Assembly: GCA_003164895.1 (NCBI GenBank)
Contig: PLUL01000079.1
Coordinates: 1-53,404, forward strand
Origin: Bacteroidota bacterium
GTDB lineage: Bacteria; Bacteroidota; Bacteroidia; Palsa-948
Direction of reading: 5' to 3'
DNA length: 53,404 nucleotides
Part shown: positions 1 to 53,404 of the stretch, piece after piece
Position numbering within the stretch: the stretch's first letter is position 1
Layout: each line of letters begins with the position of its first letter
Position numbers and translations under genes: made by a program
Notes under the pieces: generated by a model
Told to the model about the DNA's origin: nothing
Seen by the model: the letters and a program-made list of their open reading frames with translations, nothing else
The model's database searches: none

Positions 1-97
1 GGGTGGTGAGTAGTTACAAAAAACTACATGGTGAACATTATTTAATTAAATAATTTCTACCTTTAATATTTTTATCTTTATTGATTCATTTACATCA

Positions 98-354
98 ATG
101 AGTTACTCTACTTTTAACGAATCTCAAACACGCTATAATCTCATTGACCCCGAACTGGTTAAGGCTGCGTGGAATCTTTCCGACCGCACTTCAGTAGTTT
201 TGAAATCCCGGTAGAAGGATATGATGCCTCACCTCAAAGTGGCATTACAGATTATTGTTTGTTCCGAAGTAATGGAGAAGTATTGGCGGTGATCGAAGCA
301 AAGAAAACAAGACGGGACGCAAGAGTAGGAAAAGAACAGGTGCTTCGCTATTAA
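98..354 (+). pseudogene. N-terminal fragment of a type I restriction HsdR subunit
   Basis: Reading from the ATG at 98 gives a start typical of HsdR N-terminal domains, with an R-Y-N-L-I-D-P-E-L segment and W-N-L-S-D-R. The frame closes at a TAG near 216. The homology continues in the next frame from about 190, with FEIPVEGYDA, then G-I-T-D-Y-C-L-F and V-I-E-A-K-K-T-R-R-D followed by EQVLRY, which match the conserved D...EAK nuclease region of the family. A TAA follows at 352-354 and no helicase part is present. At least one indel plus truncation means it cannot make a working restriction subunit. No hsdM or hsdS is visible nearby. Confidence 0.7.
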
Positions 355-402
355 TATCTGTAATATTCATTAAATTCCTTAATATTGTCCTGAATTTTTA
401 CA

Positions 403-519
403 ATGACCCTTTCTGTTTATCTTGCCTCTTGTGGAGAAGACCAATCTTCAATAAGAAATGACCTGGCATCGGTTCTAAATCGTGCTGGAATAAATGTTAT
501 TCCAGAAGTAATAGGATAG
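403..519 (+). pseudogene. Possible TIR-like or DUF4062-like N-terminal fragment
   Basis: A 38-codon frame starts with a short strand (L-S-V-Y-L-A-S), then a helix with I-R-N-D-L-A-S-V-L and a second strand G-I-N-V-I-P-E-V. This is the opening beta-alpha-beta pattern of TIR or DUF4062-like proteins, which would normally run for 120 residues or more. It stops at TAG with no continuation. The assignment is by pattern only. The rest of 361-659 holds nothing I can identify. Confidence 0.3.
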
Positions 520-659
520 GGTAAGGTCGATTTTTAATGTAGGTTTAGCATTAACCCAAAGTCCAAAGAAAGAAGCGTTATATATTTAACAACTTTGTCT
601 TGCTCATTTGTTTCCATGTTGTATTCACTTTTGACACTCAGGGAGCCTATTCTGTCTGT

Positions 660-1025
660 TTATTTACCAATAATTTTTTTTCTGTGTTCCATACCCCAAT
701 CCGCCAACTCATTAATTACTTTCTCAAGTGTCCTGCCGTATTCTGTAATTTCATACTCTACTGTGGGTGGAAATGTATCGTAAACTGTCCGTTTGATAAG
801 TTGGTTTATCTCTAAGTCTTTCAACTCTTTTGAAAGCATTTTATCGGTTATCCTGTCAATATCTTTTGAGATTTGTTTAAACCGCTTTGCTCTGGAAGAA
901 ACGGAAATCAAAATTGGTAGCTTCCATTTGCCATTTAAAACATCTAAAGCATCTTTTACCGCTCTCACTTTTCCTGAGCAGTTCTCCTGTGTATGGATTT
1001 TTACTTTGTTCTTACTTGCTACCAT
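660..1025 (-). CDS. HxlR-family winged-helix transcriptional regulator
   Basis: This 121-residue protein has the full HxlR pattern: a single N-terminal Cys (C16), then D-A-L-D-V-L-N-G-K-W-K-L-P-I-L, the I-T-D-K-M-L-S-K-E-L-K-D-L-E recognition region and the wing Y-E-I-T-E-Y-G-R-T-L. Family members are dimeric repressors or activators, and several sense electrophiles or oxidants through the N-terminal Cys. It is divergent from the DoxX-like gene at 1147, the usual arrangement for a regulator and its target. Two matched CTAT-N8-ATAG boxes in the spacer are candidate operators. Length fits the family. Confidence 0.9.
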   Translation of the reverse strand: MVASKNKVKIHTQENCSGKVRAVKDALDVLNGKWKLPILISVSSRAKRFKQISKDIDRITDKMLSKELKDLEINQLIKRTVYDTFPPTVEYEITEYGRTLEKVINELADWGMEHRKKIIGK

Positions 1026-1039
1026 TGTGTTTTGTTTTA

Positions 1040-1073
1040 CTATCCCTTAGTATAGCGCTATCGAATGGTATAG
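1040..1073. promoter_or_regulatory. Tandem CTAT-N8-ATAG operator candidates
   Basis: Two 16-bp inverted repeats, CTAT-CCCTTAGT-ATAG at 1040-1055 and CTAT-CGAATGGT-ATAG at 1058-1073, lie 18 bp apart between the HxlR gene and the divergent DoxX gene. A perfect TAnnTTTG element (TAAGTTTG, 1101-1108) follows in the DoxX direction. The boxes are the natural place for HxlR binding. The link is inferred from position and symmetry. Confidence 0.5.
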
Positions 1074-1146
1074 TAATATATTTTATATAGCAAATGTAAA
1101 TAAGTTTGTAGTGTTAAACATACATTATTTACAAAAAATAAAATCA

Positions 1147-1503
1147 ATGAATACAATAATATGGATAATTCAAGGAGTTTTGGCAGCAATTTTCTTATTA
1201 GCTGCGATAAAGAAAATTATTACGCAAAAACAAAAATTAATTGACGAAAAACAAATTGATCCGGATGGATCTGCTTTACCGATAAGGCTACTTGGATTTG
1301 TAGAAATTCTCGGAGTAATTGGTATTATATTACCTAAACTTATTGGAATTCTACCCATTCTAACATCACTTGCCGCAATTGGATTTAGTATTGTTATGGT
1401 AGGAGCATTTGTAATCCACTACAAAAAGAAAAATTATAAGATACTGCCTTTTTGGGTTCTCATATTTATTCTGTCTTTGATTGTAGCGTATTTCAGATTT
1501 TAA
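1147..1503 (+). CDS. DoxX-like small integral membrane protein
   Basis: About 118 residues with four hydrophobic segments. The first contains the L-L-A-A-I-K-K-I motif typical of DoxX-like proteins, followed by R-L-L-G-F-V-E-I-L-G-V-I-G. I chose the ATG at 1147, not the in-frame ATG at 1111, because the first membrane segment begins right after it and the preceding residues do not resemble the family. DoxX-like proteins sit in the inner membrane and several are under HxlR control for quinone or thiol stress. The exact substrate is unknown. It is divergent from the HxlR gene and shares its operator region. Confidence 0.8.
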   Translation: MNTIIWIIQGVLAAIFLLAAIKKIITQKQKLIDEKQIDPDGSALPIRLLGFVEILGVIGIILPKLIGILPILTSLAAIGFSIVMVGAFVIHYKKKNYKILPFWVLIFILSLIVAYFRF

Positions 1504-1504
1504 A

Positions 1505-1738
1505 CCAGGGAAAAATGAAGACAATCTTGGTCTATTTTTATCACTAACCCTGCATTTAACCGCGACCGAGGAACAGTATCAATTTTCGGAGCGAGACTAC
1601 ATTGGGGATTTTGAAGTCAAGATATAATCTATCCGCATTTACACTTTATATGTCGGAGGAGGGCTTTTCTGTTCAGAACTAAAAGTCCCGACTGAGTTTT
1701 CTAAAACTATAGTTGAGAAAAATTGGAACTCTTGGTGA
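1505..1738 (+). pseudogene. Degenerate coding debris
   Basis: In the 520-base gap after the DoxX gene one frame reads as plausible protein for about 75 codons, interrupted by a single TAA near 1625. It includes a segment T-E-E-Q-Y-Q-F-S-E-R-D-Y-I-G and later I-Y-T-L-Y-V-G-G-G-L-F. There is no credible start and I do not recognise the family. The rest of the gap to 2023 is AT-rich with nothing supportable. Confidence 0.25.
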
Positions 1739-2023
1739 TAGTACGAATAATTATCAGGTCAATTTAACCGATTGGCGGATTGATTTTTTTCTTTTGCTTA
1801 TTGCATGTTTAATAAAGAAGCAAAAGTAAAGACCGCCAAGTATATAACAATCTATCAGAATACTATTGCTCATTTGTACTTATTTAAAATATCTTTTCAA
1901 TAATGCAAATAAAACAATCTATTATTTCCAAAATATTATTTCAATGATAACATTATGTAAAATATTGGGATAGAAAAACAATAAACGATAAATAAAAAGG
2001 AAAGAGTGATTTATTTTTGTAGG

Positions 2024-2557
2024 TTATTTTTCTGTAGTTGGTTGTTTCCACCATTCAGATGACCATTCATTGTAAGGATGTAATTCTGTACCTTGCAAAT
2101 GATTTATATTTTTAGCATGTAACTCCGTCATTGCCTCAAATTTTTCATTGATTTTATTAGCTAAGTTTGTATGCACACTATATGATTCCATTACTTTTTT
2201 AGTATTATCAACAGTCGTTTTCCAAGATTTATCAAAGTAATGCCGAATCATTTTGAGCAACTTATCTGCATTGTCAGGATTTAATTCTCTCACCGCATTT
2301 TCTACATTGGAATTGAAGTCAACGGTAACTTCCATTTGCTGATAGTAGGTGCTAATGATAGAATCCAACGTGTTTTCTGAAAGCTCAATGGATTTACTAA
2401 AAATATTTTTTAGCGAATTAGCGGCAACTTCTTCATTGACCTGCAAAACAAAATCACCAAAAATATTGCTGTAGGAAATTGCTTCATTTGCTTTTTCTGA
2501 TCTTGTAGGAATAATTTCTTTCATCCTTACATCTTTTTCAATTAATTCGTTTACCAT
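2024..2557 (-). CDS. Phasin-like helical protein (paralogue 1)
   Basis: This 177-residue protein is hydrophilic and almost entirely helical, with no signal peptide or membrane segment. Its C-terminus carries Y-N-E-W-S-S-E-W-W-K, closely matching Y-S-E-W-A-T-N-W-W-K at the end of the protein encoded at 45398-46036. Such helical proteins with aromatic tails resemble phasins, which coat polyhydroxyalkanoate granules, but no PHA synthase lies in this window, so the role is uncertain. It is last in an apparent three-gene run (phosphatase, small protein, this gene) read from 3733. The gene order small protein then phasin-like protein is repeated at 9229-8445. Confidence 0.55.
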   Translation of the reverse strand: MVNELIEKDVRMKEIIPTRSEKANEAISYSNIFGDFVLQVNEEVAANSLKNIFSKSIELSENTLDSIISTYYQQMEVTVDFNSNVENAVRELNPDNADKLLKMIRHYFDKSWKTTVDNTKKVMESYSVHTNLANKINEKFEAMTELHAKNINHLQGTELHPYNEWSSEWWKQPTTEK

Positions 2558-2680
2558 TGTTTTTCTTGTTTTAAATTATTATTGACAAATCTATATTTAG
2601 CGTATTAGCGAATAATTTTCCTTATATTATTTGTTTGTAAAAAAAACGACGTTGTTGCCATAATGAACTTATGGATTTAT

Positions 2681-2859
2681 TTAGGTAGAAAAGAGACTCG
2701 CCGCCTCAGGCATTGGGTGATTATCTGCTTGTTTAATTTTATCAATATCTATACTTCTTTTAATAAGCATTAACTCGTAGTCAGAACAATTATCAAGATA
2801 AGCGTCTTTGAAAAAAAATCCCGGTCTTGAATGTATTTTATGGTTTCTTCTTTAGTCAT
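2681..2859 (-). pseudogene. Small conserved protein, copy A, frameshifted at a T8 run
   Basis: The start M-T-K-E-E-T-I-K-Y-I-Q matches M-S-K-E-E-T-I-N-Y-I-R of the intact 54-residue protein at 9065-9229. After the run of eight A (plus strand, 2811-2818) the match continues in another frame: K-D-A-Y-L-D-N-C-S-D-Y-E-L-M-L-I-K-R-S-I-D, against K-D-A-H-L-E-N-Y-S-D-H-E-L-M-L-I-K-I-S-I-D. Adding one base to the run restores a full frame ending at 2681. It starts 19 bases after the upstream phosphatase gene ends, so the two are probably co-transcribed. Function is unknown. The frame error may come from the assembly. Confidence 0.6.
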
Positions 2860-2878
2860 TTTGATGTAGAGATTATAA

Positions 2879-3733
2879 TTACAACCGCACTCCCAGAACA
2901 CAAACATCATCTGTTTGTATGTTATTGTTTTTCCAATCACTGAAAGCTGTAACGAGAAAAGTTTTTTGAATATCGGCAGGCAAATTAAATATGCCGGACA
3001 AGTAATTAAAAAAAGTTTTTGCCGACATTTTTTTATTTTCTGTTCCGCCAAACTGATGTTGAAAGCCATCCGAGGTCATATAGACCATTGTCCTTTCCGG
3101 CAATATCATTGTTTGTTCTTCGTAGGTGCGGTTCTTTTCAATCTGCCATCCGCCAATAGGATAATTGTGCCCTTTTAGTATCTGAGTTCCATTTTTGTTT
3201 ACAATAATTAATTTCCCTCTTGCGCCGCTAAAGCGCAATTCTCTGGTTTTACTATTAAATGCAGCAAGAGAAATTTCCATCCAATCATTATTTACTCTTT
3301 GATCTAAAAACATGTGAAACGCATCAATCCATTTCTTATCAATTTTATGCAACACATGTCCAAGTGTATCCCATTCTTTACCAAGCACTATATAATTAAG
3401 GTAACTGATTCCAAGTACCGATAACATAGCTCCTGAAACTCCGTGACCTGTGCAATCAGCAAGAGCAAATATTGACCAATCGTCTTTTCGAGTTAACCAA
3501 TAAAAATCTCCTCCTATAATATTCTGCGGCTGATATATGACAAAATATTCTTCAAACGCACGTTCAAAATGCCGCAGTTGTGGAAGCAAAGCTTGCTGAA
3601 TAGTTGCAGCATACGAAACACTATTGAACAATTCTTTGTTGATGTCATATAACCGCAGATACTTTTTTCGGAGTTCTGATGAGTCAATAGAATCAACTCT
3701 CTGAATGGGTTCATCTATAAAATTTGAAATCAT
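2879..3733 (-). CDS. SpoIIE/RsbU-type PP2C protein phosphatase
   Basis: This 284-residue soluble protein has the PP2C catalytic core of the SpoIIE family: A-A-T-I-Q-Q-A-L-L-P near residue 45, then N-I-I-G-G-D-F-Y-W with a metal-binding Asp, F-A-L-A-D-C-T-G-H-G-V-S-G-A-M-L-S, a G-A-R-G-K-L strand, M-T-S-D-G-F and a final Q-T-D-D-V-C-V-L-G. A short coiled segment precedes the domain. Such enzymes dephosphorylate STAS-type anti-anti-sigma proteins or feed kinase outputs into partner switches. A SpoIIAA/STAS-like protein is encoded at 11204-11593, but a direct link is speculation. It heads a minus-strand run with the small gene and the phasin-like gene. Confidence 0.85.
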   Translation of the reverse strand: MISNFIDEPIQRVDSIDSSELRKKYLRLYDINKELFNSVSYAATIQQALLPQLRHFERAFEEYFVIYQPQNIIGGDFYWLTRKDDWSIFALADCTGHGVSGAMLSVLGISYLNYIVLGKEWDTLGHVLHKIDKKWIDAFHMFLDQRVNNDWMEISLAAFNSKTRELRFSGARGKLIIVNKNGTQILKGHNYPIGGWQIEKNRTYEEQTMILPERTMVYMTSDGFQHQFGGTENKKMSAKTFFNYLSGIFNLPADIQKTFLVTAFSDWKNNNIQTDDVCVLGVRL

Positions 3734-3931
3734 ATATTGATTTTTTTATTTATTAAAAATAGAATACATTAATAACTTGAATGTTAAATGCAAATTATCA
3801 CTATGTAAATAAAGATCAAATGATTACTTTTCTCGTGTAAATTTGATGCGAGATGTGAAATGTTAACTTTTCCTTAAGTGAGCATAATGAACCCATGTTT
3901 TTATATCTTTAGAACCTAAAACAAAATCACA

Positions 3932-4324
3932 ATGAAACCAGCAATCAACCGCAAACCGTTACAAGTAAAATTAAATCATCTTATTAGTGCTTATGTTAAA
4001 TCGGTAACCGATGCCAATTCAAAAAAAATAAATAAGGCAATTAAGAAATCCAGTAAAAACATTGCGAAAGCTGTAACCAAACATATTAAGGATGAAAAAA
4101 CACTAAATCCTTTTTGGGAGAAATCTGCAAATAAAAAAAGAAAAATAAAAGCGAAAACAAAAAGTATAACAAAAGTCAAGGTTATAAAGAAGAAATCTGC
4201 GCCAAAAGTTGTCCGCAAAATTAGAAGAACAAAACCTGTTAAGATTGTTCAAAAAAAAGAAGTAACTCCTCCGATAACATCCGAAGTAAAAAAAGAACAG
4301 GAAATAACCTCCGGCAATAACTGA
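3932..4324 (+). CDS. Lysine-rich basic protein, histone H1-like
   Basis: 130 residues, extremely rich in Lys with very few acidic residues until the tail. The first 55 residues look helical; the middle is a low-complexity K/A/I/V/T/S tract with repeated K-K and R-K-I-R-R steps, as in bacterial H1-like or AlgP-like nucleoid proteins. The composition predicts nucleic-acid or polyphosphate binding. A plausible -7 element (TATCTTTA, 3904-3911) lies 20 bases upstream. No defined domain is recognised, so function is inferred from composition only. Confidence 0.6.
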   Translation: MKPAINRKPLQVKLNHLISAYVKSVTDANSKKINKAIKKSSKNIAKAVTKHIKDEKTLNPFWEKSANKKRKIKAKTKSITKVKVIKKKSAPKVVRKIRRTKPVKIVQKKEVTPPITSEVKKEQEITSGNN

Positions 4325-4345
4325 TTTGTTTTTTTAATTAGTATT

Positions 4346-4762
4346 TCACGAATGTGAATATAGAGCCATTTTATTCCCTTCGGAATCTCTAAAAATCGCA
4401 TAAAATCCTTTGTGATTATCAATAAACGTTTTTGGTATTGGTTCAACCATAACTCCGTCAGAAGGTTTGTTAGTGATAAGTGTCTTTGGTTTTTCTATCG
4501 TACCCTTGGAATTACGAATTTTCTCCAATGTTTCGTCAATAGAAATGACATTGAAAAACAAAACCGGACCGATATTCTGAATTGGTAAATGATCACACTT
4601 AACTATTGCACCAGAAAGAGTACCGGAATTTAGAGTAAAAACTCCGTGAAGAATTCCATTGAATGACTTTGTTTGAATTTCAAGTTCAAACACATGGGAA
4701 TAAAAGTGTACTGCTCTTTCAAAATTATATCCCGGAATTTCAATCCACCGAATGAGATTCAT
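4346..4762 (-). CDS. VOC (glyoxalase-like) family protein
   Basis: 138 residues with the vicinal-oxygen-chelate fold pattern. The N-terminal strand R-W-I-E-I-P is followed by A-V-H-F-Y-S-H-V-F-E-L-E-I, and the second module ends in F-Y-A-I-F-R-D-S-E-G-N-K-M-A-L-Y-S. The usual final metal-binding Glu position is occupied by F-R-D-S-E-G-N as in many uncharacterised VOC proteins. Substrate cannot be predicted. It follows a small membrane-protein gene (4790-4975) by 27 bases and is probably co-transcribed with it. Confidence 0.8.
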   Translation of the reverse strand: MNLIRWIEIPGYNFERAVHFYSHVFELEIQTKSFNGILHGVFTLNSGTLSGAIVKCDHLPIQNIGPVLFFNVISIDETLEKIRNSKGTIEKPKTLITNKPSDGVMVEPIPKTFIDNHKGFYAIFRDSEGNKMALYSHS

Positions 4763-4789
4763 ATGAGTTAATTTGTCAAATTGGAATGG

Positions 4790-4975
4790 CTAATACGCAT
4801 TTTCAGATGAAACTGTATTGTTTCTAATTTTTGTGTATGGCTTTGTCCCTTCATTCACTTTTGCATCACAAATAGAAACAAAAAATATTGTAATTATTCC
4901 CAATACTATTAATATTAACACAAAAAAAGACGGCTCTTTTATTACTTTAAAGTAGTTGAGATTCTTGATAGGCAT
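4790..4975 (-). CDS. Small single-span membrane protein
   Basis: 61 residues with one strong hydrophobic segment at about residues 16-35 flanked by a basic N-terminus, which predicts N-in topology and a short polar C-terminal tail. No known family is recognised. It lies just upstream of the VOC gene on the same strand. As a small ORF with a clear membrane segment and a tight downstream neighbour it is probably real. Confidence 0.45.
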   Translation of the reverse strand: MPIKNLNYFKVIKEPSFFVLILIVLGIITIFFVSICDAKVNEGTKPYTKIRNNTVSSENAY

Positions 4976-5134
4976 TTTTTTGTTTTATCGAAAGTCGATA
5001 CTTACCATAAACCAAATATTACATGAATCTTATTTATGTATTATCATTTTTATTTAATAATAGGATTATAGCCGGATAATATTCGATTTGTTGTTTCGCT
5101 TTGTAGATACATAAACATTTTTAAAAATAGCACC

Positions 5135-5338
5135 ATGACAAAACACACTCATCACAAAGAAGCTGCTCATCATTATGAAAGAGCAGCCCATCATCACAAA
5201 CAAGCTCATTCACACCATGAAAATGGAGACCACGAAAAAGCTGCGCATCATGCACACATTGCACACGGACATCATGAACAAGCCGAACATCATAGCCACG
5301 AAGCTGCTAAGAAACATACTCAGCACCATGACAAATAA
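5135..5338 (+). CDS. Histidine-rich small protein (24 His in 67 residues)
   Basis: The whole 67-residue protein is a run of H-H-x-x-A-A and H-H-E-x-A repeats with 24 histidines and many Lys, Glu and Ala. It should form an amphipathic helix or bind Ni, Zn or Cu. Similar Ala/His/Glu-rich small proteins are common beside stress genes in other bacteria, but their role is not established. It is monocistronic, with a strong terminator 46 bases downstream. No twin palindrome site like those of the 28-49 kb island is found upstream. Confidence 0.7.
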   Translation: MTKHTHHKEAAHHYERAAHHHKQAHSHHENGDHEKAAHHAHIAHGHHEQAEHHSHEAAKKHTQHHDK

Positions 5339-5383
5339 TTATAAATTTTAATTTATAATTATTACAACTTCCCTCTAAAAAAT

Positions 5384-5417
5384 ATCCCTCACCCAAAAGG
5401 TGGGGGATTCTTTTTTT
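5384..5417 (+). terminator. Rho-independent terminator after the His-rich gene
   Basis: ATCCCTCACC and GGTGGGGGAT form a 10-bp stem (one G-T pair) around a short A-rich loop, followed by C and seven T. It lies between the His-rich gene and the convergent kinase-like gene. Confidence 0.85.
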
Positions 5418-5442
5418 AATGTCGTCAAGTTTTAAATTGTAA

Positions 5443-6321
5443 TTATGGAATAATAATTTTTATGGAAACGGGTATCATTTGAACATGTAGGTTTTCTCCA
5501 AGTTCATGAGGTTCCCCGTCATAATGCACTGGTCCGCTTGATTGCCTAATTACTTTCACACTTGTCGCGTGAAATGTTTCCATGAATGAAGAATGATTCA
5601 GTTTCCCGCTGAACATTTTCATTCCTATAGAAAATGTATTCCAAACTCGGAATGGTTTTAAAATGCAAACATCCATCAGCCCATCAGCAATATCAGCTTG
5701 CGGTGCTATGAACGCATCGTTTCCATATTGCGATGCATTAGCGAAAGTTATTAAAAACGCTTCCCGTTCAATTTGCTTATCTCCGATCAGCAAAGTGTAA
5801 TGTTGCGGTTGATATTTTATAAACTGTGATAAAGTAAGTTTTACATAAGTTAAAAAACCTCGACTTTTACTTTCAGAAAATAATTTGCCGATGTAAGCAT
5901 CAAATCCCATTCCTGAAGTGGAAATAAAAAAAATATTGTTTACCAAACAACTGTCAATCATTGATGTTTTTCCTTTGTTAATTAACCGGATTGCCTTTTC
6001 GATTTTTAAAGGAATATTCAAATGTCTGGCAAGACCATTGCCGGAACCAACCGGAATTATCGCGAGAGCTTTAGAAGAATTAAAAACAGATTGTGCTACC
6101 AAATTAATTGTACCATCACCGCCAACTGCTGCAGCAATGTCAAAATCTTTTTCTCTGATATAAGTTTTTATTTCCTCTTTTTGTTTGGGATAATCCCAAA
6201 AAAGAAATTCAGGAATTATTTCGTCCGATAATTTTTCTTTTATCTGTTCTACAATTGGCGCTTTATCTGAGCCACCGGAAATAGGATTGATTACAAAAAT
6301 TGCTTTTTTCTTTTTGTCCAT
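5443..6321 (-). CDS. Diacylglycerol/sphingosine-kinase-like lipid kinase (YegS/DagK family)
   Basis: 292 residues with the DAGK catalytic N-terminal domain: V-I-N-P-I-S-G-G near residue 12, the nucleotide-binding V-G-G-D-G-T-I-N near residue 67, and I-P-V-G-S-G-N-G-L-A-R-H-L. The C-terminal beta domain ends with H-Y-D-G-E-P. Family enzymes phosphorylate diacylglycerol, sphingoid bases or related lipids with ATP. It is the last gene of a tight three-gene operon with a glycosyltransferase (8 bases upstream) and an LpxH-like phosphoesterase. The context points to a lipid or glycolipid substrate. Confidence 0.9.
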   Translation of the reverse strand: MDKKKKAIFVINPISGGSDKAPIVEQIKEKLSDEIIPEFLFWDYPKQKEEIKTYIREKDFDIAAAVGGDGTINLVAQSVFNSSKALAIIPVGSGNGLARHLNIPLKIEKAIRLINKGKTSMIDSCLVNNIFFISTSGMGFDAYIGKLFSESKSRGFLTYVKLTLSQFIKYQPQHYTLLIGDKQIEREAFLITFANASQYGNDAFIAPQADIADGLMDVCILKPFRVWNTFSIGMKMFSGKLNHSSFMETFHATSVKVIRQSSGPVHYDGEPHELGENLHVQMIPVSIKIIIP

Positions 6322-6329
6322 ATTTATTT

Positions 6330-7460
6330 TTATGCGTTAATTAATGCAGAATTAAATTCGGGAATCAGATAAGGATATAATTCATCCAATAATCTTTCAT
6401 TTGCGCTGTCAACCCATTGAGTAAATATTTTTTTACTGTTTTTATGTTTTGGCAGGTATTGAAAAAGCTTATCAATATCAAAACGATTAGAGTAAGTCCC
6501 TGCTCCGGCTTTGACTGCATCTCTTGCGTTGCAATATTGTTCAAAATGTCCTTCCACCGGAACCATAAACACCGGCTTTCCAAGATACATAGCTTCGCAG
6601 ACCGATTCAAAACCTGCAGTGGTGATAAGTGCTTTTGCTCCAGCCATCATCTCAAGAAAAATTTTGTCATTTAATTTATGAAAATGTAATTTATCGCTGT
6701 AACTAAAAACTTCTTCGTCTTTTCTGTCGGTAAAACAATGAATCATTGTATCCGGATTTTTTTTGTGCCATTCTATAATATCTTCCATGTACCCGATGTT
6801 CAGAAGGTAAGCGAGTAAATAACCTTCATTTTTTATTTCTTGCTGAAAGACTTCACTTCTTAAAAGAGGAGGCATGGCAATAATGGAATTTCTTTCGTTA
6901 TTATTTATTGGATAAAAAGATAGTGCAAATTTTTTTGCTGAACCCATGCTTGTAAGTGCAGTATAAAATTTCAAAGCAAGCATGTCCATAAATTTTCCTT
7001 TTGGAAATTCAAATCCCGGATGATGATAAATATATTGATGAGCAATACAAATCATCGGAACAGATGGTTTATTGAACAAATATAGAAGACCAATAAGCGG
7101 GTCATAAAAATTGATGATGATGGATGGATGGTGTTCGTTAATCTTATCTCGAATTATTTTCAAACTTTTTCTGAAAGAACCAAGATTCATCAGATTAGAA
7201 ACCACAGAAGGAATAATTTTTATGGATTTCATTTTTGAATCTGTCTTGAAATTTGGACTTTCAAATTGCGTAATAGGACATTTTATTTGTTGCTTCACAA
7301 AATCAGGAATACTGCGTTTGGGACTTTTACCTATTAAAACTTCTGAAACTGAAAATCCTGCTTTCATTAAAATATTTTGCAAAGCAATTGCTTGTGTCAT
7401 GTGTCCGCGTCCTTCACCCTGAACAATGAACATAAAATTTCCTTGCGATGAGTTCGTCAT
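6330..7460 (-). CDS. GT28/MurG-like glycosyltransferase
   Basis: 376 residues with the GT-B layout. The N-terminal G-E-G-R-G-H-M-T-Q-A loop matches the G-G-T-G-G-H loop of MurG-like enzymes. The C-terminal half has A-K-A-L-I-T-T-A-G-F-E-S-V-C-E-A-M-Y-L-G-K-P, the conserved sugar-nucleotide site, followed by V-P-V-E-G-H-F-E-Q-Y. Acceptor and sugar are not predictable. Its ATG overlaps the stop of the upstream phosphoesterase by one base (TAATG), so the two are translationally coupled. Confidence 0.85.
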   Translation of the reverse strand: MTNSSQGNFMFIVQGEGRGHMTQAIALQNILMKAGFSVSEVLIGKSPKRSIPDFVKQQIKCPITQFESPNFKTDSKMKSIKIIPSVVSNLMNLGSFRKSLKIIRDKINEHHPSIIINFYDPLIGLLYLFNKPSVPMICIAHQYIYHHPGFEFPKGKFMDMLALKFYTALTSMGSAKKFALSFYPINNNERNSIIAMPPLLRSEVFQQEIKNEGYLLAYLLNIGYMEDIIEWHKKNPDTMIHCFTDRKDEEVFSYSDKLHFHKLNDKIFLEMMAGAKALITTAGFESVCEAMYLGKPVFMVPVEGHFEQYCNARDAVKAGAGTYSNRFDIDKLFQYLPKHKNSKKIFTQWVDSANERLLDELYPYLIPEFNSALINA

Positions 7461-8287
7461 TAAGCTGATTTTATTGATAGGTTAGGAATAAACATTTCTT
7501 GTCGTTGAATCGAAATTTGCTCTGGAGCTTTTTCTTCAACAAATTGTTGCCGCCACTCTTCAAAATAGATAACCTTCCATTCTCCTTCATTCGTTTCAAC
7601 CAGCGCAGTAAGCGATTCCACCCAATCACCGGAATTCAAATAATGAATTCCATCAATCATTTTATTGGCTGGTTTATGAATATGTCCGGTAATAATTCCA
7701 TCGCACTTTTTGGCTTTTGCCACTTCACATAATTGTTTTTCAAAATCATCAATAAATGAAACAGCAGATTTGACAGCCAATTTTATTTTTTGCGAAAAAG
7801 AATAATAAGGAAGACCGCGTTTAGCCCTGTAATTATTATAATGGCGGTTTATCCATAAAATAAAAGTGTAACCGATGCTGCCAAGATTTGACAACCATTT
7901 GAGATGAGTGGTGATGGAATCGAAAATATCGCCATGAATAACATAATATTTTTTTCCGTTTGAATGGTGAATGTGTTCTCGACCGATAGAAAAATTTCCT
8001 AATTCAAATGGAAGAATCTCATCCAGAAAATCATCGTGATTGCCGCGCAGATAAATAACTTTTGTAGAATTCTTGGAGGTCATTTTCAGAATCAGCTTGA
8101 AAAATTTAGTGTGTTTTTTCTTCCAGGTGCCCATCCGTTTCAAATGCCATCCGTCAATAATGTCACCATTAAGAATTAGTTTTTCGCAGCGATGATGTTT
8201 CAGAAATTTTACTGCCTGCTTCACCATTGAATTTGCCATTCCGAGATGAACATCAGATAGGACGATTGTTTTGTAAAAAGTCTTCAA
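7460..8287 (-). CDS. LpxH-like metallophosphoesterase
   Basis: 275 residues with the calcineurin-like phosphoesterase motifs in order: L-S-D-V-H-L-G, N-G-D-I-I-D-G-W-H, R-G-N-H-D-D, H-G-D-I-F-D and T-G-H-I-H-K-P. The family includes UDP-2,3-diacylglucosamine hydrolase (LpxH), but this subgroup, long and lacking membrane segments, is often outside lipid A synthesis. It starts the three-gene operon. The following glycosyltransferase and lipid kinase suggest work on a phospholipid or glycolipid head group. Confidence 0.85.
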   Translation of the reverse strand: MKTFYKTIVLSDVHLGMANSMVKQAVKFLKHHRCEKLILNGDIIDGWHLKRMGTWKKKHTKFFKLILKMTSKNSTKVIYLRGNHDDFLDEILPFELGNFSIGREHIHHSNGKKYYVIHGDIFDSITTHLKWLSNLGSIGYTFILWINRHYNNYRAKRGLPYYSFSQKIKLAVKSAVSFIDDFEKQLCEVAKAKKCDGIITGHIHKPANKMIDGIHYLNSGDWVESLTALVETNEGEWKVIYFEEWRQQFVEEKAPEQISIQRQEMFIPNLSIKSA

Positions 8288-8444
8288 TTGTTTTTTTTAC
8301 AAAGATTCGGTCTTAATGTTATCCGAAAGTTGTAGGAGTGTTACCCGAAATAATATCTTGAACACTGAATTGTTAATAGCAAATCTTGTTTTACCGCGAA
8401 AATTAATTAATTATAAATGAGCGAGAGTTATCTTAGTCAATCAA

Positions 8445-9044
8445 TTAGATTGCCATTTGCTTTTCCTTGGATTGAAGATTTTTAACCCTAATCATTGGCG
8501 AATTACTGAGAGTATCGAAAAAACATTTATTGAAGTTTGTAGTTAAAGTTAAGTAATCGTTATACATATTGACAATGTTTTTCATATCCTGATTGGAATG
8601 TTCAATGTTTTGCTCAAATGTTTTCTGTAAAAGGTTTAAGGAATTTTCATTTTTCATTTGATCTGCCTCATGCGAATTGCTTAACGCTTTAAATTGTCTG
8701 CTATAATATTTAGTTATGTAGTTTGTCCTGTGAATATATGAATCAACAATGGCATCAATTACATCATCTAATACATCGAGGGAATAAAAAAAATCGTGGG
8801 CTATTTCGTCCACTAAGGATGTATCTAAATTTTGGCGGTTCAATTGCTCACGCAATTCTTTTACATATTGCTTGTTTGCTTCAATCGCTTTTCCATAACT
8901 CGAGGTGCATGACGCAATAATGAAACTGATAGTTTCTTTAGACTTTTTTGTTGTCTTGTCCATTTCCTCTTTAAGCGATTTGATTCGTTCAGCAAATGGA
9001 GGATTGGTATTATTCTCAGATCCATTTTGTATTTTTATTTCCAT
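8445..9044 (-). CDS. Phasin-like helical protein (paralogue 2)
   Basis: 199 residues, soluble and helical. It is a clear paralogue of the protein at 45398-46036: S-K-E-T-I-S-F-I-I-A-S-C matches S-K-E-N-I-N-A-I-I-K-S-C, K-A-I-E-A-N-K-Q-Y-V-K-E-L-R-E matches K-A-I-D-A-N-K-K-F-V-N-E-L-R-E, and the S-N-Q-D-M-K-N-I block is identical. It lacks the aromatic Y-x-E-W...W-W-K tail of the other two. It follows the 54-residue gene at 9065-9229 by 20 bases, repeating the small-protein/phasin order seen at 2859-2024. Granule or stress role is inferred. Confidence 0.6.
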   Translation of the reverse strand: MEIKIQNGSENNTNPPFAERIKSLKEEMDKTTKKSKETISFIIASCTSSYGKAIEANKQYVKELREQLNRQNLDTSLVDEIAHDFFYSLDVLDDVIDAIVDSYIHRTNYITKYYSRQFKALSNSHEADQMKNENSLNLLQKTFEQNIEHSNQDMKNIVNMYNDYLTLTTNFNKCFFDTLSNSPMIRVKNLQSKEKQMAI

Positions 9045-9064
9045 CAGTTAAAGGAATATGAATA

Positions 9065-9229
9065 TCACATTGATAATTCAACTGCTTTATAATCGGATGG
9101 TTTGGCTTTTTCCACATCAATACTTATTTTGATAAGCATTAATTCATGGTCCGAATAATTTTCAAGATGGGCATCCTTGAAAAAATTGTCATGCGCCCGG
9201 ATGTAATTAATGGTTTCTTCTTTTGACAT
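9065..9229 (-). CDS. Small conserved protein, copy B (54 residues, intact)
   Basis: Below the usual ORF cut-off but supported by its frameshifted relative at 2681-2859. It starts M-S-K-E-E-T-I-N-Y-I-R, has a central N-F-F-K-D-A-H-L-E-N-Y-S-D-H-E-L-M-L-I-K, and ends in a polar tail. It is acidic and helical, with no membrane segment and no family I recognise. It is 20 bases upstream of a phasin-like gene on the same strand, so co-transcription is likely. The pairing in two places suggests a functional partnership. Confidence 0.65.
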   Translation of the reverse strand: MSKEETINYIRAHDNFFKDAHLENYSDHELMLIKISIDVEKAKPSDYKAVELSM

Positions 9230-9432
9230 AGGATTAAGATTTGGTTACTGTAAAAATCCATTCTTGAAATTATTCTAAAGTTAACCGAAGATGAAATAAT
9301 AAATAAACAATTGAAAAATCAGAAGGAAATTACCAGTATATTCTCCATTTCATGCTTATTTAATGTTCTCTTAACCTTCCGATTACATCATGCCTTTACT
9401 TTTATGAGGATTAAGAAATAATAAAATTGACT

Positions 9433-10119
9433 ATGAAAAACGACTTGACAAAGATTTTGCTGGTTGACGATGAGCAAGACATTCTTGAGTTTGTTGGGTA
9501 TTCATTGAAGAAGGAAGGTTTTGAAGTTTTCACAGCGCAAAATGGAAAAGATGCCATTGCAATTGCAAAAAAAGAAATTCCAGATCTTATTTTGCTTGAT
9601 ATTATGATGCCCGAAAAGGATGGCATTGAAACATGCAATGAGATACGGGAAATTCATGATCTGAAAAATGTACTCGTAGCATTTCTTACTGCACGAAACG
9701 AAGATTACTCACAGATTGCAGGATTTGAAATTGGTGCCGATGATTACATTACAAAGCCCATTCGTCCGCGTGTTTTAGTAAGCAGAATAAAAGCGTTGTT
9801 GCGCAGAAAAAATTTTCCACACTCACAGCCGCATACCAATGTAATTGTCGAAGGAATTATAATTGATAGAGAGAAATACAGTGTAACTAAAGACGGAAAA
9901 CACATTGACCTTCGTAAAAAAGAATTTGAACTTCTTGCCTTGCTTGCCGAAAAGCCAGGAAAAGTTTTTACCCGCGATGCCATTCTGAGCAATGTTTGGG
10001 GAAATGAAATAATTGTAGGTGACAGAACAATTGATGTACATGTCAACAAACTCCGTGAAAAAGTTGGAGAGCAATATATCCGTACCATCAAAGGTGTAGG
10101 ATATAAATTTGAGTTTTAG
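9433..10119 (+). CDS. OmpR/PhoB-family response regulator
   Basis: About 228 residues. The receiver has the acidic pair D12-D13, phosphoacceptor D56 in L-L-D-I-M-M-P, T in F-L-T-A and K in I-T-K-P. The C-terminal winged helix has L-R-K-K-E-F-E-L-L, V-W-G-N and the final I-R-T-I-K-G-V-G-Y-K-F of OmpR/PhoB proteins. I prefer the ATG at 9433 to a TTG at 9427. No histidine kinase is adjacent, so it is an orphan in this window. No copy of the island's twin palindrome lies upstream. Confidence 0.9.
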   Translation: MKNDLTKILLVDDEQDILEFVGYSLKKEGFEVFTAQNGKDAIAIAKKEIPDLILLDIMMPEKDGIETCNEIREIHDLKNVLVAFLTARNEDYSQIAGFEIGADDYITKPIRPRVLVSRIKALLRRKNFPHSQPHTNVIVEGIIIDREKYSVTKDGKHIDLRKKEFELLALLAEKPGKVFTRDAILSNVWGNEIIVGDRTIDVHVNKLREKVGEQYIRTIKGVGYKFEF

Positions 10120-10525
10120 TTAAAGAAACATTTTAGAGAAAATTCTTTCTTCATTGGCAATGAGCTTCTCGCCGCAGGGAGCTACTAATGAAAGCGCGAA
10201 TCTTTTTTGAAGGTTTTGCGATTTAATTGAGTTTAAAATTGAACACTCCGTAAAATATGTCGTTTGGTTTATTGGTGCAGAATAGGAAATACAATAGTAC
10301 CCGTCCGTTACCAAATTTGATTATTTTTGTGTACGTTTAAAGAGAAAAGGTGACCAATAAAAGTAAAGCGAAGAGGTGACCATTACTGAAAAGTTTGAAA
10401 TATAGTCTGAAAATAAGTTTTCTGGGTGCTTGGCCAAGCCTACCACCCCGACAAATTAAAATGGCGAATTATGAATAACGAATGATAAATTTGTAATTCT
10501 GTATTCGTCATTTGTTATTTTAATC
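10120..10525. other. Non-coding stretch before the tRNA-Arg gene
   Basis: No supported gene. A 64-codon minus-strand frame at 10120-10314 lacks any recognisable domain or neighbour. A palindromic TGCTTGGCCAAGCC-like stretch occurs near 10428-10442, and an imperfect inverted repeat lies at 10474-10519 (separate entry). Confidence 0.4.
10474..10519. repeat. Imperfect inverted repeat, REP-like
   Basis: AATAACGAATGATAAAT (10474-10490) pairs with ATTCGTCATTTGTTATT (10503-10519) with three mismatches. Words of this ATTCGTNATT type recur at 13201-13232. The hairpin sits just before the tRNA-Arg gene. Confidence 0.4.
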
Positions 10526-10599
10526 GGTCCTGTAGCTCAGCTGGATAGAGCAACGGTTTTCTAAACCGTAGGTCCCTGGTTCGAATCCAGGCGGGACTA
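10526..10599 (+). tRNA. tRNA-Arg (anticodon TCT)
   Basis: A full cloverleaf is visible. The acceptor stem GGTCCTG/CGGGACT has a G-T end pair, followed by TA-GCTC. The anticodon loop TTTCTAA sits in an ACGGT/ACCGT stem, giving anticodon TCT, and the T arm is CCTGG-TTCGAAT-CCAGG with discriminator A. CCA is not encoded. It reads AGA, a frequent Arg codon in this AT-rich genome. Confidence 0.95.
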
Positions 10600-10685
10600 C
10601 ACACTTTAAAGCTCTTGATAATCGCTATCTTTATTTTTTACAGTAAATGTTTCGAGACAAGGATAGAAGGAAAGGAACTTAAATG

Positions 10686-11135
10686 CTATTTTTTCTTCTC
10701 TGTTTTTTCTTTTAGATTTCCCGAATAGGAATATTCCTTTTTCGTTTTCCCATTTTTAGAGATTACAGCTGTTCCTTCAATGGCACCATCAACAATTGAT
10801 GCGATCCACTTTATTTCTTCTCCATTTTGGTTTTTACTTAGAGACTCAAAAGTGATCATTTTTTTTTCTGAAGATGAATCTACTGAAACGGTATATGCTG
10901 CCGAAGAGAATTTATATTCCGAAGCCATAAACTTAGAATTAAACTTATCACCTCTAAAACTAATGTCATCGCTTTCGGGTTTGGAATTTTTTCTGCCTCC
11001 GGTTTCAGCAATGAAAATAGTATAAACTTTATTCGCTAGAATTTTGTCTTTTTCCTTTTTTTGTGCGAATAGATTTGTATTAGCGGAAAAAAATATTCCA
11101 GTTAATATTGAGAAGAATAAAATGTTTTTTTTCAT
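10686..11135 (-). CDS. Secreted or periplasmic protein of unknown function
   Basis: I start at the ATG at 11135, which gives about 149 residues with a classic signal peptide (M-K-K-N-I-L-F-F-S-I-L-T-G-I-F-F then a polar F-A-Q cleavage region). An upstream in-frame ATG at 11234 would place the signal peptide internally. The mature part is Lys/Ser rich with beta-strand spacing and a K-K-E-Y-S-Y-S-G tail. No family is recognised. It lies 68 bases after the STAS-like gene on the same strand. Confidence 0.6.
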   Translation of the reverse strand: MKKNILFFSILTGIFFSANTNLFAQKKEKDKILANKVYTIFIAETGGRKNSKPESDDISFRGDKFNSKFMASEYKFSSAAYTVSVDSSSEKKMITFESLSKNQNGEEIKWIASIVDGAIEGTAVISKNGKTKKEYSYSGNLKEKTEKKK

Positions 11136-11203
11136 GTTTAATAAGTTTTTGTGAAGGATAATCGGAAATTCAATTGAATGTGTTAGATAGATTGCAATAT
11201 TAT

Positions 11204-11593
11204 TTATTTCATTTTTTTTATTTCTTTTAACCACAAAATAGCTTCTGACTTGGTTTCGAAAATATTAATCGGGTAATTTCGTTTGTGAAAATTTATAAAA
11301 AATTTAACGCCAATTTGAATTCCTAAATTATCAACAACATAAACAACGGCACCAATAATTTTTTGGATATTGTTTTTAATTGCAAATCTAATTGCCTCAT
11401 CGCTTATAGAAATAAAATCCAGAAATGTAACCAAGACATAAACTTTTTTTCCATTACCAATTTCATGAAAGCAATCACTTATCTGTTCAATATCTTTTGC
11501 GGAAAGTTCCTTGGTTTTTTTCATTTCAATATGAAGAATGCTTTCTTCTAAAACATATGCAGTAAAGGCAGCATAATCGAACTGTTTTTTCAC
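11204..11593 (-). CDS. SpoIIAA/STAS-like protein
   Basis: 129 residues with alternating strands and helices typical of STAS or SEC14-type SpoIIAA-like proteins. A central strand Y-V-L-V-T-F-L-D-F is followed by an S-I-S-D-E-A-I-R-F-A helix, then a strand A-V-V-Y-V-V-D-N. The short C-terminal segment I-N-I-F-E-T-K-S-E-A-I-L-W-L is the common last helix of this group in Bacteroidota. The usual phosphorylated Ser position cannot be set with confidence. A partner-switch role with the phosphatase at 2879-3733 is possible but unproven. Confidence 0.55.
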   Translation of the reverse strand: MKKQFDYAAFTAYVLEESILHIEMKKTKELSAKDIEQISDCFHEIGNGKKVYVLVTFLDFISISDEAIRFAIKNNIQKIIGAVVYVVDNLGIQIGVKFFINFHKRNYPINIFETKSEAILWLKEIKKMK

Positions 11594-11749
11594 TCTTTAT
11601 TCGATAGATAGGTTAATTAAAGAATAGATGTGTTTATTTGACAAATGGTTGGGTTAGAGTAAAAAATGGAAATGAATTGTTGTTTAAGCACAACAGATTC
11701 AGTTCTTATTATATTTGCACCCGTTTTTATAATTGCACTTTGAATTAAT

Positions 11750-11822
11750 GACTTCGTAGCTCAGCTGGTAGAGCAACAGACTCTTAATCTGTGGGTCGTG
11801 GGTTCGATCCCCACCGGGGTCA
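11750..11822 (+). tRNA. tRNA-Lys (anticodon CTT)
   Basis: The acceptor GACTTCG pairs with CGGGGTC. D arm GCTC...GAGC, anticodon stem ACAGA/TCTGT with loop CTCTTAA (anticodon CTT), and T arm GTGGG-TTCGATC-CCCAC are all present, with discriminator A. CCA is not encoded. Confidence 0.95.
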
Positions 11823-11867
11823 CAAAAATAAATCCTGTGCAAATATGTTGTGCAGTATTTATTCTTC

Positions 11868-11942
11868 GGGCAATTAGCTCAGTTGGTTCAGAGCACTACC
11901 TCGACAAGGTAGGGGTCACTGGTTCGAGCCCAGTATTGCTCA
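11868..11942 (+). tRNA. tRNA-Val (anticodon GAC)
   Basis: The acceptor GGGCAAT pairs with ATTGCTC. Anticodon stem CTACC/GGTAG holds loop TCGACAA, giving anticodon GAC. The T arm is ACTGG-TTCGAGC-CCAGT with discriminator A. It is 45 bases after tRNA-Lys and probably in the same transcript. Confidence 0.95.
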
Positions 11943-11966
11943 CAAATAAAAGATAGTTTAAGAGAA

Positions 11967-12437
11967 TCAAACAGCAAGCATCTTCAGTACAGTAAAAGCA
12001 GCATCCTCGCCTTTGTTTCCGAATTTACCACCGGCACGATTTTGCGCCTGCTCCAAATTATTTGTAGTGAGAACTCCAAACGCAACCGGTTTATTTTGAG
12101 CCAGAGAAACATCCATAATTCCTTTTGAAACGGCTTCGCAGATGAAATGATAATGGTCGGTTTCTCCTTTGATGACACAGCCGAGACAAATAACCGCTTT
12201 TGTTTTATCAGCTAATAATTGAGCACCAAGTGGCAATTCAAAACTGCCTGGAACATTTTTTCTGATGATGTTCTCTTTTTTAATTCCGTTATCAAGAAGA
12301 AATTTTTCGGCTCCAAGATATAATGCTTCCGTAATTTCAGGATGCCACTCGGATACAACAATTCCAATTTTAATTGAATCAGGAAATACAAGTTTGACTT
12401 TATAATTCGAGGAGGAAGTTTTTTCTGAAGAAGACAT
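11967..12437 (-). CDS. ribH: 6,7-dimethyl-8-ribityllumazine synthase
   Basis: 156 residues, normal family length. The enzyme condenses the ribityl pyrimidinedione with dihydroxybutanone phosphate in riboflavin synthesis. Visible motifs are S-E-W-H-P-E-I-T, the N-V-P-G-S-F-E-L-P loop, C-L-G-C-V-I-K-G-E-T-D-H-Y with the catalytic His region, and the final N-R-A-G-G-K-x-G-N-K-G-E-D-A-A. The N-terminus has a short Ser-rich tail. It lies 14 bases after the TPR gene in a minus-strand operon. No FMN riboswitch is seen. Confidence 0.95.
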   Translation of the reverse strand: MSSSEKTSSSNYKVKLVFPDSIKIGIVVSEWHPEITEALYLGAEKFLLDNGIKKENIIRKNVPGSFELPLGAQLLADKTKAVICLGCVIKGETDHYHFICEAVSKGIMDVSLAQNKPVAFGVLTTNNLEQAQNRAGGKFGNKGEDAAFTVLKMLAV

Positions 12438-12451
12438 GCAAGAGGAATAAT

Positions 12452-13135
12452 TTATTCAATTCCGCCTTTTGCTTTTGCTCTGGAAATATATTTTTCAACT
12501 TCTCGTCCTTCACGCGCTTCGGGGAAATCTGTTTTCAATTGCTGATAAATTTTCAAAGCGTCTTTATATTTTCCAAGTGTTTCGTAAAGAGTAGCAGCTT
12601 TCATCAGATAAATCGGCGTAGTGAAATTATTTTTGTTTTCGCCCGATGCTTTCAAATATTGGTCAATGGCATCGTCCGCTTTACCAAGTTCAGAATATGC
12701 ATCACCGATTGCGCCAATGGCAATGGGTTTCAGCATCATGTCATTTCCATCGTATTCTTTCAGTTCTTTCACCGCATCTTCAAATTGCCCTTTGTGCAGA
12801 TAGCAAAGCCCGAGATACATGTGCGCCAAATTTCCAGAAGTGGTGAGTCCGTAATCGTCAATAATTTTTTTAAAGCCGTCAAACTGCATATCACCATTGA
12901 TGGCTTTATCAAGAGAATCTTTTTCAAAGTATCTTTCAGCCATGAACATTTGTCCGCGTGCTTCTTCTTCAAGCGGAGCGAGGTAAAGTTTTGTCCAGGC
13001 AAAATATCCGCCCACAAGAACAATCACTGCACCCAAAATAATGGATAGACTTTTCTTGTTTTCTTCAATATATAGTTCCGCTTTGCTGATGGTTTCCTGC
13101 ACATCAACTATCGGTTCATCTTTTTGTTCTGACAT
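12452..13135 (-). CDS. Inner-membrane-anchored tetratricopeptide protein (YfgM-like)
   Basis: 227 residues. After a cytoplasmic tail a single hydrophobic segment (residues about 32-50, S-I-I-L-G-A-V-I-V-L-V-G-G-Y-F) anchors a periplasmic TPR domain, with repeats around L-A-H-M-Y-L-G-L-C-Y-L-H-K-G, A-I-G-A-I-G-D-A-Y-S-E-L-G and K-A-A-T-L-Y-E-T-L-G-K. This layout matches YfgM-type proteins, which work with the Sec translocon and periplasmic chaperones. Co-transcription with ribH is common in Bacteroidota. Confidence 0.8.
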   Translation of the reverse strand: MSEQKDEPIVDVQETISKAELYIEENKKSLSIILGAVIVLVGGYFAWTKLYLAPLEEEARGQMFMAERYFEKDSLDKAINGDMQFDGFKKIIDDYGLTTSGNLAHMYLGLCYLHKGQFEDAVKELKEYDGNDMMLKPIAIGAIGDAYSELGKADDAIDQYLKASGENKNNFTTPIYLMKAATLYETLGKYKDALKIYQQLKTDFPEAREGREVEKYISRAKAKGGIE

Positions 13136-13200
13136 GGTTTCTTAAATAAGGATGGCAAAGATAAAATTATTTTAGTATGGTACAGAAAACTAATCGTTAT

Positions 13201-13232
13201 GAATTTGCGAATGGCTGTAATTCGTAAATTCG
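13201..13232. repeat. Small imperfect palindrome, REP-like
   Basis: GAATTTGCGAAT and ATTCGTAAATTC form a 12-bp hairpin with one mismatch. It sits in the spacer upstream of recF and overlaps an N-terminal extension that would otherwise be read as coding, which supports the later recF start. Confidence 0.35.
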
Positions 13233-13255
13233 TTTTTCTATTCGTTATCTGCACC

Positions 13256-14365
13256 ATGGAACAATTAACTCTTCATAAACTTTCCTTAGTAAGTTTTAAA
13301 AATTATGCTCAAGCGGATGTTACTTTTTCACCTCGATTTAACTGCATTACAGGAAATAACGGTGAAGGAAAGACCAATCTGCTCGATGCAATTCATTATT
13401 TATCGTTCACAAAAAGTTATTTTAATCCGATAGATTCCCAAAATATTTTTCACGATGCGCCGCTTTTTGTTATTCAGGGAGAATTTAAAATTGGCGAAAA
13501 GGAAGAAGAAGTTTTTTGTGCGCAGAAAAAGAGTGAACGAAAACAATTCAAGCTGAATAAAAAAGAATACACGCGCTTTGCTGAACACATCGGTTTGTTT
13601 CCTGTAGTGATGGCTTCCCCATCCGACATTGAACTTATTTTGGAAGGAAGCGAAATGCGAAGAAAGTTTACCGACAGCATTATTTCGCAATACGACCGCC
13701 AGTATTTAGAAGACATCATTGCTTATACAAAAGTTCTTTTGCAGAGAAATGCACAACTAAAACAATTCTCGAAGAAAGGAATTTTTGATATGGAATCGCT
13801 GAGGATTTGGGATGTTCAGCTGATTGAACTTGGAAATAAAATTTATAATAAGCGAAAAGAATTTTCTGCTGAACTGGAACCGATATTTCAAAAATATTAC
13901 GAACTTATTTCAGGCGGAAAAGAAAAAGTTGAAATTGTTTATCAGTCGCAATTAATCAAAGATGATTTTGAAGCACTACTAAATGAATCTTTGGAAAAAG
14001 ACAGAGTGATGGAATATTCCACCGTTGGAATTCACAAGGATGATTGGGAATTTAGGATGGAAAATTTTCCGGTGAAAAAATTTGCATCACAAGGTCAACA
14101 GAAATCTTATTTACTTGCAATCAAGCTTGCACAATTTGAATTTATTAAACAGTACCGGCAGATTATTCCTATTCTCATGTTGGATGATATTCACGACAAA
14201 TTGGACGAACATCGGGTAAAACATTTGATTGAGCTTGTGAGCCGAAAAGAATTCGGGCAAGTATTCATTACTGATACAAGTAAGGAAAAAATTCAGAAAC
14301 TTTTTAAGGGAATTGATGCCGAAATAAAAATTTTCAAAGTGAAAGACGGAATGATAACGGAATAA
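13256..14365 (+). CDS. recF: DNA replication and repair protein RecF
   Basis: 369 residues from the ATG at 13256. An earlier ATG at 13199 adds 19 residues unlike the family and runs through a palindrome. The N-terminal L-S-L-V-S-F-K-N-Y is followed by Walker A G-N-N-G-E-G-K-T-N-L, then M-A-S-P-S-D-I-E-L-I-L-E-G-S, an ABC-type signature A-S-Q-G-Q-Q-K-S, and Walker B L-M-L-D-D-I-H-D-K-L-D. RecF is an SMC-like ATPase that loads RecA at gaps with RecO and RecR. A DciA-like gene follows by 28 bases, a usual pair in this phylum. Confidence 0.95.
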   Translation: MEQLTLHKLSLVSFKNYAQADVTFSPRFNCITGNNGEGKTNLLDAIHYLSFTKSYFNPIDSQNIFHDAPLFVIQGEFKIGEKEEEVFCAQKKSERKQFKLNKKEYTRFAEHIGLFPVVMASPSDIELILEGSEMRRKFTDSIISQYDRQYLEDIIAYTKVLLQRNAQLKQFSKKGIFDMESLRIWDVQLIELGNKIYNKRKEFSAELEPIFQKYYELISGGKEKVEIVYQSQLIKDDFEALLNESLEKDRVMEYSTVGIHKDDWEFRMENFPVKKFASQGQQKSYLLAIKLAQFEFIKQYRQIIPILMLDDIHDKLDEHRVKHLIELVSRKEFGQVFITDTSKEKIQKLFKGIDAEIKIFKVKDGMITE

Positions 14366-14393
14366 CTCTTTTAATAGTAAATTCGCCTCGAAA

Positions 14394-14681
14394 ATGAAAA
14401 GCAATGAACAATCCCTGAAAGATGCCATCGGCTCATTCCTGAAGACATCACGGCTTTCTGGAAAACTTGCCAATCAAAAAATTATTGACGGCTGGGAGAA
14501 AATCATGGGGAAAATGATTGCCAAGCACACAAAGCAAATAACGATTTACGATAAAAAACTTTTTCTTCACCTTGACTCCGCACCTCTGAAACAGGAACTT
14601 TTTTATTCCCGTGAAAAAATTATTCAAATGCTGAACGAAGAAGCAGGAGAGGAGATAATTAAGGAAATTGTGTTTCGATAA
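14394..14681 (+). CDS. DUF721/DciA-like protein
   Basis: 95 residues with the DUF721 pattern: a helix ending in the W-E-K-I-M-G segment, then I-A-K-H-T-K-Q-I-T-I-Y-D-K-K-L-F-L-H-L-D-S-A-P-L-K-Q-E-L and a final helix. DciA proteins help load the replicative helicase. Position directly after recF supports a replication role. Length is typical for the short Bacteroidota form. Confidence 0.85.
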   Translation: MKSNEQSLKDAIGSFLKTSRLSGKLANQKIIDGWEKIMGKMIAKHTKQITIYDKKLFLHLDSAPLKQELFYSREKIIQMLNEEAGEEIIKEIVFR

Positions 14682-14737
14682 AAATCAGTATATCCCCATA
14701 ACCAACAAACTTTAAATTTTCATAGTATAAAATAAAT

Positions 14738-14757
14738 CAATGTAATGTGTTACATTG
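14738..14757 (-). terminator. Hairpin after bamA
   Basis: CAATGTAA and TTACATTG form a perfect 8-bp stem with loop TGTG. On the minus strand it is followed by ATTTATTTTA, a weak T-tract. It lies between the recF/DciA genes and the bamA stop and may serve both directions. Confidence 0.5.
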
Positions 14758-14762
14758 GTCTA

Positions 14763-17315
14763 TTATAATTCACCCAAGTTTGCACCAATGGTGAATCCGA
14801 ATTGCGATTTCTGCATACTTGGCAGGAATGGAACAGTGTCAAACCTCCAGCCATAATCAAAGCCAAGCAGCCCGAACATTGGTAAGAAAAATTTCAAACC
14901 CACTCCGGCAGAGCGATTTACATTAAATGGATTGAACTCTTTAATGCTTCCCCACGAATTTCCTGCATCCGTAAATACGAATCCGAAAATAGTTGCACTT
15001 GGATTAAGCGAGATCGGATAACGAAGTTCCATCGTATATTTTGCAATGGAAGATGCACCCGGATTTGTTGTATTAGCAGAAGTATAATCAGCATAAACTG
15101 CACCATTATCGTATCCGCGCATTGAAACAATTTCACGCCCATCCATTGGATTGTATCCGGTTAGTCCGCTTCCTCCAAGATAAAAACGTTCAAATGGAGT
15201 AAGACCTTTTTGTGCGTTGAAATATCCAAGCCATCCGTAACCAAGTTTTGTGTAAAGAACAAGTTTTCCAGCAAGGCGCAAATACCAGGAAGTAGTGAAT
15301 TTTATTTTATAATATTCCAACCATTTAAATTTTTGTTGTTCGGTTTCATCAGCATAATTAATTTGATTTCCGAGCATTTGGTTAATGATTGAATAAGGAG
15401 GCGTTGATTGAGCTGACCAAGTAATTTGAGAACCGCTTTTGGGATATGTAGGGTCATCAACAGAATTACGGGATAAAGTATATTTCAGATTAATATTATT
15501 TGCATATCCATTCGTGAATGTCAGTGCTGTGCTTGTATAATTATGCAATTCATAGTATTGATAACTTGCCTCCCATTGCTCCATAAAAAAATCGTCAGGA
15601 ACTTTTTTTCTTCTTCCTAATCCCATTGTAATTCCCAAAATATGCATATCACCGCGCAATGGATCAGTTCTGGCTAAACCATTCGACAGGATATTGTAAT
15701 AAGGTGTGATGCTGAATGAGTTTGGTCTTTTTCCGCCCAACCATGGTTCTGTAAAAGAAGCATTTATTGATTGGTAAAGTAGTCCGCTTGATTGCGCTCG
15801 AATGCTGAGCCGCTGTCCGTCACCCGATGGAAGAGGTTGCCAGGCTCCTTTCTTAAATACATTGCGTGCAGAAAAATTATTGAACGAAACTCCAAGTGTT
15901 CCAATAATCTGATTATTTCCAAACCCACCGGATAATTCCAGCTGGTCAGAAGATTTTTCTTCCACTTGATATTCAATATCAACTGTTCCGTTTTCAGGAT
16001 GAGGAGTAGGAGTAACTCCCAATTTTTCCGCATTAAAATATCCGAGCATTGAAATTTCGCGCTGTGAACGGATGATATCGCTTCTTTTGAAAAGTTGTCC
16101 AGGACGTGTGCGTATTTCGCGCATCAAAACATGATCGTTTGTTTTATTATTTCCTTTTACAGTTACTTTATTTATTGTTGCCTGTTTGCCTTCATAAATT
16201 CTTATTTCCATGTCAATAGAATCATTTTCCACCAACACCTCAACCGGAGTTGCCTGAAAAAACAAATAGCCGTCATCCATGTAAAGTGAGCTTACATCGG
16301 TTCCGTTTGGATTCATCATCAAGCGCGATTCAAGATTCGATTGATTGTAAACATCTCCTTTTTTGATGTTGAGAATTCGATCCAAATCTTTGGAAGAATA
16401 TTTTGAATTTCCTACCCAAGTAATTTTTCTGAAATAATATTTTTTTCCTTCTTTTACATAAATATTTATGGCAAGTCGGTCTTCGCTGATTTTATATATA
16501 CTGTCTTTCACTACTTTTGCATCGCGGTAACCATTCGACTGATATTTTTCCACCACTTTTTCTTTGTCTTTTTCAAAATCAGCTTCAATAAATTCTGCCG
16601 TATTAAAAATATCAAACCAATGTTTTTTCTGCTTGGTATCTTTCATGGCGTGCCGTAACTTACGTGATTTCAGCGCGGTGTTCCCAAAAAAATTAATTTG
16701 TTTTATTCTAACTTTATTTCCTTTAGTTATTGCTATGGAAAGAATTACGCTGTTGAGAAGCGCACTGTCTTTTCTCTGAGCTACCAGTACTTTTGCGTTT
16801 AGGAATCCCTTTTTTACAAAATGATTAAGTACTTCGTTTTTTGAATTGATAATTAAATTTTCGGTAACCACTTTTCCTCTGTTAAGTTTCAGTAGATCGC
16901 GCAAATCATCCGCTTCATGATTTTTTATTCCACTGAAAGAAAATTTTGAAAGACGCGGACGTTCTTGTACTTGAATCTCCAGAAAAATATTTTTCTCCTG
17001 AATTTTCGTCATCACTATTTTCACATCTTCAAAAAATCCTTCTTTCCATAAATTTTTTATGGCTGTAGCTATGGGATCGCCTGGAATTTTTATTTTATCT
17101 CCCACATGCAATCCGGCAATGGAAAGTAAAACGCTTTGATCAAGTGATCCCGATCCGCTTATGGTTACTCCGCCAATTGTATATTCTTGTGGTTTGGCAT
17201 AATCGAATGTGATGGAATCTGAAGTGATTAGTTGCTGGGAAAAACATGCGGATGCAGGAAGAAAGCTGTAAGCAATAAACAATAAAAAGCGATTAAAAAA
17301 TTTCTTAGCAGTCAT
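14763..17315 (-). CDS. bamA: Outer membrane protein assembly factor BamA
   Basis: 850 residues. A signal peptide (basic start, then F-L-L-F-I-A-Y-S-F-L-P) precedes five POTRA domains, seen as repeated G-N-x-x-x-x-x-x-L and K-G-D/K-G-x motifs over residues about 45-480. A 16-strand barrel follows, with the conserved G-G-S-G-L-T-G-Y and R-G-Y-D segments late in the protein. BamA inserts beta-barrel proteins in the outer membrane. It lies 81 bases downstream of uppS on the same strand, the common Bacteroidota order. Confidence 0.95.
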   Translation of the reverse strand: MTAKKFFNRFLLFIAYSFLPASACFSQQLITSDSITFDYAKPQEYTIGGVTISGSGSLDQSVLLSIAGLHVGDKIKIPGDPIATAIKNLWKEGFFEDVKIVMTKIQEKNIFLEIQVQERPRLSKFSFSGIKNHEADDLRDLLKLNRGKVVTENLIINSKNEVLNHFVKKGFLNAKVLVAQRKDSALLNSVILSIAITKGNKVRIKQINFFGNTALKSRKLRHAMKDTKQKKHWFDIFNTAEFIEADFEKDKEKVVEKYQSNGYRDAKVVKDSIYKISEDRLAINIYVKEGKKYYFRKITWVGNSKYSSKDLDRILNIKKGDVYNQSNLESRLMMNPNGTDVSSLYMDDGYLFFQATPVEVLVENDSIDMEIRIYEGKQATINKVTVKGNNKTNDHVLMREIRTRPGQLFKRSDIIRSQREISMLGYFNAEKLGVTPTPHPENGTVDIEYQVEEKSSDQLELSGGFGNNQIIGTLGVSFNNFSARNVFKKGAWQPLPSGDGQRLSIRAQSSGLLYQSINASFTEPWLGGKRPNSFSITPYYNILSNGLARTDPLRGDMHILGITMGLGRRKKVPDDFFMEQWEASYQYYELHNYTSTALTFTNGYANNINLKYTLSRNSVDDPTYPKSGSQITWSAQSTPPYSIINQMLGNQINYADETEQQKFKWLEYYKIKFTTSWYLRLAGKLVLYTKLGYGWLGYFNAQKGLTPFERFYLGGSGLTGYNPMDGREIVSMRGYDNGAVYADYTSANTTNPGASSIAKYTMELRYPISLNPSATIFGFVFTDAGNSWGSIKEFNPFNVNRSAGVGLKFFLPMFGLLGFDYGWRFDTVPFLPSMQKSQFGFTIGANLGEL

Positions 17316-17396
17316 TTTTTTTTGGAAAATATTTTCTGGAGCTGATGAGTAACGATACTGTTTTATTTTTATTGTGTTTTTCTCTTTTGAAGGTTA

Positions 17397-18146
17397 TTAA
17401 TTTTCAACTTTAATTTGCTCACTTGTTTTTCCGAAACGTCTTTCTCTGTTTTGAAAATCAAGAATAGCATCAAAAAAATCTTCCTTGTGAAAATCGGGCC
17501 AAAATTTTTCAGTGAAATAAAGTTCTGAATAGGCAATTTGCCAAAGCAAAAAATTACTGATGCGTTGTTCTCCGCTTGTGCGGATCAAAAGTTCTGGATC
17601 AGGAATTCCGCTTGTGCAAAGTGTAGATTCAAATATTTTTTCGTCAATATCATTAATGGAAATTTCATTCTTCTTCACTTTTTCTGCAATTTGTTTTACT
17701 GCATCAATTATTTCCCATTTAGAACTGTAACTCAAAGCAAGCACGAGGGTCAAACGAGTATTCTTTGAAGTTTGACTGATTGCATCCATCAGTTCGTTGT
17801 AGCAATTTTCAGGCAGAGATTTCAAATTGCCTATTGCATTGAGACGAATCTGGTTTTTATTTAAAGTGGGTACTTCTTTGTGAATGGTGCTGACTAATAA
17901 TCCCATCAGCGCATCCACCTCGTCCTTTGGGCGATTCCAGTTTTCGGTTGAAAAAGCATAAAGTGTGAGATAGTTAATTCCGATTTCAGCAGCGGCTTCA
18001 GTTACTTCGCGCACAGAAGCAACGCCGTTCTGATGACCAAAAATTCGTTCCTTGCCATGTTGTTTAGCCCAACGTCCGTTGCCATCCATGATGATTGCAA
18101 CATGGTTCGGTAATTTGGTTTTATCTATGTCGGAAATGGCTGCCAT
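17397..18146 (-). CDS. uppS: Isoprenyl transferase (undecaprenyl diphosphate synthase)
   Basis: 249 residues of the cis-prenyltransferase family: H-V-A-I-I-M-D-G-N-G-R-W-A with the catalytic Asp, G-H-x-x-G, Y-A-F-S-T-E-N-W-x-R-P, and L-L-I-R-T-S-G-E-Q-R-I-S-N-F-L-L-W-Q near the C-terminus. The enzyme makes the lipid carrier for peptidoglycan and O-antigen. First gene of the uppS-bamA unit. Confidence 0.95.
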   Translation of the reverse strand: MAAISDIDKTKLPNHVAIIMDGNGRWAKQHGKERIFGHQNGVASVREVTEAAAEIGINYLTLYAFSTENWNRPKDEVDALMGLLVSTIHKEVPTLNKNQIRLNAIGNLKSLPENCYNELMDAISQTSKNTRLTLVLALSYSSKWEIIDAVKQIAEKVKKNEISINDIDEKIFESTLCTSGIPDPELLIRTSGEQRISNFLLWQIAYSELYFTEKFWPDFHKEDFFDAILDFQNRERRFGKTSEQIKVEN

Positions 18147-18245
18147 AACAAAGTGGCAAAAGTAATGTAAATTGGTTCTCTGGATGTTGTTTATATTTTT
18201 TTAACATTTTAAACTTTGTTCTAAAGTTACTTCATTGAAGTTTTT

Positions 18246-18253
18246 TATCTTTG
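18246..18253 (+). promoter_or_regulatory. -7 promoter element for the exosortase locus
   Basis: TATCTTTG matches the Bacteroidota TAnnTTTG -7 element and lies 22 bases before the ATG of the small PID-type protein. A clear -33 TTTG at the usual distance is not obvious. Confidence 0.5.
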
Positions 18254-18275
18254 TAACTTAATTCAAGAAAGTATC

Positions 18276-18491
18276 ATGTTGAAAAAAATATTTCCTTTTC
18301 TAATTGTTTCAGCGATTTTCTTTTTATCCGCTTATGAAATCAAAGCACAACCAGGTCCGCCAATGGGTCCGCCAATATGTTGGCCTCCTCCTTGTACAGT
18401 TCCTATTGATGGAGGAATTAGTTTTTTGATTGCAGCAGGTGTTGCACTTGCCGGAAAAAAAATTAATGACTTTCGAAAAAAATCTTCTTAA
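18276..18491 (+). CDS. Small PID-type C-terminal sorting-signal protein, likely exosortase substrate
   Basis: 71 residues. An N-terminal signal peptide ends near A-Q (residue 25); a short Pro-rich segment P-G-P-P-M-G-P-P-I-C-W-P-P-P-C follows. The C-terminus has the tripartite form of an exosortase signal: P-I-D-G-G at residues 43-47, a hydrophobic helix (about 48-60) and a basic tail K-K-I-N-D-F-R-K-K. It lies 21 bases before the exosortase gene. From memory this fits the PID-CTERM signal of Bacteroidota. The mature protein would be only about 20 residues, which is odd for a surface protein. Confidence 0.75.
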   Translation: MLKKIFPFLIVSAIFFLSAYEIKAQPGPPMGPPICWPPPCTVPIDGGISFLIAAGVALAGKKINDFRKKSS

Positions 18492-18512
18492 AGAATTACC
18501 ACGGTTTCTTCA

Positions 18513-19049
18513 ATGAAGAAATTTTTCAACGACCCGTTAGTTAAGTTTCTTTTTTACGGATTTTCCCTCTACTTTTTGTGGCTTGGATTGTATGAGTGGT
18601 GGCTGCACCCTGATGGTACTATTGATAGAATAGTAATCAACAATACGCTTTTTTTCAGCAATAGAATATTGGAGTGGATGGGATATGTTGCCGGTGTGAA
18701 AGGGGAAAGATTGCTATACATAAACGGCACTTCAGGAATATTTATCGGAGACAGTTGCAATGGAATTTCACTTTTTGCTTTGTTCAGTATTTTTATTATT
18801 TCTTTTCCGGGGAAAGCACTTGCAAAATTATTTTTCATTCCGATTGGCGTTCTTATTATTCATTTACTGAACGTGCTTCGCATTGTTGCGCTGGCAATCA
18901 TTCAAACTTATTCCTATCACTGGACAGAGTTTAATCATACTTATACTTTTACAATCATCATCTATTGCTGCATTTTTTCTTTATGGATGATTTGGATAAA
19001 TAAGTTTTCTGGAATCAATACGAAACGCAAGGACATCGAAGCAAGATGA
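18513..19049 (+). CDS. xrtF: Exosortase, XrtF type
   Basis: 178 residues with about five membrane segments. The catalytic triad of exosortases is visible: Cys82 in G-D-S-C-N-G-I-S, Arg123 in L-N-V-L-R-I-V-A-L and His142 in F-N-H-T-Y. Exosortases cut C-terminal sorting signals at the inner membrane and pass the protein to a surface anchor. The short length and the following associated gene fit the XrtF type. The gene overlaps the next ORF by 4 bases. Confidence 0.88.
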   Translation: MKKFFNDPLVKFLFYGFSLYFLWLGLYEWWLHPDGTIDRIVINNTLFFSNRILEWMGYVAGVKGERLLYINGTSGIFIGDSCNGISLFALFSIFIISFPGKALAKLFFIPIGVLIIHLLNVLRIVALAIIQTYSYHWTEFNHTYTFTIIIYCCIFSLWMIWINKFSGINTKRKDIEAR

Positions 19050-19474
19050 AAAAAAAAACTTTGCTTATTGTTCTGTTGATTTCAATTACAATCATTTTTG
19101 GATTTCTACGTGATTATGTTTTTGTTTCCATTAATCATATTATCGAAACAGGAAATGACACAAACGGGCATCTTCTGATTTTGAAATGGGTTCTTACAGG
19201 TTTTTGCAGTATTTTATACTTAGGAATTACATGTTTTTTTTTATTTCTGCTTTTTCATTCACAAAAATATATCAGGATAGCGATAAACATTTACGCTTTG
19301 ATTTTTACGATTGCATTTTTAATCGGAGGAATTGGATACATTGCAGTTTCATTTGGAAAAGTTTATTTGCTGGTTAGAGCAATTCTTGGCATTGCTCAGT
19401 CGCCTATCGTCATGATGATTCTAATTTCCGCCTGCTTTATCAATGAGCAAAATCTGATAAGTAAAAAAAGTTGA
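19046..19474 (+). CDS. Exosortase F system-associated membrane protein
   Basis: 142 residues with four hydrophobic segments. The R-D-Y-V-F-V-S-I-N-H-I segment near residue 22 and the overall layout match the protein family that follows XrtF exosortases. It overlaps the exosortase stop (ATGA), so translation is coupled. Its start has ten A in a row and reads M-K-K-K without a frame error. The biochemical role is unknown. Confidence 0.8.
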   Translation: MKKKTLLIVLLISITIIFGFLRDYVFVSINHIIETGNDTNGHLLILKWVLTGFCSILYLGITCFFLFLLFHSQKYIRIAINIYALIFTIAFLIGGIGYIAVSFGKVYLLVRAILGIAQSPIVMMILISACFINEQNLISKKS

Positions 19475-19503
19475 CATTTCTTTTGTGATTCTAACTAAAA
19501 TGC

Positions 19504-19511
19504 TATCTTTA
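19504..19511 (+). promoter_or_regulatory. -7-like element for the giant T9SS gene
   Basis: TATCTTTA resembles TAnnTTTG and lies 20 bases before the ATG at 19532. Confidence 0.35.
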
Positions 19512-19531
19512 TAACCTAAAGCATAAACTTT

Positions 19532-22500
19532 ATGCGATGCGGGCGAATATTATTTTTAATCTTTATTCTTTTTTATTCTTTCCATGTTTTTGCAACTAAC
19601 AAAGTAAGTACAGGTACAGGAAGTTGGGCTACTGCTGCAACTTGGTCTCCTGTTGGTGTGCCAGTAGCTGGAGATAATATTACCATCCTAACCGGGCACA
19701 CAATTACTATGAATAGTAATCCCGGAGCTTGTGCCAATTTAACCATTAACGGAACAGCAACTTGGGCAACTGCCGGAAGAATCACAAATGTCAGTGGTAA
19801 TTTAACAATGAATAATGGTGGTATCATAACTGGAACGGCTACAGGAATTCTTAATGTTGCAGGAACTTTTTCGGTTCCATCTGCCGCCTCTGTTACAATT
19901 GGTCGCGGCACTCTAACTGTTACTGGCACAACTACAATAGATGGAACATTGGATTTCAACAGCATTACCGGAGTGAAAACATTGGGTGATATAACCATTG
20001 ATGCTGGCGGAACATTGTCCAGTAGTTTGAATTCAGCAATAACAATTACCGGAAGTTTTACAAACAACGGAACTTTCACCAGTGGGACTGGAATTTATAC
20101 ATTTAGCGGAGCAGGAAAATCTTTTAGCGGAAGCAATGGAATTACTTTTGCCGGTGCAGTTACAATGACAGGATCTTATACCAACAGCAATATTGTAAAT
20201 GTTATTGTAACAGGAAATTTAACTGGAGCAGGAAGTTTAACACAAGGTGCAAATTCTACTTTACAGATAGGAGGAACTTCTACTATCACCACACTTACAG
20301 CAACTGCAAATCCAAATCTGGTAACATATAACGGAGCAGCGGCGCAAACAATAAAAGCAACTACATATTATAATTTAACAATCACTTCCGGAAATACGGC
20401 AACTGCGGGAGCAACTTTTACCTGTAATGGAAATCTGAATATTACATCTGGAACATTTGCTTCAGGAGCATTTACGATTACAGTTTCGGGAGCAACATCC
20501 ATCAGCGGAGGAATATTAGCACCAAGTGTAGCAGGCACTGGTATTTTTAACCTTCAGTCCTTAGTGATGACAGGTGGAAGTGTTGCAGGAAATGCCACTG
20601 GACATGTAAATGTAGCAACCACTTTTAATGCATCCAGCGGAACGGCAACCATCGGAGCATGCGCCATCACAGTTACAGGAGTGACTACTGTGGATGGGAC
20701 AATAAATTTCAGCGTTAACTCAGGAGTAAAGACACTTGGCAATGTAACCATAGATGCCACTGGAACCTGGCAAAGCGCAGGCAATTCACCAATTACGATT
20801 ACTGGAACATTAACAAATAACGGAACCTTTACCAGCGGAACAGGAGCATATACTTTTTCGGGAGCGGGAAAATCATTGACGGGAACAAATGCAATAAGTT
20901 TTATCACCGCAGCAATAACCGGAACCTACACCAACAGCGATGCGGTGAGTGTAACGGTAACGGGAGTTTTATCCGGTGCAGGCACTTTAACACAAGGCGC
21001 AAGTTCATCTTTGTTTCTTGGAGGAACTCCAACAATAACTACACTGACGGCAACTACCAATCCGAATCTGGTAACATATAACGGAGCCGGAGCGCAAACA
21101 GTAAAAGGAACTACGTATTATAATTTGACAATCACTTCGGGAAATACGGCAACAGCAGGAGCAGCATTTAGCTGTAACGGAAATCTGAGTGTTACATCGG
21201 GAACATTTGCATCGGGAGCATTTACGATTACTGTGTCAGGCGCAACATCCATCAGCGGAGGAATACTTGATCCAAGTGTAGCCGGTACTGGTATTTTTAA
21301 TCTTCAATCTTTAGTGATGACTGGAGGAAGCATTGCAGGAAATGCCACTGGACATGTAAATATAGCAACCACTTTTAATGCATCCAGCGGAACGGCAACC
21401 ATCGGAGCATGCGCCATCACAGTTACAGGAGTGACTACTGTGGATGGGACAATAAATTTCAGCGTTAACTCAGGTGTAAAAACACTTGGCGATGTAACCA
21501 TAGATGCCAGTGGAATCTGGCAAAGCACAGGCAATTCACCGATTACAATTTCAGGAACATTAACAAATAACGGAACATTTACCAGTGGAACCGGTGCATA
21601 TACTTTTTCGGGAGCCGGAAAATCAATTACAGGAACAAATGCAATAAGTTTTTCTACAGCAGCAATTACCGGAACGTACACAAACAGCGATGCAGTGAGT
21701 TTGACAGTAACCGGAGTTTTATCGGGCACAGGCGGATTAACACAAGGAGCAAGTTCAAGTTTATTTCTTGGAGGAACTCCAACGATCACTACGCTGACAG
21801 CAACTGCAAATCCAAATCTGGTAACATATAACGGAGCAGCGGCGCAAACAATCAAAGGAACAACTTATTATAATCTCACAATCACTTCCGGCAATACGGC
21901 AACTGCGGGAGCAACTTTTACTTGTAATGGAAATCTGAATATTACATCTGGAACATTTGCATCGGGAGCATTTACAATTACAGTTTCGGGAGCAACATCC
22001 ATCAGTGGGGGAACATTAAGTACCAGCAATGCAGCCGGAATATTTAATCTTCAATCATTATCATTGACCAGTGGAAGTGTAGCGGGAAGCGCAACCGGAG
22101 CAGTAAATGTAGCAACAACATTAAGTGTACCGAGCGGAGCTCCTACAATTGGCAGATGCAATTTAACAGTTACCGGAGCAACATCCATTACTGGTAGTTT
22201 GACTTTTAATAATGTAACCGGAGCAAAAATACTTGGTGATGTAACTGTTAATGGCGGAGGTACTTGGAGTAGTACGGTTGTTCTACCATTTAAAATCAAT
22301 GGCAATCTTTCTAACAGCGGAACATTTACTTCCAATAACGGAGTTTATACTTTGGCAGGAGCAAGTAAAACTATTTCCGGAACTTTAAGTATTAATTCAA
22401 TCACGGTTACCGGATCTTATACAAATAATGCAACACTTACTGTCACCACCGCATTAATCGGAGCAGGAACTTTTTCTCAGGGAACAACTGGAACGTTAAA

Positions 22501-25420
22501 TATTGGAACGACAGTTGCAAATTTCTCGGTTACTACTTTTAATGCTTCAGCTTCCGGAAATACTGTAAATTATAATCTTGCCGGTGCGCAGAATGTGCGC
22601 ACGCCTGCAGATGGAGCGTATTCTAATCTTACCATTGGTGGAACCGGAACGAAAACATTACTCGCTGCAACAACGATAAATGGAAATTTATCCATCAGCA
22701 GTACGCTGGCTGTTGGTGGAGGTAATTTTGCAATTAATCTTGGAGGGAATTGGACCAATACAGGAACATTTACTTCCGGCACCGGAACAGTTACTTTAAA
22801 CGGAAGCGGTGCTCAAACAATTACAAAAACCGGAGGAGAAACTTTTAATAACCTTACGGTAAGTGGTTCGGGAACAAAAACTTTAGGAAGCGCTATTACA
22901 ACAAGTAGTAATCTTATTATCAATTCAACGTTGGATGTTACAGCTTCTAACTTTGGTGTTACAGTGAAAAAAAATTGGACGAACAATGGAACATTCACCC
23001 CGCAAAATGGTACAGTTACTTTTAACGGAGCCGTTGCGCAAACTATTGGCGGAACTTCCGCTGGAAATTTTTATAATATCACGCAAAGCAATGCAGCAGG
23101 TGTTTTACTTGCTCAAAGTCAAAATTTAATTGGCGCACTCACAATTTCTGTAGGAACATTTACAGCAACCGGATTTAATTTCACTCTTATTTCTAACGCA
23201 AGCGGAACAGCAAGTATTGCAACAATTCCTGCTGGAGCAAACTTTGCAGGAAATATTATTATGCAGCGATATACTGGCACGGGTCCAACCGATTGGAGAT
23301 TTTTAAGTTCAGCTGTCAGCGGTGCAACTATTGCAAATTGGTCAAGTTATTTCGCTACTTCTGGTTTCACCGGAGCTACTTGCAATCCAAGTAATTGCGC
23401 AACATGCGGATCTAACTGCAATTGGGCATCAATTTATACTTACAATGAAACTGTTCACGGTAGTAATATGAACAATGGTTTTGTTGCCGCCACCAATGTT
23501 ACCAATTCAATTTCAAACGGATATGGATTTTGGGTTTATCTTGGACCAAATCCTGTAACCTATTCTGTTACTGGACCTCCCAATACATTTTCTCAATCGC
23601 CAACTATAACCTATACTCCGGGTTCAGGCGGAGCAAGCAATGACGGATGGAACATGATTGCAAATCCATATCCTTGTGCAATTGATTGGACAAATGCAAG
23701 CTGGACAAAAACAAATTTGAATAATGCAATTTATATTTATAATTCTTCCACCGGAAGTTTTGCAAGTTTTGTTGGCGGAGTAGGAAATAACGGAGGTACG
23801 CAGTACATTGCTTCACAGCAGTCATTTTGGATTCAAGCCAAAGGAGCAAGCCCCGCTGTAACAATGGTGGAAGCAGTAAAAACAACTGCGGTTAATCCAA
23901 GTTATCTGAGAGAAGCTTATTCTCCCAATACCAGTCACTATCCGATGGCATTCAAAGATTTTCCAATACCTCTCAACGTAAATAATATTTCAAACAGTCT
24001 GCGGCTTACTGCGAATGGAAATGGTTATGATGATGAAACTTTTATTCAATTTACACAGGGTGCAACAAATAATTTTGACACAGGATTTGATGCGTGGAAA
24101 ATAAAAAATTTGAATCCTTCAATCCCCAGCATTTCATCTGTGATAAGTGCAAATGACTCATTGGATTTGTCCATCAACAGTTATCCTCCGCTTACTTCAG
24201 ATGTTAATATTCCAATTCGTTTTCTTATCCCGCACGGATATTCAGGAACATATTCCATCCGAAGAGATAGTTTGCTGATGCTGCCTATGAGTTCCTGTCT
24301 TATTCTCGAAGACCTTGCAACAGGAAACATGGTTGATCTTCGTGCAAACATTTCTTATTCTTTTACTATTGCTGATACAACTAAAGCACCACGATTCTTG
24401 CTGCATATTTCCGCACCTATTTCAAAACAATCTGTTAGCACACATTGTAATAACGACAGTACAGGAAAGGCAATTGCGAAAGGAACCGGCATCGGTCCTT
24501 GGAATTATATTTGGAAAAATGCAAGTGGTAATACAATTCAAACGACTAATAATTCTTCAACTTCTGATACACTTTTTTATCTTGCAACAGGCACTTATTC
24601 TGTTCAGGTATCAGGTGGAACTTGCGGAATGGTAACGGATACAATCCAAATTAAATCTTCTTCTACTTTTTCTCTTGCGTCAAATTTTTCAAACGTAAGT
24701 TGCAATGGATTGAATGATGGAACAGCGGTAGCCATAGCATCCGGAGGAAGTACGCCTTATGCGTATTTATGGAACAATAGTTTAACCACTCAGCAAATCT
24801 CTAATTTAAGTGCAGGAAATTATTCCGTTACTGTAACAGATTCTTTAGGATGTTCGCAAACACAAACTTTTTCTATAGCGCAACCTGCAGCTCTTCATTC
24901 TGGATTTACAGTAAGTACCGACACAGTTAATCTTTCTGTGAACAATAGCATTTCATTTACAGATACTTCCATTGGAGCACAAAGTAATTATTGGAATTTT
25001 GGAGATACAACAGCATTAGATACATCGCTAAATCCCACACATAATTATAATTATCAGGGAACGTACACCGTAACGCTTATTGTTTCCAATGGCAGTTGTT
25101 CCGATACTTCGCGAAAAATAATTTTTGTAGTTGATTCGTTGAATCTCACTTCAGTTTCTCAGATTATAAATTCATCTTCTGTAAATATTGTTTATGAAAA
25201 CGGAACAATTTATCTTGCTTTTGATTTGCCCGAAGTGGAAGATGTAAACATTGGCGTTTATAATTTGCTTGGAGAGAAAATATTTGGAGAAAATGCTTAT
25301 TACATTCAAAAAACAAAGATAAAATTAGATGTGCCGAATGTTTCTACCGGAATTTATATTGCAGTGGCACAAATGACGGATGCCGTAATCTCGAAGAAAT
25401 TTCTGTTCCGACCCAGATAG
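19532..25420 (+). CDS. Giant T9SS-secreted repeat protein (adhesin-like)
   Basis: 1962 residues. A signal peptide (ending near V-F-A) leads into a start resembling G8 or polymorphic beta-helix proteins, then about 1000 residues of Thr/Gly/Ser/Asn-rich beta-helix repeats. Three near-identical 250-residue units (the third partial) start near residues 263, 513 and 763. Residues about 1280-1300 hold a Cys cluster (C-N-P-S-N-C-A-T-C-G). Near the C-terminus are SprB-like repeats (about 1630-1785), a PKD domain with W-N-F-G-D-T near 1815, and a type A T9SS sorting domain with V-Y-N-L-L-G-E-K ending in K-K-F-L-F-R. The protein is exported by T9SS and surface-attached or released; a role in adhesion or gliding is likely. 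Confidence 0.9.
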   Translation: MRCGRILFLIFILFYSFHVFATNKVSTGTGSWATAATWSPVGVPVAGDNITILTGHTITMNSNPGACANLTINGTATWATAGRITNVSGNLTMNNGGIITGTATGILNVAGTFSVPSAASVTIGRGTLTVTGTTTIDGTLDFNSITGVKTLGDITIDAGGTLSSSLNSAITITGSFTNNGTFTSGTGIYTFSGAGKSFSGSNGITFAGAVTMTGSYTNSNIVNVIVTGNLTGAGSLTQGANSTLQIGGTSTITTLTATANPNLVTYNGAAAQTIKATTYYNLTITSGNTATAGATFTCNGNLNITSGTFASGAFTITVSGATSISGGILAPSVAGTGIFNLQSLVMTGGSVAGNATGHVNVATTFNASSGTATIGACAITVTGVTTVDGTINFSVNSGVKTLGNVTIDATGTWQSAGNSPITITGTLTNNGTFTSGTGAYTFSGAGKSLTGTNAISFITAAITGTYTNSDAVSVTVTGVLSGAGTLTQGASSSLFLGGTPTITTLTATTNPNLVTYNGAGAQTVKGTTYYNLTITSGNTATAGAAFSCNGNLSVTSGTFASGAFTITVSGATSISGGILDPSVAGTGIFNLQSLVMTGGSIAGNATGHVNIATTFNASSGTATIGACAITVTGVTTVDGTINFSVNSGVKTLGDVTIDASGIWQSTGNSPITISGTLTNNGTFTSGTGAYTFSGAGKSITGTNAISFSTAAITGTYTNSDAVSLTVTGVLSGTGGLTQGASSSLFLGGTPTITTLTATANPNLVTYNGAAAQTIKGTTYYNLTITSGNTATAGATFTCNGNLNITSGTFASGAFTITVSGATSISGGTLSTSNAAGIFNLQSLSLTSGSVAGSATGAVNVATTLSVPSGAPTIGRCNLTVTGATSITGSLTFNNVTGAKILGDVTVNGGGTWSSTVVLPFKINGNLSNSGTFTSNNGVYTLAGASKTISGTLSINSITVTGSYTNNATLTVTTALIGAGTFSQGTTGTLNIGTTVANFSVTTFNASASGNTVNYNLAGAQNVRTPADGAYSNLTIGGTGTKTLLAATTINGNLSISSTLAVGGGNFAINLGGNWTNTGTFTSGTGTVTLNGSGAQTITKTGGETFNNLTVSGSGTKTLGSAITTSSNLIINSTLDVTASNFGVTVKKNWTNNGTFTPQNGTVTFNGAVAQTIGGTSAGNFYNITQSNAAGVLLAQSQNLIGALTISVGTFTATGFNFTLISNASGTASIATIPAGANFAGNIIMQRYTGTGPTDWRFLSSAVSGATIANWSSYFATSGFTGATCNPSNCATCGSNCNWASIYTYNETVHGSNMNNGFVAATNVTNSISNGYGFWVYLGPNPVTYSVTGPPNTFSQSPTITYTPGSGGASNDGWNMIANPYPCAIDWTNASWTKTNLNNAIYIYNSSTGSFASFVGGVGNNGGTQYIASQQSFWIQAKGASPAVTMVEAVKTTAVNPSYLREAYSPNTSHYPMAFKDFPIPLNVNNISNSLRLTANGNGYDDETFIQFTQGATNNFDTGFDAWKIKNLNPSIPSISSVISANDSLDLSINSYPPLTSDVNIPIRFLIPHGYSGTYSIRRDSLLMLPMSSCLILEDLATGNMVDLRANISYSFTIADTTKAPRFLLHISAPISKQSVSTHCNNDSTGKAIAKGTGIGPWNYIWKNASGNTIQTTNNSSTSDTLFYLATGTYSVQVSGGTCGMVTDTIQIKSSSTFSLASNFSNVSCNGLNDGTAVAIASGGSTPYAYLWNNSLTTQQISNLSAGNYSVTVTDSLGCSQTQTFSIAQPAALHSGFTVSTDTVNLSVNNSISFTDTSIGAQSNYWNFGDTTALDTSLNPTHNYNYQGTYTVTLIVSNGSCSDTSRKIIFVVDSLNLTSVSQIINSSSVNIVYENGTIYLAFDLPEVEDVNIGVYNLLGEKIFGENAYYIQKTKIKLDVPNVSTGIYIAVAQMTDAVISKKFLFRPR
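20321..22010 (+). repeat. Tandem 750-bp direct repeats inside the T9SS gene
   Basis: The word CTGGTAACATATAACGGAGC occurs near 20318, 21068 and 21818, exactly 750 bases apart. Unit 1 (20321-21070) and unit 2 (21071-21820) are nearly identical; the third is near-identical to about 22010 and then diverges. The period is a multiple of three (250 codons), so unit gain or loss keeps the frame. Confidence 0.9.
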
Positions 25421-25462
25421 TTTTTATTTCTCCTTCCTTATTTCTTTATTTCACGAATTATG

Positions 25463-25470
25463 TATGTTTG
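25463..25470 (+). promoter_or_regulatory. -7 promoter element of glyA
   Basis: TATGTTTG is an exact TAnnTTTG match, 28 bases upstream of the glyA ATG. Confidence 0.5.
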
Positions 25471-25498
25471 TGCAACGTAATAATATTAATTCCTTCCT

Positions 25499-26773
25499 AT
25501 GAAAACAGATAATTTAATTTTTGAATACATCAAAGAAGAACGCGATCGACAAACCCGTGGGCTTGAACTCATTGCATCCGAAAATTTCGTAAGCGATCAG
25601 GTGATGCGTGCATTGGGTTCCGTGCTCACAAATAAATATGCTGAAGGACTTCCGGGTAAACGATATTATGGTGGCTGCGAAGTCGTTGATAAAGTAGAGC
25701 AACTTGCAATTGATAGGGCAAAAATTTTATACAATGCAGAATGGGCAAATGTTCAGCCGCACTCAGGTGCGCAGGCAAACGCATCGGTTATGCTTGGAGT
25801 TTTAAAGCCGGGAGATAAAATTCTTGGATTCAATCTTGCTCATGGGGGACATTTGACGCATGGTTCACCGGTAAATTTTTCAGGGAAACTTTACGAGCCG
25901 CATTTTTATAATGTGAACAAAGAAACAGGAAGGGTGGATTATGATGCAGCGGAAAAAACTGCACATCAGGAAAAACCAAAACTTATCATCTGCGGAGCTT
26001 CTGCCTATTCTCGTGATTGGGATTACGCACGACTCAGAAAAATTGCCGACTCAGTCGGTGCGTTGCTGATGGCGGATATCGCTCATCCTGCAGGATTGAT
26101 CGCAAGAGGTTTGCTGAGCGATCCGCTTCCGCATTGTCATATTGTTACCACCACCACGCATAAAACATTGCGCGGTCCAAGAGGCGGAATGATCATGATG
26201 GGAAAAGATTTTCCAAATCCCTGGAGGCTTACTACTCCCAAAGGAGAAATTAAAATGATGTCCGCAGTTTTGGATGGCGCAGTTTTTCCCGGCACGCAGG
26301 GTGGTCCGTTGGAACATGCTATCGCGGCAAAAGCAATTGCATTTGGTGAAGCATTGGAAGATTCATTTTTGAAATACACGATGCAAGTGGTGAAGAACGC
26401 AAAGGCAATGGCAAAATGTTTTACGGAGAAAGGATACAACATCAGTTCGGGTGGAACGGATAATCATTGCATGTTAATTGACCTCAGAAATAAAAACCTC
26501 ACAGGAAAAAAAGCAGAAGAGTCACTTATTAAAGCAGATATCACCGTAAATAAGAATATGGTTCCGTTCGATGATAAATCTCCTTTTGTTACTTCGGGAA
26601 TCAGAATTGGAACTGCCGCTGTTACTACACGGGGATTGAAAGAAAAAGATATGACCAAAATTGTTGAACTGATCGATACTGTACTTATGAATTCGGAGAA
26701 TGAAATTAAAATTGCAGCCGTTAAGAAGGAAGTAAATAAATGGATGAAGAAGTATAAATTGTTTGCATGGTAA
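25499..26773 (+). CDS. glyA: Serine hydroxymethyltransferase
   Basis: 424 residues, full length. It converts serine and tetrahydrofolate into glycine and methylene-tetrahydrofolate with PLP. Motifs include [23 protein letters not shown], the substrate region [12 protein letters not shown], the PLP-binding [15 protein letters not shown] and G-T-Q-G-G-P. The last codons overlap the start of yqgE by 7 bases. Confidence 0.96.
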
Positions 26774-27339
26774 AATTAGATTATACAAATTTCAAACCCG
26801 AACAGGGAAAGTTGCTCCTCTCTGAGCCGTTTAGCAACGATCCGAATTTCAAGCGCACAGTTGTTTTGCTTGCTACGCACAACGAAGAAGGCAGCGTTGG
26901 TTTTGTGTTGAATCGCCCGATGGATCTGAAACTCGGACAAGTGATTGATGAATTCAAAGGATGCAAACTGCCTGTGTGGGATGGAGGTCCGGTTCAGCGT
27001 GACAGTTTGTTTTACATTCATACGCTGGGCGATGCAATTCCAGACAGCATACACATCATCGGAGATTTATATTGGAGCGGAAATTTTGAAACCGTGAAAG
27101 CGCTCATCAAAGGAAACAAGATAGAGGAACATGAGATCCGTCTTTTTGTTGGTTATTCGGGATGGACGGCTAATCAATTGCAGGATGAAATAAAACGTAA
27201 CTCCTGGCTGGTTGCACCGGCTTCGGTGGAGGTGGTCTTTGGCAGCGAGCGCGAAAAACTATGGAAGGAAGTTTTAAAAAGCATGGGAAAAGATTATTCC
27301 ATCATTGCAAACTTTCCCGAAAATCCTCAGATGAATTAG
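26767..27339 (+). CDS. yqgE: YqgE/AlgH family protein (DUF179)
   Basis: 190 residues with family marks: [15 protein letters not shown]-x-R-T-V-V-L-L near the start, [29 protein letters not shown] and W-L-V-A. The biochemical role is unknown; relatives affect alginate or redox regulators. The start overlaps the glyA stop (ATGGTAA), so the two are coupled. Confidence 0.92.
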
Positions 27340-27526
27340 TTGGATATTTTCCTCTCAGATTCACAATTTATTCCATTTAAAAAAAACAATTTAATTCTTG
27401 AATAGACTTCTTCGGAAAATAGAACCATTAACATTCTCGTTTTCATAAAATTTGATTTTTCAAGGAATAAATCAAAGAGCAAGGATTTAATTTTTCCTCC
27501 TAATGCGTTTTGATAAAAGCGACAAC

Positions 27527-27667
27527 TTATCCCATTCTTTTTTCTAATTCTTTGATTACTTTGTACGGACTCTCAATGTCGGATTTGCTCAGGTCTATTC
27601 ATGTTTTTCTAAAGTACTCCACGCTGTGCAGTACAAATTTTCTGTATGGTACATCAAGTATTTTGCA
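27527..27667 (-). pseudogene. Degenerate gene remnant
   Basis: One minus-strand frame reads as protein for 47 codons with a single internal TGA. It includes I-L-D-V-P-Y-R-K-F-V-L-H-S-V-E-Y-F-R-K and, after the stop, S-D-I-E-S-P-Y-K-V-I-K-E-L-E-K-R-M-G before TAA. It has no start and I do not recognise the family. The surrounding gap 27340-27740 has nothing else; a plus-strand frame at 27510-27716 is its shadow. Confidence 0.3.
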
Positions 27668-27751
27668 GGTTTATATACTAATATTCATAGTGGCTGAATT
27701 ATTTTTTTTACTGTAAGCTTTTCTGCTGTCATATCTATAATCACAAGGTAC

Positions 27752-27816
27752 TGACAACTATCACTTGGATTTGGGATTCGCATCATTTTTCATTAATTTA
27801 AATACAAATACTATTG
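27752..27816 (+). promoter_or_regulatory. Twin palindrome promoter of the acyl-carrier gene
   Basis: Boxes TGACAACTATCA (27752-27763) and GGATTCGCATCA (27774-27785) start 22 bp apart. A -7 element TACTATTG ends at 27816, 31 bp after the proximal box. Same layout as the ten other units in the island. Confidence 0.7.
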
Positions 27817-27854
27817 CGCATTCGCTAAACGATTATTAACTACAAAAATAATTT

Positions 27855-28136
27855 ATGGAAACAAACATCACAATTGACATGGGCTTTGAAGCAAAAGTAA
27901 AAGCCATTATTGCCAATAAATTAAATATTGATGAGAAGATCATTCAACCGGAATCAAACTTTATCAACCAACTTGATGCAGATTCGCTGGATATGGTTGA
28001 TCTTGTAATGGAACTGGAAAATGTATTTAACATCTCAATTCCTTACGGCCAGGCAGAAAAGATAAACACTGTGAAGGAGGTTATGGAATGCGTGCGGCAG
28101 AATATAAATCAACACGAATTAATTATTGCATCCTAA
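27855..28136 (+). CDS. Acyl carrier protein homologue (intact serine)
   Basis: 93 residues, acidic and helical, with the ACP motif D-A-D-S-L-D-M-V-D-L; Ser44 is the expected phosphopantetheine site. The M-E-L-E-N-V-F-N-I-S-I-P segment is standard helix II-III. It is not next to fatty acid synthesis genes, so it is a secondary ACP, here under the island's promoter type. A paralogue with Ser44 changed to Glu is encoded at 39282-39629. The acyl load is unknown. Confidence 0.85.
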   Translation: METNITIDMGFEAKVKAIIANKLNIDEKIIQPESNFINQLDADSLDMVDLVMELENVFNISIPYGQAEKINTVKEVMECVRQNINQHELIIAS

Positions 28137-28178
28137 CAGTAGGATACTTGTGGATAAGAATAGTTTTTATAATATTTT

Positions 28179-28627
28179 TTATTTAGCTATTGATCGGATA
28201 AACTTTATTAGTGACCAAACATAATCCACCGATATAATATCCCAATCGGATGGAATTACAAGAAGAAATATTAGAATTACCAGGCGTGGGAAAACAAATT
28301 TCATATCCCACATTGGTTTCATGAATCCGAAAGCAATAGAAGCGATAATCAAATCTAATCCCAATAAATACATAGCATAATATTTTGCAAAACCAATGAT
28401 GAGAAGAAATCCGCCAATGAGTTCAATATAAGAAGTGAACCACACTCCGGTTATAATTAAAAATTTAGGTATTCCAATTTTTGACATGGGTTCTTCAATA
28501 GTTTGAAAAACACCTTTTGTTTTCACATTTAATACCGCATCAACGCCCTGAAAAAAAATAGTATCCCCAAAAAAACTCGAGCAATCAAAGCGGCTGCAAC
28601 TTCGTGGTGATGAAAAATTGAATGCAT
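28179..28627 (-). pseudogene. DoxX family membrane protein, frameshifted at a T8 run
   Basis: The main frame (28179-28526) lacks the usual DoxX N-terminus. The missing part lies directly upstream: from an ATG at 28627 the frame reads A-A-L-I-A-R-V-F-L-G-I-L-F-F, then the plus-strand A8 run at 28551-28558 shifts the frame, and Q-G-V-D-A-V-L-N-V joins the rest. Adding one base restores a normal DoxX start. Four membrane segments follow. It is last in the minus-strand operon 30320-28179 behind a UspA gene. The error may be sequencing or real. Confidence 0.65.
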
Positions 28628-28658
28628 TTATCTTTTAATTTATGTTAAATCCGAAACT

Positions 28659-29513
28659 TCAAATAAAGACAGGAGATTCTTTTTTGTGATGAAATGCAAG
28701 CAAAGGTATATGCGTGTGATATGCCACCCTTTTAGTAATGCTTTTGCCAAATAGCTTTTTCCATAAAGTGCGATGTAGTGTTGACATGGAAAACAAATCA
28801 GTAGAATCATTCTTTAAATAATTATCTAATTCTTTTTCAATATCTTCTCCTATAATTACCTGAAAAGAAAAATTATTGTAATCAACTTTTTTTGAAACTC
28901 TGGAAACAAACTGTTTCAATAATTCATTTTCGCCTTCGGGAATAAATTCGCCGTCAGCAATGTGAAGTACATTAATTACTGCTTTGAAGGGTTCTGCAAT
29001 TTCAGATAACTTTTTTATTGCATCCATGTCGCTTTCGTAGTAATTAGTTGCGTAGGTAATTTTTTTAATTCCATGAAATAAAACTCCATCCGGCACTGCG
29101 ATTACAGGATATTGTGATTTTTCAATCACAATTGCTGTGTTGCTTCCAAAAAACACTTCTTGTATTCCGCTTGCCCCTTTTGTACCCATTACAATAAAAT
29201 CGGGATGTATTTTATTTGATACTTCCAATATGACATCAGTAGCAAGTCCTTCCTTGCATATTCGCTCGCACCTCACTTTTTTATTTTGCATTATCTCTAT
29301 ACATAATTTCTTGAGATTTTCTTCTGAATTTTTCTGAACAGCAGAAATTTCTTCAGCAATAATTTCCACCGGAAAATCTGAAATCGGATAGGTATAATGG
29401 TATGCGTGTAGTAGGATTAGCTTTGCGTCCTCTTTTTTTGCAAAAGCAATAGCAAAATCAATTGCATTCTCCGCATTTTTTGAGAAGTCTGTAGGAACAA
29501 GAATAGTTTTCAT
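28659..29513 (-). CDS. Universal stress protein, tandem UspA (1)
   Basis: 284 residues, two Usp domains in tandem. The first has I-L-V-P-T-D-F-S and the ATP-binding loop V-M-G-T-K-G-A-S-G-x-x-x-x-x-F-G-S-N-T-A; the second is degenerate, ending H-T-H-I-P-L-L-A-F-H, and lacks the G-2x-G-9x-G loop. It is 8 bases behind an unknown gene and in the operon led by 30320. Usp proteins support survival under starvation or low oxygen. Confidence 0.9.
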   Translation of the reverse strand: MKTILVPTDFSKNAENAIDFAIAFAKKEDAKLILLHAYHYTYPISDFPVEIIAEEISAVQKNSEENLKKLCIEIMQNKKVRCERICKEGLATDVILEVSNKIHPDFIVMGTKGASGIQEVFFGSNTAIVIEKSQYPVIAVPDGVLFHGIKKITYATNYYESDMDAIKKLSEIAEPFKAVINVLHIADGEFIPEGENELLKQFVSRVSKKVDYNNFSFQVIIGEDIEKELDNYLKNDSTDLFSMSTLHRTLWKKLFGKSITKRVAYHTHIPLLAFHHKKESPVFI

Positions 29514-29521
29514 TTTTAGAT

Positions 29522-29959
29522 TTAGGTGTTAACTATTTTCTTTTTTATAATCGTTTTTTCTACATTAAGAAATATTTTCCTTTTCATCTCTTTAAATTCA
29601 TTTTCAAACAAATGAATTTTATCAGTAATCGCTTTATGTCTTGACCTGTATAGCTGATCGTCAAGTTTTACATTATCAATTAATCTATAGAGAAATTTTT
29701 CATGCACCTGTACTTCAATTTTTAAGTCATCAAGTTTTTCTGCTGAAATATAAACAAGATGTTTCTCGATATCTTTTGCGTCTTTCGTTATAAATGCTGA
29801 GGGGTTTCGTTTTGTTTTTTCAATAATAAATGAATAGAAAAACGCTGCTTCGTCTTTCCAGAATTCAATTTCTTCCAGCCATTCTTGGCTTTCGTTATGA
29901 AGAACTTCAAGCGGTGCTTCCAGCAGAAATGTGCTTTTTGGGGATGTTAGCTGTTTCAT
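29522..29959 (-). CDS. Helical protein of unknown function
   Basis: 145 residues, soluble, strongly helical and charged, with likely coiled coil in the second half (E-N-E-F-K-E-M-K-R-K-I-F). The segment S-Q-E-W-L-E-E-I-E-F-W-K-D-E-A-A-F-F is a notable aromatic helix. No family is recognised. It lies between a small gene (1 base) and a UspA gene (8 bases), so it belongs to a stress operon. Confidence 0.6.
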   Translation of the reverse strand: MKQLTSPKSTFLLEAPLEVLHNESQEWLEEIEFWKDEAAFFYSFIIEKTKRNPSAFITKDAKDIEKHLVYISAEKLDDLKIEVQVHEKFLYRLIDNVKLDDQLYRSRHKAITDKIHLFENEFKEMKRKIFLNVEKTIIKKKIVNT

Positions 29960-29960
29960 A

Positions 29961-30320
29961 TTAAAAATGATTTAGATGTTCGTCTTTTATAAGTTTTATA
30001 ATGGAACGTGCAACAACTGGATTCGATGGGTTTCCATTGAGGCACACTAATTTATATCCAAGCTGAGATAATTTCCAGTCATACGAAATTCCATCGTCAA
30101 AGCATTTATAAATTCGTTGAAAATTTCCTTTTATTGGAATTCCTGCCGACAAACAAAATTCCATAGCGCGCTTTACAGAATCATGCAACTCCTCCAATGA
30201 ATTAAATTCCATTTCACTTGCGGCTTCAGATGCATAATAAAGAAGATTCAATTCTGCAATTTTTTCTACAAACTCATCTATTACAGGAGATGTTTGGGTT
30301 TGAACAAGTGTTAGTTGCAT
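29961..30320 (-). CDS. Conserved-looking protein of unknown function
   Basis: 119 residues, mixed helix and strand, with a Y-Y-A-S-E-A-A-S-E-M-E-F segment, G-I-P-I-K-G-N-F-Q-R-I-Y and a C-terminal N-G-N-P-S-N-P-V-V-A-R-S-I-I-K-L-I-K. It resembles Bacteroidota proteins annotated as damage-inducible but I cannot place it firmly. It heads the operon 30320-28179 with the twin palindrome promoter just upstream and a very short leader. Confidence 0.6.
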   Translation of the reverse strand: MQLTLVQTQTSPVIDEFVEKIAELNLLYYASEAASEMEFNSLEELHDSVKRAMEFCLSAGIPIKGNFQRIYKCFDDGISYDWKLSQLGYKLVCLNGNPSNPVVARSIIKLIKDEHLNHF

Positions 30321-30336
30321 ATAATTAATTTATATG

Positions 30337-30401
30337 CAAAAGTGATTTAAATATTATATGATGAAAATGATTGCAGTCAATACAACGTATGATTTGTGTC
30401 A
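30337..30401 (-). promoter_or_regulatory. Twin palindrome promoter of the UspA/DoxX operon
   Basis: On the minus strand, boxes TGACACAAATCA (30390-30401) and TGACTGCAATCA (30368-30379) start 22 bp apart. The -7 element CACTTTTG (30337-30344) ends 31 bp after the proximal box, 17 bases before the ATG. Confidence 0.75.
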
Positions 30402-30439
30402 CTTTCATTTTACCTATTATCCTCATAATGCGATGATTT

Positions 30440-30562
30440 TACACTGGGAAAGTAAGTTCATGTACTGAAAAGCAAGATGCTGAGAATGCAGCATGGGCTT
30501 GCCCAGGAGTATATCAGGTGGATAATAATTTAGAAATTGAATCCGCAGTATTGACATGTTGA
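30440..30562 (+). pseudogene. C-terminal fragment of a BON-domain (OsmY-like) protein
   Basis: A short plus-strand frame ends T-G-K-V-S-S-C-T-E-K-Q-D-A-E-N-A-A-W, then C-P-G-V-Y-Q-V-D-N-N-L-E-I-E-S, a close match to the last third of BON domains (the A-W-A-x-P-G-V-x-x-V-D-N motif). No start and no upstream half are present. BON proteins are typical stress-island members, so this looks like a lost member of the island. Confidence 0.55.
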
Positions 30563-30637
30563 ATTTTTTTTCATTAAAAAAAATAAAACTAATAGTTTCA
30601 ATTTAAGATCAAAACAACTTTTAAGGAGATTTTCAAC

Positions 30638-30702
30638 TGATTACAATCACTTCGGTATTTGATTGTAATCATATCTCTAAGTTGTAAATTTGTACATATT
30701 CG
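30638..30702 (+). promoter_or_regulatory. Twin palindrome promoter of the TerB-like gene
   Basis: TGATTACAATCA (30638-30649) and TGATTGTAATCA (30660-30671) are two perfect TGATnnnnATCA palindromes, and also reverse complements of each other. The -7 element CATATTCG ends at 30702, 31 bp after the proximal box. The following 20 bases resemble those of the 34950 promoter. Confidence 0.85.
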
Positions 30703-30752
30703 CGCGGAGCATCAAAGCAATTTAATAGTTTATAATAATTAACATAAAAAAT

Positions 30753-31154
30753 ATGACACCTCTTGAAAGTTTACATTATGCTATCGGCGAATTAGCTTAT
30801 GCTGTTGCACGGGCGGATGGCAATGTTCAGAAAGAAGAACGAAAAAAATTTCACAACATTGTTGAGGCAGAACTCCGCTGCAAGGACTATGCTTTTGATA
30901 TTTCAGATATCGTCTTTCAAATAATGGACAAAGATAAAATCGATTCAGAAACCACTTATAAATGGGCAATGGATGAGATCAGACTTAATAGTCATTACCT
31001 CAGCCCTAAATTGAAAGAAACATTTATCACAGTAATGGAAAAAGTGGCAAAAGCATTTCCACCGGTTACAGTTAATGAGCAAAGTTTAATTGATAGGTTC
31101 AAAAAGGATATTGCAGTAATAAACGGTGATCCAGTTTTTTATGAAAAGATCTGA
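30753..31154 (+). CDS. TerB-like stress protein (1)
   Basis: 133 residues, helical, with the TerB-type start A-I-G-E-L-A-Y-A-V-A-R-A-D-G-N-V-Q-K-E-E-R-K-K-F. TerB-like domains bind metal at the membrane surface in tellurite and general stress systems. A paralogue is at 48477-48893. It may be co-transcribed with the Mla-like genes, 98 bases downstream. Confidence 0.75.
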   Translation: MTPLESLHYAIGELAYAVARADGNVQKEERKKFHNIVEAELRCKDYAFDISDIVFQIMDKDKIDSETTYKWAMDEIRLNSHYLSPKLKETFITVMEKVAKAFPPVTVNEQSLIDRFKKDIAVINGDPVFYEKI

Positions 31155-31252
31155 ATTTATGCTGAAATCAAAAACAGAATCAAATCGAGAGATGATTTAG
31201 TAACACTTTTTAAATCCGTATTCGTCAATTTTGTAACCCCATATAACACTTG

Positions 31253-32050
31253 ATGCTTGGTAAATTCGCTGTCAAAAAATATTTATTCTCAAAAGGCATT
31301 GATGAGTATTTAACGGATGTTTATAATGCGTATCGGTTTGCTCTTCAATTTTTCAAAGAAGTATTTAAACCGCCTTTTCATTTTCGTGAGGTAATTAATC
31401 AGTGTTATGAGATTGGGTTAAAATCGCTTCCTTTAATTACACTCACCGGATTTATTGTCGGTGTTGTTTTTACAAAACAATCCCGTCCATCACTCGAAGA
31501 TTTTGGTGCAACATCGTGGCTGCCATCATTAATGGGAATCGCCATAGTAAAAGCCTTAGGTCCTTTGGTAACTGCGCTTATTTGCGCAGGTAAAGTTGGT
31601 TCAGGCATGGGAGCAGAACTCGGCTCGATGAAAGTAACCGAACAGATAGAAGCAATGGAAGTTTCAGCCATTAATCCGTTTAAGTATCTTGCCGTTACTC
31701 GCATAGTTGCCGCTTCCATTGCAATTCCACTTTTAAGTTTCTATTGCAGTTTTATTGCCCTGTTAGGTTCATTTGTAAATGTTCACAATTTAGAGGCAAC
31801 GAGTTTTGTTACTTTTTTTCATAATGGATTTGCAACCATCAAATTCCTTGATGTGTTTACTTCCGTATTCAAATCAATTGTTTTTGCATTTACCATCGGC
31901 ATCATTGCCTGTTACAAAGGATTCAATGCAACACGAGGAACGCGTGGTGTAGGAAATGCCGCCAATGAAACAGTAGTGCTTGCTATGTTCATGATTTTTA
32001 TTGAGGAACTGGTCATTGTTCAGGTTTCAAATTGGATACGTTATTTTTAA
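31253..32050 (+). CDS. mlaE: ABC transporter permease, MlaE/YrbE family
   Basis: About 265 residues from the ATG at 31253 (a TTG precedes it in frame). Motifs are G-F-I-V-G-V-V-F, G-P-L-V-T-A-L-I-C-A-G-K-V-G-S-G-M-G-A-E-L-G-S-M-K-V-T-E-Q-I-E-A-M, and the late G-A-R/G-V-G-N-A-A-N-E-T-V-V. MlaE forms the membrane part of the phospholipid transporter between inner and outer membranes. ATPase and MCE genes follow within 4 bases each. Confidence 0.93.
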   Translation: MLGKFAVKKYLFSKGIDEYLTDVYNAYRFALQFFKEVFKPPFHFREVINQCYEIGLKSLPLITLTGFIVGVVFTKQSRPSLEDFGATSWLPSLMGIAIVKALGPLVTALICAGKVGSGMGAELGSMKVTEQIEAMEVSAINPFKYLAVTRIVAASIAIPLLSFYCSFIALLGSFVNVHNLEATSFVTFFHNGFATIKFLDVFTSVFKSIVFAFTIGIIACYKGFNATRGTRGVGNAANETVVLAMFMIFIEELVIVQVSNWIRYF

Positions 32051-32054
32051 AACG

Positions 32055-32834
32055 ATGGAAGAACAGAAAGAAAAAAATATAATTAATCAAGATGAAAAAG
32101 TTATTTCTATAAAAGGATTGTATAAATCATTTGAGGAACTGGAAGTTTTAAAAGGGATTGATCTGGATGTTTTTAAAGGTGAGAATGTGGCGGTGCTGGG
32201 CAAGTCAGGGTCAGGAAAATCTGTTTTGATAAAGATTATTGTTGCCTTGCTCAAGCCCGATAAAGGCGAAGTGATGGTACTCGGCAAACAGGTAAATAAA
32301 TTGTTGGGAAAAGAATTGGATGATCTGAGATTACGCATTGGGTTCGCATTTCAAAGCAACGCATTATACGACAGCATGAGCGTTAGGCAAAACCTTGAAT
32401 TTCCATTAACGATGAATAAAAAAAGTTTAGGCAAAAAAGAAATTCAGATAGCAGTGGAAGAAGCGCTTGACGCAGTGGGATTAAAAGATAAAATAAATGA
32501 AATGCCTGCTGAACTTTCCGGCGGACAACGCAAAAGAATAGGAATAGCACGGGCATTAATTATGAAACCCGAGATCATGTTATACGATGAACCTACAGCC
32601 GGATTAGACCCTGTGACCTGCAGAGAGATAAACGAACTGATTGATGAAGTGCAGAAGAAATATAAAACCAGCTCAATCATTATCACGCACGATCTTACTT
32701 GCGCCAAAGCAACAGGCAACCGTGTGGCTATATTGGTTGACGGAAAATTTTTAAAAGTTGGAAAGTTTAATGAGGTGTTTGATAATGACGACAAGCAGAT
32801 AAAGGATTTTTATAATTACAATTTTATACACTAA
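32055..32834 (+). CDS. mlaF: ABC transporter ATPase, MlaF-like
   Basis: 259 residues from the ATG at 32055; the longer frame from 32001 overlaps mlaE and is not needed. Walker A G-K-S-G-S-G-K-S, Q-loop F-A-F-Q-S-N-A-L, signature L-S-G-G-Q-R-K-R, Walker B I-M-L-Y-D-E-P-T and switch His in I-I-T-H-D are present. A short N-terminal extension is rich in Glu, Lys and Asn. Confidence 0.93.
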   Translation: MEEQKEKNIINQDEKVISIKGLYKSFEELEVLKGIDLDVFKGENVAVLGKSGSGKSVLIKIIVALLKPDKGEVMVLGKQVNKLLGKELDDLRLRIGFAFQSNALYDSMSVRQNLEFPLTMNKKSLGKKEIQIAVEEALDAVGLKDKINEMPAELSGGQRKRIGIARALIMKPEIMLYDEPTAGLDPVTCREINELIDEVQKKYKTSSIIITHDLTCAKATGNRVAILVDGKFLKVGKFNEVFDNDDKQIKDFYNYNFIH

Positions 32835-32837
32835 GCC

Positions 32838-33800
32838 ATGAACGAACCATCCGACAAACGCGGAATAATAGTAGGACTTTTTATTTTGATAGGAATTTCT
32901 ATCCTCATTGCAGGAATTCTTATCATCGGAAATTTGCATGAAACCTTTAAACAGAAAATGAAAGTGAATGTTCTTTTTGAAGATGTGAATGGATTGCAGG
33001 TGGGAAATAATGTATGGTTCTCAGGAGTAAAAATTGGAACAGTTAACAATATGGAGTTCTATGGAAAAGCACAAGTGAAAGTAACTTTCAAGATCGAAAC
33101 AAAAGTACAACCGTATATCCGTAAAGATGCCAAGGTTAAAATCAGCAACGATGGATTAATAGGAAATAAAATACTTGTTATTTACGGAGGAACTCCAACA
33201 GCAGGTGAGGTACAGGAAGACGATACGCTTAGTACCGGAAAAACTTTTTCTTCCGAAGAAATGATGAACACACTTCAGGATAATAACAATAACCTGAAAT
33301 CTATTACCGGAGATTTTAAAATCATTAGTAAGAAATTAATTAATGGCGAAGGAACCATTGGAAAATTATTGAAGGACAGCAGCGTTTACTCTAACATTGA
33401 TAATGCTACCAAATCACTTCAGCAGGCATCTGCAAAAGCACAACAACTTATTGCCTCGCTTTCAACTTTCAGTTCAGGTTTAAATAAAAAAGGAACGCTT
33501 GCCAACCAGCTTGTAACCGATACCGTAGTTTTTAATTCAATGAAAAGTTCTGTCCTTCAACTCCAGCAAATTGCCGACACCGCATCGGTTTTCATCAGCG
33601 ATCTTAAACATGCCGGAAACAATCCGAAAAGTTCAATCGGCATATTGCTTCACGATGAAGAATCGGGAGCGCATTTAAAGGCAACCATAAAGAATCTGGA
33701 AAGCAGTTCGCAGAAATTAGATGAAGACCTTGCCGCCGCTCAGCACAGTTTTTTATTACGAAAATATTTTAAGAAAAAAGAAAAATCAGAAACAAAATAA
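32838..33800 (+). CDS. mlaD: MlaD-like MCE protein
   Basis: 320 residues: one N-terminal membrane helix (about 10-32), an MCE domain with G-L-Q-V-G-N-N-V-W-F-S-G-V-K-I-G-T-V and the G-L-I-G-N-K-I-L segment, then a long helical tail with coiled-coil periodicity. It should form the lipid-binding ring of the transporter with the two preceding gene products. Confidence 0.92.
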   Translation: MNEPSDKRGIIVGLFILIGISILIAGILIIGNLHETFKQKMKVNVLFEDVNGLQVGNNVWFSGVKIGTVNNMEFYGKAQVKVTFKIETKVQPYIRKDAKVKISNDGLIGNKILVIYGGTPTAGEVQEDDTLSTGKTFSSEEMMNTLQDNNNNLKSITGDFKIISKKLINGEGTIGKLLKDSSVYSNIDNATKSLQQASAKAQQLIASLSTFSSGLNKKGTLANQLVTDTVVFNSMKSSVLQLQQIADTASVFISDLKHAGNNPKSSIGILLHDEESGAHLKATIKNLESSSQKLDEDLAAAQHSFLLRKYFKKKEKSETK

Positions 33801-33834
33801 TACTTTTAACAATTATTAAAATTCAAAAACCACT

Positions 33835-34404
33835 ATGTATAAATTAAAAATAATTTCTTCTTCGGTAAGACCGGGAAGAAAAGGACCTCTGATCGCAAAA
33901 TGGATGGCTGAAAAAGCAAAACAGCACGGAGGTTTTAATGTTGAACTGTTGGATCTGGGTGAAATTAATTTACCCATGATGAACGAGCCGTTTCATCCGA
34001 TGCTTAGAAAATATGAACACGAGCATACAAAAAAATGGAGCGCTGTTATTGATGAGGCAGATGCTTTTATTTTCGTAACTGCTGAATACGATTACAATTA
34101 TCCTGCACCGTTAAGAAATGCAATAGAATATCTTGTTCATGAATGGACTTATAAAGCGGCAGGCATAGTAAGTTATGGAGGAGTTTCGGCAGGAACAAGA
34201 GCGGCAAACAGTTTAAAATCTGATCTGGCAACCATGAAAATGGTCCCAATGCAGGAAGGTGTAAACTTCGCTTTCTTCAGTCAATTGATAAATGAAAAAG
34301 GAGAGTTTATTCCAAATGAAATATCGCATAAAGCAGCCGATGCTATGTTGAAAGAGTTGGTGCGATGGACGAAAGGATTAAAAGTTATTAAAGAAAATAA
34401 ATAA
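33835..34404 (+). CDS. NAD(P)H-dependent FMN reductase family protein
   Basis: 189 residues with the flavodoxin-like fold. The start I-S-S-S-V-R-P-G-R-K-G is the FMN phosphate loop, then T-A-E-Y-D-Y-N-Y-P-A-P-L-R-N-A-I-E and S-Y-G-G-V-S-A-G. Such enzymes reduce FMN, quinones or azo compounds. It lies 34 bases after mlaD and probably shares its transcript. It fits a redox-stress island. Confidence 0.9.
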   Translation: MYKLKIISSSVRPGRKGPLIAKWMAEKAKQHGGFNVELLDLGEINLPMMNEPFHPMLRKYEHEHTKKWSAVIDEADAFIFVTAEYDYNYPAPLRNAIEYLVHEWTYKAAGIVSYGGVSAGTRAANSLKSDLATMKMVPMQEGVNFAFFSQLINEKGEFIPNEISHKAADAMLKELVRWTKGLKVIKENK

Positions 34405-34405
34405 A

Positions 34406-34792
34406 TTACTCATTCACTTTAGGTTTTTGTTCCTTTCCTTTATCGTCATTCTTGGGAGGATCCATTTTCTTTAATTGTGTTCCGCATTTATGACAATTTT
34501 CCGTTTCGCCTTTTCCGGTGCTGTCGCAACATATCCAATAACAGGCAGGACAATACTTTTGATCAGGCAACATTAAAGGAATGCCATGCATACTGCATGG
34601 TCCTGCTTGGGAATAAGAAAAAGAGCACTTCGGGCAGTAATACTTTAAATCTTTATTTATTTCTTGTGTAGGTTTTTGATCTTCCGATTTCTTCAATGGT
34701 GGCTGATTTGTTTGCGCATGAGCAGCAATGGCAAATAAAGAAATTGCGATAACGAGAATTGCAGTTTTAATATTATATGTATTGTCAAACAT
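34406..34792 (-). CDS. Secreted heavy-metal-binding-domain protein
   Basis: About 128 residues from the ATG at 34792, which puts a signal peptide (I-K-T-A-I-L-V-I-A-I-S-L-F-A-I-A-A-H-A) at the N-terminus; the ORF from 34846 adds an unlikely leader. Two cysteine modules follow: Y-Y-C-P-K-C...G-P-C-S-M-H-G-I-P-L and K-Y-C-P-A-C-Y...C-H-K-C-G, a zinc-ribbon or copper-binding pattern related to the YHS/HMBD type. The tail is Lys rich. It is divergent from the 34950 unit. Confidence 0.7.
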   Translation of the reverse strand: MFDNTYNIKTAILVIAISLFAIAAHAQTNQPPLKKSEDQKPTQEINKDLKYYCPKCSFSYSQAGPCSMHGIPLMLPDQKYCPACYWICCDSTGKGETENCHKCGTQLKKMDPPKNDDKGKEQKPKVNE

Positions 34793-34827
34793 GAAATGAA
34801 AGTAATACAGTTTGCGATCAGCCCAAA

Positions 34828-34892
34828 TGATAACAATCATTACCACTCTTGATCCACATCATATACTGAGATTGTAAATTCATACATCTTCG
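34828..34892 (+). promoter_or_regulatory. Twin palindrome promoter of the eRF1-like/UspA/SDR unit
   Basis: TGATAACAATCA (34828-34839) and TGATCCACATCA (34850-34861) both match TGATnnnnATCA exactly, 22 bp apart. The -7 element CATCTTCG ends at 34892, 31 bp after the proximal box. The stretch between box and -7 is close to that of the TerB-like promoter at 30638-30702. Confidence 0.85.
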
Positions 34893-34949
34893 TGCAAGAT
34901 GAGTAAGCAATTTAACAGTTCACAATATTTACATTTTAAAAAATAAAAT

Positions 34950-35351
34950 ATGGCAAACGCAAAAAACTTAGGCATTTGGATGGATCATGCAAATGCACAT
35001 TTAATGGAGTTTACAACCGATCCCATTGAAACAAAAACCATTGCTTCAAAATTCACTCACGAGGCAAAAGAAAACACATTGAGTAAGAGTGAACGGCTGA
35101 TGCACAATAAAGAACAGCATGAGCAATCGGAATATTATAAAGTGCTGGGTAATGCCATAAGGAACTACGATGAGGTTGTTCTCTTTGGTCCTACCGAAGC
35201 AAAAGTTGAACTTTATAATGTTTTAAAAGCCGATCATCGTTTTGCAAAAACAAAGATTGAAGTAATACCGACAGATAAAATGTCAGAGAACCAGCAGCAT
35301 GCATTTGTAAGAGAACATTTTTCAAAACCACATTTTCAAACTATAAAATAA
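34950..35351 (+). CDS. eRF1-like/host-attachment-type protein
   Basis: 133 residues. G-I-W-M-D-H-A-N-A-H-L-M-E-F at the start and V-V-L-F-G-P-T-E-A-K-V-E-L-Y-N-V-L in the middle match small bacterial proteins related to eRF1 domains (often annotated as translational machinery or host-attachment proteins). Relatives may act on stalled ribosomes, but this one lacks a visible catalytic GGQ. It leads a unit with UspA and SDR genes. Confidence 0.6.
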   Translation: MANAKNLGIWMDHANAHLMEFTTDPIETKTIASKFTHEAKENTLSKSERLMHNKEQHEQSEYYKVLGNAIRNYDEVVLFGPTEAKVELYNVLKADHRFAKTKIEVIPTDKMSENQQHAFVREHFSKPHFQTIK

Positions 35352-35390
35352 AATTTCAGTAGTTTACTGTTTTTAGAATGATAAATTTAT

Positions 35391-36215
35391 ATGATAAAAA
35401 AAATAATTTGCCCCACTGATTTTTCAACCGTTGCAAATAATGCGGTTGAATACGCAGCAAAACTTTCCAGTCAATTCAATGCTGAATTGCAATTGCTCAA
35501 CGTAGAATCATTTTTTCCGGAAGAAGTAATTGCATCCGGTGTAAGCATTGGTGGAAAAGCAGCTTCGGCATCTGAAATGCTTAAAGATACCTGCGCCGAA
35601 GTAAAAAAGGCGTTCAATATTTCATGCACATATGAGGTAGAGGTGAGCAATGCAAGTTTAGAACGAGCCATTGCAGGCAAGGAAAACGAAAACACACTGG
35701 TTGTAATGGGAACTAATGGTGTGGACGATCTTTATCAATATATTTTCGGTACAAATACCTATCATGTAATTAAAAACGCGAAATGCCCTGTATTGATAGT
35801 TCCGGATAATGCAAGATACGAGGTGGTAAAAAAAATAGTTTTTGCATGGGATTATAATTCGCAAGATAAATTATCACTTTCTCAATTAAGCCAGTTTATA
35901 AATATTTTTCATTCCGAAACCATTTTACTTCATATAAGCAAGAAAGAAACTGATATAGGCAACGATGTTTTTCGCGCTCTAAAAGATGAAATACTTTCTA
36001 ATCTTAAAAATGAATCTATCATAGAATTTGAAAGAATTTATTCTAAAGATATTCCGGGAAGTATAAATACATGTATGAAGCAATCAAACGCAAATTTGCT
36101 CGCTCTTACTTTTTACGACAGAGGGTTGATCGGTAATATTTTTCATGGCACTGTGGCAAAAGAATTAAGTGAAACAGTTGCTGCCGGATTTCCTATTCTT
36201 GTACTACATGTTTAG
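35391..36215 (+). CDS. Universal stress protein, tandem UspA (2)
   Basis: 274 residues, two Usp domains. The first has I-I-C-P-T-D-F-S and V-M-G-T-N-G-V-D-D-x-x-x-x-x-F-G-T-N-T-Y, a loop altered from the G-2x-G-9x-G form. The second ends F-P-I-L-V-L-H-V. It is 39 bases after the 34950 gene and overlaps the SDR start by 8 bases. Confidence 0.88.
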   Translation: MIKKIICPTDFSTVANNAVEYAAKLSSQFNAELQLLNVESFFPEEVIASGVSIGGKAASASEMLKDTCAEVKKAFNISCTYEVEVSNASLERAIAGKENENTLVVMGTNGVDDLYQYIFGTNTYHVIKNAKCPVLIVPDNARYEVVKKIVFAWDYNSQDKLSLSQLSQFINIFHSETILLHISKKETDIGNDVFRALKDEILSNLKNESIIEFERIYSKDIPGSINTCMKQSNANLLALTFYDRGLIGNIFHGTVAKELSETVAAGFPILVLHV

Positions 36216-37026
36216 TAGAACAAAGTCAAATCTTCTTGCAGTAATTACAGGTGCTACAGGCGGCATAGGAAGATCTTTTGCCAAACATCTTGCATCACAA
36301 AAATATAACCTGCTGCTTACGGATATGGATCAGAAGAGTTTGAAAGCAATAGCGCACGAGCTAAAAAAACAATATGCAGTAGAAGTAAAAACACAGTCTC
36401 TTAATCTTACAAATGAAAAACACTTATCAGGTTTCATTTATAAATTAAAGCACATTGGCAAAATAGATATGCTTGTAAATTGTGCAGGCTTTGGAGAAGG
36501 AGAAACATTTTGCAATGAAAAAGTGGAACACCAATTGAAAATGATTCAGGTGCATATTACCGCAACAGTGCTTATTGTTCATGCCATATTACCGGGAATG
36601 ATAAAACAAAAGAAGGGAAAAATTATCACCGTTGCATCGTTATCTGCATTTATTCCATCTCCAGGCAGCAGCATTTACGCAGCTACAAAATCATTTCTTA
36701 ATTCGTTCATGGAATCCATTTATATGGAAGTGAGCCGATATGGCATTCAGGTTCAAAGTTTATGCCCGGGATTAACACACACCGGCTTTCAAAGCAAATT
36801 AAAGAAAACCGGAAAACGCAGCGGATTGAATAAAGACATCCCGTTTATGGAAGCCGATGACGTGGTTAATTATTCATTGAACTGCCTGAATAGCGGAACC
36901 GTGGTATGCATACCGGGATTGTTTAACAGAGTTGTAAAAAATGCAATCCCTGTTTTTCCCCGCAAAGCTTTTTATGCGATTTCAAAAAAAATTGCCGAAA
37001 AGAATTTAAAGCGCTTAGTTAATTAG
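36208..37026 (+). CDS. Short-chain dehydrogenase/reductase
   Basis: 272 residues from the ATG at 36208, which overlaps the UspA stop; an earlier ATG at 36169 lies inside the UspA gene. The cofactor loop T-G-A-T-G-G-I-G, N-C-A-G, catalytic Ser in V-A-S-L-S-A and Y-A-A-T-K (Tyr-x-x-x-Lys) are all intact. It belongs to the classical SDR group near DltE. The last codons (N-L-K-R-L-V-N) lie in the first copy of an 81-bp direct repeat, so the C-terminus may have been altered by recombination. Confidence 0.9.
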   Translation: MFSRTKSNLLAVITGATGGIGRSFAKHLASQKYNLLLTDMDQKSLKAIAHELKKQYAVEVKTQSLNLTNEKHLSGFIYKLKHIGKIDMLVNCAGFGEGETFCNEKVEHQLKMIQVHITATVLIVHAILPGMIKQKKGKIITVASLSAFIPSPGSSIYAATKSFLNSFMESIYMEVSRYGIQVQSLCPGLTHTGFQSKLKKTGKRSGLNKDIPFMEADDVVNYSLNCLNSGTVVCIPGLFNRVVKNAIPVFPRKAFYAISKKIAEKNLKRLVN

Positions 37027-37084
37027 ATGCTAACCTACACGATGCGAAACCCGATAAAGGTGCTTCTAATGTTATTGATGATCT
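37004..37084 (+). repeat. 81-bp direct repeat, left copy
   Basis: Matches 38561-38641 with seven mismatches. It spans the last codons of the SDR gene and about 58 bases beyond. The two copies bracket the DUF1801, SRPBCC and DoxX genes. Confidence 0.85.
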
Positions 37085-37152
37085 GTAAAGTTTTAAGCAG
37101 AGCTTATATTATACTCAAGCACAAGGAAGACCTTCGCGCGTATGAGGAAACA

Positions 37153-37551
37153 TTATTTCACCAGTCCTCTTTTAATTATCTCTTTTAAAACAGCCACATC
37201 AATTTCCTGCAGCTTATTGATGTACAAGCAACCTTTACCTGTTTTATGTTTTCCTAATTTTTTTAAAAGCTCCTTTTGTTTTTCCACCGCACCGGAAATA
37301 TACAAAGCAAAATTTTGTTTGCGGGGAGAAAATCCCATTACAAACCAATCCAGTTCCCTTCCGCTGTTGTATTTTAAAACCCTATCGCCAAAGCCGATAA
37401 TGGCTGAGCCCCACATTTTTCCTTTGGCTTTCGTGGCGCGTTCCATCAGCTCAACAATAGCAAAAGCATCTTTCTGTTTTTGTGCATCAGCAACTTTTTT
37501 TATAAAAGCGCTGACACTGTTCTCGGTTTTTTTTGTTTTTAATTCTGCCAT
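37153..37551 (-). CDS. DUF1801 domain protein
   Basis: 132 residues. K-M-W-G-S-A-I-I-G-F-G, D-W-F-V-M-G-F-S-P-R-K-Q-N-F-A-L-Y-I and K-H-K-T-G-K-G-C-L-Y-I-N-K-L are standard DUF1801 (YdhG-like) motifs. Biochemical role unknown. First of three minus-strand genes inside the repeat-bounded cassette, separated from the next by a terminator. Confidence 0.85.
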   Translation of the reverse strand: MAELKTKKTENSVSAFIKKVADAQKQKDAFAIVELMERATKAKGKMWGSAIIGFGDRVLKYNSGRELDWFVMGFSPRKQNFALYISGAVEKQKELLKKLGKHKTGKGCLYINKLQEIDVAVLKEIIKRGLVK

Positions 37552-37594
37552 GGGAATAAGTATTATTATATGCTACAAAGTTGCTGAAATAAAA

Positions 37595-37628
37595 AACAGG
37601 ATAAATACCTAATAATATTTATCCTGTT
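37595..37628 (-). terminator. Terminator of the SRPBCC gene
   Basis: A perfect 13-bp stem, AACAGGATAAATA with TATTTATCCTGTT, around an 8-base loop; on the minus strand a T-tract follows. Confidence 0.85.
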
Positions 37629-37645
37629 CTCAATGGAATTTGAAA

Positions 37646-38065
37646 TTACATTTTAGGACGCGTGATAGGTTTACCCGCCAAATGTTGTTTCCACGGGTTC
37701 CAGTAATGACCATGCCATCCTTTATCAATACTCGCAACATGTTTAACAGGAATGTGAGAATGAATTGCATGCAATACCACATCCTTTCCTTTTTGTTCAA
37801 GATTAATAGAAAAGATAGAGTCCACAGAATTCTTATCCCAGTCCTGACCTCTCCATGTTTGTACAATAACTTTGTTCTTTACCAGATGAATGTTTTTTCC
37901 TTTAATGTATCCTCCGTGCACTGAATACGCGCTTCCTTCTTTCTCAGAAATTGTAGCAGGACCACCTGTTACCAGCGAATGTTTTTTTGCGTCCATGTAC
38001 AGGTCGTAAAGAGCTTTAGGTGTTGTGTTTTTGAAAACTACCTTTTGAACAATTGTTTTAGTCAT
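37646..38065 (-). CDS. SRPBCC (AHSA1/START-like) domain protein
   Basis: 139 residues. The F-K-N-T-T-P-K-A-L-Y-D-L-Y start, V-H-G-G-Y-I-K-G-K-N-I, I-V-Q-T-W-R-G-Q-D-W and the late W-H-G-H-Y-W-N-P-W-K match AHSA1-like ligand-binding proteins. Ligand unknown. Inside the repeat-bounded cassette. Confidence 0.88.
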   Translation of the reverse strand: MTKTIVQKVVFKNTTPKALYDLYMDAKKHSLVTGGPATISEKEGSAYSVHGGYIKGKNIHLVKNKVIVQTWRGQDWDKNSVDSIFSINLEQKGKDVVLHAIHSHIPVKHVASIDKGWHGHYWNPWKQHLAGKPITRPKM

Positions 38066-38128
38066 ATGATTTGTTTTAGTTGGGGGTTAATTATAAATAT
38101 TGCTGATGAACTAAGGTAGAATAATTTA

Positions 38129-38482
38129 TTATCTGGTGTACAGCCACGCCCACCAAATTAATACTGCTTGCAGTGGAAGCCGGGCAATGGCAATCCACAG
38201 ATAAGGATTGTTGCGGTTCCAAAAGTTGATCATCATTTGAATGTTGGCAGGAAACACAGCAATGAGTAACACAATAATGCCCCATGCACCTATCTGCCGT
38301 GTAGCTTCCGGAATAAGCATTATACCAAGAACCACTTCGCAAACTCCGCTAATATAAATTAATGTGTGATGAGCAGGGAGCCAGGGCGGCATGATCTTTT
38401 TGTAAAACATCGGATTAATAAAATGATAAGCGCCTGCAGCCACATATGCCAACGCCATGAGGCAAAGAAAAAATAATTTCAT
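38129..38482 (-). CDS. DoxX-like family membrane protein
   Basis: 117 residues with four hydrophobic segments and the DoxX-like marks A-G-A-Y-H-F-I-N-P, P-P-W-L-P-A-H and G-V-C-E-V-V-L-G-I-M-L. It lies 63 bases upstream of the SRPBCC gene in the same direction and is probably co-transcribed. Third DoxX-type gene in the window. Confidence 0.85.
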   Translation of the reverse strand: MKLFFLCLMALAYVAAGAYHFINPMFYKKIMPPWLPAHHTLIYISGVCEVVLGIMLIPEATRQIGAWGIIVLLIAVFPANIQMMINFWNRNNPYLWIAIARLPLQAVLIWWAWLYTR

Positions 38483-38552
38483 GTTGTTGAGTTTACAATG
38501 GATATAAAAATTGCGCGATTACGTTTGTATTTTTTACCCACAAACAAATATA

Positions 38553-38729
38553 ATGGGATTATTTAAAGCGCTTAGCGAATTAGATGCTAACCTGCACGAT
38601 GTGGAGCCCGATAAAGGTGCTTCTAATGTTATTAATGATCTTCAGATAATTAACTCGCTTTGCACACTTCACAGACGCGAACTACTAAGTAAAAATCACT
38701 CGGGATTACTTTGCTTTATAAAATCATAA
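38553..38729 (+). other. Short ORF spanning the right repeat copy
   Basis: A 58-codon frame starts at ATG 38553 and reads L-F-K-A-L-S-E-L-D-A-N-L-H-D-V-E-P-D-K through the 81-bp repeat. No family is recognised and the second half is overlapped by a minus-strand gene fragment. It may be the remaining start of the gene from which the repeat came. Confidence 0.25.
38561..38641 (+). repeat. 81-bp direct repeat, right copy
   Basis: Partner of 37004-37084 (74 of 81 positions equal). In this copy the sequence is an open frame; in the left copy it is not. Confidence 0.85.
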
Positions 38730-38859
38730 ACTTTCTTAGATAAAACCTGTGCTGGTTCACTCATTAAATCCCATGTTAAGCTATTAGATACAAGATCTGA
38801 TAATTTTATTTTATAATAATTAGATAATGTACCACTTCTTGCTTTAAATTCATTAGACT
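38696..38859 (-). pseudogene. C-terminal gene fragment
   Basis: A minus-strand frame of about 54 codons ends at TGA (38696-38698) and reads like a real C-terminus: K-I-K-L-S-D-L-V-S-N-S-L-T-W-D-L-M, then L-S-K-K-V-Y-D-F-I-K-Q-S-N-P-E. It runs without a start into the opposite-strand fragment at 38857. The family is not recognised. Confidence 0.4.
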
Positions 38860-39099
38860 GGCGGAATTCCGGGAAGTGTGTACTTAACAGCCGCTAAAGC
38901 ATTGCGCGGTTCGCACGAGTGGGAATCTTCCTCAGATATTACTCTTGCTACCGCGTGGGTTCGAATTGAACCTACTGTGCAGGCGCACACCACCGTTACG
39001 GGATTAGCAACACCCAAGCTGTACTATTTCCGTCACCGCAGCATTACTCCCGATGGCGCTTCGGATTGGGATGATACGATCAGCATTACGGTTGTTTAG
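38857..39099 (+). pseudogene. C-terminal fragment of a fibronectin type III-like protein
   Basis: An open frame without a plausible ATG reads G-S-V-Y-L-T-A-A-K-A-L-R-G-S-H-E-W, then T-V-T-G-L-A-T-P-K-L-Y-Y-F-R-H-R and ends I-S-I-T-V-V. The strand spacing and the Y-Y-F-R motif fit the end of an FN3 domain. The upstream part is missing, so this is a truncation, joined head-on to the fragment at 38696-38859. Confidence 0.5.
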
Positions 39100-39120
39100 T
39101 TGTTGTCTTTTTCATAATGC

Positions 39121-39165
39121 AAAAATTCCCTCTGGCTATAATGGTCAGGGGGATTTTTGTTTTTG
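39121..39165 (+). terminator. Terminator before the ACP-like gene
   Basis: AAAAATTCCCTCTG pairs with CAGGGGGATTTTTG, with one bulged T, and is followed by TTTTTG. It ends the debris region and isolates the promoter of the ACP-like gene. Confidence 0.75.
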
Positions 39166-39174
39166 CGTTATCAA

Positions 39175-39239
39175 TGACAAATTTCATAATCGAGATTGAC
39201 AGATATCATTTTTATTTATATGGACTTGAAATACATTTG
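39175..39239 (+). promoter_or_regulatory. Twin palindrome promoter of the Ser-less ACP-like gene
   Basis: TGACAAATTTCA (39175-39186) and TGACAGATATCA (39197-39208) start 22 bp apart. An exact -7 element TACATTTG (39232-39239) ends 31 bp after the proximal box. Confidence 0.75.
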
Positions 39240-39281
39240 AACTATGAGTTCATTAAAATATATTCTTATAAAAACAAATTT

Positions 39282-39629
39282 ATGGAAACAATAACCATTA
39301 ATCAGGCAGACATTGAAAAAAGAATTAAATCCATTATTGCATGGAAACTTGGTGTAAAAGAAAAGGATATTAAACCGCAATCCATATTCTCAGAAAATTT
39401 TTATGCAGATGAGTTTGATATGGTGGAACTCATCATGGAACTTGAAAAGGAATTTAATATTTCCATCCCAGACGGTAAGATAGAAAAAACGATCACAGTT
39501 AGCGAAGCAGTTCAGAATGTTACTGAGCTGGAAGAGAAAAAATTACGTTTTATTTCTTCTTTCAATATATTAGTCGGTCCACTGCTATACGATAGTTACT
39601 ACGACAAAGAGAATAAATCAAAATCGTAA
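39282..39629 (+). CDS. ACP-like protein with phosphopantetheine Ser replaced by Glu
   Basis: 115 residues from the ATG at 39282; an upstream ATG at 39117 would start inside a terminator. It aligns without gaps with the ACP at 27855-28136 over the first 75 residues (shared F-N-I-S-I-P and M-E-L-E), but the D-S-L of the active site is D43-E44-F45 (codons GAT GAG TTT). It cannot carry phosphopantetheine at that position. A C-terminal extension of about 30 residues (including F-I-S-S-F-N-I-L-V-G) is absent from normal ACPs. Neighbouring motif residues are conserved, so this is not simple decay. Confidence 0.8.
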   Translation: METITINQADIEKRIKSIIAWKLGVKEKDIKPQSIFSENFYADEFDMVELIMELEKEFNISIPDGKIEKTITVSEAVQNVTELEEKKLRFISSFNILVGPLLYDSYYDKENKSKS

Positions 39630-39665
39630 GAAATGTTCAGCGAAAGATGAAAGAACAATATAAAA

Positions 39666-41405
39666 TCAAATTAAAGATTCTTTGATTTGCTTTTTGGGTA
39701 TTGTAAATTTGAATTCGCTTCCCATGTTCTCATCACTTTCAACCCAAATTTTCCCTTTATGTCTTTCAATAAATTCTTTGCAAAGTATCAATCCTAAACT
39801 TGTACTTGATTCACTTTCTGTTCCCGGTCTTGAGAAATTTACATCTAATCTGAAAAGTTTATCCTGATGTTCTTTTGGAATGCCAATACCGGTATCAATA
39901 ATGGCTACTTCAATATTGTTGTCTTCAGTTTTTGTGCTGACCGTAATGGAACCATCTCTATGAGTAAATTTAATCGCATTGGTTAACAAATTGCGTATAA
40001 CAACTGATAGTAAATGCTCATCGGCTTCAAAAATAAAATCGTCAGGTATTGTGCTTGTTATTGTAATATTCTTTTCTCTTGCCAAAACTTCTACCTCTTT
40101 TGCGCATGTATTAAATATGTCTTTAAAGTTTAATGGTTGAGGTTCGAATCTAATCCCAATTGTTTGTGAATTTGCCCATGTTAAAAGGTTTTCTAATAGA
40201 TCATAACCATTTTTTGTTGCATTCAAAATCATTTTTGCCTTTGCTTTGCTTTTCGGAATATCGTTATTCTCTAAATGCCTGGAAAGCAAGGATGAACTGG
40301 TTTTTAAAATTGTGAATGGATTTTTTAAATCGTGAGAGATGATCGAAAAGAATTTATCCTTAGTTGCATTCAATTCACGAAGTTTAATTTCATTTTCTTT
40401 ATTTTCAGTAATATCCTGTACAATAGAAATGTGATGTTTGCTATCCTCAATATCCAAAATTGTCGTTACCGACATCTTTACCCAAATAACATTTCCATCT
40501 TTTCGAACGTATCGTTTTTCTATTGCATATGCTTTTTTTTGTTTCTTGATTAATTCTTGCCTGTTTGTAGCACTTTCATCAATATCCTCGGGATAAGTAA
40601 AGTCAAGGAATGTAAGATGCATCATTTCAGCAATACTATAGCCAAGTATATCAGCAAATTTTTTATTTACTTTCACAAATCGTCCGGTAGATGTTTCAAC
40701 TTCAGCAACACCAACTCCTGCTTGTTCAAATAATCTCCTGAATTTTAATTCACTTTCCTTTAATTGTTCATTTACTTTTCTCAATTCTTCTATTTTTTCT
40801 TTTTTTAAGAGGAGATTGGCGTATCCTTTTTGTGTAATTATCTGAGTTAATGTAGCATTGAAATTTTTCATGTGCTCTACCTTATCCAATGAAAAGACAG
40901 GTACTTCATTGACCGATTTCAGGTATTCGGTTTTATTAAAACCAAATTTTTCTGCCTGACGTTCAAAAAACACAACGTCCTTTTCTTTTTCGTTAATAAA
41001 AAATTGTCCGAAGAAAACAGTGGCAATATGTTTCTTTTCTACAATAATAGGATAAGCAACATCCCAAAGACCGTGTTTGCATTTATATGAAATAGGGCAT
41101 TGTGTTGCAAGATTTTTCTTTATAGTGCTATCACTTTCAGCACAATATTTTAGCGATTCGGGATTGATGCGATGAAAATTCACGCAAATATTTTGCCATC
41201 CTGCTGAAGCCAAAACATTACTGTCTTGATCAAGAATGCCTATAGGAAGTCCGGTAAGTTTAGAAAAACTCTCTAACAACCGTTGCATATCACCAATATC
41301 AACTAAATCGGAAAAAGAGTACTCAAAAGAATTTGAGGAGGAATTTTGATCTTTGTTTTGTTCAGACAAAAGTATTTCCATCATAGATAAATTATTTGCA
41401 GACAA
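39666..41405 (-). CDS. PocR-PAS sensor histidine kinase
   Basis: 579 residues. A PocR-type ligand domain (about 32-195; D-L-V-D-I-G-D-M-Q-R-L-L-E-S-F, C-x-E-S-D, conserved Cys) is followed by a coiled linker, a PAS domain (about 220-340; F-E-Q-A-G-V-G-V, ending I-S-I-V-Q-D-I-T-E) and a kinase core with His358 in S-H-D-L-K-N-P, N-box N-L-L-T-N-A-I-K-F, G1 D-T-G-I-G-I-P and G2 S-L-G-L-I-L-C-K. No membrane segment, so it is cytoplasmic. No response regulator is adjacent; the receiver-CRP fusion at 47324 is the natural candidate partner in this island, by inference. No twin palindrome promoter is seen. Confidence 0.9.
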   Translation of the reverse strand: MSANNLSMMEILLSEQNKDQNSSSNSFEYSFSDLVDIGDMQRLLESFSKLTGLPIGILDQDSNVLASAGWQNICVNFHRINPESLKYCAESDSTIKKNLATQCPISYKCKHGLWDVAYPIIVEKKHIATVFFGQFFINEKEKDVVFFERQAEKFGFNKTEYLKSVNEVPVFSLDKVEHMKNFNATLTQIITQKGYANLLLKKEKIEELRKVNEQLKESELKFRRLFEQAGVGVAEVETSTGRFVKVNKKFADILGYSIAEMMHLTFLDFTYPEDIDESATNRQELIKKQKKAYAIEKRYVRKDGNVIWVKMSVTTILDIEDSKHHISIVQDITENKENEIKLRELNATKDKFFSIISHDLKNPFTILKTSSSLLSRHLENNDIPKSKAKAKMILNATKNGYDLLENLLTWANSQTIGIRFEPQPLNFKDIFNTCAKEVEVLAREKNITITSTIPDDFIFEADEHLLSVVIRNLLTNAIKFTHRDGSITVSTKTEDNNIEVAIIDTGIGIPKEHQDKLFRLDVNFSRPGTESESSTSLGLILCKEFIERHKGKIWVESDENMGSEFKFTIPKKQIKESLI

Positions 41406-41651
41406 AAAGATCGAATGGAATATTTACCGGGTGAATATAAAATCATTTATCAATAAATAATGTGATAAATATTATTTATGATGAATAAAACATATTAATG
41501 TATTAGAGAAATGATTTAGCGTATAATAATAATTGATATTTCTCACAAATAACAAATTTCTCACCATGTGGCATCTATCAGCAAAAGGTGAACGGAAGCA
41601 ATCCTAATAAATATGCAACTCTTTGTTTTTTACAATCTATTTATAAGGAAC

Positions 41652-41716
41652 TGTTAAACGTCATTACTTTGATTGACCAAACTCATAGCTTAAATTTATT
41701 TCCCGATTTACTTTTG
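41652..41716 (+). promoter_or_regulatory. Twin palindrome promoter of hsp20
   Basis: TGTTAAACGTCA (41652-41663, weak) and TGACCAAACTCA (41674-41685) start 22 bp apart. A perfect -7 TACTTTTG (41709-41716) ends 31 bp after the proximal box. The rest of the gap from 41406 holds no gene. Confidence 0.6.
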
Positions 41717-41763
41717 TTTTGAAAATTAAAATTAAGGTTTAACCAATAAAAAAACAAAACACT

Positions 41764-42249
41764 ATGGCACAATTAGTAGTAAAACGAAATGGGAATGCGT
41801 TCCCATCGTTAATGACCGACCTGCTCGATACCGACAGGTTTTTCGACACAGATCTTCTTGATCTCGAGTCCGATTTATTATTACCACCAAGTATGATTCT
41901 ACCATCGAGAGCAATTGGAAGAATCCCTTCTGTAAATGTTACAGAAAGGGAAAAAGATTTCCTCATTGAACTTGCAGCTCCCGGAATGTCAAAAAAAGAT
42001 TTCAAGGTTGAATTAGATGGTGATGTTCTTTCCATCAGCGCTAAGAAAGAGGAAAAGCACAATGAAAAAGAAAACGGGTTAACCAGAAAAGAATTCTCTT
42101 ACGAATCATTCTGCCGATGCTTTCGCTTGCCCGAAAACAGCAAAGTTGAAAAAATTGATGCTGAGTATGAGAATGGAATTTTGAAAATTGAAATTCCTAA
42201 AAAGGAAATAACGGTTTCTAAACCTAAAAAGGCAATTGCGGTTGCCTGA
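41764..42249 (+). CDS. Small heat shock protein Hsp20
   Basis: 161 residues with an alpha-crystallin domain (about 55-150): P-S-V-N-V-T-E-R-E-K-D-F-L-I-E-L-A-A-P-G-M-S-K-K-D-F, S-Y-E-S-F-C-R-C-F-R-L-P, and Y-E-N-G-I-L-K-I-E-I-P-K-K. The C-terminus lacks a classic I-x-I/V but has I-T-V-S. It is an ATP-independent holdase. Monocistronic, with a terminator downstream. Confidence 0.95.
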   Translation: MAQLVVKRNGNAFPSLMTDLLDTDRFFDTDLLDLESDLLLPPSMILPSRAIGRIPSVNVTEREKDFLIELAAPGMSKKDFKVELDGDVLSISAKKEEKHNEKENGLTRKEFSYESFCRCFRLPENSKVEKIDAEYENGILKIEIPKKEITVSKPKKAIAVA

Positions 42250-42295
42250 TTGAAAAAAATGTGAAGCAAGTCCCGTAAGACCGATTCATAGATGT

Positions 42296-42325
42296 AAAAG
42301 GGTAGAGAAAATTCTCTGCCTTTTT
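42296..42325 (+). terminator. Terminator after hsp20
   Basis: AAAAGGGTAGAGAA pairs with TTCTCTGCCTTTTT (one G-T, one mismatch). Confidence 0.75.
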
Positions 42326-42408
42326 GCTTTTATTATAATAAAGTTTTTGTGAATTTACCAAAGTAAAAAATTAAAAATGATAAATGTCAGTTCTCATTTC
42401 TATGAAAA

Positions 42409-42451
42409 TGATTCGCATCATAAATAGTTTTTCTAACGTGCAATATATTTG
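42409..42451 (+). promoter_or_regulatory. Palindrome promoter of the phasin-like/UbiB unit
   Basis: TGATTCGCATCA (42409-42420) is a perfect TGATnnnnATCA. An exact -7 TATATTTG (42444-42451) ends 31 bp after it. At the expected distal position there is no good box; TGTCAGTTCTCA at 42385-42396 is a weak match, shifted by 2. Confidence 0.7.
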
Positions 42452-42463
42452 CTTATAAAAAAA

Positions 42464-42847
42464 ATGAAACACATGAAAACAAAAACGTTAATCGAACTTT
42501 TGACATTATCATCAAACATGTATCTGATAGCTAAAGATGATGACTTCTGGAAACGTGTAAGTGAAATGACAGAAAAAGGAAGAAAAACAATCAATAAAGT
42601 GATGGATGAATTTGCCGATGAAGAAAGTGAAGAAAACTCCATGCTTCAGAAACTTATATCAAAAGCAAAGCAGGCACATGAGGAACTGGAACAAAAGATG
42701 GAAGAAGTGGCAGTGAAGGCGTACAAAAAAATGCGCATAGCCCATACAGATGAGATAAAAAAACTCGAAACAGAAATGGAGTTATTAAAAAAACAGCTTG
42801 CACTTGCAGAAGCACGTATCATTATAATTGAACAAAGAAAATCCTGA
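42464..42847 (+). CDS. Phasin/PHA-granule-associated-like coiled-coil protein
   Basis: About 127 residues from ATG 42464 (a second ATG at 42473 is also possible; an in-frame TTG at 42449 overlaps the -7 element). The N-terminal half has L-S-S-N-M-Y-L-I-A-K-D-D-D-F-W-K-R-V and G-R-K-T-I-N-K-V-M-D-E-F; the C-terminal L-E-T-E-M-E-L-L-K-K-Q-L-A-L-A-E coiled coil is the usual end of PHA-granule-associated proteins. Its stop overlaps the UbiB-type kinase start by one base (TGATG). Confidence 0.65.
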   Translation: MKHMKTKTLIELLTLSSNMYLIAKDDDFWKRVSEMTEKGRKTINKVMDEFADEESEENSMLQKLISKAKQAHEELEQKMEEVAVKAYKKMRIAHTDEIKKLETEMELLKKQLALAEARIIIIEQRKS

Positions 42848-44568
42848 TGGGATTTATTTCCTACATAGACGGTAAATACAGTTACATCAAACGGTATAAC
42901 CAGATAATGCGTGTATTGTTCATGTATGGTTTTGAGGATTTAGTATCATACATGGAGGAGAAAAAAAGTTTTAAATGGTTTAACAAATTAATTCCAAAGT
43001 CCACGTATGAACATGCTATGAATCTTTCTAAATGGGAAAAGATTCGCATGGTTTGTGAAACACTCGGACCTACATTCGTGAAATTTGGGCAATTGATGAG
43101 CAATCGTCCTGACATTCTTCCTGCGGATCTGATAAAAGAATTAGAGAAATTGCAAGATAGCGTTCCACCACTTTCAGGAAAAATAGCATCACAGGTTATT
43201 GAACAGGAATTAAAAAAGAAGCCAGAAGAATTATTTGCATGGTTTGAGCCCGAAGCGTTTGCATCGGCATCCATGGCGCAGGTACACCGCGCCACTTTGA
43301 AAACAGGAGAAAAAGTAGTATTAAAGATTCAACGTCCTGAAATAAAACACACGATCGAGCAGGATATTAAAGTGATGTTGTATGTTGCGGAAATTTTTAA
43401 CAGAAGAATTCCTTCTCTCAAAAGCTTTGATCCTATCGGACTTATAAAAAATTTCGAAATCAGTATAATGAATGAATTGGATTTTATTCACGAATCCATA
43501 AATGTTCAGCGGTTCCATAATAATTTTAAGGAAGATGAAACCGACAAAGGTTACATTCATTCTCCAAAAGTTTACCGCGAACTTACAACATCAAAGGTGC
43601 TTACGCTTGAATACATTGATGGAATAAAAATTTCTGATCTACAGAACCTTCATAATAACGGATTAGATAGAAAGCTGGTTGCAAAACGTCTTGCGGTTTC
43701 TTATTTCAAACAGGTTTTTAATTATGGGTTTTTTCATGCCGATCCGCACCCGGGAAATTTATTTGTCCTGCCTAATAATGTCATTTGTTATATAGATTAT
43801 GGAATGATGGGAAGCATCATGACGAACGATATTGAACAGTTCGGAAATTTATTTCTTGCTGTACGTTCAAAAGATGTCAGAGGAATTATCCATTCCATTC
43901 AGCAATTGAGTGATAATCCGATTGTCCGGAATTTCAGGGAACTGGAAACAGACATAAATGAATTCATCCAGAATTATGCTACACAATCTGAAAATGAAAA
44001 TGAATTAAGCACAGTATTACTTGAATTAAAGGATATAATTGTGAAGCATGGATTAAAAGTGCCAACACATTTTTTTCTTATCGCCCGTTCAATGGTAACA
44101 GTTGAAGGGGTAATTCATCAGCTTGATCCTGATTTAGACCTCACCAAAATGGCAAGCCCCTATTTCATCAGAATTGTAGCTAAACATTACAACCCTGTCA
44201 AGTTTGTTAAACGCGTTTTAAATTCTGTTTATGAAATGGGAATGTATATGGAAGATTTTCCACGCGACTTAAAAAATGCGATTCTCAAAATAAATACCGG
44301 TGAAATACAAGTTGACCTCCGACACAAAGGGATTGATCCGTTGGTGCATACATTTAATAGAATTAGCAGGCAAATAATTTCAGCTGTAATAATGGCTTCA
44401 CTTATTATAGGTTCATCTCTGATGGTTGTGTATCACATCACTCCTCTATGGGGAAATACTTCTTTGTATGGAATACTTGGATTTATTGTGTCAGGACTTA
44501 TAGCTCTTAGCATGATGAAAGATTTAAGCAGAGGAGATCACGATGATTGGGCGGGATGGGAAAATTGA
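42847..44568 (+). CDS. ABC1/UbiB (AarF) family atypical kinase
   Basis: 573 residues. The K-x-G-Q motif V-K-F-G-Q-L-M-S-N-R-P-D, the Ala-rich A-S-A-S-M-A-Q-V-H-R-A loop, V-V-L-K-I-Q-R-P with the catalytic Lys, N-E-L-D-F, F-H-A-D-P-H-P-G-N-L-F and Y-I-D-Y-G-M-M-G are all present. Two C-terminal membrane helices follow. Family members regulate ubiquinone or lipid metabolism. Translational coupling to a phasin-like gene suggests a role at lipid or granule surfaces. Confidence 0.92.
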   Translation: MGFISYIDGKYSYIKRYNQIMRVLFMYGFEDLVSYMEEKKSFKWFNKLIPKSTYEHAMNLSKWEKIRMVCETLGPTFVKFGQLMSNRPDILPADLIKELEKLQDSVPPLSGKIASQVIEQELKKKPEELFAWFEPEAFASASMAQVHRATLKTGEKVVLKIQRPEIKHTIEQDIKVMLYVAEIFNRRIPSLKSFDPIGLIKNFEISIMNELDFIHESINVQRFHNNFKEDETDKGYIHSPKVYRELTTSKVLTLEYIDGIKISDLQNLHNNGLDRKLVAKRLAVSYFKQVFNYGFFHADPHPGNLFVLPNNVICYIDYGMMGSIMTNDIEQFGNLFLAVRSKDVRGIIHSIQQLSDNPIVRNFRELETDINEFIQNYATQSENENELSTVLLELKDIIVKHGLKVPTHFFLIARSMVTVEGVIHQLDPDLDLTKMASPYFIRIVAKHYNPVKFVKRVLNSVYEMGMYMEDFPRDLKNAILKINTGEIQVDLRHKGIDPLVHTFNRISRQIISAVIMASLIIGSSLMVVYHITPLWGNTSLYGILGFIVSGLIALSMMKDLSRGDHDDWAGWEN

Positions 44569-44617
44569 ATAGGGAATATTCACCGATGTCTATTTTATAA
44601 ATATAAATTTCTGAGAT

Positions 44618-44650
44618 AAAAAAAACTGCCCAGTTTTAAAAGGGCAGTAT
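44618..44650 (-). terminator. Terminator of the coiled-coil stress gene
   Basis: On the minus strand ACTGCCC pairs with GGGCAGT around a 10-base loop, followed by eight T. Confidence 0.85.
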
Positions 44651-44676
44651 TCGCAAAACCTTACGGGGTTAAGCAC

Positions 44677-45294
44677 TTATCCGACAAACGCTTTCTTGAG
44701 GTGGGAATATGCATTGGAAATTTCCTCATGGAAATGGTCCCATTTGCCTTCGGCTTCTTTTTCCGTTTTAGCAAGGCGGTTTTTAATGTCAGATAATATT
44801 TTTGATAAAGATTCTTTTTTTTCATCCATCTTTTCAAGTTTGCTTAGTTTGCTCAATTTGTATTGCAAGTGCAGAATATCAAGTTTAAGTTTAAACTTTT
44901 CAGATTCCATCATGAGTTTGGTATAATATTCATTACTTGTTTTGTTGCTGTGGATAAATGCCTCCAAGCTACTAAGCGCATGTGTAATCTTTTTTCTTTG
45001 TTCTTCAAAAATTTCTTTTGTTTCAGCTTTGCCCAACGCAAGTTGCACCTGTAATTCTTCAAGAGCAGTTTTCAATTCGGTAGATTTTTCTTTTGCAATT
45101 TCTTTTATACCGTTAATCTGCAGTTTCGCTTCATGAACATACAAATTAAATTTTTTCTTTACTTCTTCATAAACGTCCTTTGCTTCTGCCTTTCCAAGAC
45201 TGGCTTGCAGGCGAAACTGTTCTAATTCCTCAATGGCTTTTTTTAATCCATTAATGATTTTATCGGTAAGCGAAGTTTTTTCAATTGTTTCCAT
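44677..45294 (-). CDS. Sll1863-like coiled-coil stress protein with internal duplication
   Basis: 205 residues, entirely helical. Two repeats, L-E-Q-F-R-L-Q-A-S-L-G-K-A-E-A-K-D and L-E-E-L-Q-V-Q-L-A-L-G-K-A-E-T-K-E, about 60 residues apart, match the L-x-L-G-K-A-E-A motif of Sll1863-type stress proteins. It has no signal peptide. It lies 103 bases after a phasin-like gene; no clear palindrome box is found in that spacer, so read-through from the upstream gene is likely. Confidence 0.7.
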   Translation of the reverse strand: METIEKTSLTDKIINGLKKAIEELEQFRLQASLGKAEAKDVYEEVKKKFNLYVHEAKLQINGIKEIAKEKSTELKTALEELQVQLALGKAETKEIFEEQRKKITHALSSLEAFIHSNKTSNEYYTKLMMESEKFKLKLDILHLQYKLSKLSKLEKMDEKKESLSKILSDIKNRLAKTEKEAEGKWDHFHEEISNAYSHLKKAFVG

Positions 45295-45397
45295 AGTTTT
45301 TTTTATTAAGAATATGAACCGCGTTTAAAGTTTTTTCATGTGATTCAAATACTGCAACCTTTGATTCCATTCTCACATTTTAGAATGTCATAAATTT

Positions 45398-46036
45398 TTA
45401 CACCTGCATTTTTTTCCACCAATTAGTTGCCCACTCACTATATGCTTGCAACCCTTTGTTTTGAAGTTTTACCAATGTATCTATTTGCGAATTGATATTC
45501 TTGGAAAATAATTTACTGAAGTTTTGTGACAGGTTAAGATGCTTGTTATACACTTCAGTAATATTTTTCATATCCTGATTGGATTGCTCAATGCTTTGCT
45601 CAAACTCTTTCTCATAAAGCTTTAGTAAATCATCATAATTAATTTCATCGGTAGAGTATGCTTTACTAAGTGCTTCCAAGTTTTTTTTATGATTTTCAGT
45701 TATAAGACTCACCCTGCGCGTATGCGAATCAATAATGGAATCAATAACATCATCGGATACATACATAGAATCGACAAAAGCATTGTTAATATCATCTAAA
45801 AATGCTGTGTCAATTGGCTGTCCTTTCAATTTCTCACGGAGTTCGTTCACGAATTTTTTGTTTGCATCAATAGCTTTTTCATAGCTATTTGAGCAGGATT
45901 TAATAATTGCATTAATGTTTTCTTTGGAGTTTTTACTTGCAGCATCCAATTGTTTTTTAAATGCTTCTAATTGTTCTGAAAACGAAAAACTTGTTTCTTT
46001 TACAGAACTGCTTTTAACTTTAGTTAATGTTTCCAT
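45398..46036 (-). CDS. Phasin-like helical protein (paralogue 3)
   Basis: 212 residues, helical and soluble. It pairs with the protein at 8445-9044 over S-K-E-N-I-N-A-I-I-K-S-C, K-F-V-N-E-L-R-E-K-L and S-N-Q-D-M-K-N-I, and with the protein at 2024-2557 in its aromatic tail Y-S-E-W-A-T-N-W-W-K. It therefore links the three into one family. Its gene has a strong twin palindrome promoter. A phasin role is inferred from composition and size; no PHA synthase is in view. Confidence 0.65.
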   Translation of the reverse strand: METLTKVKSSSVKETSFSFSEQLEAFKKQLDAASKNSKENINAIIKSCSNSYEKAIDANKKFVNELREKLKGQPIDTAFLDDINNAFVDSMYVSDDVIDSIIDSHTRRVSLITENHKKNLEALSKAYSTDEINYDDLLKLYEKEFEQSIEQSNQDMKNITEVYNKHLNLSQNFSKLFSKNINSQIDTLVKLQNKGLQAYSEWATNWWKKMQV

Positions 46037-46080
46037 GACTTTTAAATTTTAGAATTAGTTATTATTTTATTTTACAAAAA

Positions 46081-46145
46081 CAAAATTATTACAGTTAATA
46101 TGTTTGGGCAATGATTTTCATCAATCCCATCAATGATTCTAATTA
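46081..46145 (-). promoter_or_regulatory. Twin palindrome promoter of the phasin-like gene
   Basis: On the minus strand: distal TAATTAGAATCA (46134-46145), proximal TGATGAAAATCA (46112-46123, perfect half-sites), and -7 TAATTTTG (46081-46088) ending 31 bp after the proximal box. Confidence 0.8.
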
Positions 46146-46269
46146 GTTCAAGCACAATTTAATATTCATAATACACATATATATCTTAATGTTCATGCTG
46201 AAAAATTGAGAACTTACTTTTTTCTGAATTGCGAATTGTCTAAATACCCTTTTAAAATAATTTTTTCCA

Positions 46270-47094
46270 TTAGTCGTGTAATGCAAGTAAAGGTATATGG
46301 GTGTGGAATGCCATTTTCTTAGTATTGCTTTCGTGAACGAGTCGGCTAAGGATATTGTGTTTATGAGGAATCATCGCCACACAATTGCATTTGTGCTTAT
46401 CTGCAAACGCATTTATTTCACCAATGGTATCTTCTGCTGAAGTAAAATTATATGTATGCTTAATATTTTTCAGCAATTTTTCAATCGCTGAACATGCAGC
46501 AGCGTTTTCATAAGTAGAGGATTCAATATGATTAACAACATTCAGAACAAAAACTTTCGCCTTAAATAATTTAGCGAATTTTAAAAATTTATTTATTGCA
46601 TCTTCATGCAAAACTTTGCTGTAATCATACGCTAGCATAATTTTTTTCATGTCCTTATAACGGGCATCCTTAGGAATAACAAGAACCGGAGTTTGAGTTT
46701 GTTTGATAAGAGAAACCGTATGACTTCCAATTAATATTTCGCTAATATTTCCTGTTCCGGTTATTCCCATCACTACTAAATCAACCTTCTTTTCGTTTAT
46801 CACATTCATAATTTCTTCTACTGCAAATCCTGAACGGACAATGGATTGAACCTTAGTTTTCCCTGCAGCTTGTTTTGAAATTTTCTTTTCAAGTTTTTTA
46901 ATTCTTGCCTCGTTCCCTTTTTTCAGTTCTTGTGGTGAGATAATCGCGATATGTACTTCACCTGCAGGAACAGGTATTGGATAAACATGTAGCAAAATTA
47001 TTTTTGCTTTACTGAACTTTGCAAGTTCAACTGCATAGTGCAATGCATTGTTTGCAGTATCAGAATAATCGGTGGGAACAAGAATTGTTTTCAT
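46270..47094 (-). CDS. Universal stress protein, tandem UspA (3)
   Basis: 274 residues. The first domain has I-L-V-P-T-D-Y-S and V-M-G-I-T-G-T-G-N-I-S-E-I-L-I-G-S-H-T-V, an intact ATP-type loop; the second ends H-T-H-I-P-L-L-A-L-H-D. It is divergent from the receiver-CRP regulator gene, with separate palindrome promoters for each in a 229-base spacer. Confidence 0.92.
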   Translation of the reverse strand: MKTILVPTDYSDTANNALHYAVELAKFSKAKIILLHVYPIPVPAGEVHIAIISPQELKKGNEARIKKLEKKISKQAAGKTKVQSIVRSGFAVEEIMNVINEKKVDLVVMGITGTGNISEILIGSHTVSLIKQTQTPVLVIPKDARYKDMKKIMLAYDYSKVLHEDAINKFLKFAKLFKAKVFVLNVVNHIESSTYENAAACSAIEKLLKNIKHTYNFTSAEDTIGEINAFADKHKCNCVAMIPHKHNILSRLVHESNTKKMAFHTHIPLLALHD

Positions 47095-47116
47095 CTAAAA
47101 ATAGTTAAATATTTTA

Positions 47117-47181
47117 CAAATATATTTCGCTTCAATCATTTTTCACATGATAATGCTCATTACAGATTATGATTTATGTTC
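47117..47181 (-). promoter_or_regulatory. Twin palindrome promoter of the UspA gene
   Basis: On the minus strand: distal GAACATAAATCA (47170-47181, one good half), proximal TGAGCATTATCA (47148-47159), -7 TATATTTG (47117-47124) ending 31 bp after the proximal box. Confidence 0.65.
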
Positions 47182-47244
47182 TGAAGAATGTTTATCGCAG
47201 CAAGGACAATAACTACATTCAAATTGTCTGCAATTCAAGATAGA

Positions 47245-47308
47245 TAATAACAATCATATTTATAACTGATATTAATCAGTCGCATTTATATTTACGCCTA
47301 TAACTTCG
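47245..47308 (+). promoter_or_regulatory. Twin palindrome promoter of the receiver-CRP gene (autoregulation)
   Basis: TAATAACAATCA (47245-47256) and TGATATTAATCA (47267-47278, perfect) start 22 bp apart. The -7 TAACTTCG (47301-47308) ends 30 bp after the proximal box, one base shorter than elsewhere. Confidence 0.75.
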
Positions 47309-47323
47309 CATAAAATATTTTTT

Positions 47324-48382
47324 ATGGAAAAAACAATTCTTATAATAGATGATAATAAAGATGTGCGTGAAAACACTGCGGAGATTCTTGAATTCGCAAA
47401 ATATAAAGTACAAATTGCGTCAAATGGAAAAGAAGGCATCCGCCAGGTACAAATTCAAAAACCTGACCTTATCATCTGCGATATCATGATGCCAGAATTA
47501 GATGGATATTCAGTTCTGAGAATACTTGGGAAAGATATTGAAACTTCAACTATTCCGTTTGTTTTTCTCACTGCAAAATCATCAAAAGGTGATTTCAGAA
47601 AAGGGATGATGATGGGCGCTGATGATTACCTCACCAAACCGTATGATGACACTGAATTACTCAACGTAGTAGAAACACGCCTAAAGAAAAGTGAAATACT
47701 TAAAACTGAATTTGCAAAAACTGCTGACGGCTTATCTCAATTTCTTGATAAAGCGAAAGGAATGGATGCGCTCAAAAATATTTCTGTTAAATTTAAGTCA
47801 AGAAAATATATTAAAAGAGAAGGTATTTATTTTGAGGGAAATCATCCGAATGGGATTTATTTCATTAATAAAGGGAAGGTGAAAACATATAAATCAAATT
47901 CAAATGGCAAAGAATATATAACCGGTCTTTTTAAAGACGGAGATTATATTGGCTATAATGCATTACTTGAAGATACGGCATATTCTGATGGTGCTATGGC
48001 ACTTGAAGATTCAGAGATAATACTAATTCCTAAAGAAGATTTTTTTTCATTACTTTTTAATAATCGTGATGTGGCAACAAGATTTATTAGGATGTTGTCC
48101 GATTCTGTAGCGGAAAAAGAAGAACTCCTCATACGGCTTGCATATAATTCTGTACGGAAGCGTTTGGCTGAAGCGTTGTTGACATTAAGTAGGCGATATA
48201 AAAAAGAAAATGAATTATTCAGCATGGCAATACCTCGCGAAGATTTGGCAAGTATGGTTGGCACTGCCATTGAAACCGTGATTCGCACTCTCACGGATTT
48301 TAAAGAGGAGAAATTAGTAGATATAAAGAATAGCACTATCACTATTATTGATCCTGACAAACTCGTCAAGATGAAAAACTGA
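47324..48382 (+). CDS. Receiver-CRP/FNR fusion transcriptional regulator
   Basis: 352 residues. An N-terminal receiver domain (1-122) has D9-D10, phosphoacceptor D53 in I-C-D-I-M-M-P, T83 and K105. It is joined to a cyclic-nucleotide-type sensor domain (about 150-260; G-I-Y-F-I-N-K-G-K-V-K, K-D-G-D-Y-I-G) and a CRP-type HTH (about 275-345; R-E-D-L-A-S-M-V-G-T-A-I-E-T-V-I-R). E317 and R321 of the recognition helix match the residues that read TGA in FNR and CRP. No Fe-S cysteines are present, so it is not an oxygen-sensing FNR. Its own promoter has the boxes found at ten other units, which makes it the best candidate activator. Confidence 0.92.
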   Translation: MEKTILIIDDNKDVRENTAEILEFAKYKVQIASNGKEGIRQVQIQKPDLIICDIMMPELDGYSVLRILGKDIETSTIPFVFLTAKSSKGDFRKGMMMGADDYLTKPYDDTELLNVVETRLKKSEILKTEFAKTADGLSQFLDKAKGMDALKNISVKFKSRKYIKREGIYFEGNHPNGIYFINKGKVKTYKSNSNGKEYITGLFKDGDYIGYNALLEDTAYSDGAMALEDSEIILIPKEDFFSLLFNNRDVATRFIRMLSDSVAEKEELLIRLAYNSVRKRLAEALLTLSRRYKKENELFSMAIPREDLASMVGTAIETVIRTLTDFKEEKLVDIKNSTITIIDPDKLVKMKN

Positions 48383-48384
48383 AA

Positions 48385-48449
48385 TGATATGAATCAACGT
48401 TGTAAATGATACTTGTCATCTTATTCATGCTTCATAATAAATATTTTTA
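48385..48449 (+). promoter_or_regulatory. Twin palindrome promoter of the second TerB-like gene
   Basis: TGATATGAATCA (48385-48396, perfect) and TGATACTTGTCA (48407-48418) start 22 bp apart; -7-like TATTTTTA (48442-48449) ends 31 bp after the proximal box. Confidence 0.75.
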
Positions 48450-48476
48450 CATTATTAATTTTAAAAACCGTAATCT

Positions 48477-48893
48477 ATGTTATACAAAGATTTCTATTCT
48501 GAACTCGGCAAACTACTTTATGCGGTTGCTGATATTGACGGAGTAATTACACAATCCGAAAAAAAAGTGTTGCATGAAATTGTAAGGAAAGAACTTGTTC
48601 CTTCAGAAAAACACAAAGACGAATTTGGCACTGATGCTGCATACTATGCCGAAATAGAGTTTGAGTATTTGGAAGAAGAAATAAGTGATGCAGACGCAGC
48701 GTTTAATTCCTTTATTGATTTTGTGGAAGAACACCATACTGCTTTTAATGAGAAAATGAGAAAAATTTGTATACATGTTGCAAAAGAAATAGCAAACGCT
48801 TATCATAAAACCAACAAGAAAGAAAAACTTATTATTAAGAGATTAAAAGAACAAATTGAATTAATAGATACAAATGTTGAAGTAGAATTATAA
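48477..48893 (+). CDS. TerB-like stress protein (2)
   Basis: 138 residues, acidic and helical. The start L-G-K-L-L-Y-A-V-A-D-I-D-G-V-I-T-Q-S-E-K-K-V-L matches the paralogue at 30753 and the TerB domain start. It is monocistronic and marks the right end of the island. Confidence 0.75.
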   Translation: MLYKDFYSELGKLLYAVADIDGVITQSEKKVLHEIVRKELVPSEKHKDEFGTDAAYYAEIEFEYLEEEISDADAAFNSFIDFVEEHHTAFNEKMRKICIHVAKEIANAYHKTNKKEKLIIKRLKEQIELIDTNVEVEL

Positions 48894-49063
48894 CAGTAAC
48901 CAAAACTAATCTTTTTTATCGGGTGTCAATTTGCTTCTTAAATATCTGACCACAACATTCCAGCTGTTTATTGACCAAAACTCAAAAAATATGAGATTTT
49001 CATGAGACTGTTGCTGGTGGATTGGGTAGTGGAATGGTTGATGGCGCCGAAGGTGGCTAAAAC

Positions 49064-49095
49064 AAAAAAACGACACTCTTTTGAATGCCGTTTTT
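49064..49095 (-). terminator. Terminator of the VIT/VWA gene
   Basis: On the minus strand ACGGCATTC pairs with GAGTGTCGT around AAAA, followed by seven T. Confidence 0.85.
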
Positions 49096-49123
49096 AAAAC
49101 GAATTTGACTAACCTTCTAATAC

Positions 49124-52100
49124 TTACTTCTTGGCAAAAAGCAAATCAGCCAAACTTATCACTTCTTTATTATCCACCAATCGAAGCGTTACAACTTTTT
49201 TGTTTTCATTAGGTAAGCCGTAATTGGTATAAAGTTCCGCCTGCACGGTGGTTGGTCCATAAAGAGATTGGTTTCTGTTGCCAAAATAATTTACTTCTAC
49301 TTTGTATTTTCCTTCCGTTGCTTTTTTAATCATAAAAACTTCCGGTCCATATCCGCCAGTAAAATCTCTGGTCATTTTTCCACCGGATGCTGTCAGTGGG
49401 AAACTATAAAAACATTTTTCTTTCTGAGGGTCAGTCACCCATAAGTCCATATCGCAGTTATCAGTATCCCAGTTAATCACTACACGAACATCACAAGGCA
49501 TTGGTTTCATCAATCGCTTATCAAGTGAATCTAACTGCAAATCTTTTCCGCTAATTCCGATGATATGGTTTATTTCACAAGCAACAAGCGTTTCTATTTC
49601 AGGAAAGCGAGAATCCCATTTTCTGTATACGACTTTGCAAAGCATGTCAACCGCTTTTTGATATTCTTTGTTCTGCTCATAGGCAAGTCCAAGGTCACGA
49701 TAGGATTGTGGTTCCTCTTCACGCATTTTCAAAACATCCTCAAACACTTTTATTGCGAGTATGTTCTGATTTAATTGTTGTAGCCGATGTGCAAGCACAC
49801 GCAACAATTGTGGGTTTTCGAGGTCAAGTTCAGCAATGTTGGATAGAATGCGAAGTGCAAGTTCTTTTTCTCCCTGAGCAATGAAGTAATCGGAAACATC
49901 CACAAAGAATGAAGGAGTGGACATATATTTTGGTTTCAGTTCCAAATATTTGGAATACAAATTCTCCTTACTTGTTTTTTTAAGCTCATACATATAAGAG
50001 GCATCCGGACTCCACGCACTAAGGTTGATATTGGCTTCCATTGGTTCCGGAGCATTCGATGACTTTTTTGCTTTCTCTTCCGTTTTATTATTAGCCAATA
50101 CGTTTGAACGACCACCTCGCATACTTAATGAGTTTCCTTCATCTTGTTGAGAGACACCCGCAGAAGTTGAAACAATTGAGTTTATATCTTTTGATGGCAT
50201 AGCATCAAATTCTGCTCTTGTTACATCTTTGCCCTGTATGTTATCAGGGCGAATTAATGGTCTTTCATACTCCACCACTTCATATGTTCTTCCGGTTCTG
50301 ACCCCACCAACAGTATCTGAAACTGTTTTCGGCAATGTAGGTTTTACATGTTCAAACTTGGTATCGTACCATTGTGCCCAAACTCCAAATTGTCTTGCAA
50401 CTTCATCGCTGTGAATTCTGCGTTCCTCAATCAGGTTGCGTTTGCTTTCATTTACACGTGCGATATATTGTTTTTTCATTTCAGGGTCATTAGGAACCAC
50501 TTTATATGTTAAGTAATCTTGCAATCTGTCAAGAATTAATAATGAAGTATTGCGGGTTACTATTCCATATTGTTTAGCCATATCAGTAATTTCATCCTTG
50601 TTAAATTCATATTGTACATCCAGTTCTGAAAGTTTTTTCTGAGCCCACATTTTTGGAACCATGTTGTTGTATTCTTCCGGTTTGTTGACGACGGTTAGTT
50701 TTTCCTTGTAAAGAATTTTATCTCCGATACCAAAATTCATAACGATGTCTGATGAATATCCTTCGAGCATACCAGCCAACGAAAAACTGCCAATTATATC
50801 AACCGGCTGTGAAGGAAAAACCTGCGTCAAAATATTTTTATCATACTCGGCAGATATAAATCTGTAATGTAAAGACGAAAGAAGAGCAAGTGCTTCTTTC
50901 TGATTTATCGCATTCAAGTTTATAAAACTACCGCCTGTTTCGGACGATAAATATTTTAAGTAAGAGAAATCGGCACTTGGAGAACAACAAATTGTATTCA
51001 CAGGTTTGGAAGCAAGTTTTATTTGACTGTTACCGAAATTGTTTAAACCATCAGACACAAGAATGAACTCATCGCAATCATATTTTGAAAGGTCAAGGCA
51101 ACCCAGTTGCGTGCCACCATCAGGAATGATTGTTTTGATTTTTTCAATAAGGTTTTCAAATCCTTGTTTTCCATTTGCGAAAGATTTTGTTTCAATAATC
51201 TCATTGCTGAAAGTGACAAGCTTGATGGATGGATAGGATGATTTTGCCAAATATGCACTGAGACATTCAAAAATATTTTTAGTATCTGATTTTTCTGCTG
51301 AACCTGACATATCCCATAACAATACAACATTTTTAGGAAGTTTTTTTTCTTCTGAAAATATTTTCGGTTCAACTGTTAGGTAAAAAGCAGAGTTTCCTTT
51401 ATCGGCTTTTTCTATAAATACGCGGTTTGTTTTTTCATTCAAGGGAATTGCAAATGAAAGTGGTTTGTCTGCAACATAGTCATCAATTGTTTTTTCGGCA
51501 ACCCAGTTTTCTTTCCATTTGTCAAATTGAAGAGTAATCCTCTCATCTCCATAAAGCTCGGGTTTAACATCTTGGCGGAACACTTCTGTGCGAAGAGAAA
51601 ACTCATCCACTTTATCTTTGAAGAAAAATGGCTGGTAGTACAAATAGCTTTTGTTCGTCAATAATAATTCCTGTTCAAATCCAATCACAATACGTTTGGT
51701 TCCTTTTGCTGGAATGGGATAAACTCGTGAGCGGAAATTATTTCCCGCAGTCCATTCCAATAGAGCCGGGTCAATTTTTCTTCTCACAATGGATTCATAT
51801 ACAATTCTTCCTTTTGCTTTTTCAACAACAGATGCCTGCTGTAATCCGTTTGCGACATCCATTGCAAAATAACTTATGCTTTGTCCTTCTCCCAATGGAA
51901 AGCAAAATTCTCCATCAAGAACTCGGTTAAGGTCGTTGTAAAAAGTAATATCCATTGTGGTAGTCGCAATATTGCCCACCACTTTCACATCCAGTTTTAT
52001 TTTTTTTATGCTGAGTGGAGATGAGGATTTATCATTTTCACCTCGTTTTACCAGTAGTGTTGGTATATGATTGGAAAAAGCTGGAAGAGAAAAACTTGTA

Positions 52101-52234
52101 TCCTTCTTCTCTTTGGGAGTATCATTACTTTTGTTTGATACAACAGGCTCTATGCCTGATTTTTTTGTCATTGCAGACTGCATTATAGCAGATGTTGCAA
52201 TAATCATGGCGGAGATGACGAGTTTTTTAATCAT
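49124..52234 (-). CDS. VIT-VWA protein with TonB-plug-like insert and DUF2135 tail
   Basis: 1036 residues. A signal peptide is followed by a VIT domain (about 65-200; M-D-I-T-F-Y-N-D-L-N-R-V-L-D-G-E-F and R-V-Y-P-I-P-A), a VWA domain (about 300-465; MIDAS D-M-S-G-S, later S-D-G-L-N-N-F), then a segment near 690-730 with D-A-M-P-S-K-D-I-N-S-I-V and S-L-S-M-R-G-G-R-S that resembles the start of TonB-dependent receptor plug domains. TPR-like helices follow and a DUF2135 domain ends the protein (D-T-D-N-C-D-M-D-L-W-V-T-D-P). It is probably periplasmic or surface-exposed; function unknown. Confidence 0.88.
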   Translation of the reverse strand: MIKKLVISAMIIATSAIMQSAMTKKSGIEPVVSNKSNDTPKEKKDTSFSLPAFSNHIPTLLVKRGENDKSSSPLSIKKIKLDVKVVGNIATTTMDITFYNDLNRVLDGEFCFPLGEGQSISYFAMDVANGLQQASVVEKAKGRIVYESIVRRKIDPALLEWTAGNNFRSRVYPIPAKGTKRIVIGFEQELLLTNKSYLYYQPFFFKDKVDEFSLRTEVFRQDVKPELYGDERITLQFDKWKENWVAEKTIDDYVADKPLSFAIPLNEKTNRVFIEKADKGNSAFYLTVEPKIFSEEKKLPKNVVLLWDMSGSAEKSDTKNIFECLSAYLAKSSYPSIKLVTFSNEIIETKSFANGKQGFENLIEKIKTIIPDGGTQLGCLDLSKYDCDEFILVSDGLNNFGNSQIKLASKPVNTICCSPSADFSYLKYLSSETGGSFINLNAINQKEALALLSSLHYRFISAEYDKNILTQVFPSQPVDIIGSFSLAGMLEGYSSDIVMNFGIGDKILYKEKLTVVNKPEEYNNMVPKMWAQKKLSELDVQYEFNKDEITDMAKQYGIVTRNTSLLILDRLQDYLTYKVVPNDPEMKKQYIARVNESKRNLIEERRIHSDEVARQFGVWAQWYDTKFEHVKPTLPKTVSDTVGGVRTGRTYEVVEYERPLIRPDNIQGKDVTRAEFDAMPSKDINSIVSTSAGVSQQDEGNSLSMRGGRSNVLANNKTEEKAKKSSNAPEPMEANINLSAWSPDASYMYELKKTSKENLYSKYLELKPKYMSTPSFFVDVSDYFIAQGEKELALRILSNIAELDLENPQLLRVLAHRLQQLNQNILAIKVFEDVLKMREEEPQSYRDLGLAYEQNKEYQKAVDMLCKVVYRKWDSRFPEIETLVACEINHIIGISGKDLQLDSLDKRLMKPMPCDVRVVINWDTDNCDMDLWVTDPQKEKCFYSFPLTASGGKMTRDFTGGYGPEVFMIKKATEGKYKVEVNYFGNRNQSLYGPTTVQAELYTNYGLPNENKKVVTLRLVDNKEVISLADLLFAKK

Positions 52235-52358
52235 AATTTTTAATTTTAGATTGTTAACTATATGTAAGAAGCAAAAAGGGATTGGTTTCCATAAAACAGA
52301 CTAAATTGTTTTTCTTTTTGTGTTGTTTAACTTATAGATATTATAAAAGGTTCCTGCA

Positions 52359-52395
52359 TTTTAGCAAGTGGTAGGATTTTTTTAGTAAGTGGTAG
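52359..52395. promoter_or_regulatory. Direct repeats TTTTAGYAAGTGGTAG, LytTR-like operator
   Basis: TTTTAGCAAGTGGTAG (52359-52374) and TTTTAGTAAGTGGTAG (52380-52395) differ by one base and start 21 bp apart, the spacing used by LytTR-type regulators. They lie 125 bases upstream of the VIT/VWA gene and just before the TPR/recombinase frame on the other strand. Confidence 0.45.
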
Positions 52396-52422
52396 CCAAA
52401 GCTCTTCTTAGACAATTCTTAA

Positions 52423-53404
52423 ATAGCTCATGGAGGTGAAAGAAGGGATGGTTTAGAAGTAGTGGAATATGGAATCAAACTTACTTCTAACCCAAAGGAC
52501 GATAAAGCTTTTTATAATTTAGGAGTTGTGTATGGTAGAAAAGGAGATTTTAAAACCGCATTAAAATATTTACTGGAGGGAACTTCTATAAATCCAAAAG
52601 ACGATAAAGCTTTTTATAGTTTAGGTCTTATTAATTATAAAAGGGGAGAAATTATAACTGCAATAAATTATTTTAAGAAAGCTATTTATATTAATCCTCA
52701 ACGTACGGAAGCATATTTAGGATTAATAGAGAGGAAAGGAGAAGCGTATGAAGGAAAATTTCAGCCCTTAATAGATAAAGCAACTTTTGAAACTGTACAA
52801 AGAATTCTAAATGAACGAGCAAGACCAAGAAAAAGCAAAAAACAACTCTACTTTCCGTTTCGTGGTATGTTTAAATGTGCCGAATGCGGAGGACAAATAA
52901 CGGCACAGTTTGCAAAAGGCAACGGTGGAACATATCGCTACTATCGTTGCAGTAAAAAATTCGGCACATGTAAACAAGGTTATCTCAGAGAAGACTTGCT
53001 CGTTCAACAACTGAAAGAACAGTTTTTAAAGATTGCGATTCCAAATGATTGGGCTGAAAATATGCTGAAAGAAATTGAACGCTGGCAAAAAGACGAGCAA
53101 CTGAAAACAAAAACAAAAAACCAAAACACGGATTTACAGTTCAAGAACATAGAGGGCAAGATGGATAAATTAGTAAACGGATACTTGGAAGGAGAAATTG
53201 AAAAGACAAACTATTTAAAAAAGAAAGACGAATTATTAAAACAAAAATCCGATTTGAAATTAAAGAGTTCGGACTTCGGACAGAAAGGAGGGCAGGGCTG
53301 GGTCGAACCATTACGCGACTGGGTTAAAAGCGCACATTACGCGAGGAAACTTGCAAACTCCGACATGGATTTATCACAATACAAGGAACTTTCCGATAAA
53401 ACCG
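52423..53404 (+). pseudogene. Chimeric TPR / serine-recombinase open frame, cut by the window end
   Basis: One frame stays open from after a TAA at 52420 to the window edge (327 codons) with no good start. The first 100 codons are TPR repeats (N-P-K-D-D-K-A-F-Y-N-L-G-V-V-Y, then N-P-K-D-D-K-A-F-Y-S-L-G). From about 52720 it becomes the C-terminal half of a large serine recombinase: K-G-E-A-Y-E-G-K-F-Q-P-L-I-D, then the zinc ribbon F-K-C-A-E-C-G-G and Y-Y-R-C-S-K...C-K-Q-G-Y, and a long coiled coil. The catalytic N-terminal domain is missing. The join is in frame. Confidence 0.65.

Follow-up and report, generated by a model that had tools for sequence, protein, structure and literature searches.

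The window, by which we mean the whole stretch of 53,404 nucleotides of Bacteroidota DNA that was analysed, contains at positions 47324–48382 of the forward strand an open reading frame for a regulator of 352 amino acids in which a receiver is fused to a CRP-type protein; Pfam matches and orthologues in relatives agree with this reading. The receiver domain (Pfam Response_reg, residues 5–116, 47336–47671, +) contains the acidic pair D9/D10, the phospho-aspartate D53, T83 and K105. A domain with a cNMP-binding fold follows (Pfam cNMP_binding at 1e-19, residues 160–246, 47801–48061, +), and the protein ends with a Crp-type winged helix-turn-helix (Pfam HTH_Crp_2, residues 279–349, 48158–48370, +) with E317 and R321 in its recognition helix. 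The regulator belongs to both the response-regulator superfamily, of which it has the full set of receiver residues, and the CRP/FNR superfamily, of which both the cNMP-binding fold and the HTH_Crp domain were recognized by Pfam and Foldseek. In all 31 orthologues of the fusion D10, D53, T83, K105, E317 and R321 are unchanged, and residue 9 is Asp or Glu. These residues and domains bear out the preliminary description, which had proposed an intact phosphoreceiver joined to a CRP-type part with a TGA-reading helix-turn-helix. The structure model is of modest quality (pLDDT 75, pTM 0.40), with CRP/FNR structures as best Foldseek matches; it supports the predicted domain folds and says nothing on contact of the receiver with the CRP part.

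The four cysteines that FNR requires for its 4Fe-4S cluster are absent from the regulator, as had been claimed, and the only cysteine is C52 in the receiver. In the alignment with E. coli CRP the cAMP contacts E72, R82, T127 and S128 are replaced by Y211, Y220, K265 and E266, whereas G71 and S83 are matched by G210 and S221. Because the phosphorylation residues are in place, C52 is the sole cysteine and the cAMP contacts are replaced, the regulator combines, as far as its sequence tells, a CRP scaffold that reads TGA with an input of the phosphorylation type; it has no Fe-S cluster, and cAMP binding is not expected. The ligand that had been put forward as a second input fits poorly with these replacements. 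C52 (47477–47479) adjoins the phospho-aspartate and does not vary among the 31 orthologues; a redox role is possible, but the residue may also simply be common in receivers of this type.

The genome encodes two further versions. One of them, at C34:86434-87486 (L024 and L027 for both copies), is again a full fusion, with 60% identity, and has a twin box and a cation-efflux-type gene on its 5′ side. The other, at C54:23044-23751, is a receiver-less protein with 51% identity and a DNA-binding end as in the fusion.

Paired boxes and promoter geometry

The promoter of the regulator carries a twin box with a spacing of 22 bp, TAAtaacaaTCA-N10-TGAtattaaTCA (47245–47278, +), whose outer (upstream) half-site deviates at one position, reading TAA instead of TGA. 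The same twin boxes as elsewhere in the region had been described here, which is correct to within this one base. A near-match to the Bacteroidota -7 element, TAACTTCG (47301–47308, +), agrees at 7 of 8 positions, one of the six fixed bases being off, and its offset from the twin box is 22 nt, not 23.

Comparable boxes precede many genes of the window. An exact twin box starts 2 bp after the stop codon of the regulator (48385–48418, +), 5′ of a TerB-like gene (48477–48893). The other forward-strand twins lie at 27752–27785 (one mismatch) before an acyl carrier protein gene (27855–28136), at 30638–30671 before a TerB-like gene (30753–31154), at 34828–34861 before the gene 34950–35351 and a Usp gene (35391–36215), at 39175–39208 before another acyl carrier protein gene (about 39282–39629), and at 41652–41685 (one mismatch) before an Hsp20 gene (41764–42249). 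The last two have an exact -7 element at offset 23; that at 30638 has an exact element only at offset 13. A twin with 31 bp spacing (42378–42420, +) stands before a phasin-like gene (42464–42847) and the gene 42847–44568. Reading leftward on the reverse strand, a twin at 30368–30401 precedes the genes 29961–30320, 29522–29959 and Usp 28659–29513, and one at 46112–46145 (one mismatch, exact -7 at offset 23) a gene for a protein of 212 amino acids (45398–46036). A Usp-like gene (46270–47094, leftward) has a single box (47148–47159, −) with an exact -7 at offset 23 and a weak upstream partner with two mismatches.

Single TGAN6TCA boxes are not significantly enriched in the window (32 observed, 24 expected). 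The exact twin TGAN6TCA-N10-TGAN6TCA is present in five copies (30368, 30638, 34828, 39175 and 48385); first-order Markov surrogates of the window, 300 in number, contained 0.013 on average and never more than 1. Composite promoters, which combine box, partner and -7 element, number 9, compared with 0.05 in surrogates. Pattern searches, from which all genome-wide box counts derive, found 12 exact twins in the whole genome, and the reversed control gave 0. The regulator loci of 20 relatives, 364 kb in all, contain a spacing of 22 in 36 instances and every other spacing up to 80 bp in at most 3; the second-best arrangement in the window is the 31 bp spacing, approximately one helical turn further. 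Since the lone box is not significantly enriched and the twins are far above surrogates, the twin is real, and the signal is the fixed 22-bp pairing, not the lone box. The eleven units listed earlier were all recovered, nine through the composite scan, to which those at 30638 and 34828 are added.

Elsewhere in the genome, c-type cytochromes, an Fe-S/NrfD complex and a ScdA-type protein near a twin box are candidate targets. A triple box (C34:41770-41825; L021:16771), with three TGAN6TCA motifs each 22 bp apart, lies 5′ of a 4Fe-4S/NrfD gene pair. Twin boxes with the 23-nt offset to the -7 element occur at C71:11185, C43:15786 and C67:10020 at paralogues of window targets (phasin-like, metal-binding-type and TerB-like). 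At C12:27911 (L087) a twin with one mismatch and an exact -7 at offset 24 precedes an apparent kdpA, a possible potassium-uptake target. An exact twin on contig C74 falls within the coding frame of an aldehyde-dehydrogenase-like gene and probably arose by chance.

The distance from the twin box to the -7 element is fixed as well. When the 41 twins at the relatives' loci are read in both orientations (82 sites), TAnnTTTG lies exactly 23 nt past the twin without mismatch in 14 and with no more than one mismatch in 36; the next best offset gave 5. When sixty twin promoters were aligned the 23-nt offset was constant, and the twin with 31 bp spacing (42378) also has its downstream box at this offset, with only the upstream box shifted. 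An offset of 13 was rejected as a rule, the exact element at 30638 not being kept in the similar 34828 promoter. In Flavobacterium psychrophilum the -7 element spans -12 to -5 (PMC9723704), so the 23-nt offset predicts dimer centres at -41.5 for the downstream and -63.5 for the upstream box. Most twin promoters are thus predicted to have a site at the class II position -41.5, as derived from the flavobacterial span. The constant distance to the -7 element argues for direct activation and provides a precise candidate operator, TGAYN4RTCA-N10-TGAYN4RTCA-N23-TAnnTTTG. Positive autoregulation, which had been considered likely, agrees with the twin box at a predicted activating position in the regulator's own promoter, from which a positive sign would follow, and with equivalent boxes and a -7 element 5′ of the regulator or of the kinase–regulator operon in nine relatives besides the window (L060, L061, L063, L064, L065, L067, L070, L073 and L078).

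Candidate partner kinase and probable oxygen context

Of 20 relatives, 19 have a histidine kinase gene directly 5′ of the regulator, often overlapping it; in the twentieth the regulator is at the contig end. For named public genomes, 11 loci were compared: at seven of them a kinase recognized by sequence motif is encoded 5′ of the regulator, at three more a PAS protein of similar size that may be a kinase, and Chitinophaga filiformis has no kinase or PAS gene at this place. A scan of public contigs by receiver motifs retrieved at least 11 full-length fusions, all from Bacteroidota among the matches listed. Carriers of the fusion include Chitinophaga filiformis and Arcticibacter svalbardensis (L103 and L104). 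The nearest solved structures for the PAS domain of the partner kinases are those of the heme O2 sensors DosP and FixL, and the PAS domain of the Sphingobacterium corticibacter kinase matches FixL structures at about 1e-18. A histidine aligned with the DosP heme ligand, which we take to be H77, is present in the partner PAS domains that were read. In some relatives genes for cbb3 oxidase subunits (ccoNO and ccoP), ccoG and ccoI-like ATPases are found near the regulator. This genome lacks the cbb3 subunit FixO, which some relatives encode next to the regulator, so the link to oxygen respiration rests on relatives.

No kinase gene adjoins the regulator in this genome. The closest kinase is an orphan on another contig (C78:11043-12275), which along its length shares 51–55% identity with several of the partner kinases and lacks one of the two PAS histidines found in many relatives; we infer that it is the partner kinase here. 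An internal stop in this gene was ruled out, as the stop precedes the start codon and the gene is intact. A histidine kinase with a PocR domain and a PAS domain is encoded inside the regulon region (39666–41405, −). It was rejected as partner, being only about 23–30% identical to the partner kinases and having a different, unrelated sensor part.

Mechanistic alternatives

Orthologues of the fusion are present in 34 of 60 relatives (E ≤ 1e-60), and the distribution of the twin boxes follows them. The median number of twins is 4.5 in genomes with and 0.5 in genomes without the fusion (60 genomes, p = 2e-8), and 4 versus 0 if one genome per family is taken (p = 6e-7). The association persists within FNR-positive (3e-5) and FNR-negative (3e-6) genomes. 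Genomes that carry the fusion together with a close Fe-S FNR-like protein have 11.6 twins on average; the mean is 4.15 for the fusion only (n = 20), 2.0 for the FNR-like protein only and 0.29 for neither. A quasi-Poisson model with the class II site count as a covariate gave z = 4.7 for the fusion and z = 3.4 for the FNR-like protein. A complete (100%) genome of the same genus (G006) has no fusion and 1 twin, and five other congeners have 4–22. As single class II boxes without any twin also occur in some genomes that have neither protein (8 in G025, 9 in G026), the -41.5 site appears to be general and the second, -63.5 site to go with the fusion. The link between regulator and boxes is thus supported statistically but not exclusively, and as a cross-genome correlation it is not proof of binding.

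We consider it likely that the fusion is a phosphorylation-activated, autoregulated two-component regulator, in which a receiver in the role of FixJ and a CRP/FNR-type activator in the role of FixK are joined in one polypeptide. The preliminary description did not mention the PAS kinase conserved as a partner in relatives, the predicted placement of the boxes at -41.5 and -63.5, or the likeness to FixL and FixK. A cytoplasmic PAS histidine kinase would phosphorylate D53, and the activated dimer would bind tandem TGAYN4RTCA sites 22 bp apart. Positioned at -41.5 and -63.5 on roughly the same helix face, the dimers would recruit RNA polymerase as a class II activator. Activation of the regulator's own gene would make the response self-reinforcing, and the other activated genes would serve stress and respiratory functions (Usp, TerB-like, Hsp20, phasin-like, acyl carrier protein, c-type cytochromes and NrfD complex). 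Low oxygen or redox is the probable signal, the regulator presumably acting microaerobically. What counts against this mechanism is that Fe-S FNR-like paralogues are associated with twins independently, that the kinase is unlinked and FixO absent here, that the second fused copy (C34) and the receiver-less copy (C54) could share or divide the regulon, and that the regulator's own promoter is imperfect in both the upstream half-site and the -7 element. A more tentative extension is that phosphorylated receivers bridge two CRP-type dimers 22 bp apart. In such a phosphorylation-driven dimer of dimers the distance between the boxes, 22 bp (or 31 bp), would be set by the receiver, and the switch would be part of an oxygen circuit extending across the Bacteroidota in which the fusion replaces the FixJ-to-fixK transcription step. 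If true, a receiver-bridged dimer of dimers would be a switch that is, as far as we found, undescribed for CRP/FNR proteins.

The twin boxes could instead belong mainly to the two Fe-S FNR-type paralogues on contig C51 (C51:4757-5476 and C51:5675-6385), with the fusion as at most a minor user or modulator. These paralogues have N-terminal cysteines and the same recognition helix as the fusion (ET..IR; E..IR in Fe-S FNR-like paralogues in general), and a twin box at C51:7133, directly 5′ of a cytochrome gene adjoining the pair, reads towards the pair. The genome G043, with 8 twin boxes, no fusion and only an FNR-like protein, suggests that twins may serve FNR-type proteins too, and since the Fe-S FNR paralogues associate with twins independently, control of the twin boxes is probably shared between them and the fusion. 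That the fusion is only a minor user is nevertheless unlikely in view of the twin counts of the 20 fusion-only genomes compared to those with neither protein. Moreover, the occurrence of twins follows the fusion more closely than that of single sites, G025 and G026 having singles and no twin, and the twin boxes are concentrated at the fusion locus itself.

A different sign of regulation, with the regulator repressing through the twin boxes or shutting off its own promoter, seems improbable. Activation by CRP/FNR dimers classically takes place from -41.5, and the 23-nt offset, constant over 60 promoters, implies contact with RNA polymerase. In favour of repression, the own promoter has the weaker -7 element and the offset of 22 instead of 23, and FixK-type regulators can be negatively autoregulated, as with FixK2 (PMC9104804). 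Improbable as well is a fusion that integrates phosphorylation with a small-molecule ligand in the cNMP-fold pocket. The fold is retained, including the equivalents of CRP G71 and S83, but two of the four replaced cAMP contacts are tyrosines, and in a module conserved with a dedicated kinase a second input is unneeded.

The phosphorylation-activated regulator would probably turn on a low-oxygen and stress gene set, its own gene included, through paired sites common to many Bacteroidota. Low-oxygen gene control is poorly known in this phylum, and the present finding names a concrete regulator, defines a precise candidate operator and points to a likely kinase and to a list of putative targets. 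Its interest lies in the fusion and the tandem operator rule. It also suggests that what takes three steps in the rhizobial cascade is done by two proteins in this phylum.

Comparison with known systems

A word-matching search of the open-access literature returned no description of a receiver–CRP fusion, which is weak evidence of novelty. With E. coli CRP the regulator shares the cNMP fold, the helix-turn-helix, the class II placement and the pair E181/R185 (E317 and R321). It differs in the replaced cAMP contacts, in the change of R180 to I316 and in the extra receiver. The TGA half-site, the E and R of the recognition helix and the -41.5 position are also found in FNR/ANR, but the regulator is without cluster cysteines and takes its input through the N-terminal receiver. 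DosR/DevR is a phosphorylated dormancy regulator that controls many Usp-type genes and an Hsp20, as the regulator here is predicted to do. The output of DosR is of the LuxR/NarL type instead of the Crp type.

The closest parallels are with rhizobial FixL-FixJ-FixK (and hFixL-FxkR-FixK). Both combine a receiver and a CRP/FNR-type activator without Fe-S cluster with a PAS kinase, which here resembles heme O2 sensors by its best structural matches; in addition, cbb3 genes lie near the regulator in relatives, and boxes are probably shared with an Fe-S FNR-type regulator, as with FnrN. The FixK target box TTGAT-N4-ATCAA (PMC7888657) is compatible with TGAYN4RTCA. In contrast to the rhizobial system, receiver and activator are fused here, so that there is no transcriptional relay from FixJ to fixK, and the receiver is coupled to a Crp-type output instead of one of the FixJ/NarL type. 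The boxes are in tandem, 22 bp apart. This genome encodes the candidate kinase at an unlinked position and, with FixO absent, does not offer the cbb3 oxidase (fixNOQP) as a target. As separate FixJ (with LuxR-type output) and FixK proteins and, in this genome, FixO were not found, the regulator is not a strict member of the system. Judged by its sequence features, it would work like FixL-FixJ-FixK with the last two components joined.
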